A stretch of 42,665 nucleotides of DNA from a virus. Position 1 is the first letter of the stretch; each line of letters opens with the position of its first letter. Made by a program: the position numbers and the translations under genes. The stretch covers positions 1 to 42,665 of the IMG/VR virus record IMGVR_UViG_3300021961_000201; one strand, 5' to 3'. This document shows, one piece after another, positions 1-42,665 of the stretch. The notes beneath the pieces were generated by a model, which saw only the letters and a list, made by a program, of their open reading frames with translations, had not been told where the DNA came from and ran no database searches.

Positions 1-174
1 TTCTTCATACCTATGGACACTATCAAATAAAGTAAATGGTTCAGAAATTCTTAATCGTCCAAAGGCATCCGTTAAAGTACCAGAAGGAGTAAGTCTTTCT
101 CCCAACATTTGGACTTCATAATTTGTAACGTCCTGTGGTCTTAATATGTTTCTATCTGTTCTAAATTGTGCCAT
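1..174 (-). CDS. Partial virion-structural-type protein, N-terminal 58 residues
   Basis: The reading frame begins at ATG 174-172 and runs off the left edge of the window, so only the first 58 residues are visible. They include AFGRLRISEPFTLFDS, a segment I recall from structural proteins of marine T4-like phages. The start overlaps the stop of the upstream nucleotidyltransferase-like gene by one base (TAATG), which indicates translational coupling. The product is probably a virion or tail-associated protein, but the visible part is too short for a firm name. Confidence 0.6.
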   Translation of the reverse strand, partial: MAQFRTDRNILRPQDVTNYEVQMLGERLTPSGTLTDAFGRLRISEPFTLFDSVHRYEE

Positions 175-1397
175 TATCCTTTAATCCAATTTTTTGCTAA
201 AGTAAAGTTTGCGGTACTAAACTCTAATCTATCTACTAATTTAACTGCGTTGCCCATTCTATCTACAGCAACATAACCTTCTGGATTTGTTACTTCAAAT
301 CCATTATCTTTTTGTAAAAAAGTTCCTATTGATTTAATTTGATTCATTTTGTTTACTAAAAAGTTTTTAACTCTTTGTAATGTAACATAACTTGCAATTG
401 CAAAATATATTTCATCTGAATAAGAATCTATAAATCTTAATCCTTCGTTTCTTATTTGTTCGTATTTTCTTTTTGCACTATCAGTTTTTTTACTAGACAT
501 TTCATCATCTAAAACTGAAGCATAATACTTTTTAAAATCATTTAATAATTTGTTAACATTAGATATCTCTTGGCCTTTTCTAATATAATCATTAAAGAAT
601 ATTTTTAATCTTGCACCTACGGATAATAAATTAGTTTGTCTTTGTAGTAAATTTAAAATTCTTTTACCTTTAGATATAGATCCTAATGCCATTCTTAATA
701 ATGAATCATATTGGTCACTTTCTGCTGATGAAAACGTTGCTACTCCTGAAGCGTCTTTGTAACTTGCGTCATCAAAAAATACTGATGGCGTCTTTGTAAA
801 ACGATTTACATTGACGCCAAAACTTGCTTTAAGATCAGACATTTTTTTACCTGTGTAAGTTGTGTGGAAGATAATGCCTAATTTTGCTCGTTGTATTCTT
901 TTTGCAAGTTCAGTATTTTCTGGGACTGCGTAAGTTATTGTATTAGGAGTAAATGCAATAGCATTTTCACCTCGTATAGTTACCGACTTAATATCACCTG
1001 GAGTAAATAACAAGTCGCCTTGTACAATACCTTGTATATTAAGTTTTGGTAATTCTTTTAGACATACGGATAGTTTATCCGCAAGACCACCATCGTGGTT
1101 ACGTCTTATATCTGATTGTGTGTAATTGATTTTGGGAGTTACGTTAAATACGGATTTAGAACCAACAAAAAATTTGCCGTTCTCAGGATTAATACCACAG
1201 ATTACTGCTGGTGCACCATCCCATTTGACAGAAACATTAACTTTAGAACGTGATGAGCCAGACAGCATATTTCTTAATGATTTAAGAAATTCTACTGCGT
1301 TTAGGCCACCTTCGTAACCGTTATTAATGATTTCGTCCTCTAAATGTTCTAGGTGTGTATTCCTAGCTTCAATAAAAAACTGTTTAAAACTATACAT
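174..1397 (-). CDS. Ligase-like nucleotidyltransferase (putative, DUF6267-like)
   Basis: This 407-aa protein carries what look like covalent nucleotidyltransferase (DNA/RNA ligase) motifs in the correct order. A KWDGAP motif at residues 58-63 has the candidate AMP-accepting Lys58. QGDLL at about 126-130 fits motif III, EGYVAV at 373-378 fits motif IV, and VKLVDR at 385-390 fits motif V. A largely helical stretch of about 200 residues separates motifs III and IV, unlike compact ligases. Cyanophage homologues are usually left as unknown. It would act on nucleic-acid nicks or ends if active; this is inferred from motifs only. It is served by an early-type and a late promoter and ends one base inside the next start. 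Confidence 0.6.
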   Translation of the reverse strand: MYSFKQFFIEARNTHLEHLEDEIINNGYEGGLNAVEFLKSLRNMLSGSSRSKVNVSVKWDGAPAVICGINPENGKFFVGSKSVFNVTPKINYTQSDIRRNHDGGLADKLSVCLKELPKLNIQGIVQGDLLFTPGDIKSVTIRGENAIAFTPNTITYAVPENTELAKRIQRAKLGIIFHTTYTGKKMSDLKASFGVNVNRFTKTPSVFFDDASYKDASGVATFSSAESDQYDSLLRMALGSISKGKRILNLLQRQTNLLSVGARLKIFFNDYIRKGQEISNVNKLLNDFKKYYASVLDDEMSSKKTDSAKRKYEQIRNEGLRFIDSYSDEIYFAIASYVTLQRVKNFLVNKMNQIKSIGTFLQKDNGFEVTNPEGYVAVDRMGNAVKLVDRLEFSTANFTLAKNWIKG

Positions 1398-1415
1398 TTA
1401 TCTCCCACTATATCC

Positions 1416-1444
1416 ATTATATCATATATCGCACACATTGTCAA
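1416..1444 (-). promoter_or_regulatory. Sigma70-type promoter for the nucleotidyltransferase-like gene
   Basis: On the minus strand TTGACA (1444-1439) is followed after 17 nt by TATAAT (1421-1416), with TG just before the -10 box. It lies about 20 nt upstream of the ATG at 1397, and a GGGAG ribosome-binding site lies between them. Confidence 0.85.
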
Positions 1445-1490
1445 GTAAAATCCACTCAAATCCATAAGTAAAATCAACAACTTACGATAC

Positions 1491-1498
1491 TATTTATA
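1491..1498 (-). promoter_or_regulatory. T4-type late promoter TATAAATA
   Basis: This is an exact TATAAATA on the minus strand, 93 nt before the ATG at 1397 and just after the stop of the upstream gene. It matches the gp55-dependent late -10 element. It gives the downstream gene a second, late promoter in addition to the sigma70-type one. Confidence 0.75.
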
Positions 1499-1499
1499 A

Positions 1500-2711
1500 T
1501 TAATTACCTTTTGCAATAACAAATTTACCTGAAAGTGGGGTACGAGAAGTAACATATTCAAACATAATATGGATAAAATTATTAATTTCTTGTTGACTTT
1601 TTTTGTCTTTTCTATCAAACCATTTTTTTAAAATAGGCATTATTCTATTGATAATATTAATAGCACTTACTTCTCCTCTTTTAAAATCAAATAGATTAGG
1701 ATTTTGTTTATTCATTTTATCTCTTTGTTTAATATAAGGTTCTATTTCTTTAAAGTATTGTTTTTCTCCGTCAATATATTCTTTTAAAACTTTTTGTGCT
1801 GTTTGTTTATCTACAAAAGCTAGAAGTTCAGTAAATACTTTCATTGAACCAATAGAACCTCCTCTTGCTTCTGCACCGCCTCCTATAAATTCTGCAACAA
1901 ATCTTTTAGCACTAGGATCGTGTCTTAACTTTATATCACCTCCAGTGTTTAACATAATTCTCATATCTCTTGTTTCTGTTTTTTTACCAAATGCAACTCT
2001 TTTATATGGTTGCCAATCAGTTGTCTTTTTAAAAGAAATCTTTTTTAAATATTCTATTTCTGTTTTTCTATTGAAATTAACTTTTTGAAGTACAGCACTT
2101 TTAGTTGTTTTCTTTAAAGATAGAGGTAATAAATCTCCACTATCTATTAAATCACTTGTTACTATGTTTAAATCTGAAAAAGTATATGATTTAGGTTTTG
2201 CGTTCTTTAAAGTTGCAGCTAAAACATCTTTTGCCTTTTTACTTGCAAGGTAAATATCTGCAGGATTCCATTTATTAATATTACCAAATGCAGCTTGATT
2301 TTTAACTGTAATAGGTGCTTTGTTAGCAATAGTAAACAATTTTTGAATAGTTCCCATTACAGCATTATCACCTCTTAAATAAAATAAATTTTGATAACCT
2401 TTACTTTTAATTTTGTAGTCTGGATCTATACTTGTAATTTGTTTAATAAGTTGAACAGCAATTATATTAGATGAAACATACCAATCATTATTAGTATCTA
2501 AAAATTTTATTACATCATTTAACGATACACCTGGTGTATCCACTCTAGTATGAGCTTCTTCTATAACTTTTTTATAATCTCTTTTAAAATCTGCAAATGT
2601 TGGATATTTTTTTAAATCAAATTTTTTATCAACATCAGCCGCACCTATAAAGTCTGCTATAGATGAAAATAATGCTTGAGATGATTCTTGTAATGCTGTT
2701 TTATCTGCCAT
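1500..2711 (-). CDS. Conserved phage protein, possible nuclease-like fold
   Basis: This 403-aa soluble protein has no confident family assignment. The centre contains KWNPADIYL (about residues 147-155) followed roughly 45 residues later by LLPLSLKK. That pairing of an acidic strand with a xLK strand resembles the core of PD-(D/E)XK nuclease-like folds, although the usual E of ExK is replaced by S. A later segment, EFIGGGAEARGGSIGS, is glycine rich. No ribosome-binding site is visible. A CATAAATA late box lies 5 nt before the ATG, so the message may be leaderless. A structural role remains possible. Confidence 0.55.
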   Translation of the reverse strand: MADKTALQESSQALFSSIADFIGAADVDKKFDLKKYPTFADFKRDYKKVIEEAHTRVDTPGVSLNDVIKFLDTNNDWYVSSNIIAVQLIKQITSIDPDYKIKSKGYQNLFYLRGDNAVMGTIQKLFTIANKAPITVKNQAAFGNINKWNPADIYLASKKAKDVLAATLKNAKPKSYTFSDLNIVTSDLIDSGDLLPLSLKKTTKSAVLQKVNFNRKTEIEYLKKISFKKTTDWQPYKRVAFGKKTETRDMRIMLNTGGDIKLRHDPSAKRFVAEFIGGGAEARGGSIGSMKVFTELLAFVDKQTAQKVLKEYIDGEKQYFKEIEPYIKQRDKMNKQNPNLFDFKRGEVSAINIINRIMPILKKWFDRKDKKSQQEINNFIHIMFEYVTSRTPLSGKFVIAKGN

Positions 2712-2716
2712 ACATA

Positions 2717-2724
2717 TATTTATG
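2717..2724 (-). promoter_or_regulatory. Late promoter CATAAATA, 5 nt before ATG
   Basis: CATAAATA on the minus strand is followed by five bases and then the ATG at 2711. Late transcription normally starts about 5-7 nt after this box, so the transcript would start at or next to the start codon. The box lies inside a short palindrome (CATACATA...TATGTATG). Confidence 0.55.
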
Positions 2725-2729
2725 TATGA

Positions 2730-3038
2730 TTATTTTGACTTATTTGCCTGTCTGATTTCTGATTCCGTTCTACAATCAAACCAATTAGGGAAACCAAAGA
2801 TACCAAATGTCTTATGTTTATTTTGAAACTTAACGACTTTCTTAACATCTTCTTCAAAGAAAGACTCATAAATGACTATACCACTTGGGCGTTCTACTGC
2901 TCTCCAAACTAACTGTCCATCATTCATTATCATTTCTGTTTTATAATAAATTTTAGGCATAGTTCTAGGATCAACTTTTTTGTTTGCCATTCGTGCCAGT
3001 TTAGATTGACCGTATCGTTTTTCTTTTTTTCTATTCAT
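2730..3038 (-). CDS. Conserved hypothetical protein, 102 aa
   Basis: This small basic protein has a lysine/arginine-rich N-terminus (about residues 1-30), a central YESFFEEDVKKVVKF segment and an aromatic FGIFGFPNWFD stretch. I do not recognise a family. Its ATG overlaps the stop codon of helicase gp41 by one base (TAATG), so it is probably translated from the gp41 message. Position suggests a link to replication, but nothing in the sequence proves it. Confidence 0.65.
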   Translation of the reverse strand: MNRKKEKRYGQSKLARMANKKVDPRTMPKIYYKTEMIMNDGQLVWRAVERPSGIVIYESFFEEDVKKVVKFQNKHKTFGIFGFPNWFDCRTESEIRQANKSK

Positions 3039-4441
3039 TATATTTTAAAATCAGAAAATTTGTTATATGCGTCCTCAGGTGCAGGTGCTTGAGGGCCTGA
3101 CTCTTGTTCTACTAATTCAGGACTTTCTTGGTTACTATCTACAATTTGTTGTGCCGATTGTTCTACATCAAATAATCTCATTTTACTTCTATCTACACCT
3201 ACGATAAAGGCACGATTAACTGCAGGATCATTATACCTATTTTTTAACTGTTTAATTTTTAATTGACCAAGTTGTTCTAACTCATCATTAGAAATAATGG
3301 CAAACATAAAGTCAGCAGTTGCTGGAAGACCAAATGATTCTGAAGTATCTTCTAAACCAATATCACTGGACATAAATCCACTTCTAGTTGTTTGTGTAGC
3401 AGATATAATTGGTAAATCATATTGTACTGCAAGACCTCGTAGTTCTTCAGCGATGGCTTTGATATAGAAATAAGATGATATATTGCCACCTTTAAAACGA
3501 CTACTTGAACAAATATTTAAATAGTCTATAAACATTATATCTGGTTTAAATGATTTCTTTAAAGAAAGTTCATCTAATAAACCTTTAAAGTGTCCTGTGT
3601 GAGCAGAAGCAGTAGGATATTCTTTAATAATAAGTTGGCCATTTACTTTACTTTGTAATCGTTTAATTTTATTTTCATAAATATCTTTTGGCATTGTATA
3701 GAGTTGATCTATGGTTACATCTAAAAGATTTGCGTCTATACGTTCAGCAATTCGTTCTTCGGCCATTTCTAAAGTGATATACAATACATTCTTACCTTGA
3801 CTTATCATAGACGCAGCTACGTGGCACATAAACAAAGATTTACCAACACCAGTACCAGCAAGTGCTACATTTAAAGTTTTAGGAGGTAGACCGCCTTTAG
3901 TTATACGATTAAAATAAGATAAATCAAACTTTAATCGTTCTTCGGTTCTATGGTAATAATCAAATCGTTCATCGGTTTGATTTAAATAATCGTGTCCGAT
4001 ATTTGTATCAAATGAAACTGCAAGAGCTTCAGATAAAATGCCTGGTATGGCTTCTGCTGTATGTTTCTTATCTTTACCATCTAGGATTTGAATACCAGAT
4101 AACACAGCATTATGTACTGCACGATCTTTGCAAAATTTTTCAGTTGTATCTAACAACCATTGATACTCAACATCACTTTTGTTTAAATTGTTTAATAATG
4201 TTTTAGATATTTTAAATTCATCTTCGGTCAAACCTTTTTTGTTTGACAACTCAATGATAATGGCTTCTTTAGATGGAAGATTATTATATTTAATTACAAA
4301 GTCATTTATCACATTAAAGATAATAACTTCTTCTCGTATTTTAAAATATTCTTCTTTTAAAAAAGGTAAGACTTTTCGTGTATAATCTTCATTATGAATA
4401 AGATTACTTAATATGGTATTTTCAAATCTGTCGTTGTTCAT
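3038..4441 (-). CDS. 41: Replicative DNA helicase, DnaB-type (T4 gp41)
   Basis: The hexameric replicative helicase unwinds DNA at the phage fork. A DnaB-like N-terminal domain is followed by the RecA-fold motor with Walker A (AGTGVGKS) and Walker B (DIMFIDYLN). The C-terminus is an acidic, proline-rich tail. I chose ATG 4441 (467 aa, MNNDRFEN). An in-frame TTG at 4465 would give 475 aa and has a GGA eight bases upstream, so the start is not fully settled. The order uvsX, gp40-like, 41 matches T4. The start overlaps the end of the gp40-like gene. No primase gene (61) is visible in the window. Confidence 0.95.
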   Translation of the reverse strand: MNNDRFENTILSNLIHNEDYTRKVLPFLKEEYFKIREEVIIFNVINDFVIKYNNLPSKEAIIIELSNKKGLTEDEFKISKTLLNNLNKSDVEYQWLLDTTEKFCKDRAVHNAVLSGIQILDGKDKKHTAEAIPGILSEALAVSFDTNIGHDYLNQTDERFDYYHRTEERLKFDLSYFNRITKGGLPPKTLNVALAGTGVGKSLFMCHVAASMISQGKNVLYITLEMAEERIAERIDANLLDVTIDQLYTMPKDIYENKIKRLQSKVNGQLIIKEYPTASAHTGHFKGLLDELSLKKSFKPDIMFIDYLNICSSSRFKGGNISSYFYIKAIAEELRGLAVQYDLPIISATQTTRSGFMSSDIGLEDTSESFGLPATADFMFAIISNDELEQLGQLKIKQLKNRYNDPAVNRAFIVGVDRSKMRLFDVEQSAQQIVDSNQESPELVEQESGPQAPAPEDAYNKFSDFKI

Positions 4442-4721
4442 TGATGTTAAATTTGCCTTGTTCAAGTTGTTTTTCCATTACTTCTATTAAAATATCACCA
4501 ATCATATTTCTAAACTCAATACTTTCAGTATCTTTATTGTTAGGATTGCGTTGTATGTCATAAGTAAATTTTAATGGTAATCTTCCTTGTTCGTTTTCTT
4601 CACTTGCAAATTTAACTTGACCGTAGGTGTAAATAATATCTTTATATTCACCTTCGATAATTTTGATACAGGAAAAATCATCTGTATCTTTTTGGACAAA
4701 TACATAGTTATTCTTGTCCAT
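4422..4721 (-). CDS. 40: gp40-like head-vertex assembly chaperone (by synteny)
   Basis: This 99-aa protein starts at ATG 4721 ([10 protein letters not shown]), inside the end of uvsX with a 14-nt overlap. A longer open frame upstream is only the shadow of uvsX. Its position between uvsX and gene 41 is where T4 encodes gp40, which helps initiate prohead vertices. The sequence looks like a beta-rich domain followed by a helical tail. The name rests mainly on gene order and similar length. It overlaps the helicase start, so translation is probably coupled. Confidence 0.65.
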
Positions 4722-5727
4722 AAAGGAATTCTTTTTTGGCAGCTTCGTCAATTTGATTGAGAATATCTTTAGTAAAGAATTTATCAGGTTCAGAATTGAT
4801 AGTTTTTGCATACTGTTTTGTTCCGTCTGGTAGTTCTATTCTTGTTGAAACATTTTTAAATATATTATGTTTAAGTGCTAAGTCAATTAGACCATAGTAT
4901 CTGTCTAATCCGTGTTTATAAGTTAGTCGTACATCTATTTGAGCATTTTCTTTAGTCAACCTAGATTTATAGTTTTTACAATGAATAATGTTGCCAATTA
5001 CTTCCGTACCATCTTTTTCTTTTCTTTTAGATAGATACACGATATTACTTGCGGCATACTTTAAACCAGAACCACCACCCATTTCTTTTTGTGGATACAT
5101 AGAGCCAATTACGTCATATGTATGATTGGTCATAATCATTGGTATTCCTGCTTTACCTAGTTTCAATGTTAATACTCTAAATGCACCTTTGACAATTTGT
5201 GATCTTGTCATATCTCTTGTTTCTTTACCTTCGGCAGTATCTTCCATTTCTTTTGTAGTAGATAACATACCTAAACTGTCTAATACAAACATCAAAGGTT
5301 TTCTTTTATCTTCTGGTTGTTCTAAGTATTTGTCAACAACTTTAATAGATTGATGTCTAAATTCTTGTACTGTGGCAACTGGTACTACGACCATTCGTTT
5401 AGAATCAATACCACGATTTTCAACTAAATCTTTTGTAATTGCACTTTCTGATTCGAAATAGATTACGCCTGCGTCTTTGTTTTTATCTAAAAAGTATTTT
5501 ACAATACCTAGAGCAAAGAACGTCTTACCTGTTGCGGCCTCACCTGCGATTGCTGTTATTTTATTTGCTGGTAAACCACCAAAGATAGAACCTGATAGTA
5601 AGGCATTTAACGAATATGAACCTGTATCTATAAAACTATCTACATCACCTGTTTCAAGTCCATCACTTACGATACCAGCATATTCATTACCTGTTTCTTT
5701 TATTATATCTTTTAAAAAATCACTCAT
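4708..5727 (-). CDS. uvsX: UvsX RecA-like recombinase
   Basis: This 339-aa recombinase forms filaments on single-stranded DNA and drives strand exchange for recombination-dependent replication and repair. Walker A is GEAATGKT (about residues 62-69) and Walker B is [10 protein letters not shown] glycine-rich [12 protein letters not shown] loop follows, as in RecA/UvsX. A GGAG ribosome-binding site precedes the ATG, which overlaps the TGA of a 45-aa upstream frame. Its mediator UvsY is encoded elsewhere in the window. Confidence 0.95.
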
Positions 5728-5861
5728 TGTTCACTCCTATTATAGTTTATGCAATAATATTTAATACCTAAATTATAACATATTTTTCTTATTTCGTCAA
5801 GCATTGACTCTGGAAAATTATATGTAAAATATTCTTTGCCTTTATGAATTATTATTTGCAC
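5724..5861 (-). CDS. Small unknown protein overlapping the uvsX start, 45 aa
   Basis: This open frame starts at GTG 5861, overlaps the end of the 115-aa gene by 20 nt, and ends with a TGA inside the uvsX start (ATGA). The composition is protein-like ([18 protein letters not shown]) and the ATGA overlap is typical of coupled phage genes. Against it, no good ribosome-binding site precedes the GTG, and the uvsX promoter lies inside the frame. I recognise no family. Confidence 0.45.
5772..5800 (-). promoter_or_regulatory. Sigma70-type promoter for uvsX
   Basis: TTGACG (5800-5795), a 17-nt spacer and TATAAT (5777-5772) lie on the minus strand about 45 nt before the uvsX ATG. This early-type promoter can drive uvsX, the gp40-like gene and gene 41. 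Confidence 0.85.
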
Positions 5862-6189
5862 TCTTTTTTGCCCTCAAAATCACTGGTCTGCCTTTAGGTT
5901 TTGGTAATTGTAATTGTTTTAAAGGATCAGACTCGTTCCATAATCTATATTCTTCATTCTTTGGTGTCCATTCAGTAGGTGGATCTTCATAATCATCTTG
6001 GTCTAATCTTGCCCACATAAAATCAAATATTTGATCTTCATTGAAATGACTCATCTCTGGATTTATTTTCATAGGTGAAAATTCTTGTATATTTCTTTTT
6101 AATATTTCTCTATTGTACTCCAACTTGCGTTGAAAGTCCCAATACTCTTTTAAATCGTTATATGAATGTTCTGAAATAGCCATTGACAT
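5842..6189 (-). CDS. Conserved hypothetical protein, 115 aa
   Basis: This charged, aromatic-rich soluble protein has acidic patches (DQDDYEDPP) and a basic C-terminal tail ([13 protein letters not shown]). It has no membrane segment, and I recognise no family. ATG 6189 is used; a second Met lies two codons later. It begins 10 nt after the methyltransferase stop and is probably co-transcribed with it. Confidence 0.6.
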   Translation of the reverse strand: MSMAISEHSYNDLKEYWDFQRKLEYNREILKRNIQEFSPMKINPEMSHFNEDQIFDFMWARLDQDDYEDPPTEWTPKNEEYRLWNESDPLKQLQLPKPKGRPVILRAKKSANNNS

Positions 6190-6199
6190 AATTATTTAT

Positions 6200-7522
6200 T
6201 TAAATTGGTAGTGTTGCCTTTCTAGCGTGTCTAAAATAATCTAGTCTTTGTGTATTAACTTTTTTACAGAAACACCAAATGTTTTCTATAAAAATACGAT
6301 TCATAAATTCTTGTTTGGCCTCATCATTCTCAAATAACTTATCAGACTTTGGTCTTTGCATAATTCTCATACCAATCTGTCCTTGAAAATAAGTCTGTAA
6401 ACTGTCCACTAATTCATCACAACTTTTATATCGTTTACCTTTAACTGTTGGATCCATAATGTTAACAAACAAATGTCCTGTAGGAGATAAACTTTCAAAA
6501 CTTTTTTGAGATACAGGTAAAAAGAAATTATCTCTCCAACTTTCATATTCATTAAATTTAAACCAAGATTGATCTTCTTCGTGTTCGCCACCTTTGTTAT
6601 ATTCTTCAGTAGAAAAATATGGTGGACTTGTAAATGCACAATCAATGTCTTTTATATCTTCCCAAGGTAAATTTTCTGCACCACATCTGTATATGGTAAC
6701 TTTTTTATTTGCATTAATTGTAAAATGATCTTGGTCCTCATAGATATGCACATTCTTATTACCTAAAAATGTTTCATACTCATAAACTTGTTTCATATAG
6801 TTTGCATACACATTAGGATTAGGATCACAACCAATATATTCTTTTGCATTACTTGTATAGAAACCTGCAAGTCTATCACCCCAACCACAACTTGTATCTA
6901 ATACTTTATGAGCATTCGTCATATCATAAACGGCTCTTGCAACATTAGGTTTAAATTGGGTTGCAATATAAGTGCCTAATCTAAATGCACTCATATAACT
7001 TGCTTCAGTTAATTCACCACCTATTAATTGTTCTTTGCCATCAACAATTACTTTTTTCATATCATTGATACCTCGCCAGATAGGACCTAAACATCTCCAT
7101 ATATCTTTTGCTGTACCATTTTCCCATACGTCTATGGGTGCCTTGAAACTATAACTTGAACAATTTAATCTTAATGCTTGTTGAAAGTAATTTGATATAC
7201 TATTAAAAGTAGAAGGTGCGTCTATGACACCTAGGCCGTATTCTTTATAATTGTATTTGTAATCATCATATTTCTCCATTACATCTACATCTACTTTAAG
7301 ATACTTACTTGTATCAAATTTTTTTAATTCAAAAAAACAATCTCTTACTTCATCTAAACTAATTTTCTTTAAAGGAAATACAGGTCGTTCTTTGGCAATA
7401 TAATCTGCCAAGTCTAATCTAAATTGTTCTTTACCTATTGTATTTGTATAATGCTCAAATACAGTTTGATTCATTATAGGTAATTTATTTGAATTTGCGT
7501 ATTTGTAAAGATAATCACTCAT
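6200..7522 (-). CDS. DNA methyltransferase with SPPY motif, paralogue 1
   Basis: This 440-aa protein carries a S-adenosylmethionine-binding motif VLDTSCGWGDRL and a catalytic TSPPYF motif, marking an amino (N4-cytosine or N6-adenine) methyltransferase. About 200 N-terminal residues precede the catalytic core. The layout, with PIDVWEN before motif I and CAFTSPPY after it, parallels the 359-aa enzyme at 22551-23630, so the two are paralogues. No restriction endonuclease is adjacent. Likely roles are protection from host restriction or DNA marking. It has its own sigma70-type promoter. Confidence 0.85.
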   Translation of the reverse strand: MSDYLYKYANSNKLPIMNQTVFEHYTNTIGKEQFRLDLADYIAKERPVFPLKKISLDEVRDCFFELKKFDTSKYLKVDVDVMEKYDDYKYNYKEYGLGVIDAPSTFNSISNYFQQALRLNCSSYSFKAPIDVWENGTAKDIWRCLGPIWRGINDMKKVIVDGKEQLIGGELTEASYMSAFRLGTYIATQFKPNVARAVYDMTNAHKVLDTSCGWGDRLAGFYTSNAKEYIGCDPNPNVYANYMKQVYEYETFLGNKNVHIYEDQDHFTINANKKVTIYRCGAENLPWEDIKDIDCAFTSPPYFSTEEYNKGGEHEEDQSWFKFNEYESWRDNFFLPVSQKSFESLSPTGHLFVNIMDPTVKGKRYKSCDELVDSLQTYFQGQIGMRIMQRPKSDKLFENDEAKQEFMNRIFIENIWCFCKKVNTQRLDYFRHARKATLPI

Positions 7523-7563
7523 TGTTCCATTTCACTAACATCCATATAACAAAAATATAGATT

Positions 7564-7592
7564 ATTATAACATATAATATTGATAAAGTCAA
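7564..7592 (-). promoter_or_regulatory. Sigma70-type promoter for the 440-aa methyltransferase
   Basis: TTGACT (7592-7587), a 17-nt spacer and TATAAT (7569-7564) on the minus strand, about 42 nt before the ATG at 7522. It begins just after the stop of the MT-A70 gene. Confidence 0.85.
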
Positions 7593-7600
7593 CTCCATAA

Positions 7601-8146
7601 TTAAAACTTATTTGTTTGATTCCCCCAACTATCCCAACCTTGTCTTTGCGTTCTAGCAAACAATTCTATATATGGGCCTTCTAAAAGACGTTCTATTCTT
7701 TCGTACATCTCATCAGGTTTACGACTATGTTCCCTACGAGGTGATACAACCAATTGACTTACATCTTTATTGATTCGTTTAGGTTTACCTTTTGTTGCAA
7801 GTAAAGCCATCTCTGGATTGGCACGTGTCCAATAACCTAATCCTGTAAAATAATTAGGATTGTTTTTATTTTGTTTTACCCAAGTAAATGCTACTGTTTT
7901 ATATTTGAAACCCCACGCCTCTATTACTTTAAATGCCTCTTGTAAAAAAGGATCAGTTACCCACATTATAAGTGTGGAATGTTCTTCAGCAATAGACTTA
8001 ATAGGAAGAGAAACAATCCAATCAATACCAGCGCACTCATAATGCTTAGTAGCGTTGCGACCTTCTCCTTTTTTTGAATATGATTTAAAATACCACGGAG
8101 GATCTGCATAAATTACCTTATATTTTTTATTTGTATTAATGTCCAT
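7601..8146 (-). CDS. MT-A70 family N6-adenine methyltransferase
   Basis: This 181-aa enzyme has the MT-A70 signature: VIYADPPWYF near the N-terminus contains the catalytic DPPW. It is followed by LIMWVTDPFL, a GLGYWTRANPEMALLATKG segment and a C-terminal ELFARTQRQGWDSWGNQ, as in phage Ime4/MT-A70-like enzymes. It probably methylates adenine in DNA. It sits at the end of the replisome operon, its start overlapped by the stop of a small membrane-protein gene. It is the third methyltransferase in this window. Confidence 0.9.
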   Translation of the reverse strand: MDINTNKKYKVIYADPPWYFKSYSKKGEGRNATKHYECAGIDWIVSLPIKSIAEEHSTLIMWVTDPFLQEAFKVIEAWGFKYKTVAFTWVKQNKNNPNYFTGLGYWTRANPEMALLATKGKPKRINKDVSQLVVSPRREHSRKPDEMYERIERLLEGPYIELFARTQRQGWDSWGNQTNKF

Positions 8147-8288
8147 AACTGTAAAACAAATATTTGATTGCTAACAGAAACAAACAGAATTGCCATAATT
8201 TAATATTAAAATGACCAATAAATCTGCCGAAATGATATCCACAGAATATAATACTATATAGAAACAATATATTCATTAGCAGTATCAT
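8136..8288 (-). CDS. Small membrane protein, 50 aa
   Basis: An ATG at 8288 preceded by a GAGGATATT ribosome-binding context opens a 50-codon frame. The product is strongly hydrophobic with two likely membrane segments (about residues 2-17 and 31-47). It begins 17 nt after the DNA polymerase stop and ends 11 nt inside the MT-A70 gene, a typical coupled arrangement. I recognise no family; small hydrophobic phage proteins often act on the host membrane, but that is only an inference. Confidence 0.6.
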   Translation of the reverse strand: MILLMNILFLYSIIFCGYHFGRFIGHFNIKLWQFCLFLLAIKYLFYSYGH

Positions 8289-8304
8289 AATATCCTCATA
8301 TCTG

Positions 8305-10797
8305 TTATGCAAAAAATTGTTCTAGTGTGGCTTCTCGTTCAAGTTTCCATCCAATTGCGTCTAATATAAACTTTAATGGATCAGTAAATGTTTTTTCAAA
8401 CTGAGCGTCATAATCAACGTACTGTTTTAATCGTAATTCAGATGGAAGAAAAGTAGAAAAAGAAAATACTGTATCTTTAACTGAATTAGGAAGTTTCAAC
8501 ATTAAAAATTTAATTTTATCACCGTCTTTGATAATAGGATATTTCTGTTGTAATTTATTTCTAATAATATGATAGTTGTAAATAAGAGCACCTTTTACGT
8601 GTATTGGTGTTCCTTTTATATAAATGTTTGATGTGTCTGTATATTTTTGAAGATTGTTACAAGACCTAGGAAATGCAACATCTTCTGGTCTTAATTTGCT
8701 AAATTCTGCTTTAAATTCATTTACAAATTTAACTAAGTCATCTTCGTTTTGATTCATTATTACTCGTATTGCGTCTTTAATTTTACCTCTACAAACTTCT
8801 GGTGTAGATGATTTAACAGCTTCGACACCCATAACTTTAAGTTTAGGTTGCTCATATCGTATACCTTCTTCATCAAACATATTGAGAATATATCTTTTCT
8901 TTGCAATCCATATTCCTTTGTTTGCAATTGCTTCTCGTTTCATAAACATTTTTTGTTGATAAGCATTTACGTAATCTGCAAGTCTTTGAAAACTTTGATC
9001 TATAACTTCTTGTATTTTTTCTTTTGCGGCCTTGTCTATAAAGTCAACAATTTGTTGTGTTGTTTTACCTTGACATACTTTATCTACAAGTTTTTCTAAT
9101 TTCAAATAGATAGAATCAGTATCAGACGCAACAATATAATTTACGTTTTCAGTTTGTAAAATCTTATTCATATAAGCATTAACATCTTGTTCAATCCAAC
9201 GAATGGCAAGTTGTCCACCAAGTGTGATTGCCTCAGCCTGTCTTACATCAAAGTATCTAAAATACTGATTACCAATTGCACCGTAAGCACTATTCAATGA
9301 AATCTTTTTTGCCATCTGAATATTATTACATCTAGCAATCTCATTATAATAAATTGGATCTTTTGTTTTTTGATATTCTTTCTTTGCTTGAATTGTCTTT
9401 TCTTTATAAATCACTCGGTCATTGTACATCTTCTCCATTAACTCAGGAAGAAAACCTTGTTTATCTCTTTTAAACATAGCACCATTAGGTGCAACGGATA
9501 CATTCTTATCTTTTGCCCATTTCAGATTTAATTTTTGATTTAAAAAGTTTTCTACACCTGCAGCCTTTGGTTCAACACCAACAATCGTTTCAGGTGAAAT
9601 ATTATACTGCATAATCAAATGCGGATACAAACTGTTTAAATCAAATGAAACAATCCATTTGTGTAATCCTAGTTGCGGATCTTTTACATATGCACCTTCA
9701 TATTGTGAATCTTTTTCATTTTCTTCTCTTGGCGGTATAACAATTTTTTTCTTTTTAAGATGATTAAAGATTAAAGTATCCCAACAACGAACTTGTGAAT
9801 ACACCTCATTATAATTTACTTTGAAGTCATAGGCCATTGTTAAACACAATTCAATCAATCGCATTTTATCTTCAAGTCTGTCCACTAACTCAACATCTTG
9901 GATATTATACTCTACAAACTTTTGATAATCTTTAGTATAGAAGTCTTTAAATGTTTCATATGGATTTTCTATCTTTTCTTCGCCTAATTCTATTTTGGCA
10001 ATATAATTTAATTTATAACTTTCTTGTCTAACATAAGTAAACTTTCTATACAATTCAAAATAATCTAAAACAGAAATGCCTAGTATATTCCAATATTGCT
10101 GATTCTTTTGTCCCATTTGAATACGATCTGCATTAACATAATTCCAAGGCGACATTTTATTAATAGTATCATTGTCAAATATATTTCTCATTCTATTCAT
10201 CAAATAAGGTATGTCAAAAAATCTTACATTCCATCCTGTAACAATATCAGGATGATTTTTACACCAGAATTTTAAAAACTCTAATAATAAATTTTTTTCA
10301 TCTTCACATTTAATATAAGTTACATTTGATTTTTTAGAATTGAAATCACCTGTGCCCCAAGTAATGATTTGTTTGTTACTATGATTTTTAACTGTAATAC
10401 AGATAATAGGTTCTTTTGCAGTATCGGCGTCTGGGAAACCGTGTTCACATTCACATTCTAAATCTAAAGTGAATATCTTTATAAACTTTTTATTCCAATT
10501 GATATCACCTTTATACTCACTTGAAATATATTGATAGTTATAACGATTCATACCATAAATTTTAAATTCAGGTATGGCTTTATACGTATCTAAAAAATGT
10601 TTTGCTTTAGTTATACTTTCAAATCTTTTTTGTTGTAGATTGATACCGTCTAGTGTTTTAAATGGAGATTGTTCTTTTGTAGGAATGAAAAGTGTAGGTT
10701 CATAATTAATACGACTTAAATAAGATTGACCGTTTGCAACACCTCTTATTAATAACTTGCCTCTATGTTCTACAACATTTGTATAAAAACTACTCAT
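8305..10797 (-). CDS. 43: DNA polymerase, family B (T4 gp43)
   Basis: This 830-aa replicative polymerase has the 3'-5' exonuclease motifs: Exo I DLECE at about residue 112, Exo II GWNVRFFDIPYL at about 193 and Exo III YNIQDVELV at about 297. Polymerase motifs are DLNSLYP at about 396, KISLNSAYGA, and the catalytic DTDS at about 609. Its size is slightly below T4 gp43 (898 aa). It is uninterrupted, with no intron or intein. The ATG overlaps the end of the ferredoxin gene by 8 nt. RegA and the clamp and clamp-loader genes lie upstream in the same operon. Confidence 0.97.
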   Translation of the reverse strand: MSSFYTNVVEHRGKLLIRGVANGQSYLSRINYEPTLFIPTKEQSPFKTLDGINLQQKRFESITKAKHFLDTYKAIPEFKIYGMNRYNYQYISSEYKGDINWNKKFIKIFTLDLECECEHGFPDADTAKEPIICITVKNHSNKQIITWGTGDFNSKKSNVTYIKCEDEKNLLLEFLKFWCKNHPDIVTGWNVRFFDIPYLMNRMRNIFDNDTINKMSPWNYVNADRIQMGQKNQQYWNILGISVLDYFELYRKFTYVRQESYKLNYIAKIELGEEKIENPYETFKDFYTKDYQKFVEYNIQDVELVDRLEDKMRLIELCLTMAYDFKVNYNEVYSQVRCWDTLIFNHLKKKKIVIPPREENEKDSQYEGAYVKDPQLGLHKWIVSFDLNSLYPHLIMQYNISPETIVGVEPKAAGVENFLNQKLNLKWAKDKNVSVAPNGAMFKRDKQGFLPELMEKMYNDRVIYKEKTIQAKKEYQKTKDPIYYNEIARCNNIQMAKKISLNSAYGAIGNQYFRYFDVRQAEAITLGGQLAIRWIEQDVNAYMNKILQTENVNYIVASDTDSIYLKLEKLVDKVCQGKTTQQIVDFIDKAAKEKIQEVIDQSFQRLADYVNAYQQKMFMKREAIANKGIWIAKKRYILNMFDEEGIRYEQPKLKVMGVEAVKSSTPEVCRGKIKDAIRVIMNQNEDDLVKFVNEFKAEFSKLRPEDVAFPRSCNNLQKYTDTSNIYIKGTPIHVKGALIYNYHIIRNKLQQKYPIIKDGDKIKFLMLKLPNSVKDTVFSFSTFLPSELRLKQYVDYDAQFEKTFTDPLKFILDAIGWKLEREATLEQFFA

Positions 10798-11116
10798 CGG
10801 ATAATATCACTTCAATTCCATCATATTCTTTTTTTAATATTATTTGACAACTTAATCTACTGCGGCCATCTTCAAAATGAGGATTATATTCTACCATAAC
10901 CTGCTCACTACTATTATACTCTAATTTGTCTATTTTGTCAAACCATTCTTTATTTAAATAAATATGACAAGTGGCACACGCACACGAACCGCCACAATCA
11001 GCAGAAACATATTCTTTACTGCCGTTAAATCGTAAAGCTTCCATTAATGTCGTGTTTTCTTCAACACGAATGGACTCTTTATTTCCATTTGTGTCTATAA
11101 CATTAACTGTTATCAC
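10790..11116 (-). CDS. [2Fe-2S] ferredoxin, adrenodoxin type
   Basis: This 108-aa electron carrier has ligands at Cys41, Cys47, Cys50 and Cys90 (C-x5-C-x2-C, then a distal RLSC). It starts at GTG 11116, overlapping the TGA of the previous gene (GTGA), and runs 8 nt into the polymerase gene. Phage ferredoxins are thought to feed electrons to host or phage redox enzymes. No obvious partner such as ribonucleotide reductase is visible here. The placement inside the replisome operon is unusual compared with T4. Confidence 0.9.
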   Translation of the reverse strand: MITVNVIDTNGNKESIRVEENTTLMEALRFNGSKEYVSADCGGSCACATCHIYLNKEWFDKIDKLEYNSSEQVMVEYNPHFEDGRSRLSCQIILKKEYDGIEVILSDE

Positions 11117-11409
11117 GTAATTAGTTTTGGTTTCTTTGCGGTTATAATCTTACTTGTATTATTCTCATATGCGTTTAATATACTGTCATCTGGATTACTT
11201 TCTGCAATTATATTATTTTTTTTAATTGCAATCACTTCATCTTTACTGTAAGGTATATAAGGATGAAAACCAATAGTCATAGGTTGACCAGGTTGTCCTT
11301 GCATTGGAATTAATACAAAAGGTTTTTCTACTTTTTGATAGATTTCGTCACCTTCAACGGCTTTACCTACCACATCTTCTCCTGTGGACAGGCGATATAA
11401 TTTAATCAT
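11113..11409 (-). CDS. LSm-like small beta-barrel protein (putative)
   Basis: This 98-aa protein opens with KLYRLSTGEDVVGKAV, like Sm/LSm-fold proteins whose first strands read LxTGExVxG. A proline/glycine-rich MQGQPGQPMTIGF loop and a polar tail follow. The 157-aa protein at 28792-29265 shares the K[IL]xxLxTGE[DE][VI] opening, so the two may be paralogues. It might bind RNA, but that rests on the short motif only. It lies between regA and the ferredoxin gene in the replisome operon. Confidence 0.55.
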   Translation of the reverse strand: MIKLYRLSTGEDVVGKAVEGDEIYQKVEKPFVLIPMQGQPGQPMTIGFHPYIPYSKDEVIAIKKNNIIAESNPDDSILNAYENNTSKIITAKKPKLIT

Positions 11410-11423
11410 AATATACTCCTCAA

Positions 11424-11858
11424 TTATTCAGTTTGTTCTTTTTTGTCTGTTGCTTTTTTACCAATATTATATTTTGCCTGTAAATTCCATTCGCCTTTTT
11501 CTTTAAAAGCAATTATCTTAATTTGAGATAATGGTGCTTTATCTTCAGCATTTTCAGGTTTTACAATATTTAATAAATTCCAATCTTGTAATAATATTGC
11601 AACGGTATTTCTTCTTTGAATATCATTTGCTACTAAAGTAGCTTTTTTTCCATCTAAAGCAAATAATTCTTTAAAATGTACTATGTAATATTTACCTTGT
11701 TTGTGTAATATATGACACGATTGAAATAACGTTTTGTCTTTACGACTTGCAACACCTATTCTGGAAAGTGTTTCTCTTATTTTTAAAAAGTCATCTGGTT
11801 GTTTAAGTGTTACCTCTAACATACTTTCAGGTGACCAATTTATAACTTCTTCACTCAT
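11424..11858 (-). CDS. regA: RegA translational repressor
   Basis: This 144-aa protein matches T4 RegA closely. It has EVTLKQPDDFLKIRETLSR near the N-terminus, QSCHILHKQGKYYIVHFKE in the middle and QRRNTVAILLQDW after it. RegA binds ribosome-binding regions of early phage mRNAs and blocks their translation, including its own and clamp-loader messages in T4. It has a lysine/glutamate-rich C-terminal extension. The ATG overlaps the gp62 stop by 4 nt, preserving the T4 order 44-62-regA-43. Confidence 0.95.
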   Translation of the reverse strand: MSEEVINWSPESMLEVTLKQPDDFLKIRETLSRIGVASRKDKTLFQSCHILHKQGKYYIVHFKELFALDGKKATLVANDIQRRNTVAILLQDWNLLNIVKPENAEDKAPLSQIKIIAFKEKGEWNLQAKYNIGKKATDKKEQTE

Positions 11859-12250
11859 TTAATTCTCCCACCCTTATCAAGTTTATCTTTGATAAAGTTA
11901 ATTTCTTCTTTTGTTAGTATGTCTAAAGCAACTCTTGCTTTGGTGTTGCTATATCCATAATATTCTTTTATCAATTCTAATTCTTTAGGACGATCAGTAG
12001 ATACCCATTTTCCACCAAATCGTTTTCTTTTTCTTATACTATTTAGTAAAAAATGAAATTGAAGTTTTTTATCTACGTAATGTCGTCTATTCATCTCATT
12101 TGCCATCAAAATAGTGTCAATATGTTGAGATAAGCAACGATTAATTACATAAGGTGGGAACTTCTTATACCAAGTGATATCATCACTATCTAATAAGTTT
12201 TCTTTAGTCCAATTAATTGCGTTTAAAAAATCTTTTAATTCGTAAGCCAT
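11855..12250 (-). CDS. 62: Clamp loader small subunit (T4 gp62)
   Basis: This 131-aa protein begins MAYELKDFLNAINWTKENLL and contains WYKKFPPYVINRCLSQH, hallmarks of gp62. Four gp44 subunits and one gp62 form the T4 clamp loader. It is shorter than T4 gp62 (187 aa), as in marine relatives. It starts one base inside the gp44 stop and overlaps the regA ATG, so the three genes form a coupled block. Confidence 0.93.
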   Translation of the reverse strand: MAYELKDFLNAINWTKENLLDSDDITWYKKFPPYVINRCLSQHIDTILMANEMNRRHYVDKKLQFHFLLNSIRKRKRFGGKWVSTDRPKELELIKEYYGYSNTKARVALDILTKEEINFIKDKLDKGGRIK

Positions 12251-13194
12251 TATTTAAATTTGCATTGTGCCATTATTTCAGTAAGACAAGCAACAAGATT
12301 GATTTCAGGATCTGCTACAAACGCAGCCTTATACTGATAATCTGCAATTACTAAAACGGCCTGTGGTATAGATTTAGGATCTAAACTTGTATAAAGAATA
12401 TCGTAAACACTTCTAAACAAAGTAGATGGATCTTTATCTAGGTTTTGTACCACCCATTTTCTCATATCACCAAATCTTTTTTCTTTAAGTAAACTAATTA
12501 ATTCTTTATTATTAATTTCAGAAAGTGATATAAGTATTCCGCTATCAATCTTACCTCTTACAGAATATCTTTGCAATTCATTGATGGTTCTTCTAAAGTC
12601 TGGATAAAATCTTTGTATTAATTCAGCAAGAACTTTTTTATCAAATTCTATTTGTTCTTGTTTTAAAATTTCAATCAATCTATCCATAAATGCAGTTGCT
12701 GTCTTTATTCTTTGACCATTAGTAATTCTAAAGTCAATAACAGTACAACGACTATGTAATGCAGGAATGATTTTGTTTTTGAAATTACAAGTAAAGATAA
12801 ATCTACAATTCTTGTAAAAAGTTTCTATAAAGTTTCTTAATGCAGGTTGAACACTATCAGCATTCATATAGTCTGCCTCATCTATGATAACCACTTTGTG
12901 ATTATTTGTTTCATCTAAAGAAACAGATGACGCAAAGTTTTTGATTTGATTTCTTAATGTATCAATATGACGGCCTTCGTCTGAACCATTGATAACGATA
13001 TAATCACAACCAAGTTCCTCACATAAGGCACGAGCAACTGTTGTTTTACCCGTACCTGCTGTGCCTGATAGGAGTAGATTAGGAATTTCTTTTTTGTTAA
13101 GAAATTCTGTAAAAGTATTTTTTAATTCTTCCGTTAAAATACAATCGGATATTTTCTTTGGACGGTATTTTTCCACCCATAAAAAATCTGACAT
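12250..13194 (-). CDS. 44: Clamp loader AAA+ ATPase (T4 gp44)
   Basis: This 314-aa protein opens with FLWVEKYRPKKISDC, the usual start of RFC/gp44-type loaders. Walker A is GTAGTGKTT (about residues 44-52), Walker B is VVIIDEADYMN, and the SRC arginine-finger motif lies in ALHSRCTVIDF. With gp62 it opens the gp45 ring and places it at primer ends. It follows a 115-aa gene of unknown role. Confidence 0.97.
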   Translation of the reverse strand: MSDFLWVEKYRPKKISDCILTEELKNTFTEFLNKKEIPNLLLSGTAGTGKTTVARALCEELGCDYIVINGSDEGRHIDTLRNQIKNFASSVSLDETNNHKVVIIDEADYMNADSVQPALRNFIETFYKNCRFIFTCNFKNKIIPALHSRCTVIDFRITNGQRIKTATAFMDRLIEILKQEQIEFDKKVLAELIQRFYPDFRRTINELQRYSVRGKIDSGILISLSEINNKELISLLKEKRFGDMRKWVVQNLDKDPSTLFRSVYDILYTSLDPKSIPQAVLVIADYQYKAAFVADPEINLVACLTEIMAQCKFK

Positions 13195-13216
13195 AATATA
13201 AACCTCACTTTATTCA

Positions 13217-13564
13217 TTATTTAGTTTCCATTGTAAATTTTTCTACAATAGATGTATCAACATCATAACCACCTTTGTTCATTGTCCAACAATCTTCTTC
13301 ACGGTCATAATCGTGCTCATCAACAAATTGTTGTACCTTATCTGCTAACTCTTTATCTTCTTCACTAGCGTTATGATAAGTAGACCAATCAAAGTATAGA
13401 CCTTTTTCAAAGTTAGGTAAACTACCAAACTCATTGATTATATCTTCAACAGCAATTTGTCTATTAAGATAATGTGTAGTTTGATGATATTCTCTGGTTT
13501 CAACTTTTAAAAAGTCGTCTGCTTTATATTCAGTACCATCTTCTAGTTTATATATTTCACTCAT
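13217..13564 (-). CDS. Conserved hypothetical protein, 115 aa, acidic
   Basis: This acidic protein (for example DEHDYDREEDCWTMN) has no membrane segment or recognised domain. It is inserted between clamp gene 45 and clamp-loader gene 44, which are adjacent in T4. It starts 3 nt after the gp45 stop, so it is translated as part of the replisome operon. It may modulate the clamp or its loader, but only gene position suggests this. Confidence 0.6.
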   Translation of the reverse strand: MSEIYKLEDGTEYKADDFLKVETREYHQTTHYLNRQIAVEDIINEFGSLPNFEKGLYFDWSTYHNASEEDKELADKVQQFVDEHDYDREEDCWTMNKGGYDVDTSIVEKFTMETK

Positions 13565-13566
13565 AA

Positions 13567-14232
13567 CTAAAATGTACTATCGGCTTCTAATGCAATCCAG
13601 TATTGTATTTTGATTTTTTTGTTTACAAAATTAGCAATTTTTGCTTTTGATAATGCAACATCATAATCGCCTGGTATAACTTTTAGATTTTCTGCTTTAA
13701 CATAAGCAGTAAACTCAACATCTGTTTCACCAATTGTAATTGATGATTCGTTTGAATTATTATTTTTCTTATCTAAAGCGACAAGTTTAATTTTACCATT
13801 TTCACCTTTGATTGCAATATCAGGTAAAGAAAGATTAGTATATAATTTCTTTAACGATTCGTAATCAGATTGTTTTAAAGTAAATGTAACTGTCTTATCA
13901 GGCATAGCAATCTCTTTTTGAGGAGATACTAATGTTGATTTATCTGCAAAAGCATATCTTGCTGCTAATGTAGATTTTTCGTCTTGTATTTTTAGGTTGG
14001 CTGCACCGTTAAATTTTAGAACTGGTGCTTGAAAAGAATCTAATGCTCTTAAAAACTCTGGCAAATCATAAACGCCAAACTCTTGTTCAAATTCTTCTTC
14101 AACTGTTGCTGTTGCCATAATGTTTTTCATTGTGGACATTGTAGCAATATTTTTTCCTGGTTTAAACAGAATGTTCTGATTAATGTCGGAAAAGTTTCTC
14201 AATATAGAGAGTGTACTTTCACTTATTTTCAT
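13567..14232 (-). CDS. 45: Sliding clamp, DNA polymerase processivity factor (T4 gp45)
   Basis: This 221-aa protein has the gp45 pattern: MKISESTLSILRNFSDINQN at the start, YDLPEFLRALDSF in the first domain and a C-terminal IQYWIALEADSTF ending. Three copies form the ring that tethers gp43 to DNA. In T4, the DNA-loaded clamp also activates late transcription with gp33 and gp55; gp55 is present in this window, while a gp33 gene was not recognised. The ATG overlaps the DUF3310 stop by one base. Confidence 0.95.
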   Translation of the reverse strand: MKISESTLSILRNFSDINQNILFKPGKNIATMSTMKNIMATATVEEEFEQEFGVYDLPEFLRALDSFQAPVLKFNGAANLKIQDEKSTLAARYAFADKSTLVSPQKEIAMPDKTVTFTLKQSDYESLKKLYTNLSLPDIAIKGENGKIKLVALDKKNNNSNESSITIGETDVEFTAYVKAENLKVIPGDYDVALSKAKIANFVNKKIKIQYWIALEADSTF

Positions 14233-14495
14233 TATTTTTTCTCCTTATCATAATTTAATAATAGTATAACATAGTGTACGGCCTTTAGCAAGTCTTTACG
14301 ATTATATCCATCCTTCTTACCATATCTACACAAATATTTAATTGCATTAGCCTGACAAAAATCTTGTCCAATTTCTAATGTTTTAAATAAGTCTTGTACT
14401 TGAAAGCCATCTTGTCCACTTGAATAGTGTTGGCCGTAAGTTGATTTGATATACTCGTAAATTTCTTCTAATGTTTCTTTTTCATTGTATTTCAT
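14232..14495 (-). CDS. DUF3310 family protein
   Basis: This 87-aa protein has the DUF3310 pattern: an early helix, then FCQANAIKYLCRYGKK, then DLLKAVHYVILLL. The family is widespread in phages and has sometimes been labelled a nucleotide kinase without firm proof. It is the first gene of the replisome operon, just behind a near-consensus promoter, and shares one base with the gp45 start. Confidence 0.8.
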   Translation of the reverse strand: MKYNEKETLEEIYEYIKSTYGQHYSSGQDGFQVQDLFKTLEIGQDFCQANAIKYLCRYGKKDGYNRKDLLKAVHYVILLLNYDKEKK

Positions 14496-14506
14496 AATAT
14501 AGTTTT

Positions 14507-14535
14507 ATTATAACACAAAAAATAATTTTTGTCAA
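14507..14535 (-). promoter_or_regulatory. Consensus sigma70 promoter of the replisome operon
   Basis: TTGACA (14535-14530), a 17-nt spacer and TATAAT (14512-14507) match both consensus hexamers exactly on the minus strand. The -35 box directly abuts the stop codon of the 62-aa membrane-protein gene. It drives DUF3310, 45, 44, 62, regA, ferredoxin and 43. Confidence 0.92.
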
Positions 14536-14724
14536 TTACTTTGCCCACCAGTTTAAATAAACTAGGTACGGCACTAAAATAGGATAAACAACGTGTTCTA
14601 TAACTTCATAGATAACTAATAAAGTTAATACGATTGCCCATACTTTAGATGTCTTTGCCTTTTCAGATATAGACGCAAACACCTTTGAATGAAACTGTCC
14701 TATTTTGGAAATAATTTTTTGCAT
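14536..14724 (-). CDS. Single-pass membrane protein, 62 aa
   Basis: A basic, amphipathic N-terminus of about 27 residues precedes a hydrophobic segment (about residues 28-58, WAIVLTLLVIYEVIEHVV and on) and a WWAK end. I recognise no family. There is no visible ribosome-binding site. A CATAAATA late box sits 5 nt before the ATG and a sigma70-type promoter just beyond it, so both transcripts would have very short or no leaders. A role at the host inner membrane is plausible but unproven. Confidence 0.65.
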   Translation of the reverse strand: MQKIISKIGQFHSKVFASISEKAKTSKVWAIVLTLLVIYEVIEHVVYPILVPYLVYLNWWAK

Positions 14725-14729
14725 ATGAT

Positions 14730-14737
14730 TATTTATG
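14730..14737 (-). promoter_or_regulatory. Late promoter CATAAATA, 5 nt before ATG
   Basis: CATAAATA followed by five bases and the ATG at 14724. The expected late start site falls on or beside the start codon, predicting a leaderless message. Confidence 0.55.
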
Positions 14738-14741
14738 GAAT

Positions 14742-14770
14742 ATTATACTACGATTTGAAAAAAAAGTCAA
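14742..14770 (-). promoter_or_regulatory. Sigma70-type promoter for the 62-aa membrane protein
   Basis: TTGACT (14770-14765), a 17-nt spacer containing a T-run, and TATAAT (14747-14742) on the minus strand. The predicted start lies about 10 nt before the ATG at 14724. Confidence 0.8.
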
Positions 14771-14774
14771 GCGT

Positions 14775-14850
14775 GAATTTAAGTGAGAGGAGAGTAATGT
14801 GGAGGTGACCCTCCTCTCGTAAAAGAGTCCTAAGACTCTCTTGTGGTGTA
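14775..14850 (-). ncRNA. Structured RNA with loop-exposed anti-Shine-Dalgarno sequence (candidate)
   Basis: Non-coding minus-strand RNA downstream of a late promoter. The first hairpin pairs AAGAGAGTC with GACTCTTTT around TTAG. The second pairs GAGAGGAG (14818-14811) with CTCCTCTC (14792-14785) over 8 bp. Its 18-nt loop contains TCACCTCC, which matches the conserved 3' tail of bacterial 16S rRNA. An alternative hairpin GGAGG-GTCA-CCTCC would hide it. Part of the element could also serve as the 3' end of the riboswitch operon transcript. It belongs to no RNA family that I recognise. Confidence 0.5.
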
Positions 14851-14854
14851 CTAT

Positions 14855-14862
14855 TATTTATA
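14855..14862 (-). promoter_or_regulatory. Late promoter TATAAATA upstream of the structured RNA
   Basis: Exact TATAAATA on the minus strand, just past the stop of the 65-aa gene. Transcription would start near 14850, directly in front of the two hairpins, and no open frame follows for about 125 nt. Confidence 0.65.
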
Positions 14863-14877
14863 CATTAATTATAGATA

Positions 14878-15075
14878 CTACCAATTATTATTGGATTTTT
14901 GTATTATGTGTCCAAGAACACGGCCTTTATTAGAACCGTATTTAACAACATAACCTGATGTTCCACTACCATTAATTTCAACTTCTTTTCTGGCTTTCAA
15001 CAAGGTATTTACTTTTTTACTTTGTTCTTTTTCTTCAGAAAAAGTTTTTAATAGTTGTGTAAATCTTTCTATCAT
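14878..15075 (-). CDS. Small riboswitch-controlled protein, 65 aa
   Basis: A very strong ribosome-binding site (GGAGGG) lies 4-9 nt before the ATG at 15075. The N-terminal half (about residues 1-33) is helical and charged. The second half is GSGTSGYVVKYGSNKGRVLGH, a likely small beta unit. It is the gene directly behind a glutamine riboswitch aptamer and so fits the 'downstream peptide' arrangement known from cyanobacteria and cyanophages. The length equals that of cyanobacterial glutamine synthetase inactivating factor IF7, but I see no convincing sequence match. A role in nitrogen or glutamine control is inferred from the riboswitch alone. Confidence 0.75.
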   Translation of the reverse strand: MIERFTQLLKTFSEEKEQSKKVNTLLKARKEVEINGSGTSGYVVKYGSNKGRVLGHIIQKSNNNW

Positions 15076-15100
15076 ACACCCTCCTTTTATTTTAAGTTAG

Positions 15101-15150
15101 GTGCGTTCCTTCAGCATACGCTTACTTCCGACTCATAAGAGTTGAACGAT
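15101..15150 (-). promoter_or_regulatory. Glutamine riboswitch aptamer (glnA / Downstream-peptide type)
   Basis: The minus-strand RNA shows the conserved core. P1 pairs CGTTC (15148-15144) with GAACG (15108-15104). P2 is ACTC-TTAT-GAGT, followed by the conserved CGGAAGTA. P3 is AGC-GTAT-GCT, followed by GAAGGAACGC. These are the invariant elements I know from glutamine-binding riboswitches. It lies 26 nt before the ATG of the 65-aa gene. The GCACC at its 3' edge can pair with GGTGT next to the ribosome-binding site, a possible translational switch. Confidence 0.88.
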
Positions 15151-15156
15151 ATTAAG

Positions 15157-15164
15157 TATTTATA
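15157..15164 (-). promoter_or_regulatory. Late promoter TATAAATA feeding the riboswitch
   Basis: Exact TATAAATA on the minus strand, 8 nt before P1 of the aptamer. The predicted late start (near 15151) would place the transcript 5' end almost exactly at the riboswitch. Confidence 0.7.
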
Positions 15165-15213
15165 TCCGATATGCGTTAAACCAATATCTGATTCGCAAAA
15201 TACCAATACCTAT

Positions 15214-15242
15214 ATTATAATATTTTTTACAAAGAAAGTCAA
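15214..15242 (-). promoter_or_regulatory. Sigma70-type promoter feeding the riboswitch
   Basis: TTGACT (15242-15237), a 17-nt spacer and TATAAT (15219-15214), three bases after the isocitrate lyase stop. The transcript would carry about 58 nt of leader before the aptamer, including a possible hairpin between TTGCG and CGCA. Confidence 0.85.
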
Positions 15243-15245
15243 TAA

Positions 15246-16454
15246 CTAAAACTGTTCCTCTTCGGTACTTCCTTTAATTGCTTGTGTTGATTCGTTTCCT
15301 AGAAGTGTTGATATTGCGTCAAAATATGAAGCACCCACTTCTCGTTGATGTTTTACTGCTGTATAACCTTCACTCTCAGCTTTAAACTCATCTTCTTGTA
15401 ATTTAGAATAAGCTAACATACCGTCTTTACTGTATTCTTTTGCAAGTTTAAATGTAGCATAGTTTTGTAAATGAAAACCAGCAAGAGTTATAAAGTGAAA
15501 CTTATAACCAAAGTTTGCAATAGTCTTTTGAAAGTTTAGTATCTCATCATCACTTAAATGTTTCTTCCAGTTAAAAGATGGACTACAATTATAAGCCAAC
15601 ATCTTACCTGGAAACTTAGCGTGAATAGCATCTGCAAATCTTTTTGCCTCATCTATATTTGGTTTATCTGTTTCACACCAAATTAAATCGGCATAAGGTG
15701 CATATGCAAGGCCTCTACTGATTGCCTGATCTAATCCATTCTTTACATAATAAAAACCTTCTGGTGATCTTTCACCAGTTAAAAAAGGTTTATCGTTTTC
15801 ATCAATATCGTTTGTTAATAACTTGGCAGCATTAGCGTCTGTTCTTGCACATATCACTAATGGCACTTCGCATATGTCAGCAGCCAATCTTGCTGCTTTT
15901 AAATTTCGTATTGCGTGTGATGTAGGTATTAAAACTTTACCACCCATATGTCCACACTTCTTTTCACTTGCTAATTGATCTTCAAAGTGAACACCAGCAG
16001 CACCTGCTTTGATAAATCGTTTTGTTAATTCAAATACGTTTAATGGTCCACCAAAGCCCGCCTCACCGTCAGCGATGATAGGCATTTTGTAATCTGTTAA
16101 ATGTCTAGGATTTAACTTACCTTCGCAAAATTCTAAATGTTGTACTTGATCTGCTCTCATTAAAGCATTAATCATCTTCTCTACTAATAAAGGTGCAGAA
16201 TCTACTGGATATAAAGATTGATCTGGATACATTTGACCAGCACTATTGTTATCTGCTGCGACTTGCCAACCTGAAAGATAAATTGCTTTTAATCCTGCCT
16301 TTGCGTGTTGAACGGCCTGATTACCTGATAAACTTCCTAATGTATTGACATAAGAATTATCTTGTAATAAATCTCTTAATTTTTGTGATAATTCTTTTGA
16401 TACTGAATAATCAACTTTAAATGTTCCTTTTAATTTATCAATCTCCTTACTCAT
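15246..16454 (-). CDS. aceA: Isocitrate lyase (auxiliary metabolic gene)
   Basis: Isocitrate lyase splits isocitrate into glyoxylate and succinate, the first step of the glyoxylate shunt. The 402-aa protein is full length and has all family landmarks: SGWQVAAD at 61-68, ADGEAGFGG at 128-136, GVHFEDQ at 154-160, the catalytic signature KKCGHMGG at 165-172, NCSPSFNW at 289-296, FITLAGFH at 321-328, and the closing KHQREVGASYFDAI at 368-381. The NCSPSFNW segment and the length separate it from methylisocitrate lyase. No catalytic residue is missing. It lies one base after a 59-aa gene with a good TTAGGAG ribosome-binding site, and codon use is AT-rich like its neighbours. Malate synthase is not in the window. 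Confidence 0.96.
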   Translation of the reverse strand: MSKEIDKLKGTFKVDYSVSKELSQKLRDLLQDNSYVNTLGSLSGNQAVQHAKAGLKAIYLSGWQVAADNNSAGQMYPDQSLYPVDSAPLLVEKMINALMRADQVQHLEFCEGKLNPRHLTDYKMPIIADGEAGFGGPLNVFELTKRFIKAGAAGVHFEDQLASEKKCGHMGGKVLIPTSHAIRNLKAARLAADICEVPLVICARTDANAAKLLTNDIDENDKPFLTGERSPEGFYYVKNGLDQAISRGLAYAPYADLIWCETDKPNIDEAKRFADAIHAKFPGKMLAYNCSPSFNWKKHLSDDEILNFQKTIANFGYKFHFITLAGFHLQNYATFKLAKEYSKDGMLAYSKLQEDEFKAESEGYTAVKHQREVGASYFDAISTLLGNESTQAIKGSTEEEQF

Positions 16455-16455
16455 T

Positions 16456-16635
16456 TTATACTCCTAATAAATTTTTTAAATATTCAACAAATTTTTGTCC
16501 AGTCTTGTGAATATATTGTTGTTCTTTTGTATTCATCTTTAGAATACTATCATAGTAATTGTCTTGTTCATTATAACAATGATCTTCAAAAGCAACACAA
16601 TTACTTTCTATGTTGTGGTCGTTTCTTCTAGTCAT
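16456..16635 (-). CDS. Small unknown protein upstream of isocitrate lyase, 59 aa
   Basis: ATG 16635 is preceded by AAGGAG at an 8-nt spacing. The 59 codons end one base before the isocitrate lyase ATG, so the two form an operon. The product is polar and rich in Asn, Gln, Tyr and Asp, with two Cys (13 and 20) and a helical C-terminus (TGQKFVEYLKNLLG). I recognise no family. It is the first gene behind the TGTAAA repeat array. Confidence 0.7.
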   Translation of the reverse strand: MTRRNDHNIESNCVAFEDHCYNEQDNYYDSILKMNTKEQQYIHKTGQKFVEYLKNLLGV

Positions 16636-16660
16636 CTATACTTCTCCTTAGTTTACTATT

Positions 16661-16784
16661 TGTAAAGATTGTAAATAATCTTATGTAAATTATTTATTGT
16701 TGATATTGTTAAATTCTAAGGTGAGTGTTGTAAATGCTGTAAACGTTGTAAATTTAAATTTTGTAAATTTGTAAAAAATGTAAA
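16661..16784 (+). repeat. Nine-copy TGTAAA repeat array (iteron-like)
   Basis: TGTAAA begins at 16661, 16670, 16684, 16729, 16738, 16747, 16762, 16770 and 16779 on the plus strand. The commonest step is 9 bp, in two clusters of three and six. The array fills the space between the 65-aa gene and the 59-aa/isocitrate lyase operon, where no clear -10 box is seen. All copies share one orientation, as expected for protein-binding iterons. Read on the minus strand each copy is TTTACA, close to a -35 box. Function is unknown. Confidence 0.8.
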
Positions 16785-16787
16785 CTA

Positions 16788-16985
16788 TTAATAATTTGGT
16801 GATTGTACCCAAGGATATTGATCTTTAAAACTTTCGTAATCAATACGTATCCAAGGATAATAAAACGCTGTTAACATATTGAGTGTTTGATGAACGTATT
16901 TCCAACTACATTCCAACCATTCTGTTTCGTATGGATATTCTTGGAAGTTGCCTTCGTTGGGTGCCCAGTTGAGTCTGTGTGTCAT
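16788..16985 (-). CDS. Small aromatic-rich unknown protein, 65 aa
   Basis: I start this gene at ATG 16985 (MTHRLNWAPNEG), not at the upstream in-frame ATG, because the longer version would translate a terminator hairpin and a late promoter. The 65-aa product is very rich in Trp and Tyr (ECSWKYVHQ, AFYYPWIRIDYESF) and soluble in appearance. I recognise no family. A TATAAATA box lies 5 nt before the ATG with no ribosome-binding site, predicting a leaderless late mRNA. Confidence 0.65.
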   Translation of the reverse strand: MTHRLNWAPNEGNFQEYPYETEWLECSWKYVHQTLNMLTAFYYPWIRIDYESFKDQYPWVQSPNY

Positions 16986-16990
16986 ACAGT

Positions 16991-16998
16991 TATTTATA
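16991..16998 (-). promoter_or_regulatory. Late promoter TATAAATA, 5 nt before ATG
   Basis: Exact TATAAATA directly following the T-run of a terminator and followed by ACTGT and the ATG at 16985. Start-site spacing known for T4 late promoters places +1 at the A of ATG. Confidence 0.7.
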
Positions 16999-17025
16999 AA
17001 AAAAGGGTGATGAGAACCACCACCC
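16998..17025 (-). terminator. Intrinsic terminator after the 53-aa membrane-protein gene
   Basis: The minus strand has an 8-bp stem, GGGTGGTG with CATCACCC (one G-T pair), a five-base loop and a run of seven T. It ends the transcript of the 53-aa gene, and the next late promoter starts within the same T-run. Confidence 0.88.
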
Positions 17026-17037
17026 TTTAAGATTTGA

Positions 17038-17199
17038 TTAAGCAAATATAGCAAAAAAGATAATAAAGCCTATTAACAATGAACTAGGAATAAGTGAAAT
17101 CAATGCTATTTTAATTTCATCTCTTTTTTGTTTATCTTCTTTTAATTTTTTTAATCCGTAAGTGATTGTTTTCCACTCACATAAATTGTATGGCCACAT
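17038..17199 (-). CDS. Small membrane protein, 53 aa
   Basis: ATG 17199 follows a GAGGG ribosome-binding site. The product has an aromatic N-terminus, a basic central helix (about residues 16-30, KKLKEDKQKRDE) and a C-terminal membrane segment (about 31-53). It has no recognised family. It lies between the 116-aa gene and an intrinsic terminator, so it is the last gene of that transcript. Confidence 0.7.
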   Translation of the reverse strand: MWPYNLCEWKTITYGLKKLKEDKQKRDEIKIALISLIPSSLLIGFIIFFAIFA

Positions 17200-17221
17200 T
17201 TGACCCTCTCGTTTTCTGTAA

Positions 17222-17572
17222 TTACTTACTTTGAGAGTTTAAGTGTGGATAAAAAGCCTTTACCATACTTTGGTATGCTTCTGTAAAAGGTTTAGTATTT
17301 TTTAAACCTTCTTCATACATTTTTTGCCCTACATCTTTGAAAGTCGATAAACCTTCACCAGTAGTTACGAAGTCATTAAACTTTTTAGCAGTTTCAATGA
17401 TATCTTCAGCAGATAAAGTTGGAGCTTTAAACTCTTGTACAACTTGATCGCCGTCTTTTCTGATTGAGTATTCGAACTCTTTGATTTGAGCGTTAAAATT
17501 GAAGTCAGCGATTTGTTTCGCAAGACCTAATAGATCGGTTCTTATTTCATAACCGTTACGTGATTGTGCCAT
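17222..17572 (-). CDS. Conserved hypothetical protein, 116 aa
   Basis: This soluble, mostly helical protein begins MAQSRNGYEIRTDLLGLAKQIADF. I recall this opening from conserved proteins of unknown role in marine T4-like phages. An AGGAGA ribosome-binding site precedes the ATG. Both an early-type and a late promoter stand upstream, suggesting expression throughout infection, and the C-terminus resembles structural or host-interaction proteins only vaguely. Confidence 0.65.
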   Translation of the reverse strand: MAQSRNGYEIRTDLLGLAKQIADFNFNAQIKEFEYSIRKDGDQVVQEFKAPTLSAEDIIETAKKFNDFVTTGEGLSTFKDVGQKMYEEGLKNTKPFTEAYQSMVKAFYPHLNSQSK

Positions 17573-17615
17573 AATTTTCTCCTTTGTGTGTGTGTTTGTT
17601 TTATAGCAATATTAT

Positions 17616-17623
17616 TATTTATA
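17616..17623 (-). promoter_or_regulatory. Late promoter TATAAATA for the 116-aa gene
   Basis: Exact TATAAATA on the minus strand, 43 nt before the ATG at 17572; here a normal leader with an AGGAGA site follows. Confidence 0.7.
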
Positions 17624-17637
17624 ATAATAATTCTTTT

Positions 17638-17666
17638 ATTATATACTAAAAGTGGCGACTTGTCAA
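17638..17666 (-). promoter_or_regulatory. Consensus sigma70 promoter inside the hsp20 terminator
   Basis: TTGACA (17666-17661), a 17-nt spacer and TATAAT (17643-17638). The -35 box lies in the loop of the hsp20 terminator hairpin, so terminator and promoter overlap. Confidence 0.88.
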
Positions 17667-17680
17667 TAAGCCGCCACTTT
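17649..17680 (-). terminator. Terminator-like hairpin after hsp20
   Basis: A 9-bp perfect stem AAAGTGGCG with CGCCACTTT encloses a 14-nt loop; a further CTT/AAG pairing extends it. It lies 13 nt after the hsp20 stop. The T-run is short on the minus strand and stronger on the plus strand. Confidence 0.7.
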
Positions 17681-17692
17681 CTTTTAATCTAA

Positions 17693-18145
17693 TTACTTAA
17701 TGTCAATAGTTTTAAGTTTTTTAGATTCTGGTACAATTTTCTCCATTGATACAGTTAAAAGACCGTCTTTTAATTCAGCGCCTTTGATTTCAACATCATT
17801 AGCGATTGTAAATGATCTTTTAAAATATCTTTTAGAGATACCTTTATAGATAGTATTACCATCTTCGTCTTTAGTTTCGTCTTTATCAGACTTTTTAGAC
17901 TCAATAGTTAATACACCATCTTCCACAGATACATCAATATCTTTTTTATTAAAGCCTGCAAGTGCTACTTCAATATTGTAAGCATTCTTACCAGCCTTTA
18001 CGATATTGTATGGTGGATAATTAACAGTAGGTAATCTCATAAAGTCATCATCAAACATTGACTCAAAATGGTCAAATATTGAATCAAAACCTACTGATAA
18101 AGGTCTTAATTGATTAAAGATAGAAAGTGCTTTATTATTTGTCAT
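17693..18145 (-). CDS. hsp20: Small heat shock protein Hsp20 / IbpA-like
   Basis: This 150-aa ATP-independent chaperone holds unfolding proteins. A variable N-terminus (FDSIFDHFESMFDDDF) is followed by the alpha-crystallin domain (about residues 45-140) with YNIEVALAGFNKKDIDVSVEDGVLTI, GISKRYFKRSFTI and the closing GAELKDGLLTVSM motif. Such genes are common in marine T4-like phages and are thought to help virion protein folding. An AGGAGG ribosome-binding site precedes the ATG. The leader holds two palindromic hairpins. Confidence 0.95.
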   Translation of the reverse strand: MTNNKALSIFNQLRPLSVGFDSIFDHFESMFDDDFMRLPTVNYPPYNIVKAGKNAYNIEVALAGFNKKDIDVSVEDGVLTIESKKSDKDETKDEDGNTIYKGISKRYFKRSFTIANDVEIKGAELKDGLLTVSMEKIVPESKKLKTIDIK

Positions 18146-18172
18146 ATATTTCCTCCTTTTAAAGCAAGTTAT

Positions 18173-18231
18173 TTTAAGAACCCATTATGGCGTTCTTACT
18201 TAATATATAAGTACGAATTTCAAAATTGCAA
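18173..18231 (-). promoter_or_regulatory. hsp20 leader with hairpins and a TTGCAA/TATATT promoter candidate
   Basis: The minus strand has CTTGCAATTT, then TATATT 18 nt after TTGCAA. It continues into a palindrome (ACTTA...TAAGT) and a hairpin pairing AAGAAC with GTTCTT around CCA/TGG. The CTTG(C/A) element resembles those before the AAA+ and VWA genes. The promoter is weak by consensus. Confidence 0.4.
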
Positions 18232-18260
18232 GTAGCACATTTTGTCGCACATATTATTAA

Positions 18261-18355
18261 GGCAGTTTCTTTTATCACGGAGTGCAAACTGCCAAAGGTC
18301 ACCGTTTTGCTGATAGTTTAGACTTATAGTCTAGGCACTATCAAGGCCTTTTTTT
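18261..18355 (+). ncRNA. Candidate plus-strand structured RNA with terminator-like end
   Basis: The element comprises a first hairpin GGCAGTTT (18261-18268) with AAACTGCC (18286-18293) and a long second hairpin. The second has AAAGGTC (18294-18300) with GGCCTTT (18345-18351), TGATAGT with ACTATCA, and TAGACT with AGTCTA. It ends in seven T. The outer stem keeps a G-U pair only when read on the plus strand; the minus strand would have a C-A mismatch. An ACGG/CCGT loop contact is possible. No good promoter is seen, and all neighbouring genes are on the other strand. Confidence 0.45.
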
Positions 18356-18425
18356 ACGCCTCTACAAGGACTTACGAATTGCCTAGTAGGGTATAATATA
18401 TATACAGACACAAACGGCGTAAAAA
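18351..18425. repeat. 10-bp inverted repeat flanking the space after rpsU
   Basis: TTTTTACGCC (18351-18360) is repeated as GGCGTAAAAA (18416-18425), about 55 nt apart. On the minus strand the loop holds a second stem of CTAC-T-AGG with CCT-T-GTAG. It directly follows the bS21 stop and could shape or end that transcript. Confidence 0.5.
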
Positions 18426-18427
18426 CT

Positions 18428-18667
18428 CTAAATTCTTTTTACTTTTTTGCCTTTTATAACTACAATACCATTCATCTCATCATACTTCTTTTGTACTTTA
18501 TAAAGAAGTTTTTTACGCTCTTTACCTGCTTCTCTTTTTTTAGCAGATGGTTTTTGATAGTATTGTCGATCTCTTAACTCTTTAATAATGCCTGTCTTTT
18601 GAACTTTACGTTTTAAAACTCGTAAAGCTTGCTCAACATTATTATTTTTTACAATTATTGTTACCAA
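18428..18667 (-). CDS. rpsU: Ribosomal protein bS21
   Basis: This 79-aa protein has the bS21 pattern: VTIIVKNNNVEQALRVLKRKVQKTGIIKELRDRQYYQKPSAKKRE, then a basic tail. bS21 sits near the anti-Shine-Dalgarno region of the 30S subunit and affects initiation. The best start is a TTG at 18667, about 8 nt after a perfect GGAGGT; no ATG fits. It follows the 88-aa gene by one base. Phage bS21 is known from marine viruses and is thought to enter host ribosomes and favour viral mRNAs. Confidence 0.93.
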   Translation of the reverse strand: MVTIIVKNNNVEQALRVLKRKVQKTGIIKELRDRQYYQKPSAKKREAGKERKKLLYKVQKKYDEMNGIVVIKGKKVKRI

Positions 18668-18668
18668 G

Positions 18669-18935
18669 TTAATTTACCTCCTTTTCATCATTGTTTAGTT
18701 TATCATAAACTGGAATTTTATTACTTAATAAATGGCCGTTAGATGGTTTTTGATATATTGATTCTTTAGATTCCCAATCACGTTTTTTATCTTCACCTTT
18801 TTGTATTTCTTCTTTTGACCACATAGGTTTTTTACTTTTTTCTAATGAACCAACTCCTAATTTAGGATAACCTGGTTTTAATTTCTCTATCTTACCACCT
18901 CGTTTTAAAAATTCTTCAACTGTTTCTTTTTTCAT
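18669..18935 (-). CDS. Conserved hypothetical protein upstream of bS21, 88 aa
   Basis: This lysine-rich, low-hydrophobicity protein begins KKETVEEFLKRGGKIEKLKPG, a motif seen in many small phage and bacterial proteins of unknown role. It is probably partly disordered. It ends one base before the bS21 start, so the two are co-translated and may share a function around the ribosome; that is inference. An AGGAGA site precedes the ATG. Confidence 0.65.
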   Translation of the reverse strand: MKKETVEEFLKRGGKIEKLKPGYPKLGVGSLEKSKKPMWSKEEIQKGEDKKRDWESKESIYQKPSNGHLLSNKIPVYDKLNNDEKEVN

Positions 18936-18952
18936 TTTATCTCCTAGTAAAC

Positions 18953-18974
18953 GACCAGGCCTCTCGGCCTGGTC
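18953..18974 (-). terminator. Very stable GC-rich hairpin with GAGA tetraloop
   Basis: The stem GACCAGGCC with GGCCTGGTC (9 perfect pairs) is closed by a GAGA loop on the minus strand. It lies between the AAA+ ATPase stop and the 88-aa gene. No long T-run follows, so it may end or protect the ATPase message or act as a processing site. Confidence 0.6.
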
Positions 18975-19003
18975 TGGACTTACACTATGAAATAGATTTT
19001 AGA

Positions 19004-20191
19004 CTAGACTTGGATATCCTCATCTTTGTCATCCTCACTATCATTGGAATCTGGTTCTAATGATGATAACTCTTGTTGTTTTTGTTCTTCTAGTATTTGT
19101 TCAACACTAGCACCAGAGTCAACTTTAGTATATAACTCGGTGAAAGAGTTTTTAGTATCATCATCAAATCTATTAGTACATACTTGAATAGCCTTCATTT
19201 TGTTTTTGAAGATACCATATGCCTCAGCGATGTGGACTAATCTTCTTGTACTGATAATTTCATCAATACCGCCATCTTTGTATGTTTTTCTAATTACATC
19301 TGCCCAAGTAACTAGATTGGTAGCAAACTTAACATCTGATTTACCAACCGACTTAAGCGTATTAGATACAATTTGTTCTTCTACTTTAGCAGAAGGATAT
19401 TCTTGTTCAAAGGTTACTGGAAATCTTTCAAGGAACGCCTCGTTAAGAATATTAGTACCGATAAACTTACCATCATCACTACCTTGCCCTTTAGTATTAG
19501 CAGTAGCAATCACATTGAACCCTACTTTAGGTTTAACGAATCTGTTTATCTTCTTAACATAGACACCTGATCCTTCAAGGATTGGTTGTAAACACATAAC
19601 TTTATTTGAAGCAAGGTCAATCTCATCAAGTAATAAGATAGCGCCTCTTTTCATCGCCTCAATAACTGGACCATCTTGCCAGACAGTTTGTCCATCTTTT
19701 AATCTGTAACCGCCAAGTAAATCGTCCTCGTCAGTTTCAATTGTAATGTTAACCCTAATCATCTCTCTTTTAGTTTCAGCACACGCCTGTGTAACAGCAA
19801 GTGTTTTACCATTACCAGAAAGACCTGTGATGAATACAGGATAAAACTTTTTAGATTTAACAATGTTTTTGATATCTGAATAGTTACCAAAATTTACAAA
19901 GTTAGGAACTAACGCAGGTACAACATTATCAGTTAGCGAACTAACGACATATGCGGCCTCGGTATTAGTTTGTGGAACTTCTACTTGTTTTTCAGTAGAT
20001 TTAGAATCATTGGTAGGTAGTTGATAAACTCCCCTATCAATTTTGTATTTGTCTGATTTCAACCAAGATGGATTTGAAATCTTTTTTTTCTTAACAAGAG
20101 CATTAATCTCTGCCCTTGTAACCGTGTCTTTATTATAGACACTTTTAATAACAGCAAGTTGTTCTAACTGTTTTTTGTTCAAGTCAATCAT
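19004..20191 (-). CDS. MoxR/CobS-like AAA+ ATPase
   Basis: This 395-aa protein has a variable N-terminal region of about 110 residues, then an AAA+ core: Walker A GLSGNGKT, Walker B AILLLDEIDLAS, sensor VIATANTKGQG and LNEAFLERF. These resemble MoxR/CobS proteins; cyanophage versions are usually called CobS. The acidic C-terminus is DSNDSEDDKDEDIQV. The partner VWA gene lies directly upstream, so I infer a MoxR-VWA chaperone or remodelling pair, not cobalamin synthesis. Its leader duplicates the leader of the VWA gene. Confidence 0.88.
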   Translation of the reverse strand: MIDLNKKQLEQLAVIKSVYNKDTVTRAEINALVKKKKISNPSWLKSDKYKIDRGVYQLPTNDSKSTEKQVEVPQTNTEAAYVVSSLTDNVVPALVPNFVNFGNYSDIKNIVKSKKFYPVFITGLSGNGKTLAVTQACAETKREMIRVNITIETDEDDLLGGYRLKDGQTVWQDGPVIEAMKRGAILLLDEIDLASNKVMCLQPILEGSGVYVKKINRFVKPKVGFNVIATANTKGQGSDDGKFIGTNILNEAFLERFPVTFEQEYPSAKVEEQIVSNTLKSVGKSDVKFATNLVTWADVIRKTYKDGGIDEIISTRRLVHIAEAYGIFKNKMKAIQVCTNRFDDDTKNSFTELYTKVDSGASVEQILEEQKQQELSSLEPDSNDSEDDKDEDIQV

Positions 20192-20222
20192 AATATAAGT
20201 CCTTTCATTTAACTTGTTATAC

Positions 20223-20295
20223 TATATGCTAACATTTTTTTACTTAAATTGCAAGCATAAAATGGTGAAAAAAATGTAATAAAATCAATCACTTA
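20223..20295 (-). promoter_or_regulatory. Leader/promoter element A, duplicated before the VWA gene
   Basis: About 72 nt align with 22449-22520, sharing ATTGATTTTATTA, the CCATTTT block, a CTTG element and TAGCATATA. The promoter candidate is TTGCAA-17-TAGCAT. The TATGCTTGC portion resembles a T4 MotA box (TGCTT), so this could be a middle promoter. Confidence 0.55.
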
Positions 20296-22443
20296 TGCAA
20301 CTTCCCTTATAAATTTGTTTAAAACCACTCTGGAAGTAAGTCTTCCTTTCATATTTTTAGCAAATAATTTCTTAATATCTGCCTTTGACGAATCAGCAGT
20401 TATTTGATCTAGGTTATTATCTTCAACATTAGTGTCAGCCTTAACTAGATAATAAACATCATAACCTGATTTGTCCCAAGCAATAACCCTATCTTTATTA
20501 AATGCCTTTCTAATATTAACATCTCCCATATCGTCATAATCTAAATGATATCTTAAATTTTGAAACTTATTAACTAGATAAAAACCGATTGTTTTGATAC
20601 CGTGTTTTTTCTTTAAGTATCTTAATAAGTTATCGGTAAGTGAATTTCTATCTTTGGTTCTGTGCCATCCAGAACAATCAACATAGTTTTTACCAAGTTT
20701 AACCCATAATTCTCCGTACTTTTCAGTACCTAAAACGCCGTTTATTGAATTAGCACCGCCGTCAGTTAATGAAACAAAAATTGTTTTATCTACTTTATAT
20801 TGATCTTTGAATTGTTTAATAATATAATCCATCGCAATTAAAGACTCATCTAAAGGTGTTGAACTTAAAGTATAAGCATTGTGTGGATTAGGTGTATATC
20901 CTACTTTTGAAAAATCGTCATATCTATGTCTATTATATCTTTCATTATAAGAAGCAGCCATTGTATAAAGAGTTTTACCAGCCATTAACATTTCTGATTT
21001 GGACATTTTATGACTAAACATTTGAAACAATCTTGTAGTAATATCTAATTTTAATTGTCCTTGTTTAATATCAAAAGAAGGTAAAATCTTATCAGCAAAC
21101 TTATCATCACCGTTGTTTACAAAACCATATACTGAAAAAGGTATATTAATTTTTTTTACAAACCAAACTAGATTTAGTAATTGTTCAACAGTAGGCATTA
21201 AGTAATTTGACATAGAACCTGACCAGTCTAGTAAGAATATCATACCGTGATTCTTCATATTTGGAACAGTTGTAATCTTTTTAAAGATATCTTCAGCAAA
21301 TCTATAAGTATGTAATTTAAGAGGATCAATCACTCCTGTTTTATCAGTAGAAGCTCTTGCGTGTAATCTAGCACTTTTCCTCATTTCAAATTCTTTAACA
21401 AGATAATTTACAATAGGTGTTGATTTATTTTTAAATTTAATAAATTCATTTTCAGTATGTTTAAGACCTATAGCATACATATTACCATAAGAAGTTTTTT
21501 TAGTTTGTTTTCTAAATACGTTTTGATTATCTAAAATAAATGTTTTATAATCTTTAATAAGATTTTTAAAGATAGGTTTAGGTAAAGTACCATACATTCT
21601 TCTATGTTCTTTAGAATCTATTAATCTAGGATCAGCAAAGGCCTCATTCGTAACCGATCTAATATCTACATTACCGCCAGCACCATTAGAGTTTTGACCA
21701 GTAGTTGTATTCTCATCTTTGTTTTGATTTTGTTTTTCTAACCAAGTATTTGTTTTTTCATCAACCGATTTATAACCGTCTTGGTCGCCTTCATCTTTAG
21801 AATCTGATACATTTAATTCTTCTTCACCATTAGGGTCTTGTTTATAAATCTTAACAGTTTCATCTTTACTGTTTTTCAATTCTTCTTTACAGTAACCAAG
21901 GATATCTTCAGCAAGTTTTAATACATCATCAAAAGTTTTAAGTTTTTCAATTGCGTCAATAAATGGTTGTTCTTTTTTAGAAAATTTAATAGGTAAAGTT
22001 TTTGAAGATTTATACCATAAATTAATTTTATCAATTAAAATATAATCATCTAAATTTTTATCTTTAGACTTGAAGAAGTCATCTTCCCACATTCTATTAA
22101 AACCATTAATATAGTTTTTAACTACACCTGGATATTTTTTTTGAATAAGTTTATCAATTCTAGTATCTTCTAAAACGTTTACAAATGACATAAAGTCTTT
22201 TGATCTATTTGCCATATCTTGCCAAGATTCAGACGGAGTATGTAAAGCGTGAGATACCTCGTGAGCGATTAACATATCAATCACGTTATTATCATTATGT
22301 TTAAAAAACGGAATAGTTAATACACGGTTCTTAACATCAAAAGAAGCCGTACTAACTTGATTTTGTAAAACTTGTATATTTTCAGTAGCAAGTAATTTTG
22401 CAAGACTCGATTTATGAGTATTCATAGTGTTATTGTTAATCAT
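20293..22443 (-). CDS. HExxH-VWA domain protein, CobT/VWA-like partner of the AAA+ ATPase
   Basis: This 716-aa protein joins a zinc-protease-like N-terminus to a von Willebrand A domain. HEVSH (61-65) and a downstream VLEDTRID (about 90-97) form a HExxH...E pattern. The VWA MIDAS motif DWSGS lies at 406-410, with later SSTPLDES and SLTDGG segments as expected. Residues 200-265 are a polar, probably disordered linker. Such proteins pair with MoxR/CobS ATPases, which lie next here. Substrate and proteolytic activity are unknown. It carries the same type of leader as the ATPase gene. Confidence 0.85.
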   Translation of the reverse strand: MINNNTMNTHKSSLAKLLATENIQVLQNQVSTASFDVKNRVLTIPFFKHNDNNVIDMLIAHEVSHALHTPSESWQDMANRSKDFMSFVNVLEDTRIDKLIQKKYPGVVKNYINGFNRMWEDDFFKSKDKNLDDYILIDKINLWYKSSKTLPIKFSKKEQPFIDAIEKLKTFDDVLKLAEDILGYCKEELKNSKDETVKIYKQDPNGEEELNVSDSKDEGDQDGYKSVDEKTNTWLEKQNQNKDENTTTGQNSNGAGGNVDIRSVTNEAFADPRLIDSKEHRRMYGTLPKPIFKNLIKDYKTFILDNQNVFRKQTKKTSYGNMYAIGLKHTENEFIKFKNKSTPIVNYLVKEFEMRKSARLHARASTDKTGVIDPLKLHTYRFAEDIFKKITTVPNMKNHGMIFLLDWSGSMSNYLMPTVEQLLNLVWFVKKINIPFSVYGFVNNGDDKFADKILPSFDIKQGQLKLDITTRLFQMFSHKMSKSEMLMAGKTLYTMAASYNERYNRHRYDDFSKVGYTPNPHNAYTLSSTPLDESLIAMDYIIKQFKDQYKVDKTIFVSLTDGGANSINGVLGTEKYGELWVKLGKNYVDCSGWHRTKDRNSLTDNLLRYLKKKHGIKTIGFYLVNKFQNLRYHLDYDDMGDVNIRKAFNKDRVIAWDKSGYDVYYLVKADTNVEDNNLDQITADSSKADIKKLFAKNMKGRLTSRVVLNKFIREVA

Positions 22444-22448
22444 ATGTA

Positions 22449-22520
22449 TATATGCTACTACAAAATGATTTAAAAATCAAGTACAAAATGGAAAAAGAAT
22501 CTAATAAAATCAATGATTTA
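22449..22520 (-). promoter_or_regulatory. Leader/promoter element B, duplicated before the AAA+ gene
   Basis: This is the counterpart of 20223-20295, with candidate boxes TTGATT-17-TAGCAT and the same upstream ATTGATTTTATTA and CCATTTT blocks. The duplication implies that one regulator controls both genes. Confidence 0.55.
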
Positions 22521-22550
22521 TAGACTATAAAAAAGAACAAAAGTAGAACA

Positions 22551-23630
22551 TCACTTTTTTCCTATGAAAATAGGCTCATATTTACGACCTGGGATGTCAG
22601 GTCTTGCGAATCGCCCTACATAGTTTTGAGATTGTTTCTTTTCTGTTTCTGTACCTTCTAATGTAGATTGAATCTTTGTTCCTTGTTGTGTAGATAATGA
22701 CAACCACCAAATATCTATATCTGTAAAACCTGCCTCTTCCATACACTCATAAGTATCTTCTTCAAATGTCTTATATGATTTAACGTTTGCAACATTGAAG
22801 GCTGCATATTTACCTGGTTTCAAACCGATATATGCGTTTTGTATAGTCTTTAATAAAAACCCATTACGCCATAAGTCTTGTACAGGAAACTTTCTAAAAG
22901 ATTGTTCTTCTTCATCACCATACATTTCGTGTCCTAGATAAGGTGGACTTGTAAATACGAAGTCTAATGTTTCTGGTTGAGGTATAAATGTTTCACTACC
23001 TTGTCTTAATAGTTTATATTGTTTATGACTATGTCCGTATTCATCTCTTATTTGTTCTAACCCTTTATATGTAGGAACACAAGGATCTGTACCTATGTAG
23101 TTAACGCCAGCTGCAATTGCACCTAATAAACGACCACCGTAACCCATACTTGGATCCCATACTGTACCTGCTTCTGTTCCTTCTAGTGGACTATCTTTTT
23201 CTACAAAGATGTCATATAAAGTTGCGGCCGCAGTAGGTCTAAAATTAGATACCATTTGAGTACCTGAATATCGTCTTAACATCGCTCTCATATCTGAGTC
23301 TGTTATTTCGTGTGCGGCCTTCTTTGTAAAGAAAGTGCCTGTGAGTATTTTATTAATACCTTTTTCTAAATGTTCTTCATCTTCCCATATCTCTATGGGT
23401 GTTTTCATCTTACCACATTTAATACCCCAAGCGTGAGGCATATATGACCACGCAAGTGATAAACCGTGTGTTGATTGTCCTATGATTTTATTAGGTCTAT
23501 CTAATATACCATCTCTTTGAAAAGATAAAAGTTTTTGATATTCAGAATCACGCCATTTCTTATCATCAGGATAATATGGGAATCCTTTATTATCTTTCCA
23601 ATCTCTAACTACTTCTTTTGCGTTTGACAT
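22551..23630 (-). CDS. DNA methyltransferase with SPPY motif, paralogue 2
   Basis: This 359-aa enzyme has motif I WDPSMGYGGRLLGAI, a following IGTDPC, and catalytic FTSPPYLG, marking an N4- or N6-type DNA methyltransferase. The arrangement parallels the 440-aa enzyme at 6200-7522. The start overlaps the end of the acetyltransferase gene by 26 nt. No restriction enzyme accompanies it, so a solitary protective or regulatory role is likely. Confidence 0.85.
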   Translation of the reverse strand: MSNAKEVVRDWKDNKGFPYYPDDKKWRDSEYQKLLSFQRDGILDRPNKIIGQSTHGLSLAWSYMPHAWGIKCGKMKTPIEIWEDEEHLEKGINKILTGTFFTKKAAHEITDSDMRAMLRRYSGTQMVSNFRPTAAATLYDIFVEKDSPLEGTEAGTVWDPSMGYGGRLLGAIAAGVNYIGTDPCVPTYKGLEQIRDEYGHSHKQYKLLRQGSETFIPQPETLDFVFTSPPYLGHEMYGDEEEQSFRKFPVQDLWRNGFLLKTIQNAYIGLKPGKYAAFNVANVKSYKTFEEDTYECMEEAGFTDIDIWWLSLSTQQGTKIQSTLEGTETEKKQSQNYVGRFARPDIPGRKYEPIFIGKK

Positions 23631-24039
23631 AAACTCTACCTGGTAGTCTACCTTTAGACCAACTTATTTCTCCTATACATAACATATCTATTTTATCATA
23701 AAATGCACAAGCTGTCAAGTTATCGGTTCTTACTGATAAATAAACGTCTTGTGGGCACCATTCAAAGAAATTATTAAGAATCACTTTCGCATTACCATTA
23801 CCTGGTTGTGAGTTTACGATTTGATGTAAAACGGTATCGTGTTTGTTGATTTGTACGTTTCCTATTTTTTGTTTTCTTTTAGCGTGATGAAACGTTATGA
23901 TTACTCCATCTTCCCATATTAATTGGCTTCTATCTATTCTTCTTTGTAAATAATCAGTTCTTATATGTGGAAACCATTTTTTGTGGTTATAAAAAACTTG
24001 TTTTATTTTATCAAAATCTGATGAAGCTGCAAATATCAT
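23605..24039 (-). CDS. GNAT-family acetyltransferase (putative)
   Basis: The C-terminal half of this 144-aa protein shows the end of a GNAT fold: DVYLSVRTDNLTACAFYDKIDMLCIGE, matching the usual N..A..FYEK.GF pattern. The acetyl-CoA loop (NSQPGNGNAKVILNNFF) is short but recognisable. The substrate is unknown. It overlaps the 2-oxoglutarate oxygenase gene by 4 nt and the methyltransferase by 26 nt, so it is part of a four-gene coupled unit with peptide deformylase. Confidence 0.75.
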   Translation of the reverse strand: MIFAASSDFDKIKQVFYNHKKWFPHIRTDYLQRRIDRSQLIWEDGVIITFHHAKRKQKIGNVQINKHDTVLHQIVNSQPGNGNAKVILNNFFEWCPQDVYLSVRTDNLTACAFYDKIDMLCIGEISWSKGRLPGRVYVKRKRSS

Positions 24040-24641
24040 TGTTGTTGTAATAAATTTTCTAATTTAGGATTGTTAAAACAATCTATAACTAAATGTAGTC
24101 TATCAAAATCTGCTAAATTTTCTACAGCGTGTGGTTTAGATACATCGGTATAATAATACTTACCTGTTTCTAAATGATAAACATTTGCTTGTGTATCTTC
24201 CCATAAAGTCATATTAACATTAGCATTTGTTTTTAATGGTACGTGTATTCTAACAATATCACCATTCTTTATGGCCTTGTCCACTTTGTCTGTATGTTTA
24301 GAAATACGAGTACCTGCTTTTAATCTCATTACTCTTACTCGTTCCATTTCAGCAGGTATATGTACTAATATTTCTTTTAAAGGTAATAATTCTGCTTGTT
24401 CATATAGATGAGTCCATCTTAATGGTTGTACTTCTACATTACTTTCTAATACACCTGGTTTTAATATATTTGTAATATCATCACTATATCCTCTTATAGA
24501 TACAGCATCCCAATTACCTTTTGCATTATATTTTGTTTTAACTTTTTCATAAGATAAATTATTTAAATAGTTTACAGCCTCATCTAAAGGTAAATGATAA
24601 GGTGGTAAATCTAATTCTTTAAATATTGGTCTTTTTTTCAT
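24036..24641 (-). CDS. 2-oxoglutarate/Fe(II) oxygenase, Asp/Asn beta-hydroxylase-like
   Basis: This 201-aa protein has the double-stranded beta-helix pattern of aspartyl/asparaginyl hydroxylases. RLKAGTRISKHTDK carries the metal-binding His116 and Asp118, RIHVPLKTN follows, KPHAVEN gives distal His171, and RLHLVID gives Arg181. It would hydroxylate an Asp, Asn or related residue using 2-oxoglutarate and oxygen. It lies between deformylase and acetyltransferase genes with 4-nt overlaps on both sides. The target may be a protein, but the sequence does not show which. Confidence 0.82.
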   Translation of the reverse strand: MKKRPIFKELDLPPYHLPLDEAVNYLNNLSYEKVKTKYNAKGNWDAVSIRGYSDDITNILKPGVLESNVEVQPLRWTHLYEQAELLPLKEILVHIPAEMERVRVMRLKAGTRISKHTDKVDKAIKNGDIVRIHVPLKTNANVNMTLWEDTQANVYHLETGKYYYTDVSKPHAVENLADFDRLHLVIDCFNNPKLENLLQQQ

Positions 24642-25183
24642 TTTATACCTAACTGTTTCTTTGCTTTATTTATGGACTTGTTTCGTTTGTCCATTGCCCA
24701 TTTTAATTTAAACTTACTAACTCTTTCTGTAAAGATCACTCCTTGCATATGGTCGTATTCGTGTTGAAAGACCCGACTGGAGATACCTGTAAGATTTTCC
24801 TCCACCTTGGTCATATTTTCGTCATAATATTCTATTGCAACTGCTCTCGGTCTTTCTATGTCTAAAAAAAGATATGGAAAACTTAAACAACCTTCTCTAA
24901 ATCTTATTGTTTCTTTACTATAACCTTTGACGGTAGGATTATAACAAACACGTTTTTTACCTTGTTCTATTTGAGGATGACCACCCATTACAAACATACG
25001 ATATGGTTTACCTACTTGATTAGCAGATAGACCTAGGCCTCCATAGTTAAACATTGTTTCAAACATATTATCAGCAAACTCTTTGGGTGAAAGATTGTCT
25101 TGTTCTTTTAAAATCTTCTCATCAAAAGGTGCAATTAAAGTTAATACTCTTGGATCTGTTGGTGGTATTAGTTCGTATTTCAT
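24638..25183 (-). CDS. def: Peptide deformylase
   Basis: This 181-aa metalloenzyme removes the formyl group from new polypeptides. All three motifs are intact: GLGLSANQVG (49-58), EGCLSF (97-102, with metal-binding Cys99) and QHEYDH (140-145, two His ligands and catalytic Glu). Deformylases occur in many marine T4-like phages and are thought to sustain rapid synthesis of viral proteins. The gene overlaps gene 46 by 4 nt. Confidence 0.95.
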   Translation of the reverse strand: MKYELIPPTDPRVLTLIAPFDEKILKEQDNLSPKEFADNMFETMFNYGGLGLSANQVGKPYRMFVMGGHPQIEQGKKRVCYNPTVKGYSKETIRFREGCLSFPYLFLDIERPRAVAIEYYDENMTKVEENLTGISSRVFQHEYDHMQGVIFTERVSKFKLKWAMDKRNKSINKAKKQLGIK

Positions 25184-26889
25184 ATAACCCTCGTAAAGTT
25201 TTTATACTTCTCAAATTTAATAATATTAGTAAATTTATCAAACATTATATCTCCTTTATGTGATATGATAAACGTATTTTCATTTGTAAGTTCTTTTAAT
25301 ATTTTAAAGAAATCTTCGGTACCTACGTTATCTAAACTTGAATCAAATATTTCATCTAGTATTAATAGATTTGTATTTGTACTGTTTTTCATTTTTGCAA
25401 TTGTTCTCCAAGTAAATAATAATGCAAGGTCTATTCTTAATTTCTCTCCTTCACTAAAACTGTTATAATTAAATGTATCTCTAAATCTACTTTTAATTGT
25501 TTCGTTAAATTCTTCATCTAAATGAAAGTTCACAAAGAAGTCCATAGCTTGTAAATACTTATTGATTAACTGATTCATTATAGGCAAATACTTTTTAATA
25601 ATCTTTGCTTTAACACCTGTATCATTTAATATTTCTCTGGCAATATCAATGTATTTCTTTTCTTCAACAACTTTTTCTTTTTCAATATTGACTTGTTTTA
25701 GTTCTTCTTTTAATTGTTCTAATTCATATGCCACTTTATCTGTATTCTTTTTTTCAGTTTCTAATTTAACTATCTCATCATTTAATCTATTGGAGTGTCT
25801 ATTAATTTCTGTAATAGAGGCATTAACTTTTGCAATCTCAATATTTAAATCAGTTATCTTTTCAGATACTTTAGCCATTTCATTAATACGTGTTTCTGTT
25901 TTAACTATTTCATTTAACAAATCTTTTAATCCATCTTCTAGTGTAGTAATCTTTCCTTTTTCATATGCAATCTTTGTACCTCTAAATTGTTCTTCAAGTT
26001 TTTGTGTACAAGTAGGACAGTTTTCATTCTCCTGAAAAAACTCTAAATTTCTTTTATGGTTTAATAGATTAGTTTCAATCTTTGCCTCTAATTTAGATAG
26101 TTGATTTGCCTTTTTGTCAACTTCTTCTTTTTCTTTTAATTGTTCTTTTGTAAATATAATTTGTTCATTTAGTTTTTGTAATCGTTCATTATATTGTTGG
26201 TCATACTTTTTATTTTCTTCTAATTGTTGTTTTTTATTTTCAATGTCAGTATTATCTCTACTTTGTATTTGTTGAAAATGACTTTTTTGTAATTCATATT
26301 TCTCGGTCATTAAATCATAACGATACTTAACATCTTGTACGGCTTTAGTTAATTCTGCCTGTTTAGTTCTTAATAATAAATCCATATGACTAAAAACTCT
26401 TATATCTAATATTTCTTCAACTACTTCTCGTCTATATCTAGCACGTAGGTGCATAAAAGGTTCATAAGAAGAAGAACCTAAAATAACAACTTGACAAAAA
26501 GCACGATAATTACATTTTAAAATATTATTTTCTAATGTGTTTTGATAATCAACGTTAGAAGCATCCTGATTAATTAAAACATCATTACAATAAATCTCAA
26601 ATATGTTAGGTTTGATACCTCTTATAATTTTGTAATTCTTATTACCTACTTTAAAAGTAACTTGTATTTCACAATCAGCATTATTAATCGTGTTTATTAA
26701 TTGTTCTTTTTTAACATCTCTAAATGGCCTATTAAATAATACAAAACATAATGCGTCTAATAAAGTTGATTTGCCTGACCCATTTGCGCCTATAATAAGT
26801 GTAGATGGTGCTTTTTGTAAATCTACTTCTATATACTGATTACCAGTAGATAAAAAATTCTTCCATTTTAATGTTTTAAAAGTTATCAT
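25180..26889 (-). CDS. 46: Recombination endonuclease subunit, Rad50/SbcC-like (T4 gp46)
   Basis: This 569-aa SMC-type ATPase has Walker A GANGSGKST near the N-terminus. Two long coiled-coil arms (about 180-440) flank a CPTC zinc hook at about residue 290. The ABC signature is FSEGEKLRIDLALLF and Walker B is NLLILDEIFDSSLD. With gp47 it processes DNA ends for recombination-dependent replication and, in T4, host DNA breakdown. It overlaps gene 47 by 4 nt. Confidence 0.96.
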   Translation of the reverse strand: MITFKTLKWKNFLSTGNQYIEVDLQKAPSTLIIGANGSGKSTLLDALCFVLFNRPFRDVKKEQLINTINNADCEIQVTFKVGNKNYKIIRGIKPNIFEIYCNDVLINQDASNVDYQNTLENNILKCNYRAFCQVVILGSSSYEPFMHLRARYRREVVEEILDIRVFSHMDLLLRTKQAELTKAVQDVKYRYDLMTEKYELQKSHFQQIQSRDNTDIENKKQQLEENKKYDQQYNERLQKLNEQIIFTKEQLKEKEEVDKKANQLSKLEAKIETNLLNHKRNLEFFQENENCPTCTQKLEEQFRGTKIAYEKGKITTLEDGLKDLLNEIVKTETRINEMAKVSEKITDLNIEIAKVNASITEINRHSNRLNDEIVKLETEKKNTDKVAYELEQLKEELKQVNIEKEKVVEEKKYIDIAREILNDTGVKAKIIKKYLPIMNQLINKYLQAMDFFVNFHLDEEFNETIKSRFRDTFNYNSFSEGEKLRIDLALLFTWRTIAKMKNSTNTNLLILDEIFDSSLDNVGTEDFFKILKELTNENTFIISHKGDIMFDKFTNIIKFEKYKNFTRVI

Positions 26890-27947
26890 ACTTCACTTGC
26901 CTCAACATAAATGGATTTTAAATATTCTTTTAATTTAACTTTGTTCACTTCCGTTTCTAATTGATCTACATAATTATTTAGGAATGTAATTGTATCTTCA
27001 CCCATTTCTAATATATCATCTCTAACACTTGCCTTAATGTCAGAATAGTCCTCTATAATATTCAAATCAAATACTGTAATTTCATTATACAATCTTTCTA
27101 CAAATTTGTCAAACATTTCGTCTTTAGATTTGTTTAATACAATCAATTTAATATAATGATTGTTATAAGGTCTTAAATCAAAATTTGTATAATCTTTTTC
27201 TTTATCATTGTATATTATTTTTTTATGTATCGTTCTTGGATTAGTTATAACTTCTAACTCTCTTGTGGCCGTATCAAATATATGAAATGCTTTAGGGTCT
27301 TTATAATCAGACCAAGTCATTTCAAATTGAGCACCTAGATAAAAGATATGTCCGTCATCTGATTTTTTATGAAAATGTCCTGATATAACTTTATCAAAAC
27401 GTTTAAAGTCATCTCTATTAAATCCGTGATCGTTAATAATACCATTTTGTAATTCAAATCCTTTTATTTCTAAATGACCAAAACATAAATCTGCTTTTGC
27501 TGATTGTATTGCAAGTAAAGACTCATCTCTATTGTCATCACAAATCCAAGGCACAAACAATATATCTGTCCCATCAAAGTTCACCACTTTAGGTCTTGTA
27601 TAAATCCAAGGTTCATTTTGACCATCAAAAGAAGTATAAAGATTTTCTATTGCGTTAATCTCATTTGTGTTTTTAAAATAAGTATCGTGGTTACCTATAA
27701 TGATATGTGTATCTATTTTTTCTTTCCACAATCTATCAAAAAAATGTTTTCTAAAAACAGAAGCTGTTTGATGATTAATAAATTTTCTACGATCCACTAC
27801 ATCACCTAAATGAATAAGTGTTGTGATGTTATGTTCTTTAATATAAGGAAAGAATTGATTGTTTAAAAAATCTAATTGATAATCTCTAAACGAATCACTA
27901 TCATTTCTCACACCAAAGTGTGTGTCATTCAACAAAGCAATTTTCAT
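26886..27947 (-). CDS. 47: Recombination nuclease subunit, Mre11/SbcD-like (T4 gp47)
   Basis: This 353-aa calcineurin-like phosphoesterase has the full metal-binding set: NDTHFG, HLGDVVDRRK, IIGNHDTYF and ISGHFHKK. It partners gp46 in resecting DNA ends. It begins 4 nt after the gp55 stop and overlaps gene 46 by 4 nt, keeping the 55-47-46 order of T4 relatives. Confidence 0.96.
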   Translation of the reverse strand: MKIALLNDTHFGVRNDSDSFRDYQLDFLNNQFFPYIKEHNITTLIHLGDVVDRRKFINHQTASVFRKHFFDRLWKEKIDTHIIIGNHDTYFKNTNEINAIENLYTSFDGQNEPWIYTRPKVVNFDGTDILFVPWICDDNRDESLLAIQSAKADLCFGHLEIKGFELQNGIINDHGFNRDDFKRFDKVISGHFHKKSDDGHIFYLGAQFEMTWSDYKDPKAFHIFDTATRELEVITNPRTIHKKIIYNDKEKDYTNFDLRPYNNHYIKLIVLNKSKDEMFDKFVERLYNEITVFDLNIIEDYSDIKASVRDDILEMGEDTITFLNNYVDQLETEVNKVKLKEYLKSIYVEASEV

Positions 27948-27950
27948 AAT

Positions 27951-28502
27951 TTAAAAATCTTCTAACGAATTTTTTGCTGTTCTCTTTTTTCTTTTTACTT
28001 TTATTTCTTTTGGATTAGGTAATTCACTATTTGCTGGTTTGTTTTTTCTTAAAAATTCTATAAATTGATTCTTGTATTCACCATTCTCATCATTTGGATT
28101 AATTGCTACATCATCTAAATTAGCATCCTCTATTAATTTATATTTAATATTAATTTGTTTCTTTTCTTTTTGTATTCTTCTAACAAACGCATAAAAAATA
28201 ATTTGTGTAAAGTAAGCAAAAGGATTTTTAGATTTTTTAGGATCAAAGTTATCCAGATATTGTAAACAGTTCTCAATACCATCACTAATCATATCATCTC
28301 TAAATGTGTAATTAATAAAGTTAGGCCTGTATGATAAGTGATTCGCAATTTTTAAAAAACATTCACCGATGTAATTCGTTACAGGTGGATTCTTTCTTTT
28401 TCTTTTCTTTGCACTATCGCACCTATCTTTGTATTCAATCATCGCTTGTAGAAATTTTGCGTTATCTACATAATGTTCATTCTTTTTTTTATTTTTAATC
28501 AT
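27951..28502 (-). CDS. 55: Late-transcription sigma factor (T4 gp55)
   Basis: This 183-aa divergent sigma factor directs host RNA polymerase to TATAAATA promoters, many of which occur in this window. The recognisable core is FRDDMISDGIENCLQYLDNFDP (sigma region 2-like) and NPFAYFTQIIFYAFVRRIQKEKKQ. N- and C-terminal tails are strongly basic. It has its own sigma70-type promoter overlapping the stop of the previous gene. Confidence 0.93.
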   Translation of the reverse strand: MIKNKKKNEHYVDNAKFLQAMIEYKDRCDSAKKRKRKNPPVTNYIGECFLKIANHLSYRPNFINYTFRDDMISDGIENCLQYLDNFDPKKSKNPFAYFTQIIFYAFVRRIQKEKKQINIKYKLIEDANLDDVAINPNDENGEYKNQFIEFLRKNKPANSELPNPKEIKVKRKKRTAKNSLEDF

Positions 28503-28508
28503 AATTAT

Positions 28509-28537
28509 ATTATACTATAAGTTGTCGTTTTTGTCAA
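28509..28537 (-). promoter_or_regulatory. Sigma70-type promoter for gene 55
   Basis: TTGACA (28537-28532), a 17-nt spacer and TATAAT (28514-28509), only 6 nt before the ATG at 28502. With this spacing the message would have almost no leader. Confidence 0.85.
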
Positions 28538-28712
28538 TGGTTTTTGTTATTAATTTTAGTTCTACGGCTTCGGCCAGTCCTAAATCAAGGTGTCCTACTT
28601 TGTAGTAGTTATTAACTCGTTTTAAAATCTTGGGATAGGTGTCAGTTATCTTTTCAAATAACTTGCCTGATTTAAAGGTAACTTCTATTTTATATGTAAC
28701 TTTTTCACTCAT
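28515..28712 (-). CDS. Conserved hypothetical protein, 65 aa
   Basis: This small protein has a beta-strand opening (TYKIEVTFKSGKLFEKI) and a helical remainder. I recognise no family. Its last codons overlap the promoter of gene 55. No minus-strand promoter is seen just upstream, so it is probably read from the uvsW side. Confidence 0.6.
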   Translation of the reverse strand: MSEKVTYKIEVTFKSGKLFEKITDTYPKILKRVNNYYKVGHLDLGLAEAVELKLITKTIDKNDNL

Positions 28713-28729
28713 TTAATTTTCACGGACTA

Positions 28730-28757
28730 TTGACAAATTCAGGAATTTTGATATAAT
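28730..28757 (+). promoter_or_regulatory. Plus-strand consensus promoter, antisense to neighbouring genes
   Basis: TTGACA (28730-28735), a 16-nt spacer and TATAAT (28752-28757) with TG one base before the -10 box read on the plus strand. All nearby genes are on the minus strand, so transcription would run against the 157-aa gene and uvsW. A hairpin (CCTAGT with ACTAGG, 28791-28812) lies early in the transcript; no terminator is seen. Confidence 0.7.
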
Positions 28758-28791
28758 ACCTATGTGGGTGCTTATCCAGATACCTAGCTAC

Positions 28792-29265
28792 CTAGTGTTT
28801 CAGTTTACTAGGCATAGTCAGATGATCTATCATATTCTGTAAAGTGTCATTCATCTTGTCTTTATACTCTTTTTTAGCAGAGATTTTTTTATCAAAATCT
28901 GCAAAGTCTTTATCGTTTAAATTTCTTTCTATATAATCAGGTAACTCTTGAGGTATTTCTACTTTTATTAAACGTTGATATCTTTGTGTAAAAGGCAAAG
29001 AGGCATTACATATGGTTAATATTTTATCTTTTGGAATGGAAACTACTTTATCTTCAGTAAAGCCTATCCATTTAACTAACGCAATATAATCGGAAACACC
29101 TAAATTAGTAATATGAGGAACATATTTAATTAACATCGGATCAGACAATCGTAATAGATTTGATTTTTCATTAAGTTGTTCTTTTGGTAACATACAGCAG
29201 ATTTCTTCTCCTGTAACCAACTTAATGATTTTAGCAGTGTTTAAATCAAGTTTTATTTCGTCCAT
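28792..29265 (-). CDS. LSm-like protein of unknown role, 157 aa
   Basis: The N-terminal region reads KIIKLVTGEEICCML, an Sm-like opening shared with the 98-aa protein at 11113-11409. A second beta-rich part follows (ALVKWIGFTEDKVVSIPKDKIL), then a charged helical tail (about 110-157). Its ATG lies 20 nt inside the end of uvsW, so it is coupled to that gene. RNA binding is possible but unproven. Confidence 0.55.
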   Translation of the reverse strand: MDEIKLDLNTAKIIKLVTGEEICCMLPKEQLNEKSNLLRLSDPMLIKYVPHITNLGVSDYIALVKWIGFTEDKVVSIPKDKILTICNASLPFTQRYQRLIKVEIPQELPDYIERNLNDKDFADFDKKISAKKEYKDKMNDTLQNMIDHLTMPSKLKH

Positions 29266-30739
29266 TGTCCTTTAAACTTACGTTATGAATTTCGTAATTA
29301 AACTCCTCGCTGTTGTATATATTTATTCTTTCCTGAAAGTGAGTTAATGTATAATTCTTCTTTTCTCTATAAGTCAAATCATCAGCAATATCATATAAGG
29401 TGGCTGCAGAGTTATTATCTTTCAACCTAAGACCACGGCCAATACTTTGTAGATTACGTATCCTAGACTTTGAAGGACTAGCAAAAATAATGTTGTGTAG
29501 ATTGCGAATATTAATCCCAGTAGAAAAAGTCCCATAACTAGCAACAATAATAGCATTGTCCGATTTTTCAGTAATCGCTCTAACTTGTTCTCTAACATCG
29601 GTATCTACTCCTCCATATACGAAAAAGACTTTTCTATCTTTTTCTGCTTTATCTTTAATCATATTGTATAGGATTTTACCGTGTTTCTCAACCAATTGAA
29701 ACAGGCACAAAGTATTACCTTGTAGTGCTAAGGCAAGATTTCTTATATATTTATTTCTTGGTTCTGATTGTGTTAAATATTCTAGCTCTTCGTGATACTT
29801 TACATTTCTTAAACTACGTGCTTCTGCTTCAGGATAAGACAATACTAAACACATAATTTTTAAATCAGCAAGTTGTTTTCTTTCTATAAGTGTTTTTGTA
29901 GAAGTAACTTTATTTACTTGTCCAAACAATCCTTGTAATACAAGTTTATGTGTCTTACTATCATCTAACGTACCTGTCATACCAATACGATATTTACAAT
30001 CTACTAATTTAGTCATTATCTTGGTCAATGAAACAGCTTTAAATAAATGGGCTTCATCTCCTATAACTGCACCAAAGTCATCAAAAAACTTTTTAGGAAG
30101 TTTATATAAAGATTGCCAAGTAGAGATAACAACTCTTTTCTTTGTTTCTAATTCGTGTCCATAATATATTCTATGTACTTTCTTTTGACTATCAAAACCA
30201 TAGTCTTTAAAATCTTTAAACAATTGTTCTACCAATGAAGTAGTAGGTACAATGATTAAAACATTATTCTCTATGGTCTTTAAATAATGTCTTACTAACA
30301 TATAAATGATAAGTGATTTACCAGACGCTGTAGGTGATAAAATCAATCCTCTATCATTATTAATGGCAAAGTTAAAAGCGTCAATTTGATAGTCCCTCGG
30401 TGTGATAGATAGTTTAAAGGCCTTCTCTAAATCGGGTCCTACGGCGGCTATAGGCGCTTTTTTAGTGATTATTTCTTTACTTTCAACTATTTCTACACTT
30501 TTCTTAATACACCAGTCTTGTAGATAAGGATACAATCCTACGTACAATTGACCTGTGGCATATGAATACAAACGTATCTTTCCGTCCCACACTCTATTAC
30601 GAAACTGTGGTGTAAAACGATAACCTGGTACTTCAAATGAAAAATAGTCAGATAGTTCTCTACGAATATCAGCGTCTGCTTCTATTTTGAGATAAACTTC
30701 GTTGACTTTTTCTACGATAATATATCTTGGTGATTTCAT
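29246..30739 (-). CDS. uvsW: UvsW recombination DNA/RNA helicase
   Basis: This 497-aa SF2 helicase has motif I SPTASGKS, motif II GDEAHLF, motif III GMTGTLDD and motif VI SIGRGLRLKD, plus an N-terminal DNA-binding region of about 100 residues. In T4 it unwinds branched DNA and R-loops and moves replication from origins to recombination. It starts directly after uvsY (one-base overlap). Confidence 0.95.
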   Translation of the reverse strand: MKSPRYIIVEKVNEVYLKIEADADIRRELSDYFSFEVPGYRFTPQFRNRVWDGKIRLYSYATGQLYVGLYPYLQDWCIKKSVEIVESKEIITKKAPIAAVGPDLEKAFKLSITPRDYQIDAFNFAINNDRGLILSPTASGKSLIIYMLVRHYLKTIENNVLIIVPTTSLVEQLFKDFKDYGFDSQKKVHRIYYGHELETKKRVVISTWQSLYKLPKKFFDDFGAVIGDEAHLFKAVSLTKIMTKLVDCKYRIGMTGTLDDSKTHKLVLQGLFGQVNKVTSTKTLIERKQLADLKIMCLVLSYPEAEARSLRNVKYHEELEYLTQSEPRNKYIRNLALALQGNTLCLFQLVEKHGKILYNMIKDKAEKDRKVFFVYGGVDTDVREQVRAITEKSDNAIIVASYGTFSTGINIRNLHNIIFASPSKSRIRNLQSIGRGLRLKDNNSAATLYDIADDLTYREKKNYTLTHFQERINIYNSEEFNYEIHNVSLKDNGRNKT

Positions 30740-31167
30740 TAAATAACGCCAGAGGTAAACTTACGCCACTCAATTGCATTTTTAATTTGAAAAGAACGAT
30801 TAGTAATAATACGAATAGTACGGTCTAAATATTCTACTATCGTTTTTAGATAAGAAACTTTTTGACTTGCCTTGATAATATCATCATCGGCATTAATATA
30901 TTTGTCCACATCTTGTCTTAATATTTTAAGATGAAAAGGTTTTGCTTGATATACTGCTGGATCAGATTTACCATTATAGTATTCCCATTTTTCTCTTGTT
31001 AATCTATAATAATCTGATTCTGCTTGTTTAAGTAAAGTATTAAACTTATTAAAAAATTTATTGTATTTGTTATGTAGTTGTGGCGTTTTAAGAGATTCTA
31101 AATCAAGTTCACTATCATTAATTTTCAAATCTTTATCAGCCAATTCTTGTAGTTCTTCTAAAGTCAT
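30739..31167 (-). CDS. uvsY: UvsY recombination mediator
   Basis: This 142-aa helical protein ends in NRSFQIKNAIEWRKFTSG, the T4 UvsY C-terminal pattern, and has REKWEYYNGKSDP in the middle. UvsY helps load UvsX onto gp32-coated single-stranded DNA. A consensus-like promoter lies directly upstream, between it and the structural genes. Confidence 0.92.
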   Translation of the reverse strand: MTLEELQELADKDLKINDSELDLESLKTPQLHNKYNKFFNKFNTLLKQAESDYYRLTREKWEYYNGKSDPAVYQAKPFHLKILRQDVDKYINADDDIIKASQKVSYLKTIVEYLDRTIRIITNRSFQIKNAIEWRKFTSGVI

Positions 31168-31176
31168 AATATCTCC

Positions 31177-31205
31177 ATTATATCACAATTGACTTATTTA
31201 GTCAA
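31177..31205 (-). promoter_or_regulatory. Sigma70-type promoter for uvsY-uvsW
   Basis: TTGACT (31205-31200), a 17-nt spacer and TATAAT (31182-31177) with a TG extension. It lies 10 nt before the uvsY ATG. Confidence 0.85.
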
Positions 31206-31210
31206 TGGTT

Positions 31211-31837
31211 TTATGATGTTGTTTCAGTAGTAACACTAGAGGATACACTTGCAAACTCATATATCTTATATTGAAAGGTAACACTAGCAGTTAAGTATTG
31301 TACGTCTGTTTCTTGTTGATTATAGTCTAGTCCAGATAAAGAAACAGGATAAACATCTCTAAATCTTACTTCTAAATTAGGATTATTTTTTGATGTAGTA
31401 ATAAACATAGTAGCGTCTGAATAAATTGCACCTTCATCTTGTACGGCCTTTTTAATTTGTCCTAATTCTTTATTTAATCCTACATTTTTTGAAGTAGGAT
31501 ATCTATCTGTACCTGTTGCCTGTAATGCTCTAAATTGTGAATAGTCTTTGGGAAAACCAAGTCCTGTTAACCAACCGTGTATTTCTCTATAATTTTCTAA
31601 ATTCTCATCCACTAAAAATGAGATATTAAGTGTTTCATAATCTAACTTATCACCAGGTATAGGTAAGTCTTTTAAAGGTGTAGGTTGATTTGCATTACCT
31701 AATGAAATACCTGGCACATTTGCGGCCGTGCAAAAGTATTCTACTTTAGGTAATTTGATAATAGAAAACTTAAACTGCGTTGGACTTGCATAATCAAGTT
31801 TAGTAGGTTGTCTATTATAGGCATTTGTTGTTGTCAT
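31211..31837 (-). CDS. Tail-tube-like (gp19-family) structural protein
   Basis: This 208-aa protein contains FCTAANVPGISLG, IPGDKLDYETLNISFLVDENLENYREIHGWLTGLGFP and a final VTFQYKIYEF, typical of gp19/gp54-type tail-tube folds. It is a second family member besides the tube protein at 38577-39104. It may therefore be a tube-initiator, terminator or baseplate-linked version. It is transcribed from a late promoter 5 nt before the ATG, right after the gp23 terminator. Confidence 0.8.
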   Translation of the reverse strand: MTTTNAYNRQPTKLDYASPTQFKFSIIKLPKVEYFCTAANVPGISLGNANQPTPLKDLPIPGDKLDYETLNISFLVDENLENYREIHGWLTGLGFPKDYSQFRALQATGTDRYPTSKNVGLNKELGQIKKAVQDEGAIYSDATMFITTSKNNPNLEVRFRDVYPVSLSGLDYNQQETDVQYLTASVTFQYKIYEFASVSSSVTTETTS

Positions 31838-31842
31838 AATAT

Positions 31843-31850
31843 TATTTATA
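31843..31850 (-). promoter_or_regulatory. Late promoter TATAAATA, 5 nt before ATG
   Basis: Exact TATAAATA, then ATATT, then the ATG at 31837. No ribosome-binding site is present, so the late message should be leaderless. Confidence 0.72.
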
Positions 31851-31854
31851 CGCT

Positions 31855-31889
31855 AAAAAAAAAGGGCGACTTTTGAGGGTCGCCCTTTT
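31855..31889 (-). terminator. Intrinsic terminator after the capsid gene
   Basis: A perfect stem AAAAGGGCGAC with GTCGCCCTTTT is followed by a run of nine T on the minus strand. It lies 22 nt after the gp23 stop and is the strongest terminator in the window. Confidence 0.95.
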
Positions 31890-31910
31890 AAATCGTTGAG
31901 TAAACAACAA

Positions 31911-33254
31911 TTACATTATGTTTGCCACTTGGACTCTTTGATAGTATCTGTTGCTGTTTGCAGCAGTTAAGCCGTCAGCAGTGATAGAATCTCCAGAACC
32001 AGCACCAGCAAAAGGGTTCGCAACTAGACCATATCTAGTTTTAAATCCGATTTTTGGTTGGAAACTGTCTTGTCCAACTGCTCTAACCATTTGTAAAGGT
32101 ACGTATGGGCAGTAGAAAATACCAGCGTCATACGGTGAAGTTCCTTTATATCCAACTACATAGTAATGATCGTATGTAGCAGGTGAGTTAGCAGCATATG
32201 GGTCAACATATACTTTGTATCTTCCGTTAAGAACACCAGCAAAAGTATTACCAGTATCATCAACTTGAAGATTGTTGTTTAACGCAGGAGTGTAATCTAA
32301 AACACCAGCCATTTGTAATGCAGACGCAACGTCAGCAGAACAGATTACTAGGTTTCCTTTACCTCTACGAGTTCTTTGTGCGATTCTGTTAGCATCTCTT
32401 TCCAATTGGAAAAGTAAGCCTTTGAATCTTTCAACAGACCATCTACCGTTAGAGTCAGTATCTAAATCAAAGATACCAGCGTTAGTAACGTTAGTTGCAG
32501 CACCTTTTTCAGCGCCAACATAAATTGATCTTACAACTTCTCTATTGATCTCCGCAAGGATTTCAGCAGATAAGATGTTTGATAATTCTGTTTCAGCGTC
32601 TAAACCGTGTATTGCTTTAAGGTCTTGAGCTAATTCCATAGTGTACTCTGCTTTTAGTGCTCTTGATTTAGCAGTAACAGTTGATTTCTCAATTGAAAAC
32701 GCCATTTCAGCAAAAGCATTACCACTAGCATTACCTAGTGATTCTGCAGCAGCAGTTGACATACCAGTACCAGAAGTATAAGTTCCAGCAGGTGAGTCGT
32801 TTAATACACCTGGGTTAGTTCCAGAATGTGCAGTTGTAGAGAATCCATCCACAGATGAACCAGCAGCGTTTCTGCCAGAAAAATCTGTATCAGCTTCGTC
32901 AAACAATGCCTCAGTTCCACCTTGAGTTGCATATCTTGCTCTCATAGCAAATATTAACCCAGTTGGGCCTGACATAGGTTGAACACCTGCGATATCGTAG
33001 GCGATCAAATTAGGCATTGATCTTCTAACTAATGAAATAAGGATAGGATTCCAATTTTGAATACTAGCACCAGTAGCGTTTGCAGGAGCGTCTATAGCTT
33101 CTGATAGAAACGCAGCATCTTCTTTCAATGCTCTTTCTTGGTTCTCTAATATTACTGAAGTGACCGCTCTTTTGTAAGAGTCCTGAATCTTTGGAAGATC
33201 AGGATGATCTAACACTGGCTGCCACTTATTTTGTATTTGTTCAGATAAAAACAT
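31911..33254 (-). CDS. 23: Major capsid protein (T4 gp23)
   Basis: This 447-aa HK97-fold capsid protein builds the head hexamers. The N-terminus QNKWQPVLDHPDLP and later GLIFAMRARY are classic gp23 features. A gp21 cleavage site (LSE then A, between residues 52 and 53) matches the T4 consensus. An AGGAGAGA site precedes the ATG, and an 18-nt perfect palindrome lies in the leader. A strong terminator follows. Confidence 0.97.
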   Translation of the reverse strand: MFLSEQIQNKWQPVLDHPDLPKIQDSYKRAVTSVILENQERALKEDAAFLSEAIDAPANATGASIQNWNPILISLVRRSMPNLIAYDIAGVQPMSGPTGLIFAMRARYATQGGTEALFDEADTDFSGRNAAGSSVDGFSTTAHSGTNPGVLNDSPAGTYTSGTGMSTAAAESLGNASGNAFAEMAFSIEKSTVTAKSRALKAEYTMELAQDLKAIHGLDAETELSNILSAEILAEINREVVRSIYVGAEKGAATNVTNAGIFDLDTDSNGRWSVERFKGLLFQLERDANRIAQRTRRGKGNLVICSADVASALQMAGVLDYTPALNNNLQVDDTGNTFAGVLNGRYKVYVDPYAANSPATYDHYYVVGYKGTSPYDAGIFYCPYVPLQMVRAVGQDSFQPKIGFKTRYGLVANPFAGAGSGDSITADGLTAANSNRYYQRVQVANIM

Positions 33255-33268
33255 TTTCTATCTCTCCT

Positions 33269-33309
33269 TTTTAGTTAATTAACTAAACCCTTATTTTTTA
33301 AAATAAGGA
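33269..33309 (-). promoter_or_regulatory. Leader hairpins between genes 22 and 23
   Basis: A perfect 18-nt palindrome (TTTAGTTAA/TTAACTAAA, 33269-33286) lies just before the gp23 ribosome-binding site. A CCTTATTTT/AAAATAAGG hairpin overlaps the gp22 stop. No late box was found here. The hairpins may protect or process the abundant capsid message. Confidence 0.5.
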
Positions 33310-34610
33310 TTACTTTTTGTTTTACTAATAGCAGCACTATAAGCAGCCATTGAACCTTGCAGTTCATTGTTATGTGCCACAGTATTAGATTCTTCACTCA
33401 CCGCTTTCTTTCTTGGGAAATATGATTCTTTAATAGTTTCACATTTCTTTTTGAAATCAGCAGCGTCTTTATATTCAACATTTTCTGCTAAACCTTTAAA
33501 CTTTTCTTTTTCGGTTTCAGCAAGATCAGAACCTACGTTTTGTAGAATTTCATCTCTTGTAAATTGACCTACTCTTTGATTAAGTTCAACGTTTTGTTCA
33601 ATTGATTCATTAAGTTTATTTTTTAATGATTCAATTTCAGCAGCTTGTTCGTCAATCACATTGTATTTGTCCGCTGGGACATCAATGTAATGCGATTCGA
33701 ATAGAGATTTAAGACCACCGATAAAATCTTCAGTAATCTCATTTCTCAAACCTTTTTCGATAGCAAGTTCGTTATCTTTCATCCACTCACTTACTACGTA
33801 ATTTAGATAAGCGTCCACTTTTTCAACGATCTCTTCCTTAACAGAAGCAACTTGTTCGTTTACTTTAGTTTCATATTCGCTTTCTAATTTTTCAATTTCT
33901 TCTACTAATTTTGCTTTTACAGCAGATTCGAAAATAGTAGCAGCTTTTTGTTTAAATTCTTCAGATAGATTTTCGCCATCTGTAAGAGCTTTAACATCTT
34001 CTTTCATATCTAAATTTTTAACTTTATCTTCAGCAGATTCTTTTTTCACTTCTTTTTCATCTTCTTCTTCATCATTTTCTTTTACTTCTTTTTCATCTTC
34101 TTTTTCTGCTTGTTCTTTTACTGCTTTCTCATCTTCTTTTTCATCTTCTTCTTTTTTCTCATCATCTTCTTTTTCATCTTCAGCAGCTTCCTTCACATCT
34201 TCTTTATCTTGTTTCTTTTTAAGAGCGTCTAAAGCAGCTTGAGGCATTTCACCTTCTTTTACTTCTTCTTTTTCTTTTTCATCTTCGTGTGAAGATTCTT
34301 TTTTAGAACCGTAAGCTTCTTTTTTCACTTCTTTTTCATCTTCGTGTGAAGTTTCTTTAACTTCTTCTTTTTCTTTATCTTCTTCTTTTTCTTCTTTACT
34401 TACTGCTTTTGCTGTATCAGCCACGCCTGCACTTTTTTGTTGTGGATCTCCAGAAACTGGATTAATCCCTTGTGCAAAATCTACTTTTCCATCAGTTGGT
34501 GATGTAATAGCTTTAGACATTACTTGTTGGATAGTACCAGCAAGTGATTTAGCGGGTTCTGCAGCGACAGCATTTCTTTTTGGCAAATCAGCCACGTTGT
34601 TGTCAGCCAT
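33291..34610 (-). CDS. 22: Prohead scaffold core protein (T4 gp22)
   Basis: This 439-aa scaffold has a helical C-terminal half typical of gp22 and ends SAAISKTKSNPYFKK. Residues about 70-205 are an extreme low-complexity stretch of Lys, Glu and Asp with repeated HEDEKE and EDEKE units, far longer than in T4 gp22 (269 aa). Scaffold is later cleaved by gp21. The assignment rests on position between genes 21 and 23 and on composition. A late promoter with a hairpin leader precedes it. Confidence 0.9.
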   Translation of the reverse strand: MADNNVADLPKRNAVAAEPAKSLAGTIQQVMSKAITSPTDGKVDFAQGINPVSGDPQQKSAGVADTAKAVSKEEKEEDKEKEEVKETSHEDEKEVKKEAYGSKKESSHEDEKEKEEVKEGEMPQAALDALKKKQDKEDVKEAAEDEKEDDEKKEEDEKEDEKAVKEQAEKEDEKEVKENDEEEDEKEVKKESAEDKVKNLDMKEDVKALTDGENLSEEFKQKAATIFESAVKAKLVEEIEKLESEYETKVNEQVASVKEEIVEKVDAYLNYVVSEWMKDNELAIEKGLRNEITEDFIGGLKSLFESHYIDVPADKYNVIDEQAAEIESLKNKLNESIEQNVELNQRVGQFTRDEILQNVGSDLAETEKEKFKGLAENVEYKDAADFKKKCETIKESYFPRKKAVSEESNTVAHNNELQGSMAAYSAAISKTKSNPYFKK

Positions 34611-34634
34611 TTGTTTTTCTCCTATAAATGTTAA

Positions 34635-34678
34635 ATTACTTGATTTTCTCCCAATTGGAGTGTCAAGTAATATTTATA
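34635..34678 (-). promoter_or_regulatory. Late promoter and hairpin leader of gene 22
   Basis: TATAAATA (34678-34671) is followed at once by a stem-loop pairing ATTACTTGA with TCAAGTAAT (nine bp) and an inner CTCC-AATT-GGAG. The hairpin would form the very 5' end of the late transcript and could stabilise it. Confidence 0.68.
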
Positions 34679-34681
34679 AAA

Positions 34682-35326
34682 TTACAGTTTTCTAAGGAAT
34701 TGTTCGAATACTCTTGCTTGAATATTAGCAAGTTCATTTCGTTTCGCTTGTTCGACTTGTAACTTTAATTGGTTAATTTCTTGTTCCTTTAGAACACCAT
34801 TGTCCCAAACCCATTCTTTACCTTCCATTATGCCTTCTACAAATGCTTGTGGGGCACTTGGATCTGCAACTATATCAGCTGCTGTTGCAAGGTAAAAATC
34901 ATCTTTTACGTAATTTACGCCGCCTCTATTTGTCAATGTTCCCATACCTCTACTTGATACTCCGAGACTTGCGCCTTCATCTATAAGGTTCTTCACAATT
35001 TTTCCATAAGGTGTGTCTAACACTTTAGCTTCACCAATAAAGTCATTACCTTCAGGCCTTAGCGATTTTATCATATGTGATACTCTTTCTAGGTTAACGG
35101 TTGGACCGTCTGGATGTCCTAGTTCGCCAAATGCTCTGTTTTTGTCAATAAATTCACGGTTATATCTTAAAACTTCTCTCTCTAAAATATCTTTAGGGTA
35201 AACACGGCCGTTCTTATTTCTCATTTCGGCCTGCATAAAGATACCTTTGATCTTGTAATCTTTTTTACCGTTGGTTTCTTCAACGATATATTTTGCGTCT
35301 TTAATTTCTTCCGTGATTAGTTTCAT
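34682..35326 (-). CDS. 21: Prohead core protease (T4 gp21)
   Basis: This 214-aa serine protease cleaves scaffold and capsid proteins during head maturation. It has the phage prohead-protease pattern: MRNKNGRVYP, then AFGELGHPDGPTVN with catalytic His71, then SLGVSSRGMG with the catalytic Ser at 124 or 125. Its length matches T4 gp21 (212 aa). A late promoter and a GAGA ribosome-binding site precede the ATG. Confidence 0.95.
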   Translation of the reverse strand: MKLITEEIKDAKYIVEETNGKKDYKIKGIFMQAEMRNKNGRVYPKDILEREVLRYNREFIDKNRAFGELGHPDGPTVNLERVSHMIKSLRPEGNDFIGEAKVLDTPYGKIVKNLIDEGASLGVSSRGMGTLTNRGGVNYVKDDFYLATAADIVADPSAPQAFVEGIMEGKEWVWDNGVLKEQEINQLKLQVEQAKRNELANIQARVFEQFLRKL

Positions 35327-35347
35327 TTATCTATCTCTTTTGATAAC

Positions 35348-35355
35348 TATTTATA
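35348..35355 (-). promoter_or_regulatory. Late promoter TATAAATA for gene 21
   Basis: Exact TATAAATA on the minus strand, 21 nt before the gp21 ATG at 35326; a normal short leader. Confidence 0.75.
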
Positions 35356-35362
35356 CAACCAA

Positions 35363-35755
35363 CTATCTAAACTCCACTATAATCGTGTAATTATCACCGT
35401 TTGCAAAGTTCTTTGTAGAGAACAAAACATCACCTGTAGGAGTAGTGGAATTGTTAGTTATTTCGTTACCTGCAGCTCTTAAATCCCAAGTTCCTTGACC
35501 TGATAGAAAACAAGCAGTAGCATTAGTTGCACCTTTCCATAGTATTTCTACGCCTGATTTAGGATTTGCTGTGTTTATAGACCAGTACAATTTTGCAATT
35601 TTTCTATTACCATCTTCGGTCATAAAAGTAGTTGCAGAAGCATCCACTTTTGTAACTAAAGTTTCTCCTGTACCGTCTGAAAAGTTTGTATATTTTGCGG
35701 TGTATTTTACACCGCTTGTGTCTGCAATTGTTAAACTTGATACTGTATCAGCCAT
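35363..35755 (-). CDS. Small structural-type protein, paralogue A (130 aa)
   Basis: This beta-rich protein contains FLSGQGTWDLR, TPTGDVLFST and a closing YTIIVEFR. The neighbouring 133-aa protein has the parallel TGRGNYGLK, NPTGDILLSS and YNIIAEFR, so the two arose by tandem duplication. The position between genes 20 and 21 suggests head or neck association. The start overlaps its paralogue by 8 nt. Confidence 0.65.
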   Translation of the reverse strand: MADTVSSLTIADTSGVKYTAKYTNFSDGTGETLVTKVDASATTFMTEDGNRKIAKLYWSINTANPKSGVEILWKGATNATACFLSGQGTWDLRAAGNEITNNSTTPTGDVLFSTKNFANGDNYTIIVEFR

Positions 35756-36149
35756 TTTTAAAACCTTTTTCTTTTCTAAACTCTGCTATAATATTATAAG
35801 AAGTTATACCACTATCCGATGATAATAAAATATCACCTGTTGGATTAGTTAAGGTAACTCCCGTATCACCTTGTTTAATTTTGGGTTCATCTTTCTTTAA
35901 CCCATAGTTACCACGACCTGTAAAAGTAGTTGTAACTTGTTCATCTGTTTCAGCGTCAAAAAATAAAGTAATATTTCCTGTACCTAAAATTTCATAATAT
36001 AGATGTGCAATCGACAAGTTAGGACTTGAAGTTGCATTGGTTATTTCAGAAGCGTCTAATAAAATTTGTTTGGTTTCACCACCTACACCTGACGCTTTTA
36101 TAATAACTTTAAAGTTATCATCTGCTAATTTCGTAGTGATGATTGCCAT
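35748..36149 (-). CDS. Small structural-type protein, paralogue B (133 aa)
   Basis: This beta-rich paralogue of the 130-aa protein has FTGRGNYGLKKDEPK, TNPTGDILLSSDSG and YNIIAEFR near the end, followed by a short basic tail. The likely role is a minor head or decoration protein, inferred from position among head genes. I know no T4 counterpart. Confidence 0.65.
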   Translation of the reverse strand: MAIITTKLADDNFKVIIKASGVGGETKQILLDASEITNATSSPNLSIAHLYYEILGTGNITLFFDAETDEQVTTTFTGRGNYGLKKDEPKIKQGDTGVTLTNPTGDILLSSDSGITSYNIIAEFRKEKGFKNG

Positions 36150-36157
36150 AACATAAA

Positions 36158-36412
36158 TTAACTTCTAGGTGAACCAACTGCTGTAGCGATACCTGCAGCC
36201 ACAGTAATTTCATCTGTTGGTGCTTTTTCAATAATAATTGAATCACCAGCACTATGTAAATAAAGTTCTCCAAGAGTTACTGTTCCACCATCTTCTTTTA
36301 CTGTAATCGTTTGAGCACCAGAAGTTGCTACCACCATAACAAATGGTGCAGCTCCGATATCATTCGCAGATGGATTAGTTACTTTAGTTCCTTTTGCAAT
36401 AACGGTTGCCAT
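36158..36412 (-). CDS. Small beta-rich structural-type protein, 84 aa
   Basis: This protein is rich in Ala, Thr, Val and Gly, with short alternating strands (FVMVVATSGAQTITVKE, DSIIIEKAPTDEITVAAG). Such composition is usual for phage decoration or fibre-type proteins. It is preceded by an AGGAGA site and lies among head genes. It has no recognised family. Confidence 0.6.
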   Translation of the reverse strand: MATVIAKGTKVTNPSANDIGAAPFVMVVATSGAQTITVKEDGGTVTLGELYLHSAGDSIIIEKAPTDEITVAAGIATAVGSPRS

Positions 36413-36413
36413 T

Positions 36414-36671
36414 TTATCTCCTTAAAATTGTTAACGTTTCTTTATCAAAGTAGTCCATTAAGTCATCTACTTTAACATTATATTTTTTTGCAGCTGTATT
36501 AACATTCTTTTCAAAGTTAGAAATAATATCTCCTGTTTTATCAGCAGCTTGAAAAATCATATCTACAGCACTTTTCATTTTAGGCGATAGTTTATTATAT
36601 TGTCTAGTGCGTTTGTAATCACTAGAGTCTGTAATCAATTCTTCTTTAAATTTATTGAGAAACTTCGCCAC
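36414..36671 (-). CDS. Small helical head-region protein, 85 aa (GTG start)
   Basis: I start this gene at GTG 36671 (AKFLNKFKEEL follows), 6 nt after a perfect GGAGGAG; a TTG at 36692 would begin before that site. The product is helical and charged, with KLSPKMKSAVDMIFQAADKTGD in the middle. It may be a prohead core component like T4 gp67 or gp68, judging only from size, composition and place. It overlaps the upstream gene by 20 nt. Confidence 0.6.
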   Translation of the reverse strand: MAKFLNKFKEELITDSSDYKRTRQYNKLSPKMKSAVDMIFQAADKTGDIISNFEKNVNTAAKKYNVKVDDLMDYFDKETLTILRR

Positions 36672-36939
36672 TTGATTCTCCTCCAGCAGCAACTTCAGCT
36701 GCGGCTATATCACCAATTGTAGCATTACCATCGGACATATTATTTCCTGTGAATATATTTGCTTCAGGAGCTTTTACTCCTACAACACCTGTAAACATTG
36801 ATCGTGCTACATCTTGTTTGTGATTATCTAAAGCGGAAGATATCTTGTTAGACATAGCGTCATTAAATGCTTTTTTGGCATCCAAGTTATCTCCTTTTTC
36901 AAGTGAATTGACAAATTTATTTAAATTTTCTTTACTCAT
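36652..36939 (-). CDS. Small prohead-core-like protein, 95 aa
   Basis: The helical N-terminal part (NLDAKKAFNDAMSNKISSALDNHKQDVARSMF without its flanks) resembles small core proteins between the portal and protease genes of marine T4-like phages. The C-terminus is flexible and acidic (AAEVAAGGESSGE). Late promoter TATAAATA lies 6 nt before the ATG and no ribosome-binding site is visible, predicting a leaderless or nearly leaderless message. Confidence 0.62.
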   Translation of the reverse strand: MSKENLNKFVNSLEKGDNLDAKKAFNDAMSNKISSALDNHKQDVARSMFTGVVGVKAPEANIFTGNNMSDGNATIGDIAAAEVAAGGESSGEVSQ

Positions 36940-36945
36940 AATAAT

Positions 36946-36953
36946 TATTTATA
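36946..36953 (-). promoter_or_regulatory. Late promoter TATAAATA, 6 nt before ATG
   Basis: Exact TATAAATA followed by ATTATT and the ATG at 36939, the fifth case of a late box touching a start codon in this window. Confidence 0.7.
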
Positions 36954-36956
36954 CCT

Positions 36957-38537
36957 TTATTTTATTTTTTCCTGTGGGACTGTGCTGTCTTGCGTTTCTT
37001 GTCCTTGACTATCATTTCCTTGGTCAGGAGCAACACTTGTTCCTTGGGATTGTTGGTCTTCCAAATCAGCTTTAATTTGTTTATCAATTTGGATAATTTC
37101 TTGTTCATTTTGTCTTAAAACACTCTTTCTAATATATTCATTAGAAAAGTATTTCCCTATGTATGGTTCTAAATCTCTAGCAAGTGCAACTCTTTCTCTC
37201 ATTATTTCAGCATTTTTTAATTCAGCAAAGAATCCATCTTGTAAGAAATTATAGTATATTTTTTGACCTATTTGGTCCCAATCTTCAGGTGTAATTACAC
37301 CTTTTAATACTAATTGAGTTTTTAATAGATCGTGGAATAACATACAGAATTTTTTACGTAAACGACCAATGAATTTAGTAAATTTTAATTCATCTCTACT
37401 AATCTCAGCCGCTCTTCCGATGTTAAATCCAGTGCCACTTTCTAATCTACTGATAGGAACGTTAAGTGAACGATATAGTTTCTTTTGGAAATATTCTATA
37501 TCTTGTATTTCACCCAAGTTCTGTCCACCAGGTAAAGTAGAAATTTCTGTTCCTCTCCCACCTTCTCTACGAGGTAACCAAAAGTCTTCCAACATTGACA
37601 TATAATTTCTATCATCTCGTATCTCACCTGTACTTGCGTCATACACAAGTTTGTTTCTGTATCGTGCCATCACATCTCTTAAATATTGTTCGGCCTTTAC
37701 TTTAGGTAAGTTACCTACGTCAATGTAAAATATTCTTCTTTCAGGTGCTCTTGCGATACGATAAATCACAACAGCGTCCTCAATCATTCTTAATTGATTG
37801 ACTGGTTTAATTGCTTTATGTAAGTAAGATAAAACTAAATTAGTTTGTTGATCTATCAAACCAGAAGGACAAAATGCAATAGCGTCTGTTGCAATTTGAA
37901 TACCACCTGGTGTTGCTTGTGGAGCAGTAGGTTGTATTCCCATTTCATTGAAAATATAGTATTCAGTATATTTTGTTGCCAATGCAAATGAACCTGGTAT
38001 GATTGGTGCGCCGTGACCACCTTTTCTTACTTCTCTTATTTTTTTGATCTTACGTGGATCAATATATCTTATTTCTGTAATTCCTTTTCGTGGTGCGTCT
38101 TTATCTATAATCTTATGAAAGAATAAACGACCATCTACGTACCATCTTCTAAAGATATCGTGTCCTTTAATATCAAAGTTTAGTAAATCTAAAACTTCTC
38201 TAAAAGACTCTCTTATTGCTTTTTTAATTGTATCGTTATAAGGTACACTTGTTAAATCTAATTGGACGGATTGTTGATTTTCATTAGATACAAGAGCTTC
38301 TGATACAATGTCCTCAATGGCCATATCACATTCAGGATGAATTGCAATCTCTCTATATCTTCTAATTAAATCTATTTCGTTCCTTGCTGAAGCGTCAAAT
38401 CCTCCATAAGACGCAAAAAACCCTCCAGCGGGGACGGTTGTTGTACCGTCATCCGCTTGAGGTGGAACTATATTTTGTCTAGGATCTACTTTAGAGGCGT
38501 TAACACGCTCTATCTTAAACCCAAATAGCTCTGCCAT
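36957..38537 (-). CDS. 20: Portal vertex protein (T4 gp20)
   Basis: This 526-aa protein forms the dodecameric DNA gate of the head. Typical gp20 segments include IRRYREIAIHPECDMAIEDIVSEA, VYRIARAPERRIFYIDVGNLPK and NMPxxRL-like LNVPISRLESGTGF. The C-terminal tail is Gln/Glu-rich and probably disordered. Length matches T4 gp20 (524 aa). The ATG follows a GAGGAA site. Confidence 0.96.
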   Translation of the reverse strand: MAELFGFKIERVNASKVDPRQNIVPPQADDGTTTVPAGGFFASYGGFDASARNEIDLIRRYREIAIHPECDMAIEDIVSEALVSNENQQSVQLDLTSVPYNDTIKKAIRESFREVLDLLNFDIKGHDIFRRWYVDGRLFFHKIIDKDAPRKGITEIRYIDPRKIKKIREVRKGGHGAPIIPGSFALATKYTEYYIFNEMGIQPTAPQATPGGIQIATDAIAFCPSGLIDQQTNLVLSYLHKAIKPVNQLRMIEDAVVIYRIARAPERRIFYIDVGNLPKVKAEQYLRDVMARYRNKLVYDASTGEIRDDRNYMSMLEDFWLPRREGGRGTEISTLPGGQNLGEIQDIEYFQKKLYRSLNVPISRLESGTGFNIGRAAEISRDELKFTKFIGRLRKKFCMLFHDLLKTQLVLKGVITPEDWDQIGQKIYYNFLQDGFFAELKNAEIMRERVALARDLEPYIGKYFSNEYIRKSVLRQNEQEIIQIDKQIKADLEDQQSQGTSVAPDQGNDSQGQETQDSTVPQEKIK

Positions 38538-38557
38538 AATTTATTCCTCAATTGTTT

Positions 38558-38581
38558 CTTAATACTTATAAGGGTATTAAG
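38558..38581 (-). terminator. Hairpin at the end of gene 19
   Basis: CTTAATAC pairs with GTATTAAG over 8 bp with an 8-nt loop, overlapping the gp19 stop codon. No T-run follows, so it may protect or process the tube message and not fully terminate transcription. Confidence 0.45.
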
Positions 38582-39104
38582 TAGTCGTATTTGTTTCAAA
38601 GAATTGATATCTATGTGTAGCAGTAAACGTTTCAACAGCGTTATTTGTACCATAGTCCAACGCAATATCATCTAAAGTCGTTGGAAACATTCCTCTGAAA
38701 GTGTACGATTTAATTATATTACCATTTCTGTCTAATTGGTCTACAAAAGCATCCACTTGATAGTCTGCTGGGTTAACAAGTCCTTCGTTATCCGACATAT
38801 TGTTAATTCCATTTAACCATCTTTCGTATGCGTTTCGTATTAAGAAGTCAGTATCATTTAGAATAGTAGTAGTCCAAGTTGCGAAAGTTCTATCTCCTGC
38901 AACATAAAGTTCTCTTCCTCTAAATGGTATAGCAACCTCTCCGATCGTCATTCCTGGTAGACTTGTAGTTGTACAAAGGAAAGACATTGTTTCAGTTTCT
39001 CCTCCAACACTTGCAAATCCAGGGAAAGGCATTGTTACTCTAAACTGGTTAGCACGAGCACCACCGCCTCTTAACTTCGATTTAAAATCGTTAATATTTG
39101 GCAT
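38577..39104 (-). CDS. 19: Tail tube protein (T4 gp19)
   Basis: This 175-aa tube monomer has RANQFRVTMPFPGFA near the start, CTTTSLPGMTIGE in the conserved loop, and ATHRYQFFE at the end. Its length is close to T4 gp19 (163 aa). It lies between sheath gene 18 and portal gene 20, as in T4. An AGGAGAA site precedes the ATG. Confidence 0.95.
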   Translation of the reverse strand: MPNINDFKSKLRGGGARANQFRVTMPFPGFASVGGETETMSFLCTTTSLPGMTIGEVAIPFRGRELYVAGDRTFATWTTTILNDTDFLIRNAYERWLNGINNMSDNEGLVNPADYQVDAFVDQLDRNGNIIKSYTFRGMFPTTLDDIALDYGTNNAVETFTATHRYQFFETNTTT

Positions 39105-39114
39105 TGTTATTCTC

Positions 39115-41022
39115 CTATGCTCCTACCACTTCTTCGAAAGCAACACCTGTTCTAGTTGCTACGAATTGTAGAGTAATAAAGTTGATTGATCTAGCAGGTT
39201 TGACAAAAATGTCAGCTCTAAATTCATTTCTATCAATGACATCGCCTGTATTATTAGTGTCATCACAAACTACTAAAAAGTCTGTAATTCCTCTTCGGCC
39301 TTGTACATCTCTTAAAAATGGTTCAACGATTGATCTAAATTGAGCTCTTGTAAACTCATCATTAAATTCAAATAGTTGGAATTTAGAAGCAGTAGAGATT
39401 GCTTTTTCTAAAGTGATAAACAATCTTCTTACATTGATTCTATCAAACGCACTAGGAGTAGATAAACCAGTTTTATCTCCAAACAAGACTGTGCCTTGTC
39501 CAGGGAAAGTTACTACTGGATTTACTCTAGCTCTGTATAATGTATCTCTTTGAGTTTTAGTTGGATTGTAAGCCAATTTAACTACTCCTCTTAATACTCC
39601 TCGGTTATAACCTGCAGGTGAGTACCAAGCGTCAGCAACTAAATCAGTTCTTGCAGCCAATCCAGCAACATCTCCGTTTAGTGGTACATATCTGAATACA
39701 TCATTATACTTGTCGTAAGTATATTTGTAACCAGAGTCAAATACTACGTATGAAGATGATCTAATTGAATCAAAGAAACCTTTTACGTTAACTGTTTGTG
39801 TTTCAGAATTAGCAACGTTAACTACATCTGATCTTTCTGGTGAAGCAAATACAACTGCGTCTAATCTATTTTCAGCAATTGTAATTAGGTTATCTACGTG
39901 AGTAGCGTCACCTTTACCAGCGATGATTAAATTAACATCAACTGTTTCTGCGTCTTGGAATTTTTCATAAGCAGTTTTTAATTCTCCTGTTGTTACAGCA
40001 GAACCATCAACACCACCTGAAAGATTAACATTAGATACAGTCGTTACCGAAGTAAACGTTTTATTTAATGCAGGATCTCCCCAATTAGCGCCTGATCCGT
40101 TATGATCCATCCAATAAACATATTCTGATTTATTGTAAATTACATCTGGATAGTAATTAGTATCTCCTTGTGGAGTTTTTGCGTCAGAAGCTTTTGAAAG
40201 TGAATCATAAACTTCTAATACAGTATTAGCAGTACCTGTAATACCGCCAGTTCTGTCTATTACTACTACGTGTAATTCGTCATTAGAACCACCTTTATCT
40301 GAAACGTAAGTTGAAGTTCCTGGAGCAGAAGCTACTAAATCATAATACTGCCATCTTCTTCTAACAGCTGTGCCGTTAGCAACCGCAGTATGTAATCCGC
40401 CAACTCCTGAAGGATGTCTTACGAAAGTTAAAGTTTGTCCTGATATATCTGTTACTCGGTATTCATATCCGCCAGACTCAGCAAAGTTTATAATATCACC
40501 TATTGTGAAACCAGAAGTAGATTGAACTACGATGGAAGTATCTCCAACAGCAGAATCAGTATCTTGTGTTGTGGTTTTAGATGTTTCTTCATAAACAGTT
40601 GAGCTTGGGCAAACAGATACCTTTAAAGCATTACCCCACGCACCGCCTGATCTTGCAGCCCATAGTCCAACATTACCTGAACCATCAGCATAGTTGTCCT
40701 GATAGTGAGTATTGTTTTTGACTAATAGACCTGAACCATTAGCAGTCGCATTAAGTAAGCCTGTGTTTGTTGCACGTACAACTCTTAAAGAATTAGCGTA
40801 TTGTAAGAAACTAGCAGCAGAAAAGAAATACTCAAAAGTATCACTATTCGGTTTGCCGAAAGTCTCCACTAAATCTTTTTCAGACGAAATAGAAACTATT
40901 TCATCTACTGGACCTTGACTAAATTGTCCTGCGATTGCACCAATTGATGTTGCAACTGCTGGGATTACGTTAGTTAGATCCTTCTCTTGTACGAGAACAC
41001 CTGGTGAAACTTGAAATGCCAT
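39115..41022 (-). CDS. 18: Tail sheath protein (T4 gp18)
   Basis: This 635-aa contractile sheath protein begins VSPGVLVQEKDLTNVIPAVATSIGAIAG, the usual sheath N-terminus. The C-terminal attachment domain includes RINVRRLFITLEKAIS, FEFNDEFTRAQFRSIVEPFLRD and a final TLQFVATRTGVAFEE. The middle is a variable surface domain of about 200 residues. An AAGGAGAA site precedes the ATG. Confidence 0.97.
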   Translation of the reverse strand: MAFQVSPGVLVQEKDLTNVIPAVATSIGAIAGQFSQGPVDEIVSISSEKDLVETFGKPNSDTFEYFFSAASFLQYANSLRVVRATNTGLLNATANGSGLLVKNNTHYQDNYADGSGNVGLWAARSGGAWGNALKVSVCPSSTVYEETSKTTTQDTDSAVGDTSIVVQSTSGFTIGDIINFAESGGYEYRVTDISGQTLTFVRHPSGVGGLHTAVANGTAVRRRWQYYDLVASAPGTSTYVSDKGGSNDELHVVVIDRTGGITGTANTVLEVYDSLSKASDAKTPQGDTNYYPDVIYNKSEYVYWMDHNGSGANWGDPALNKTFTSVTTVSNVNLSGGVDGSAVTTGELKTAYEKFQDAETVDVNLIIAGKGDATHVDNLITIAENRLDAVVFASPERSDVVNVANSETQTVNVKGFFDSIRSSSYVVFDSGYKYTYDKYNDVFRYVPLNGDVAGLAARTDLVADAWYSPAGYNRGVLRGVVKLAYNPTKTQRDTLYRARVNPVVTFPGQGTVLFGDKTGLSTPSAFDRINVRRLFITLEKAISTASKFQLFEFNDEFTRAQFRSIVEPFLRDVQGRRGITDFLVVCDDTNNTGDVIDRNEFRADIFVKPARSINFITLQFVATRTGVAFEEVVGA

Positions 41023-41070
41023 ATTTGTTGTTCTCCTTATTAGCTAATAAAGTATCAATTATCTCACATC

Positions 41071-41078
41071 TATTTATG
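41071..41078 (-). promoter_or_regulatory. Late promoter CATAAATA and hairpin for gene 18
   Basis: CATAAATA lies 48 nt before the gp18 ATG, inside a possible 9-bp stem (TCAATTATC with GATAATTGA). It is a variant of the late consensus. Confidence 0.5.
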
Positions 41079-41089
41079 ATAATTGAAAT

Positions 41090-42665
41090 TTAGAGAAGAT
41101 CCCCCTTTCTTACTGTTACAGGAGACCATACTTCTCCATACTCATCTTTAAAGGGTTCTTCTTCTTGTAAACCGTCATTTAAGAAACCAAAAGGCGCCAT
41201 ATCTTGTTCTAGTGCGTTTGCTTGTTCAGCATACATCTGCGCTCTTACGTCTTGGTTTGTTAATTCTTTGAAATATCTTTGATTTGATAACCAACAAAAT
41301 ATCACTAAACACATAACCAAGTCATCATTTGATCCTTCTTCGGCCTCCCACGATTGCCCTCGTCTTACAAAAGTTGATAATTCTTCTATAATATTAAAAT
41401 CTTGTATAATTAATTTCTCACTTTCAACAAGTGTCTTTAAGTTTGCACAACCTATTCGTTTGACTTGTTTGGTCATACGAACACCTAATTGTGTTCCTCG
41501 TTTAGAAAATCCACCTCCTAATATTTGACCTGCTCGACCTTTCATCATACACATTAAGATATTAGGATATTCTAATTCAAAATGTAATGCGTCAGCAACT
41601 TGATGACCAACATCATTGGTCTCAACACAGATATAAGCATTGTTATATTCTCTTGCCACTTTATCTATGGTATGAGGAAATAATAAAGGTTTCATTTCAT
41701 TGTCTTTAAACTTTGCAACAATACGATAAGGTATTTTGGTTGCGTCTAATACTACAAAGGCAGAATAATCTTTTACAGTACCTCTTGCAACGTCCACAGT
41801 TACTACATATGTACGGCCTTTAACTGGTTTTTCATAAACATCTAAATGAGCATTTGACACTAAAGGATTAATATGCGACAACATACGAATACGAGAAGGA
41901 TTAATCAATGTATCAACTGATCCTACAAACTCACATTCAAACTCGGTAGCAAATTGTGCCTCACTTGTATTTCTAATTGTTTCTTCTTTCCATTTTTCAT
42001 CTCTGCCTGGTACTTCACTCCAATGTACTTCAATAGGTTTATAATCGTTTCGTTTATGTATTGCGTCATTCCAAAGTTTATAAAACATATTCATTCCGTG
42101 AGGTGTAGATACAATCATAACTTTAGAAGTTTTACCAGATGAAATAGTAGGATAAACTGAACTAAAAAATTGTTCAGCGATGTTTGCAGGTATAAACGCA
42201 AACTCGTCAAGGAAGATAATATTATAAGAACCACCTCGAACAGCAGAACTTGATGTTGCAGCCGCCATTATTTTAGAACCATTTTCTAATTCTAAAGAAC
42301 CTTTGTTCCAATTTAATATACCTTGTTGTAACCATTTAGGTAAATTTTCATATGCCAATTGAAGTCTGCCTAATAAATCTCTTGCCGTTGTAGATTTGTT
42401 TGCCAATATGGCAACGTTTACGTTATCATTAAAAATAACATAATGTAATAGATAAGAAATAATAGTTGTTGACTTACCTGACTGTCTTGGTAGTTTACAA
42501 ATAGAGAAACGATTTTTATGAAACGTATCTACCATTTTCTTTTGAAATTCATACATATCAAAAGGAACAAGTCCTTCATCAATATTCACAATCTTAATAT
42601 AATTCTTAATAAAGTAAATAGGATCTTCCATACACTTTGCAATCTCTTGGACTTGCTCTTCGGTG
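41090..42665 (-). CDS. 17: Terminase large subunit (T4 gp17), 5' end outside window
   Basis: The packaging motor has an N-terminal ATPase with Walker A LPRQSGKST and Walker B IIFLDEFAF, then a nuclease domain starting VVTVDVARGTVKDYSA, with later Asp/Glu residues (ICVETND, SNDDLVMCL). An ATG at 42631 is in frame, but the open frame continues upstream to the window edge with gp17-like sequence (EEQVQEIAKCMEDPIYF). The true start therefore lies beyond 42665. About 525 residues are visible. Confidence 0.95.
   Translation of the reverse strand, partial: TEEQVQEIAKCMEDPIYFIKNYIKIVNIDEGLVPFDMYEFQKKMVDTFHKNRFSICKLPRQSGKSTTIISYLLHYVIFNDNVNVAILANKSTTARDLLGRLQLAYENLPKWLQQGILNWNKGSLELENGSKIMAAATSSSAVRGGSYNIIFLDEFAFIPANIAEQFFSSVYPTISSGKTSKVMIVSTPHGMNMFYKLWNDAIHKRNDYKPIEVHWSEVPGRDEKWKEETIRNTSEAQFATEFECEFVGSVDTLINPSRIRMLSHINPLVSNAHLDVYEKPVKGRTYVVTVDVARGTVKDYSAFVVLDATKIPYRIVAKFKDNEMKPLLFPHTIDKVAREYNNAYICVETNDVGHQVADALHFELEYPNILMCMMKGRAGQILGGGFSKRGTQLGVRMTKQVKRIGCANLKTLVESEKLIIQDFNIIEELSTFVRRGQSWEAEEGSNDDLVMCLVIFCWLSNQRYFKELTNQDVRAQMYAEQANALEQDMAPFGFLNDGLQEEEPFKDEYGEVWSPVTVRKGDLL

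Follow-up and report, generated by a model that had tools for sequence, protein, structure and literature searches.

Which gene would a phage place under the control of glutamine, and in which phase of infection? This question is raised by a 42,665-nt viral contig (IMG/VR record IMGVR_UViG_3300021961_000201, analyzed over its whole length and hereafter called the window), in which a sequence-only reading had placed a glutamine riboswitch, fed by an early and a late promoter, ahead of a 65-aa gene. Riboswitches have been described as rare in phages (PMC9004378), and a survey of pelagimyophages found none (PMC7029224); phage glutamine riboswitches as such have already been published (PMC9004378, PMC9602691, PMC9964418).

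The clamp loader encoded in the window shares 77% identity with its counterpart in Pelagibacter phage Mosig EXVC030M and 67% with the one in HTVC008M, and because of this resemblance we regard the window as DNA of a T4-like phage akin to the SAR11 phages. The promoters, the aptamer, and the 65-aa gene all lie on the minus strand, and their coordinates are summarized in Table 1. Just upstream of the riboswitch element is an isocitrate lyase gene (15246-16454, minus strand; Pfam ICL, E 2.3e-100), which was rejected as a riboswitch target, since it sits 5′ of the element. It had no homologue among the named marine phage records. In viral contig L369, the isocitrate lyase is 97% identical and the promoter-aptamer-gene layout is common to both, with an aptamer and a small protein that differ from those of the window, while in contig L370 the enzyme is 75% identical and the layout is absent.

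TABLE 1 Features of the riboswitch leader and its gene, in window coordinates
Feature	Position	Strand	Basis or remark
Sigma70-type promoter TTGACT-17-TATAAT, putative early	15214..15242	-	11/12 consensus positions
Inverted repeat GATATTGGTTTAACGCATATC, just ahead of late promoter	15168..15188	.	Pattern match
T4-type late promoter TATAAATA	15157..15164	-	Box kept at same position in relatives
Glutamine riboswitch aptamer	15100..15150	-	RF01739; P1 begins at 15148; stems supported in relatives
GCACCU, anti-RBS strand	15099..15104	-	Pairs with 15081-15076; overlaps P1 closing base
Shine-Dalgarno AGGAGG	15080..15085	-	Read from sequence
GGGUGU, partner of GCACCU	15076..15081	-	Covers 3′ end of Shine-Dalgarno site
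65-aa gene of phrog_32989	14878..15075	-	PHROG match, E 8.3e-12

The leader carries an intact type 1 glutamine aptamer

The sequence-only reading had described the element as a textbook glutamine aptamer preceding a 65-aa gene and had proposed a search with both the glnA (RF01739) and the Downstream-peptide (RF01704) models. When the whole window was searched with cmscan, the sole Rfam match was to RF01739 (Glutamine), which was covered at full length (1-53/53) with 66.7 bits and an E value of 8.9e-13, against a gathering cut-off of 35 bits, and RF01704 gave no match at gathering score. The description of the aptamer was thus borne out, as was the presence of the ORF behind it, and only one of the two models applied.

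All conserved aptamer positions are intact in the window copy. Compensatory changes keep stems P1 to P3 in relatives: P2 and P3 covary, being paired in 82% and 89% of distinct phage aptamers versus 55% and 45% after shuffling, and P1 occurs in complementary variants (CGTTG/CAACG and CGTTT/AAACG). The 3′ end of the aptamer, GCACC, is followed by UAACUUAAAAUAAAAGGAGGGUGUAUG and then by the ORF, the start codon of which lies about 25 nt from the aptamer. By covariance model the element is a type 1 glutamine aptamer, and its sequence suggests that the window copy binds glutamine.

A late promoter is kept just upstream of the aptamer

At T4-type late promoters, transcription starts 6 nt past the box. 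By this spacing, the late start in the window should fall near 15151, about 3 nt ahead of P1 (15148), in agreement with the claim that it lies almost exactly at P1. The arrangement recurs: a TAAATA-type late box was present upstream of the aptamer in 47 of 47 distinct riboswitch loci of this family whose upstream sequence was long enough, compared with 9 of 183 control windows of equal size. The box reads TATAAATA in 28 of these loci, ACTAAATA in 9, GCTAAATA in 6, and GATAAATA and CATAAATA in 2 each, and it begins 13 to 20 nt ahead of P1, mostly 14 to 17. When 132 loci were pooled irrespective of gene type, TAAATA clustered 11 to 15 nt ahead of P1 and was rare elsewhere; outside the gene family, 41 of 86 other loci had the box. 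The total of TATAAATA sites in the window (nine) is not above chance, but their strand bias is notable, as all are on the minus (coding) strand.

The TTGACT-17-TATAAT promoter named in the sequence-only reading was found as well. Sigma70-type promoters with 11 to 12 of 12 matches were detected in 7 of 43 gene-family loci, where about 0.3% is expected per sequence, and the distance of such near-consensus sites varies between loci; most relatives have the late promoter only. The proposal that glutamine is sensed in both phases of infection is supported only in part, since the presence of near-consensus early promoters in just 7 of 43 relatives indicates that dual-phase sensing is no general trait.

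Many relatives carry, upstream of the late box, inverted repeats longer than that of the window, for example, ATCTGGTATG..CATACCAGAT and ACGTGCTATG..CATAGCACGT. The arms of these long versions covary, and they are common to two different peptide families. The repeat may serve as an operator or form a hairpin in early RNA.

A covarying helix links the aptamer to the ribosome-binding site

The 3′ edge of the aptamer, GCACC (15104-15100), is complementary to GGTGT (15080-15076), a pairing that had been proposed as a translational switch. With the flanking bases, the helix becomes GCACCU/GGGUGU, and it is included in the minimum-energy fold of the leader. Across leaders, the two strands change in a coordinated manner, as in GCACCU/GGGUGU, GCACUU/GAGUGU, GCACUUU/GAAGUGU, and GCAUCUUU/GGAGAUGU, and further in CAAUCUU/GAGAUUG, GCGCCU/AGGUGC, GCACU/AGUGU, and GCAUC/GAUGU. 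Over 82 distinct leader pairs, the anti-RBS duplex averaged -6.65 kcal/mol versus -5.34 ± 0.13 kcal/mol for shuffled partners, the lowest mean in 300 shuffles being -5.75. Such a helix was absent from some leaders that precede other peptides (14 of 136). The interval between aptamer and start codon had a median of 27 nt in the loci. The covariation and the energy difference argue for the proposed pairing. No intrinsic terminator was found between the aptamer and the gene in the window, and transcriptional attenuation was rejected for this reason.

The first G of the anti-RBS strand closes P1, and the CA that follows is also conserved as part of the aptamer. Sharing of these bases should make ligand binding incompatible with masking of the ribosome site, and this mutual exclusion predicts an ON switch. 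The platform is tied to the ligand state at the level of sequence only, by a covarying anti-RBS helix that overlaps P1. The predicted direction agrees with that of the type 1 and type 2 glutamine riboswitches of cyanobacteria, which activate expression (PMC6316151).

The 65-aa gene is under selection and occurs with and without the riboswitch

A query with the single protein led to 20 contigs, none of which had a riboswitch, and the riboswitch-bearing branch was reached subsequently by a profile query of viral contigs, which gave 432 relatives of the 65-aa protein, 80 of which were kept. Among the 47 distinct proteins from these 80 (a set different from the 47 late-promoter loci and equal in size by coincidence), 25 had a strict aptamer immediately upstream. 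The other 22, inspected by eye, comprised five with changed aptamers (L151 and L192 with CGTTG/CAACG, L199 and L215 with CGTTT/AAACG, and L208), one with the 3′ half only (L189), and about 16 without an aptamer. Likewise, no riboswitch was found next to the homologues in HTVC019P, HTVC011P, HTVC027P, HTVC168P, HTVC106P, HTVC024P, Kolga, MedDCM-OCT-S46-C10, and HTVC008M. The riboswitch is thus common in front of this gene yet not essential, and the protein can work without it, given that about 16 of 47 distinct homologues and the pelagiphage isolates have none.

The family matched phrog_32989 in 40 of 41 relatives and is under purifying selection (pN/pS 0.33). The 65-aa protein had no Pfam match to DUF4278, a domain tied to cyanobacterial glutamine riboswitches (PMC6316151), and is unrelated by Pfam to the glutamine synthetase inactivating factors. 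The N-terminal domain of the RnlA toxin (PF19417) was rejected, as it scored 16.9 bits against a cut-off of 24 and in only 1 of 41 members. In the AlphaFold model (mean pLDDT 67, pTM 0.34), only a long N-terminal helix was confident. Our guess is that this small protein acts as a modulator, either of nitrogen metabolism in the host or of phage assembly late in infection. A second late box (14862-14855, minus strand) lies just past the gene and is followed by hairpin-rich noncoding sequence, and a second TTGACT-17-TATAAT (14770-14742, minus strand) lies ahead of a 62-aa gene (14536-14724).

Glutamine aptamers precede small genes in many phages

Two aptamer pattern scans of viral contigs each returned at least 120 stretches. 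Among the matches listed, the majority of the aptamers read precede short genes, and 179 of 206 aptamer sites read (136 distinct) have a small ORF and a ribosome site within 70 nt; since the loci were gathered with strict patterns from lower-bound counts and related contigs are not independent observations, these frequencies are not population estimates. The tiny ORF families behind the phage aptamers (L001 to L120) are many and unrelated, 26 to 54 aa long, and rich in basic and aromatic residues. In sorted peptide types with enough close pairs, pN/pS was 0.05 to 0.33, which indicates that these types are coding. Two peptide types resemble DUF4278, one of them above the Pfam cut-off, and eight non-YRG tiny ORF families tested had no Pfam or PHROG match. 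Tandem glutamine aptamers ahead of tiny ORFs were seen in six phage contigs (L014, L018, L056, L101, L107, and L110).

Among isolates, Mosig has an RF01739 aptamer, located by the covariance model, with a late box and an annotated 51-aa gene. A blastn search of isolate phages with the bare aptamer returned Melnitz plus chance matches only and was too insensitive. The Melnitz riboswitch has been published as controlling tmRNA (PMC9004378). Behind it we found an unannotated 32-aa ORF, MTLYQQWCYLKAQKEYRRRQKILMYFRIRLKG (L231:2499-2694; MZ577097.1, about 46398-46593), with a ribosome site, the complementary strands GCACUU/GAGUGU, and a start 27 nt past the matched aptamer stretch; it resembles peptides in L040, L075, and L120. 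The Melnitz aptamer overlaps the end of the predicted tmRNA. Judged from these sequence features, the 32-aa ORF is a likelier target of the Melnitz riboswitch than the tmRNA.

Glutamine aptamers occur in marine bacteria other than cyanobacteria

A 2018 review described glutamine riboswitches as restricted to cyanobacteria (PMC6316151). Among the matches listed for the aptamer pattern in bacterial genomes, we found SAR116, Pelagibacteraceae, and SAR86 in addition to cyanobacteria, and these records show a range wider than cyanobacteria. The SAR116, SAR86, and Pelagibacteraceae copies (L250 to L368) often have tandem aptamers, and the sampled downstream genes encode a marine-type ammonium transporter (amt), GlnA (glnA), GlnII (glnII), and glutamate synthase (gltB). 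The phage-type gene itself was seen in one Pelagibacteraceae record (L298), possibly because a phage contig was binned with it.

Proposed mechanism and alternatives

We consider it probable, from the aptamer, platform, and promoter sequences, that a type 1 glutamine riboswitch here turns on, when glutamine is bound, the translation of a small phage protein encoded on a late transcript. RNA synthesis from the T4-type late promoter would start about 3 nt upstream of P1 and would yield an mRNA composed of the aptamer, a spacer of about 25 nt, and the gene. Without glutamine, GCACCU would pair with GGGUGU, a stretch that takes in the last part of the Shine-Dalgarno site and everything from there to the start codon, whereas with glutamine bound, P1 would close, GCACCU would stay within the aptamer, and the ribosome site would be free. 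In the window phage, both promoters are probably used, the sigma70-type promoter feeding the leader before the late phase. The promoter-switch-gene layout recurs in dozens of related marine phage sequences, and in nine relatives the module also occupies an equivalent genomic position. For this reason we reasoned that phages with this layout probably adjust a late protein to the nitrogen status of the infected cell.

The switch could instead turn the gene off at high glutamine, as expected for nitrogen-assimilation genes of heterotrophs, and feedback repression would be sensible for the ammonium transporter, glutamine synthetase, and glutamate synthase genes that follow the marine proteobacterial copies. 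The sampled bacterial leaders are, however, longer and different, the cyanobacterial examples are ON switches (PMC6316151), and the anti-RBS strand and P1 are mutually exclusive and covarying, which favors ON; we hold an OFF switch to be unlikely. It is very improbable that the element controls the sliding clamp and clamp loader genes downstream, with the 65-aa gene merely a leader gene. The small gene does precede this block in the window and in nine relative contigs, but the platform is local and translational, the gene is followed by a 153-nt gap that holds a separate late box, and by a second TTGACT-17-TATAAT, and the clamp block was not seen nearby in most other riboswitch contigs of the family, in addition to which the 65-aa protein is under selection. 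Least credible of all is a relic aptamer kept by descent after glutamine sensing was lost in the window phage: some relatives have indeed lost the aptamer or, like L189, keep half of it, yet the window copy has every conserved position intact at 66.7 bits, the stems covary in phage copies, and the promoter spacing is kept.

Significance and relation to known glutamine riboswitches

A literature search, which covered few subscription papers, found no paper describing the late-promoter arrangement, pelagiphage-like small-gene targets, or the covarying platform. What appears new is the recurring combination of a late promoter, an aptamer, and an orphan small gene with a covarying expression platform, together with the 32-aa ORF that had gone unannotated downstream of the published Melnitz riboswitch. 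With at least 120 matches per scan and most aptamers read lying before short genes, these data suggest a direct link between cellular glutamine and the output of a late gene in phages that abound in the ocean. A bolder and rather doubtful extension is that marine T4-like phages share a portable late cassette (late promoter, glutamine ON riboswitch, and small orphan gene), the many unrelated proteins of which all act on nitrogen metabolism in the infected cell; if true, the cassette would be to these phages what the glutamine synthetase inactivating factors are to cyanobacteria. Mosig and the host Pelagibacter HTCC1062 are both cultured and carry a related module, which makes the idea testable.

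Compared with the type 1 riboswitch (glnA motif, RF01739) of the Synechocystis gifB leader, the window copy shares all conserved aptamer positions, and both form the 5′ leader of a small-protein gene; ON behavior is reported for gifB (PMC6316151) and predicted here. Unlike gifB, the phage gene is unrelated by Pfam to DUF4278 or the inactivating factors, and a T4-type late promoter is predicted to start transcription at P1. RF01739 is common to the window, Melnitz, and Mosig (PMC9004378), T4-like phages with streamlined marine bacteria as hosts. The late box and small gene are common to the window and Mosig. Melnitz was read as controlling tmRNA, but in the window, and probably in Melnitz as well, the riboswitch acts on a small protein gene; the peptide families differ. 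Type 2 glutamine aptamers (Downstream-peptide, RF01704) also precede short genes (PMC2864571), but their model did not match the window at gathering score. Finally, the TATAAATA box lies on the coding strand here as it does in the T4-type late promoters of cyanophages and pelagiphages, and in the window it is placed such that the RNA would begin with the riboswitch.
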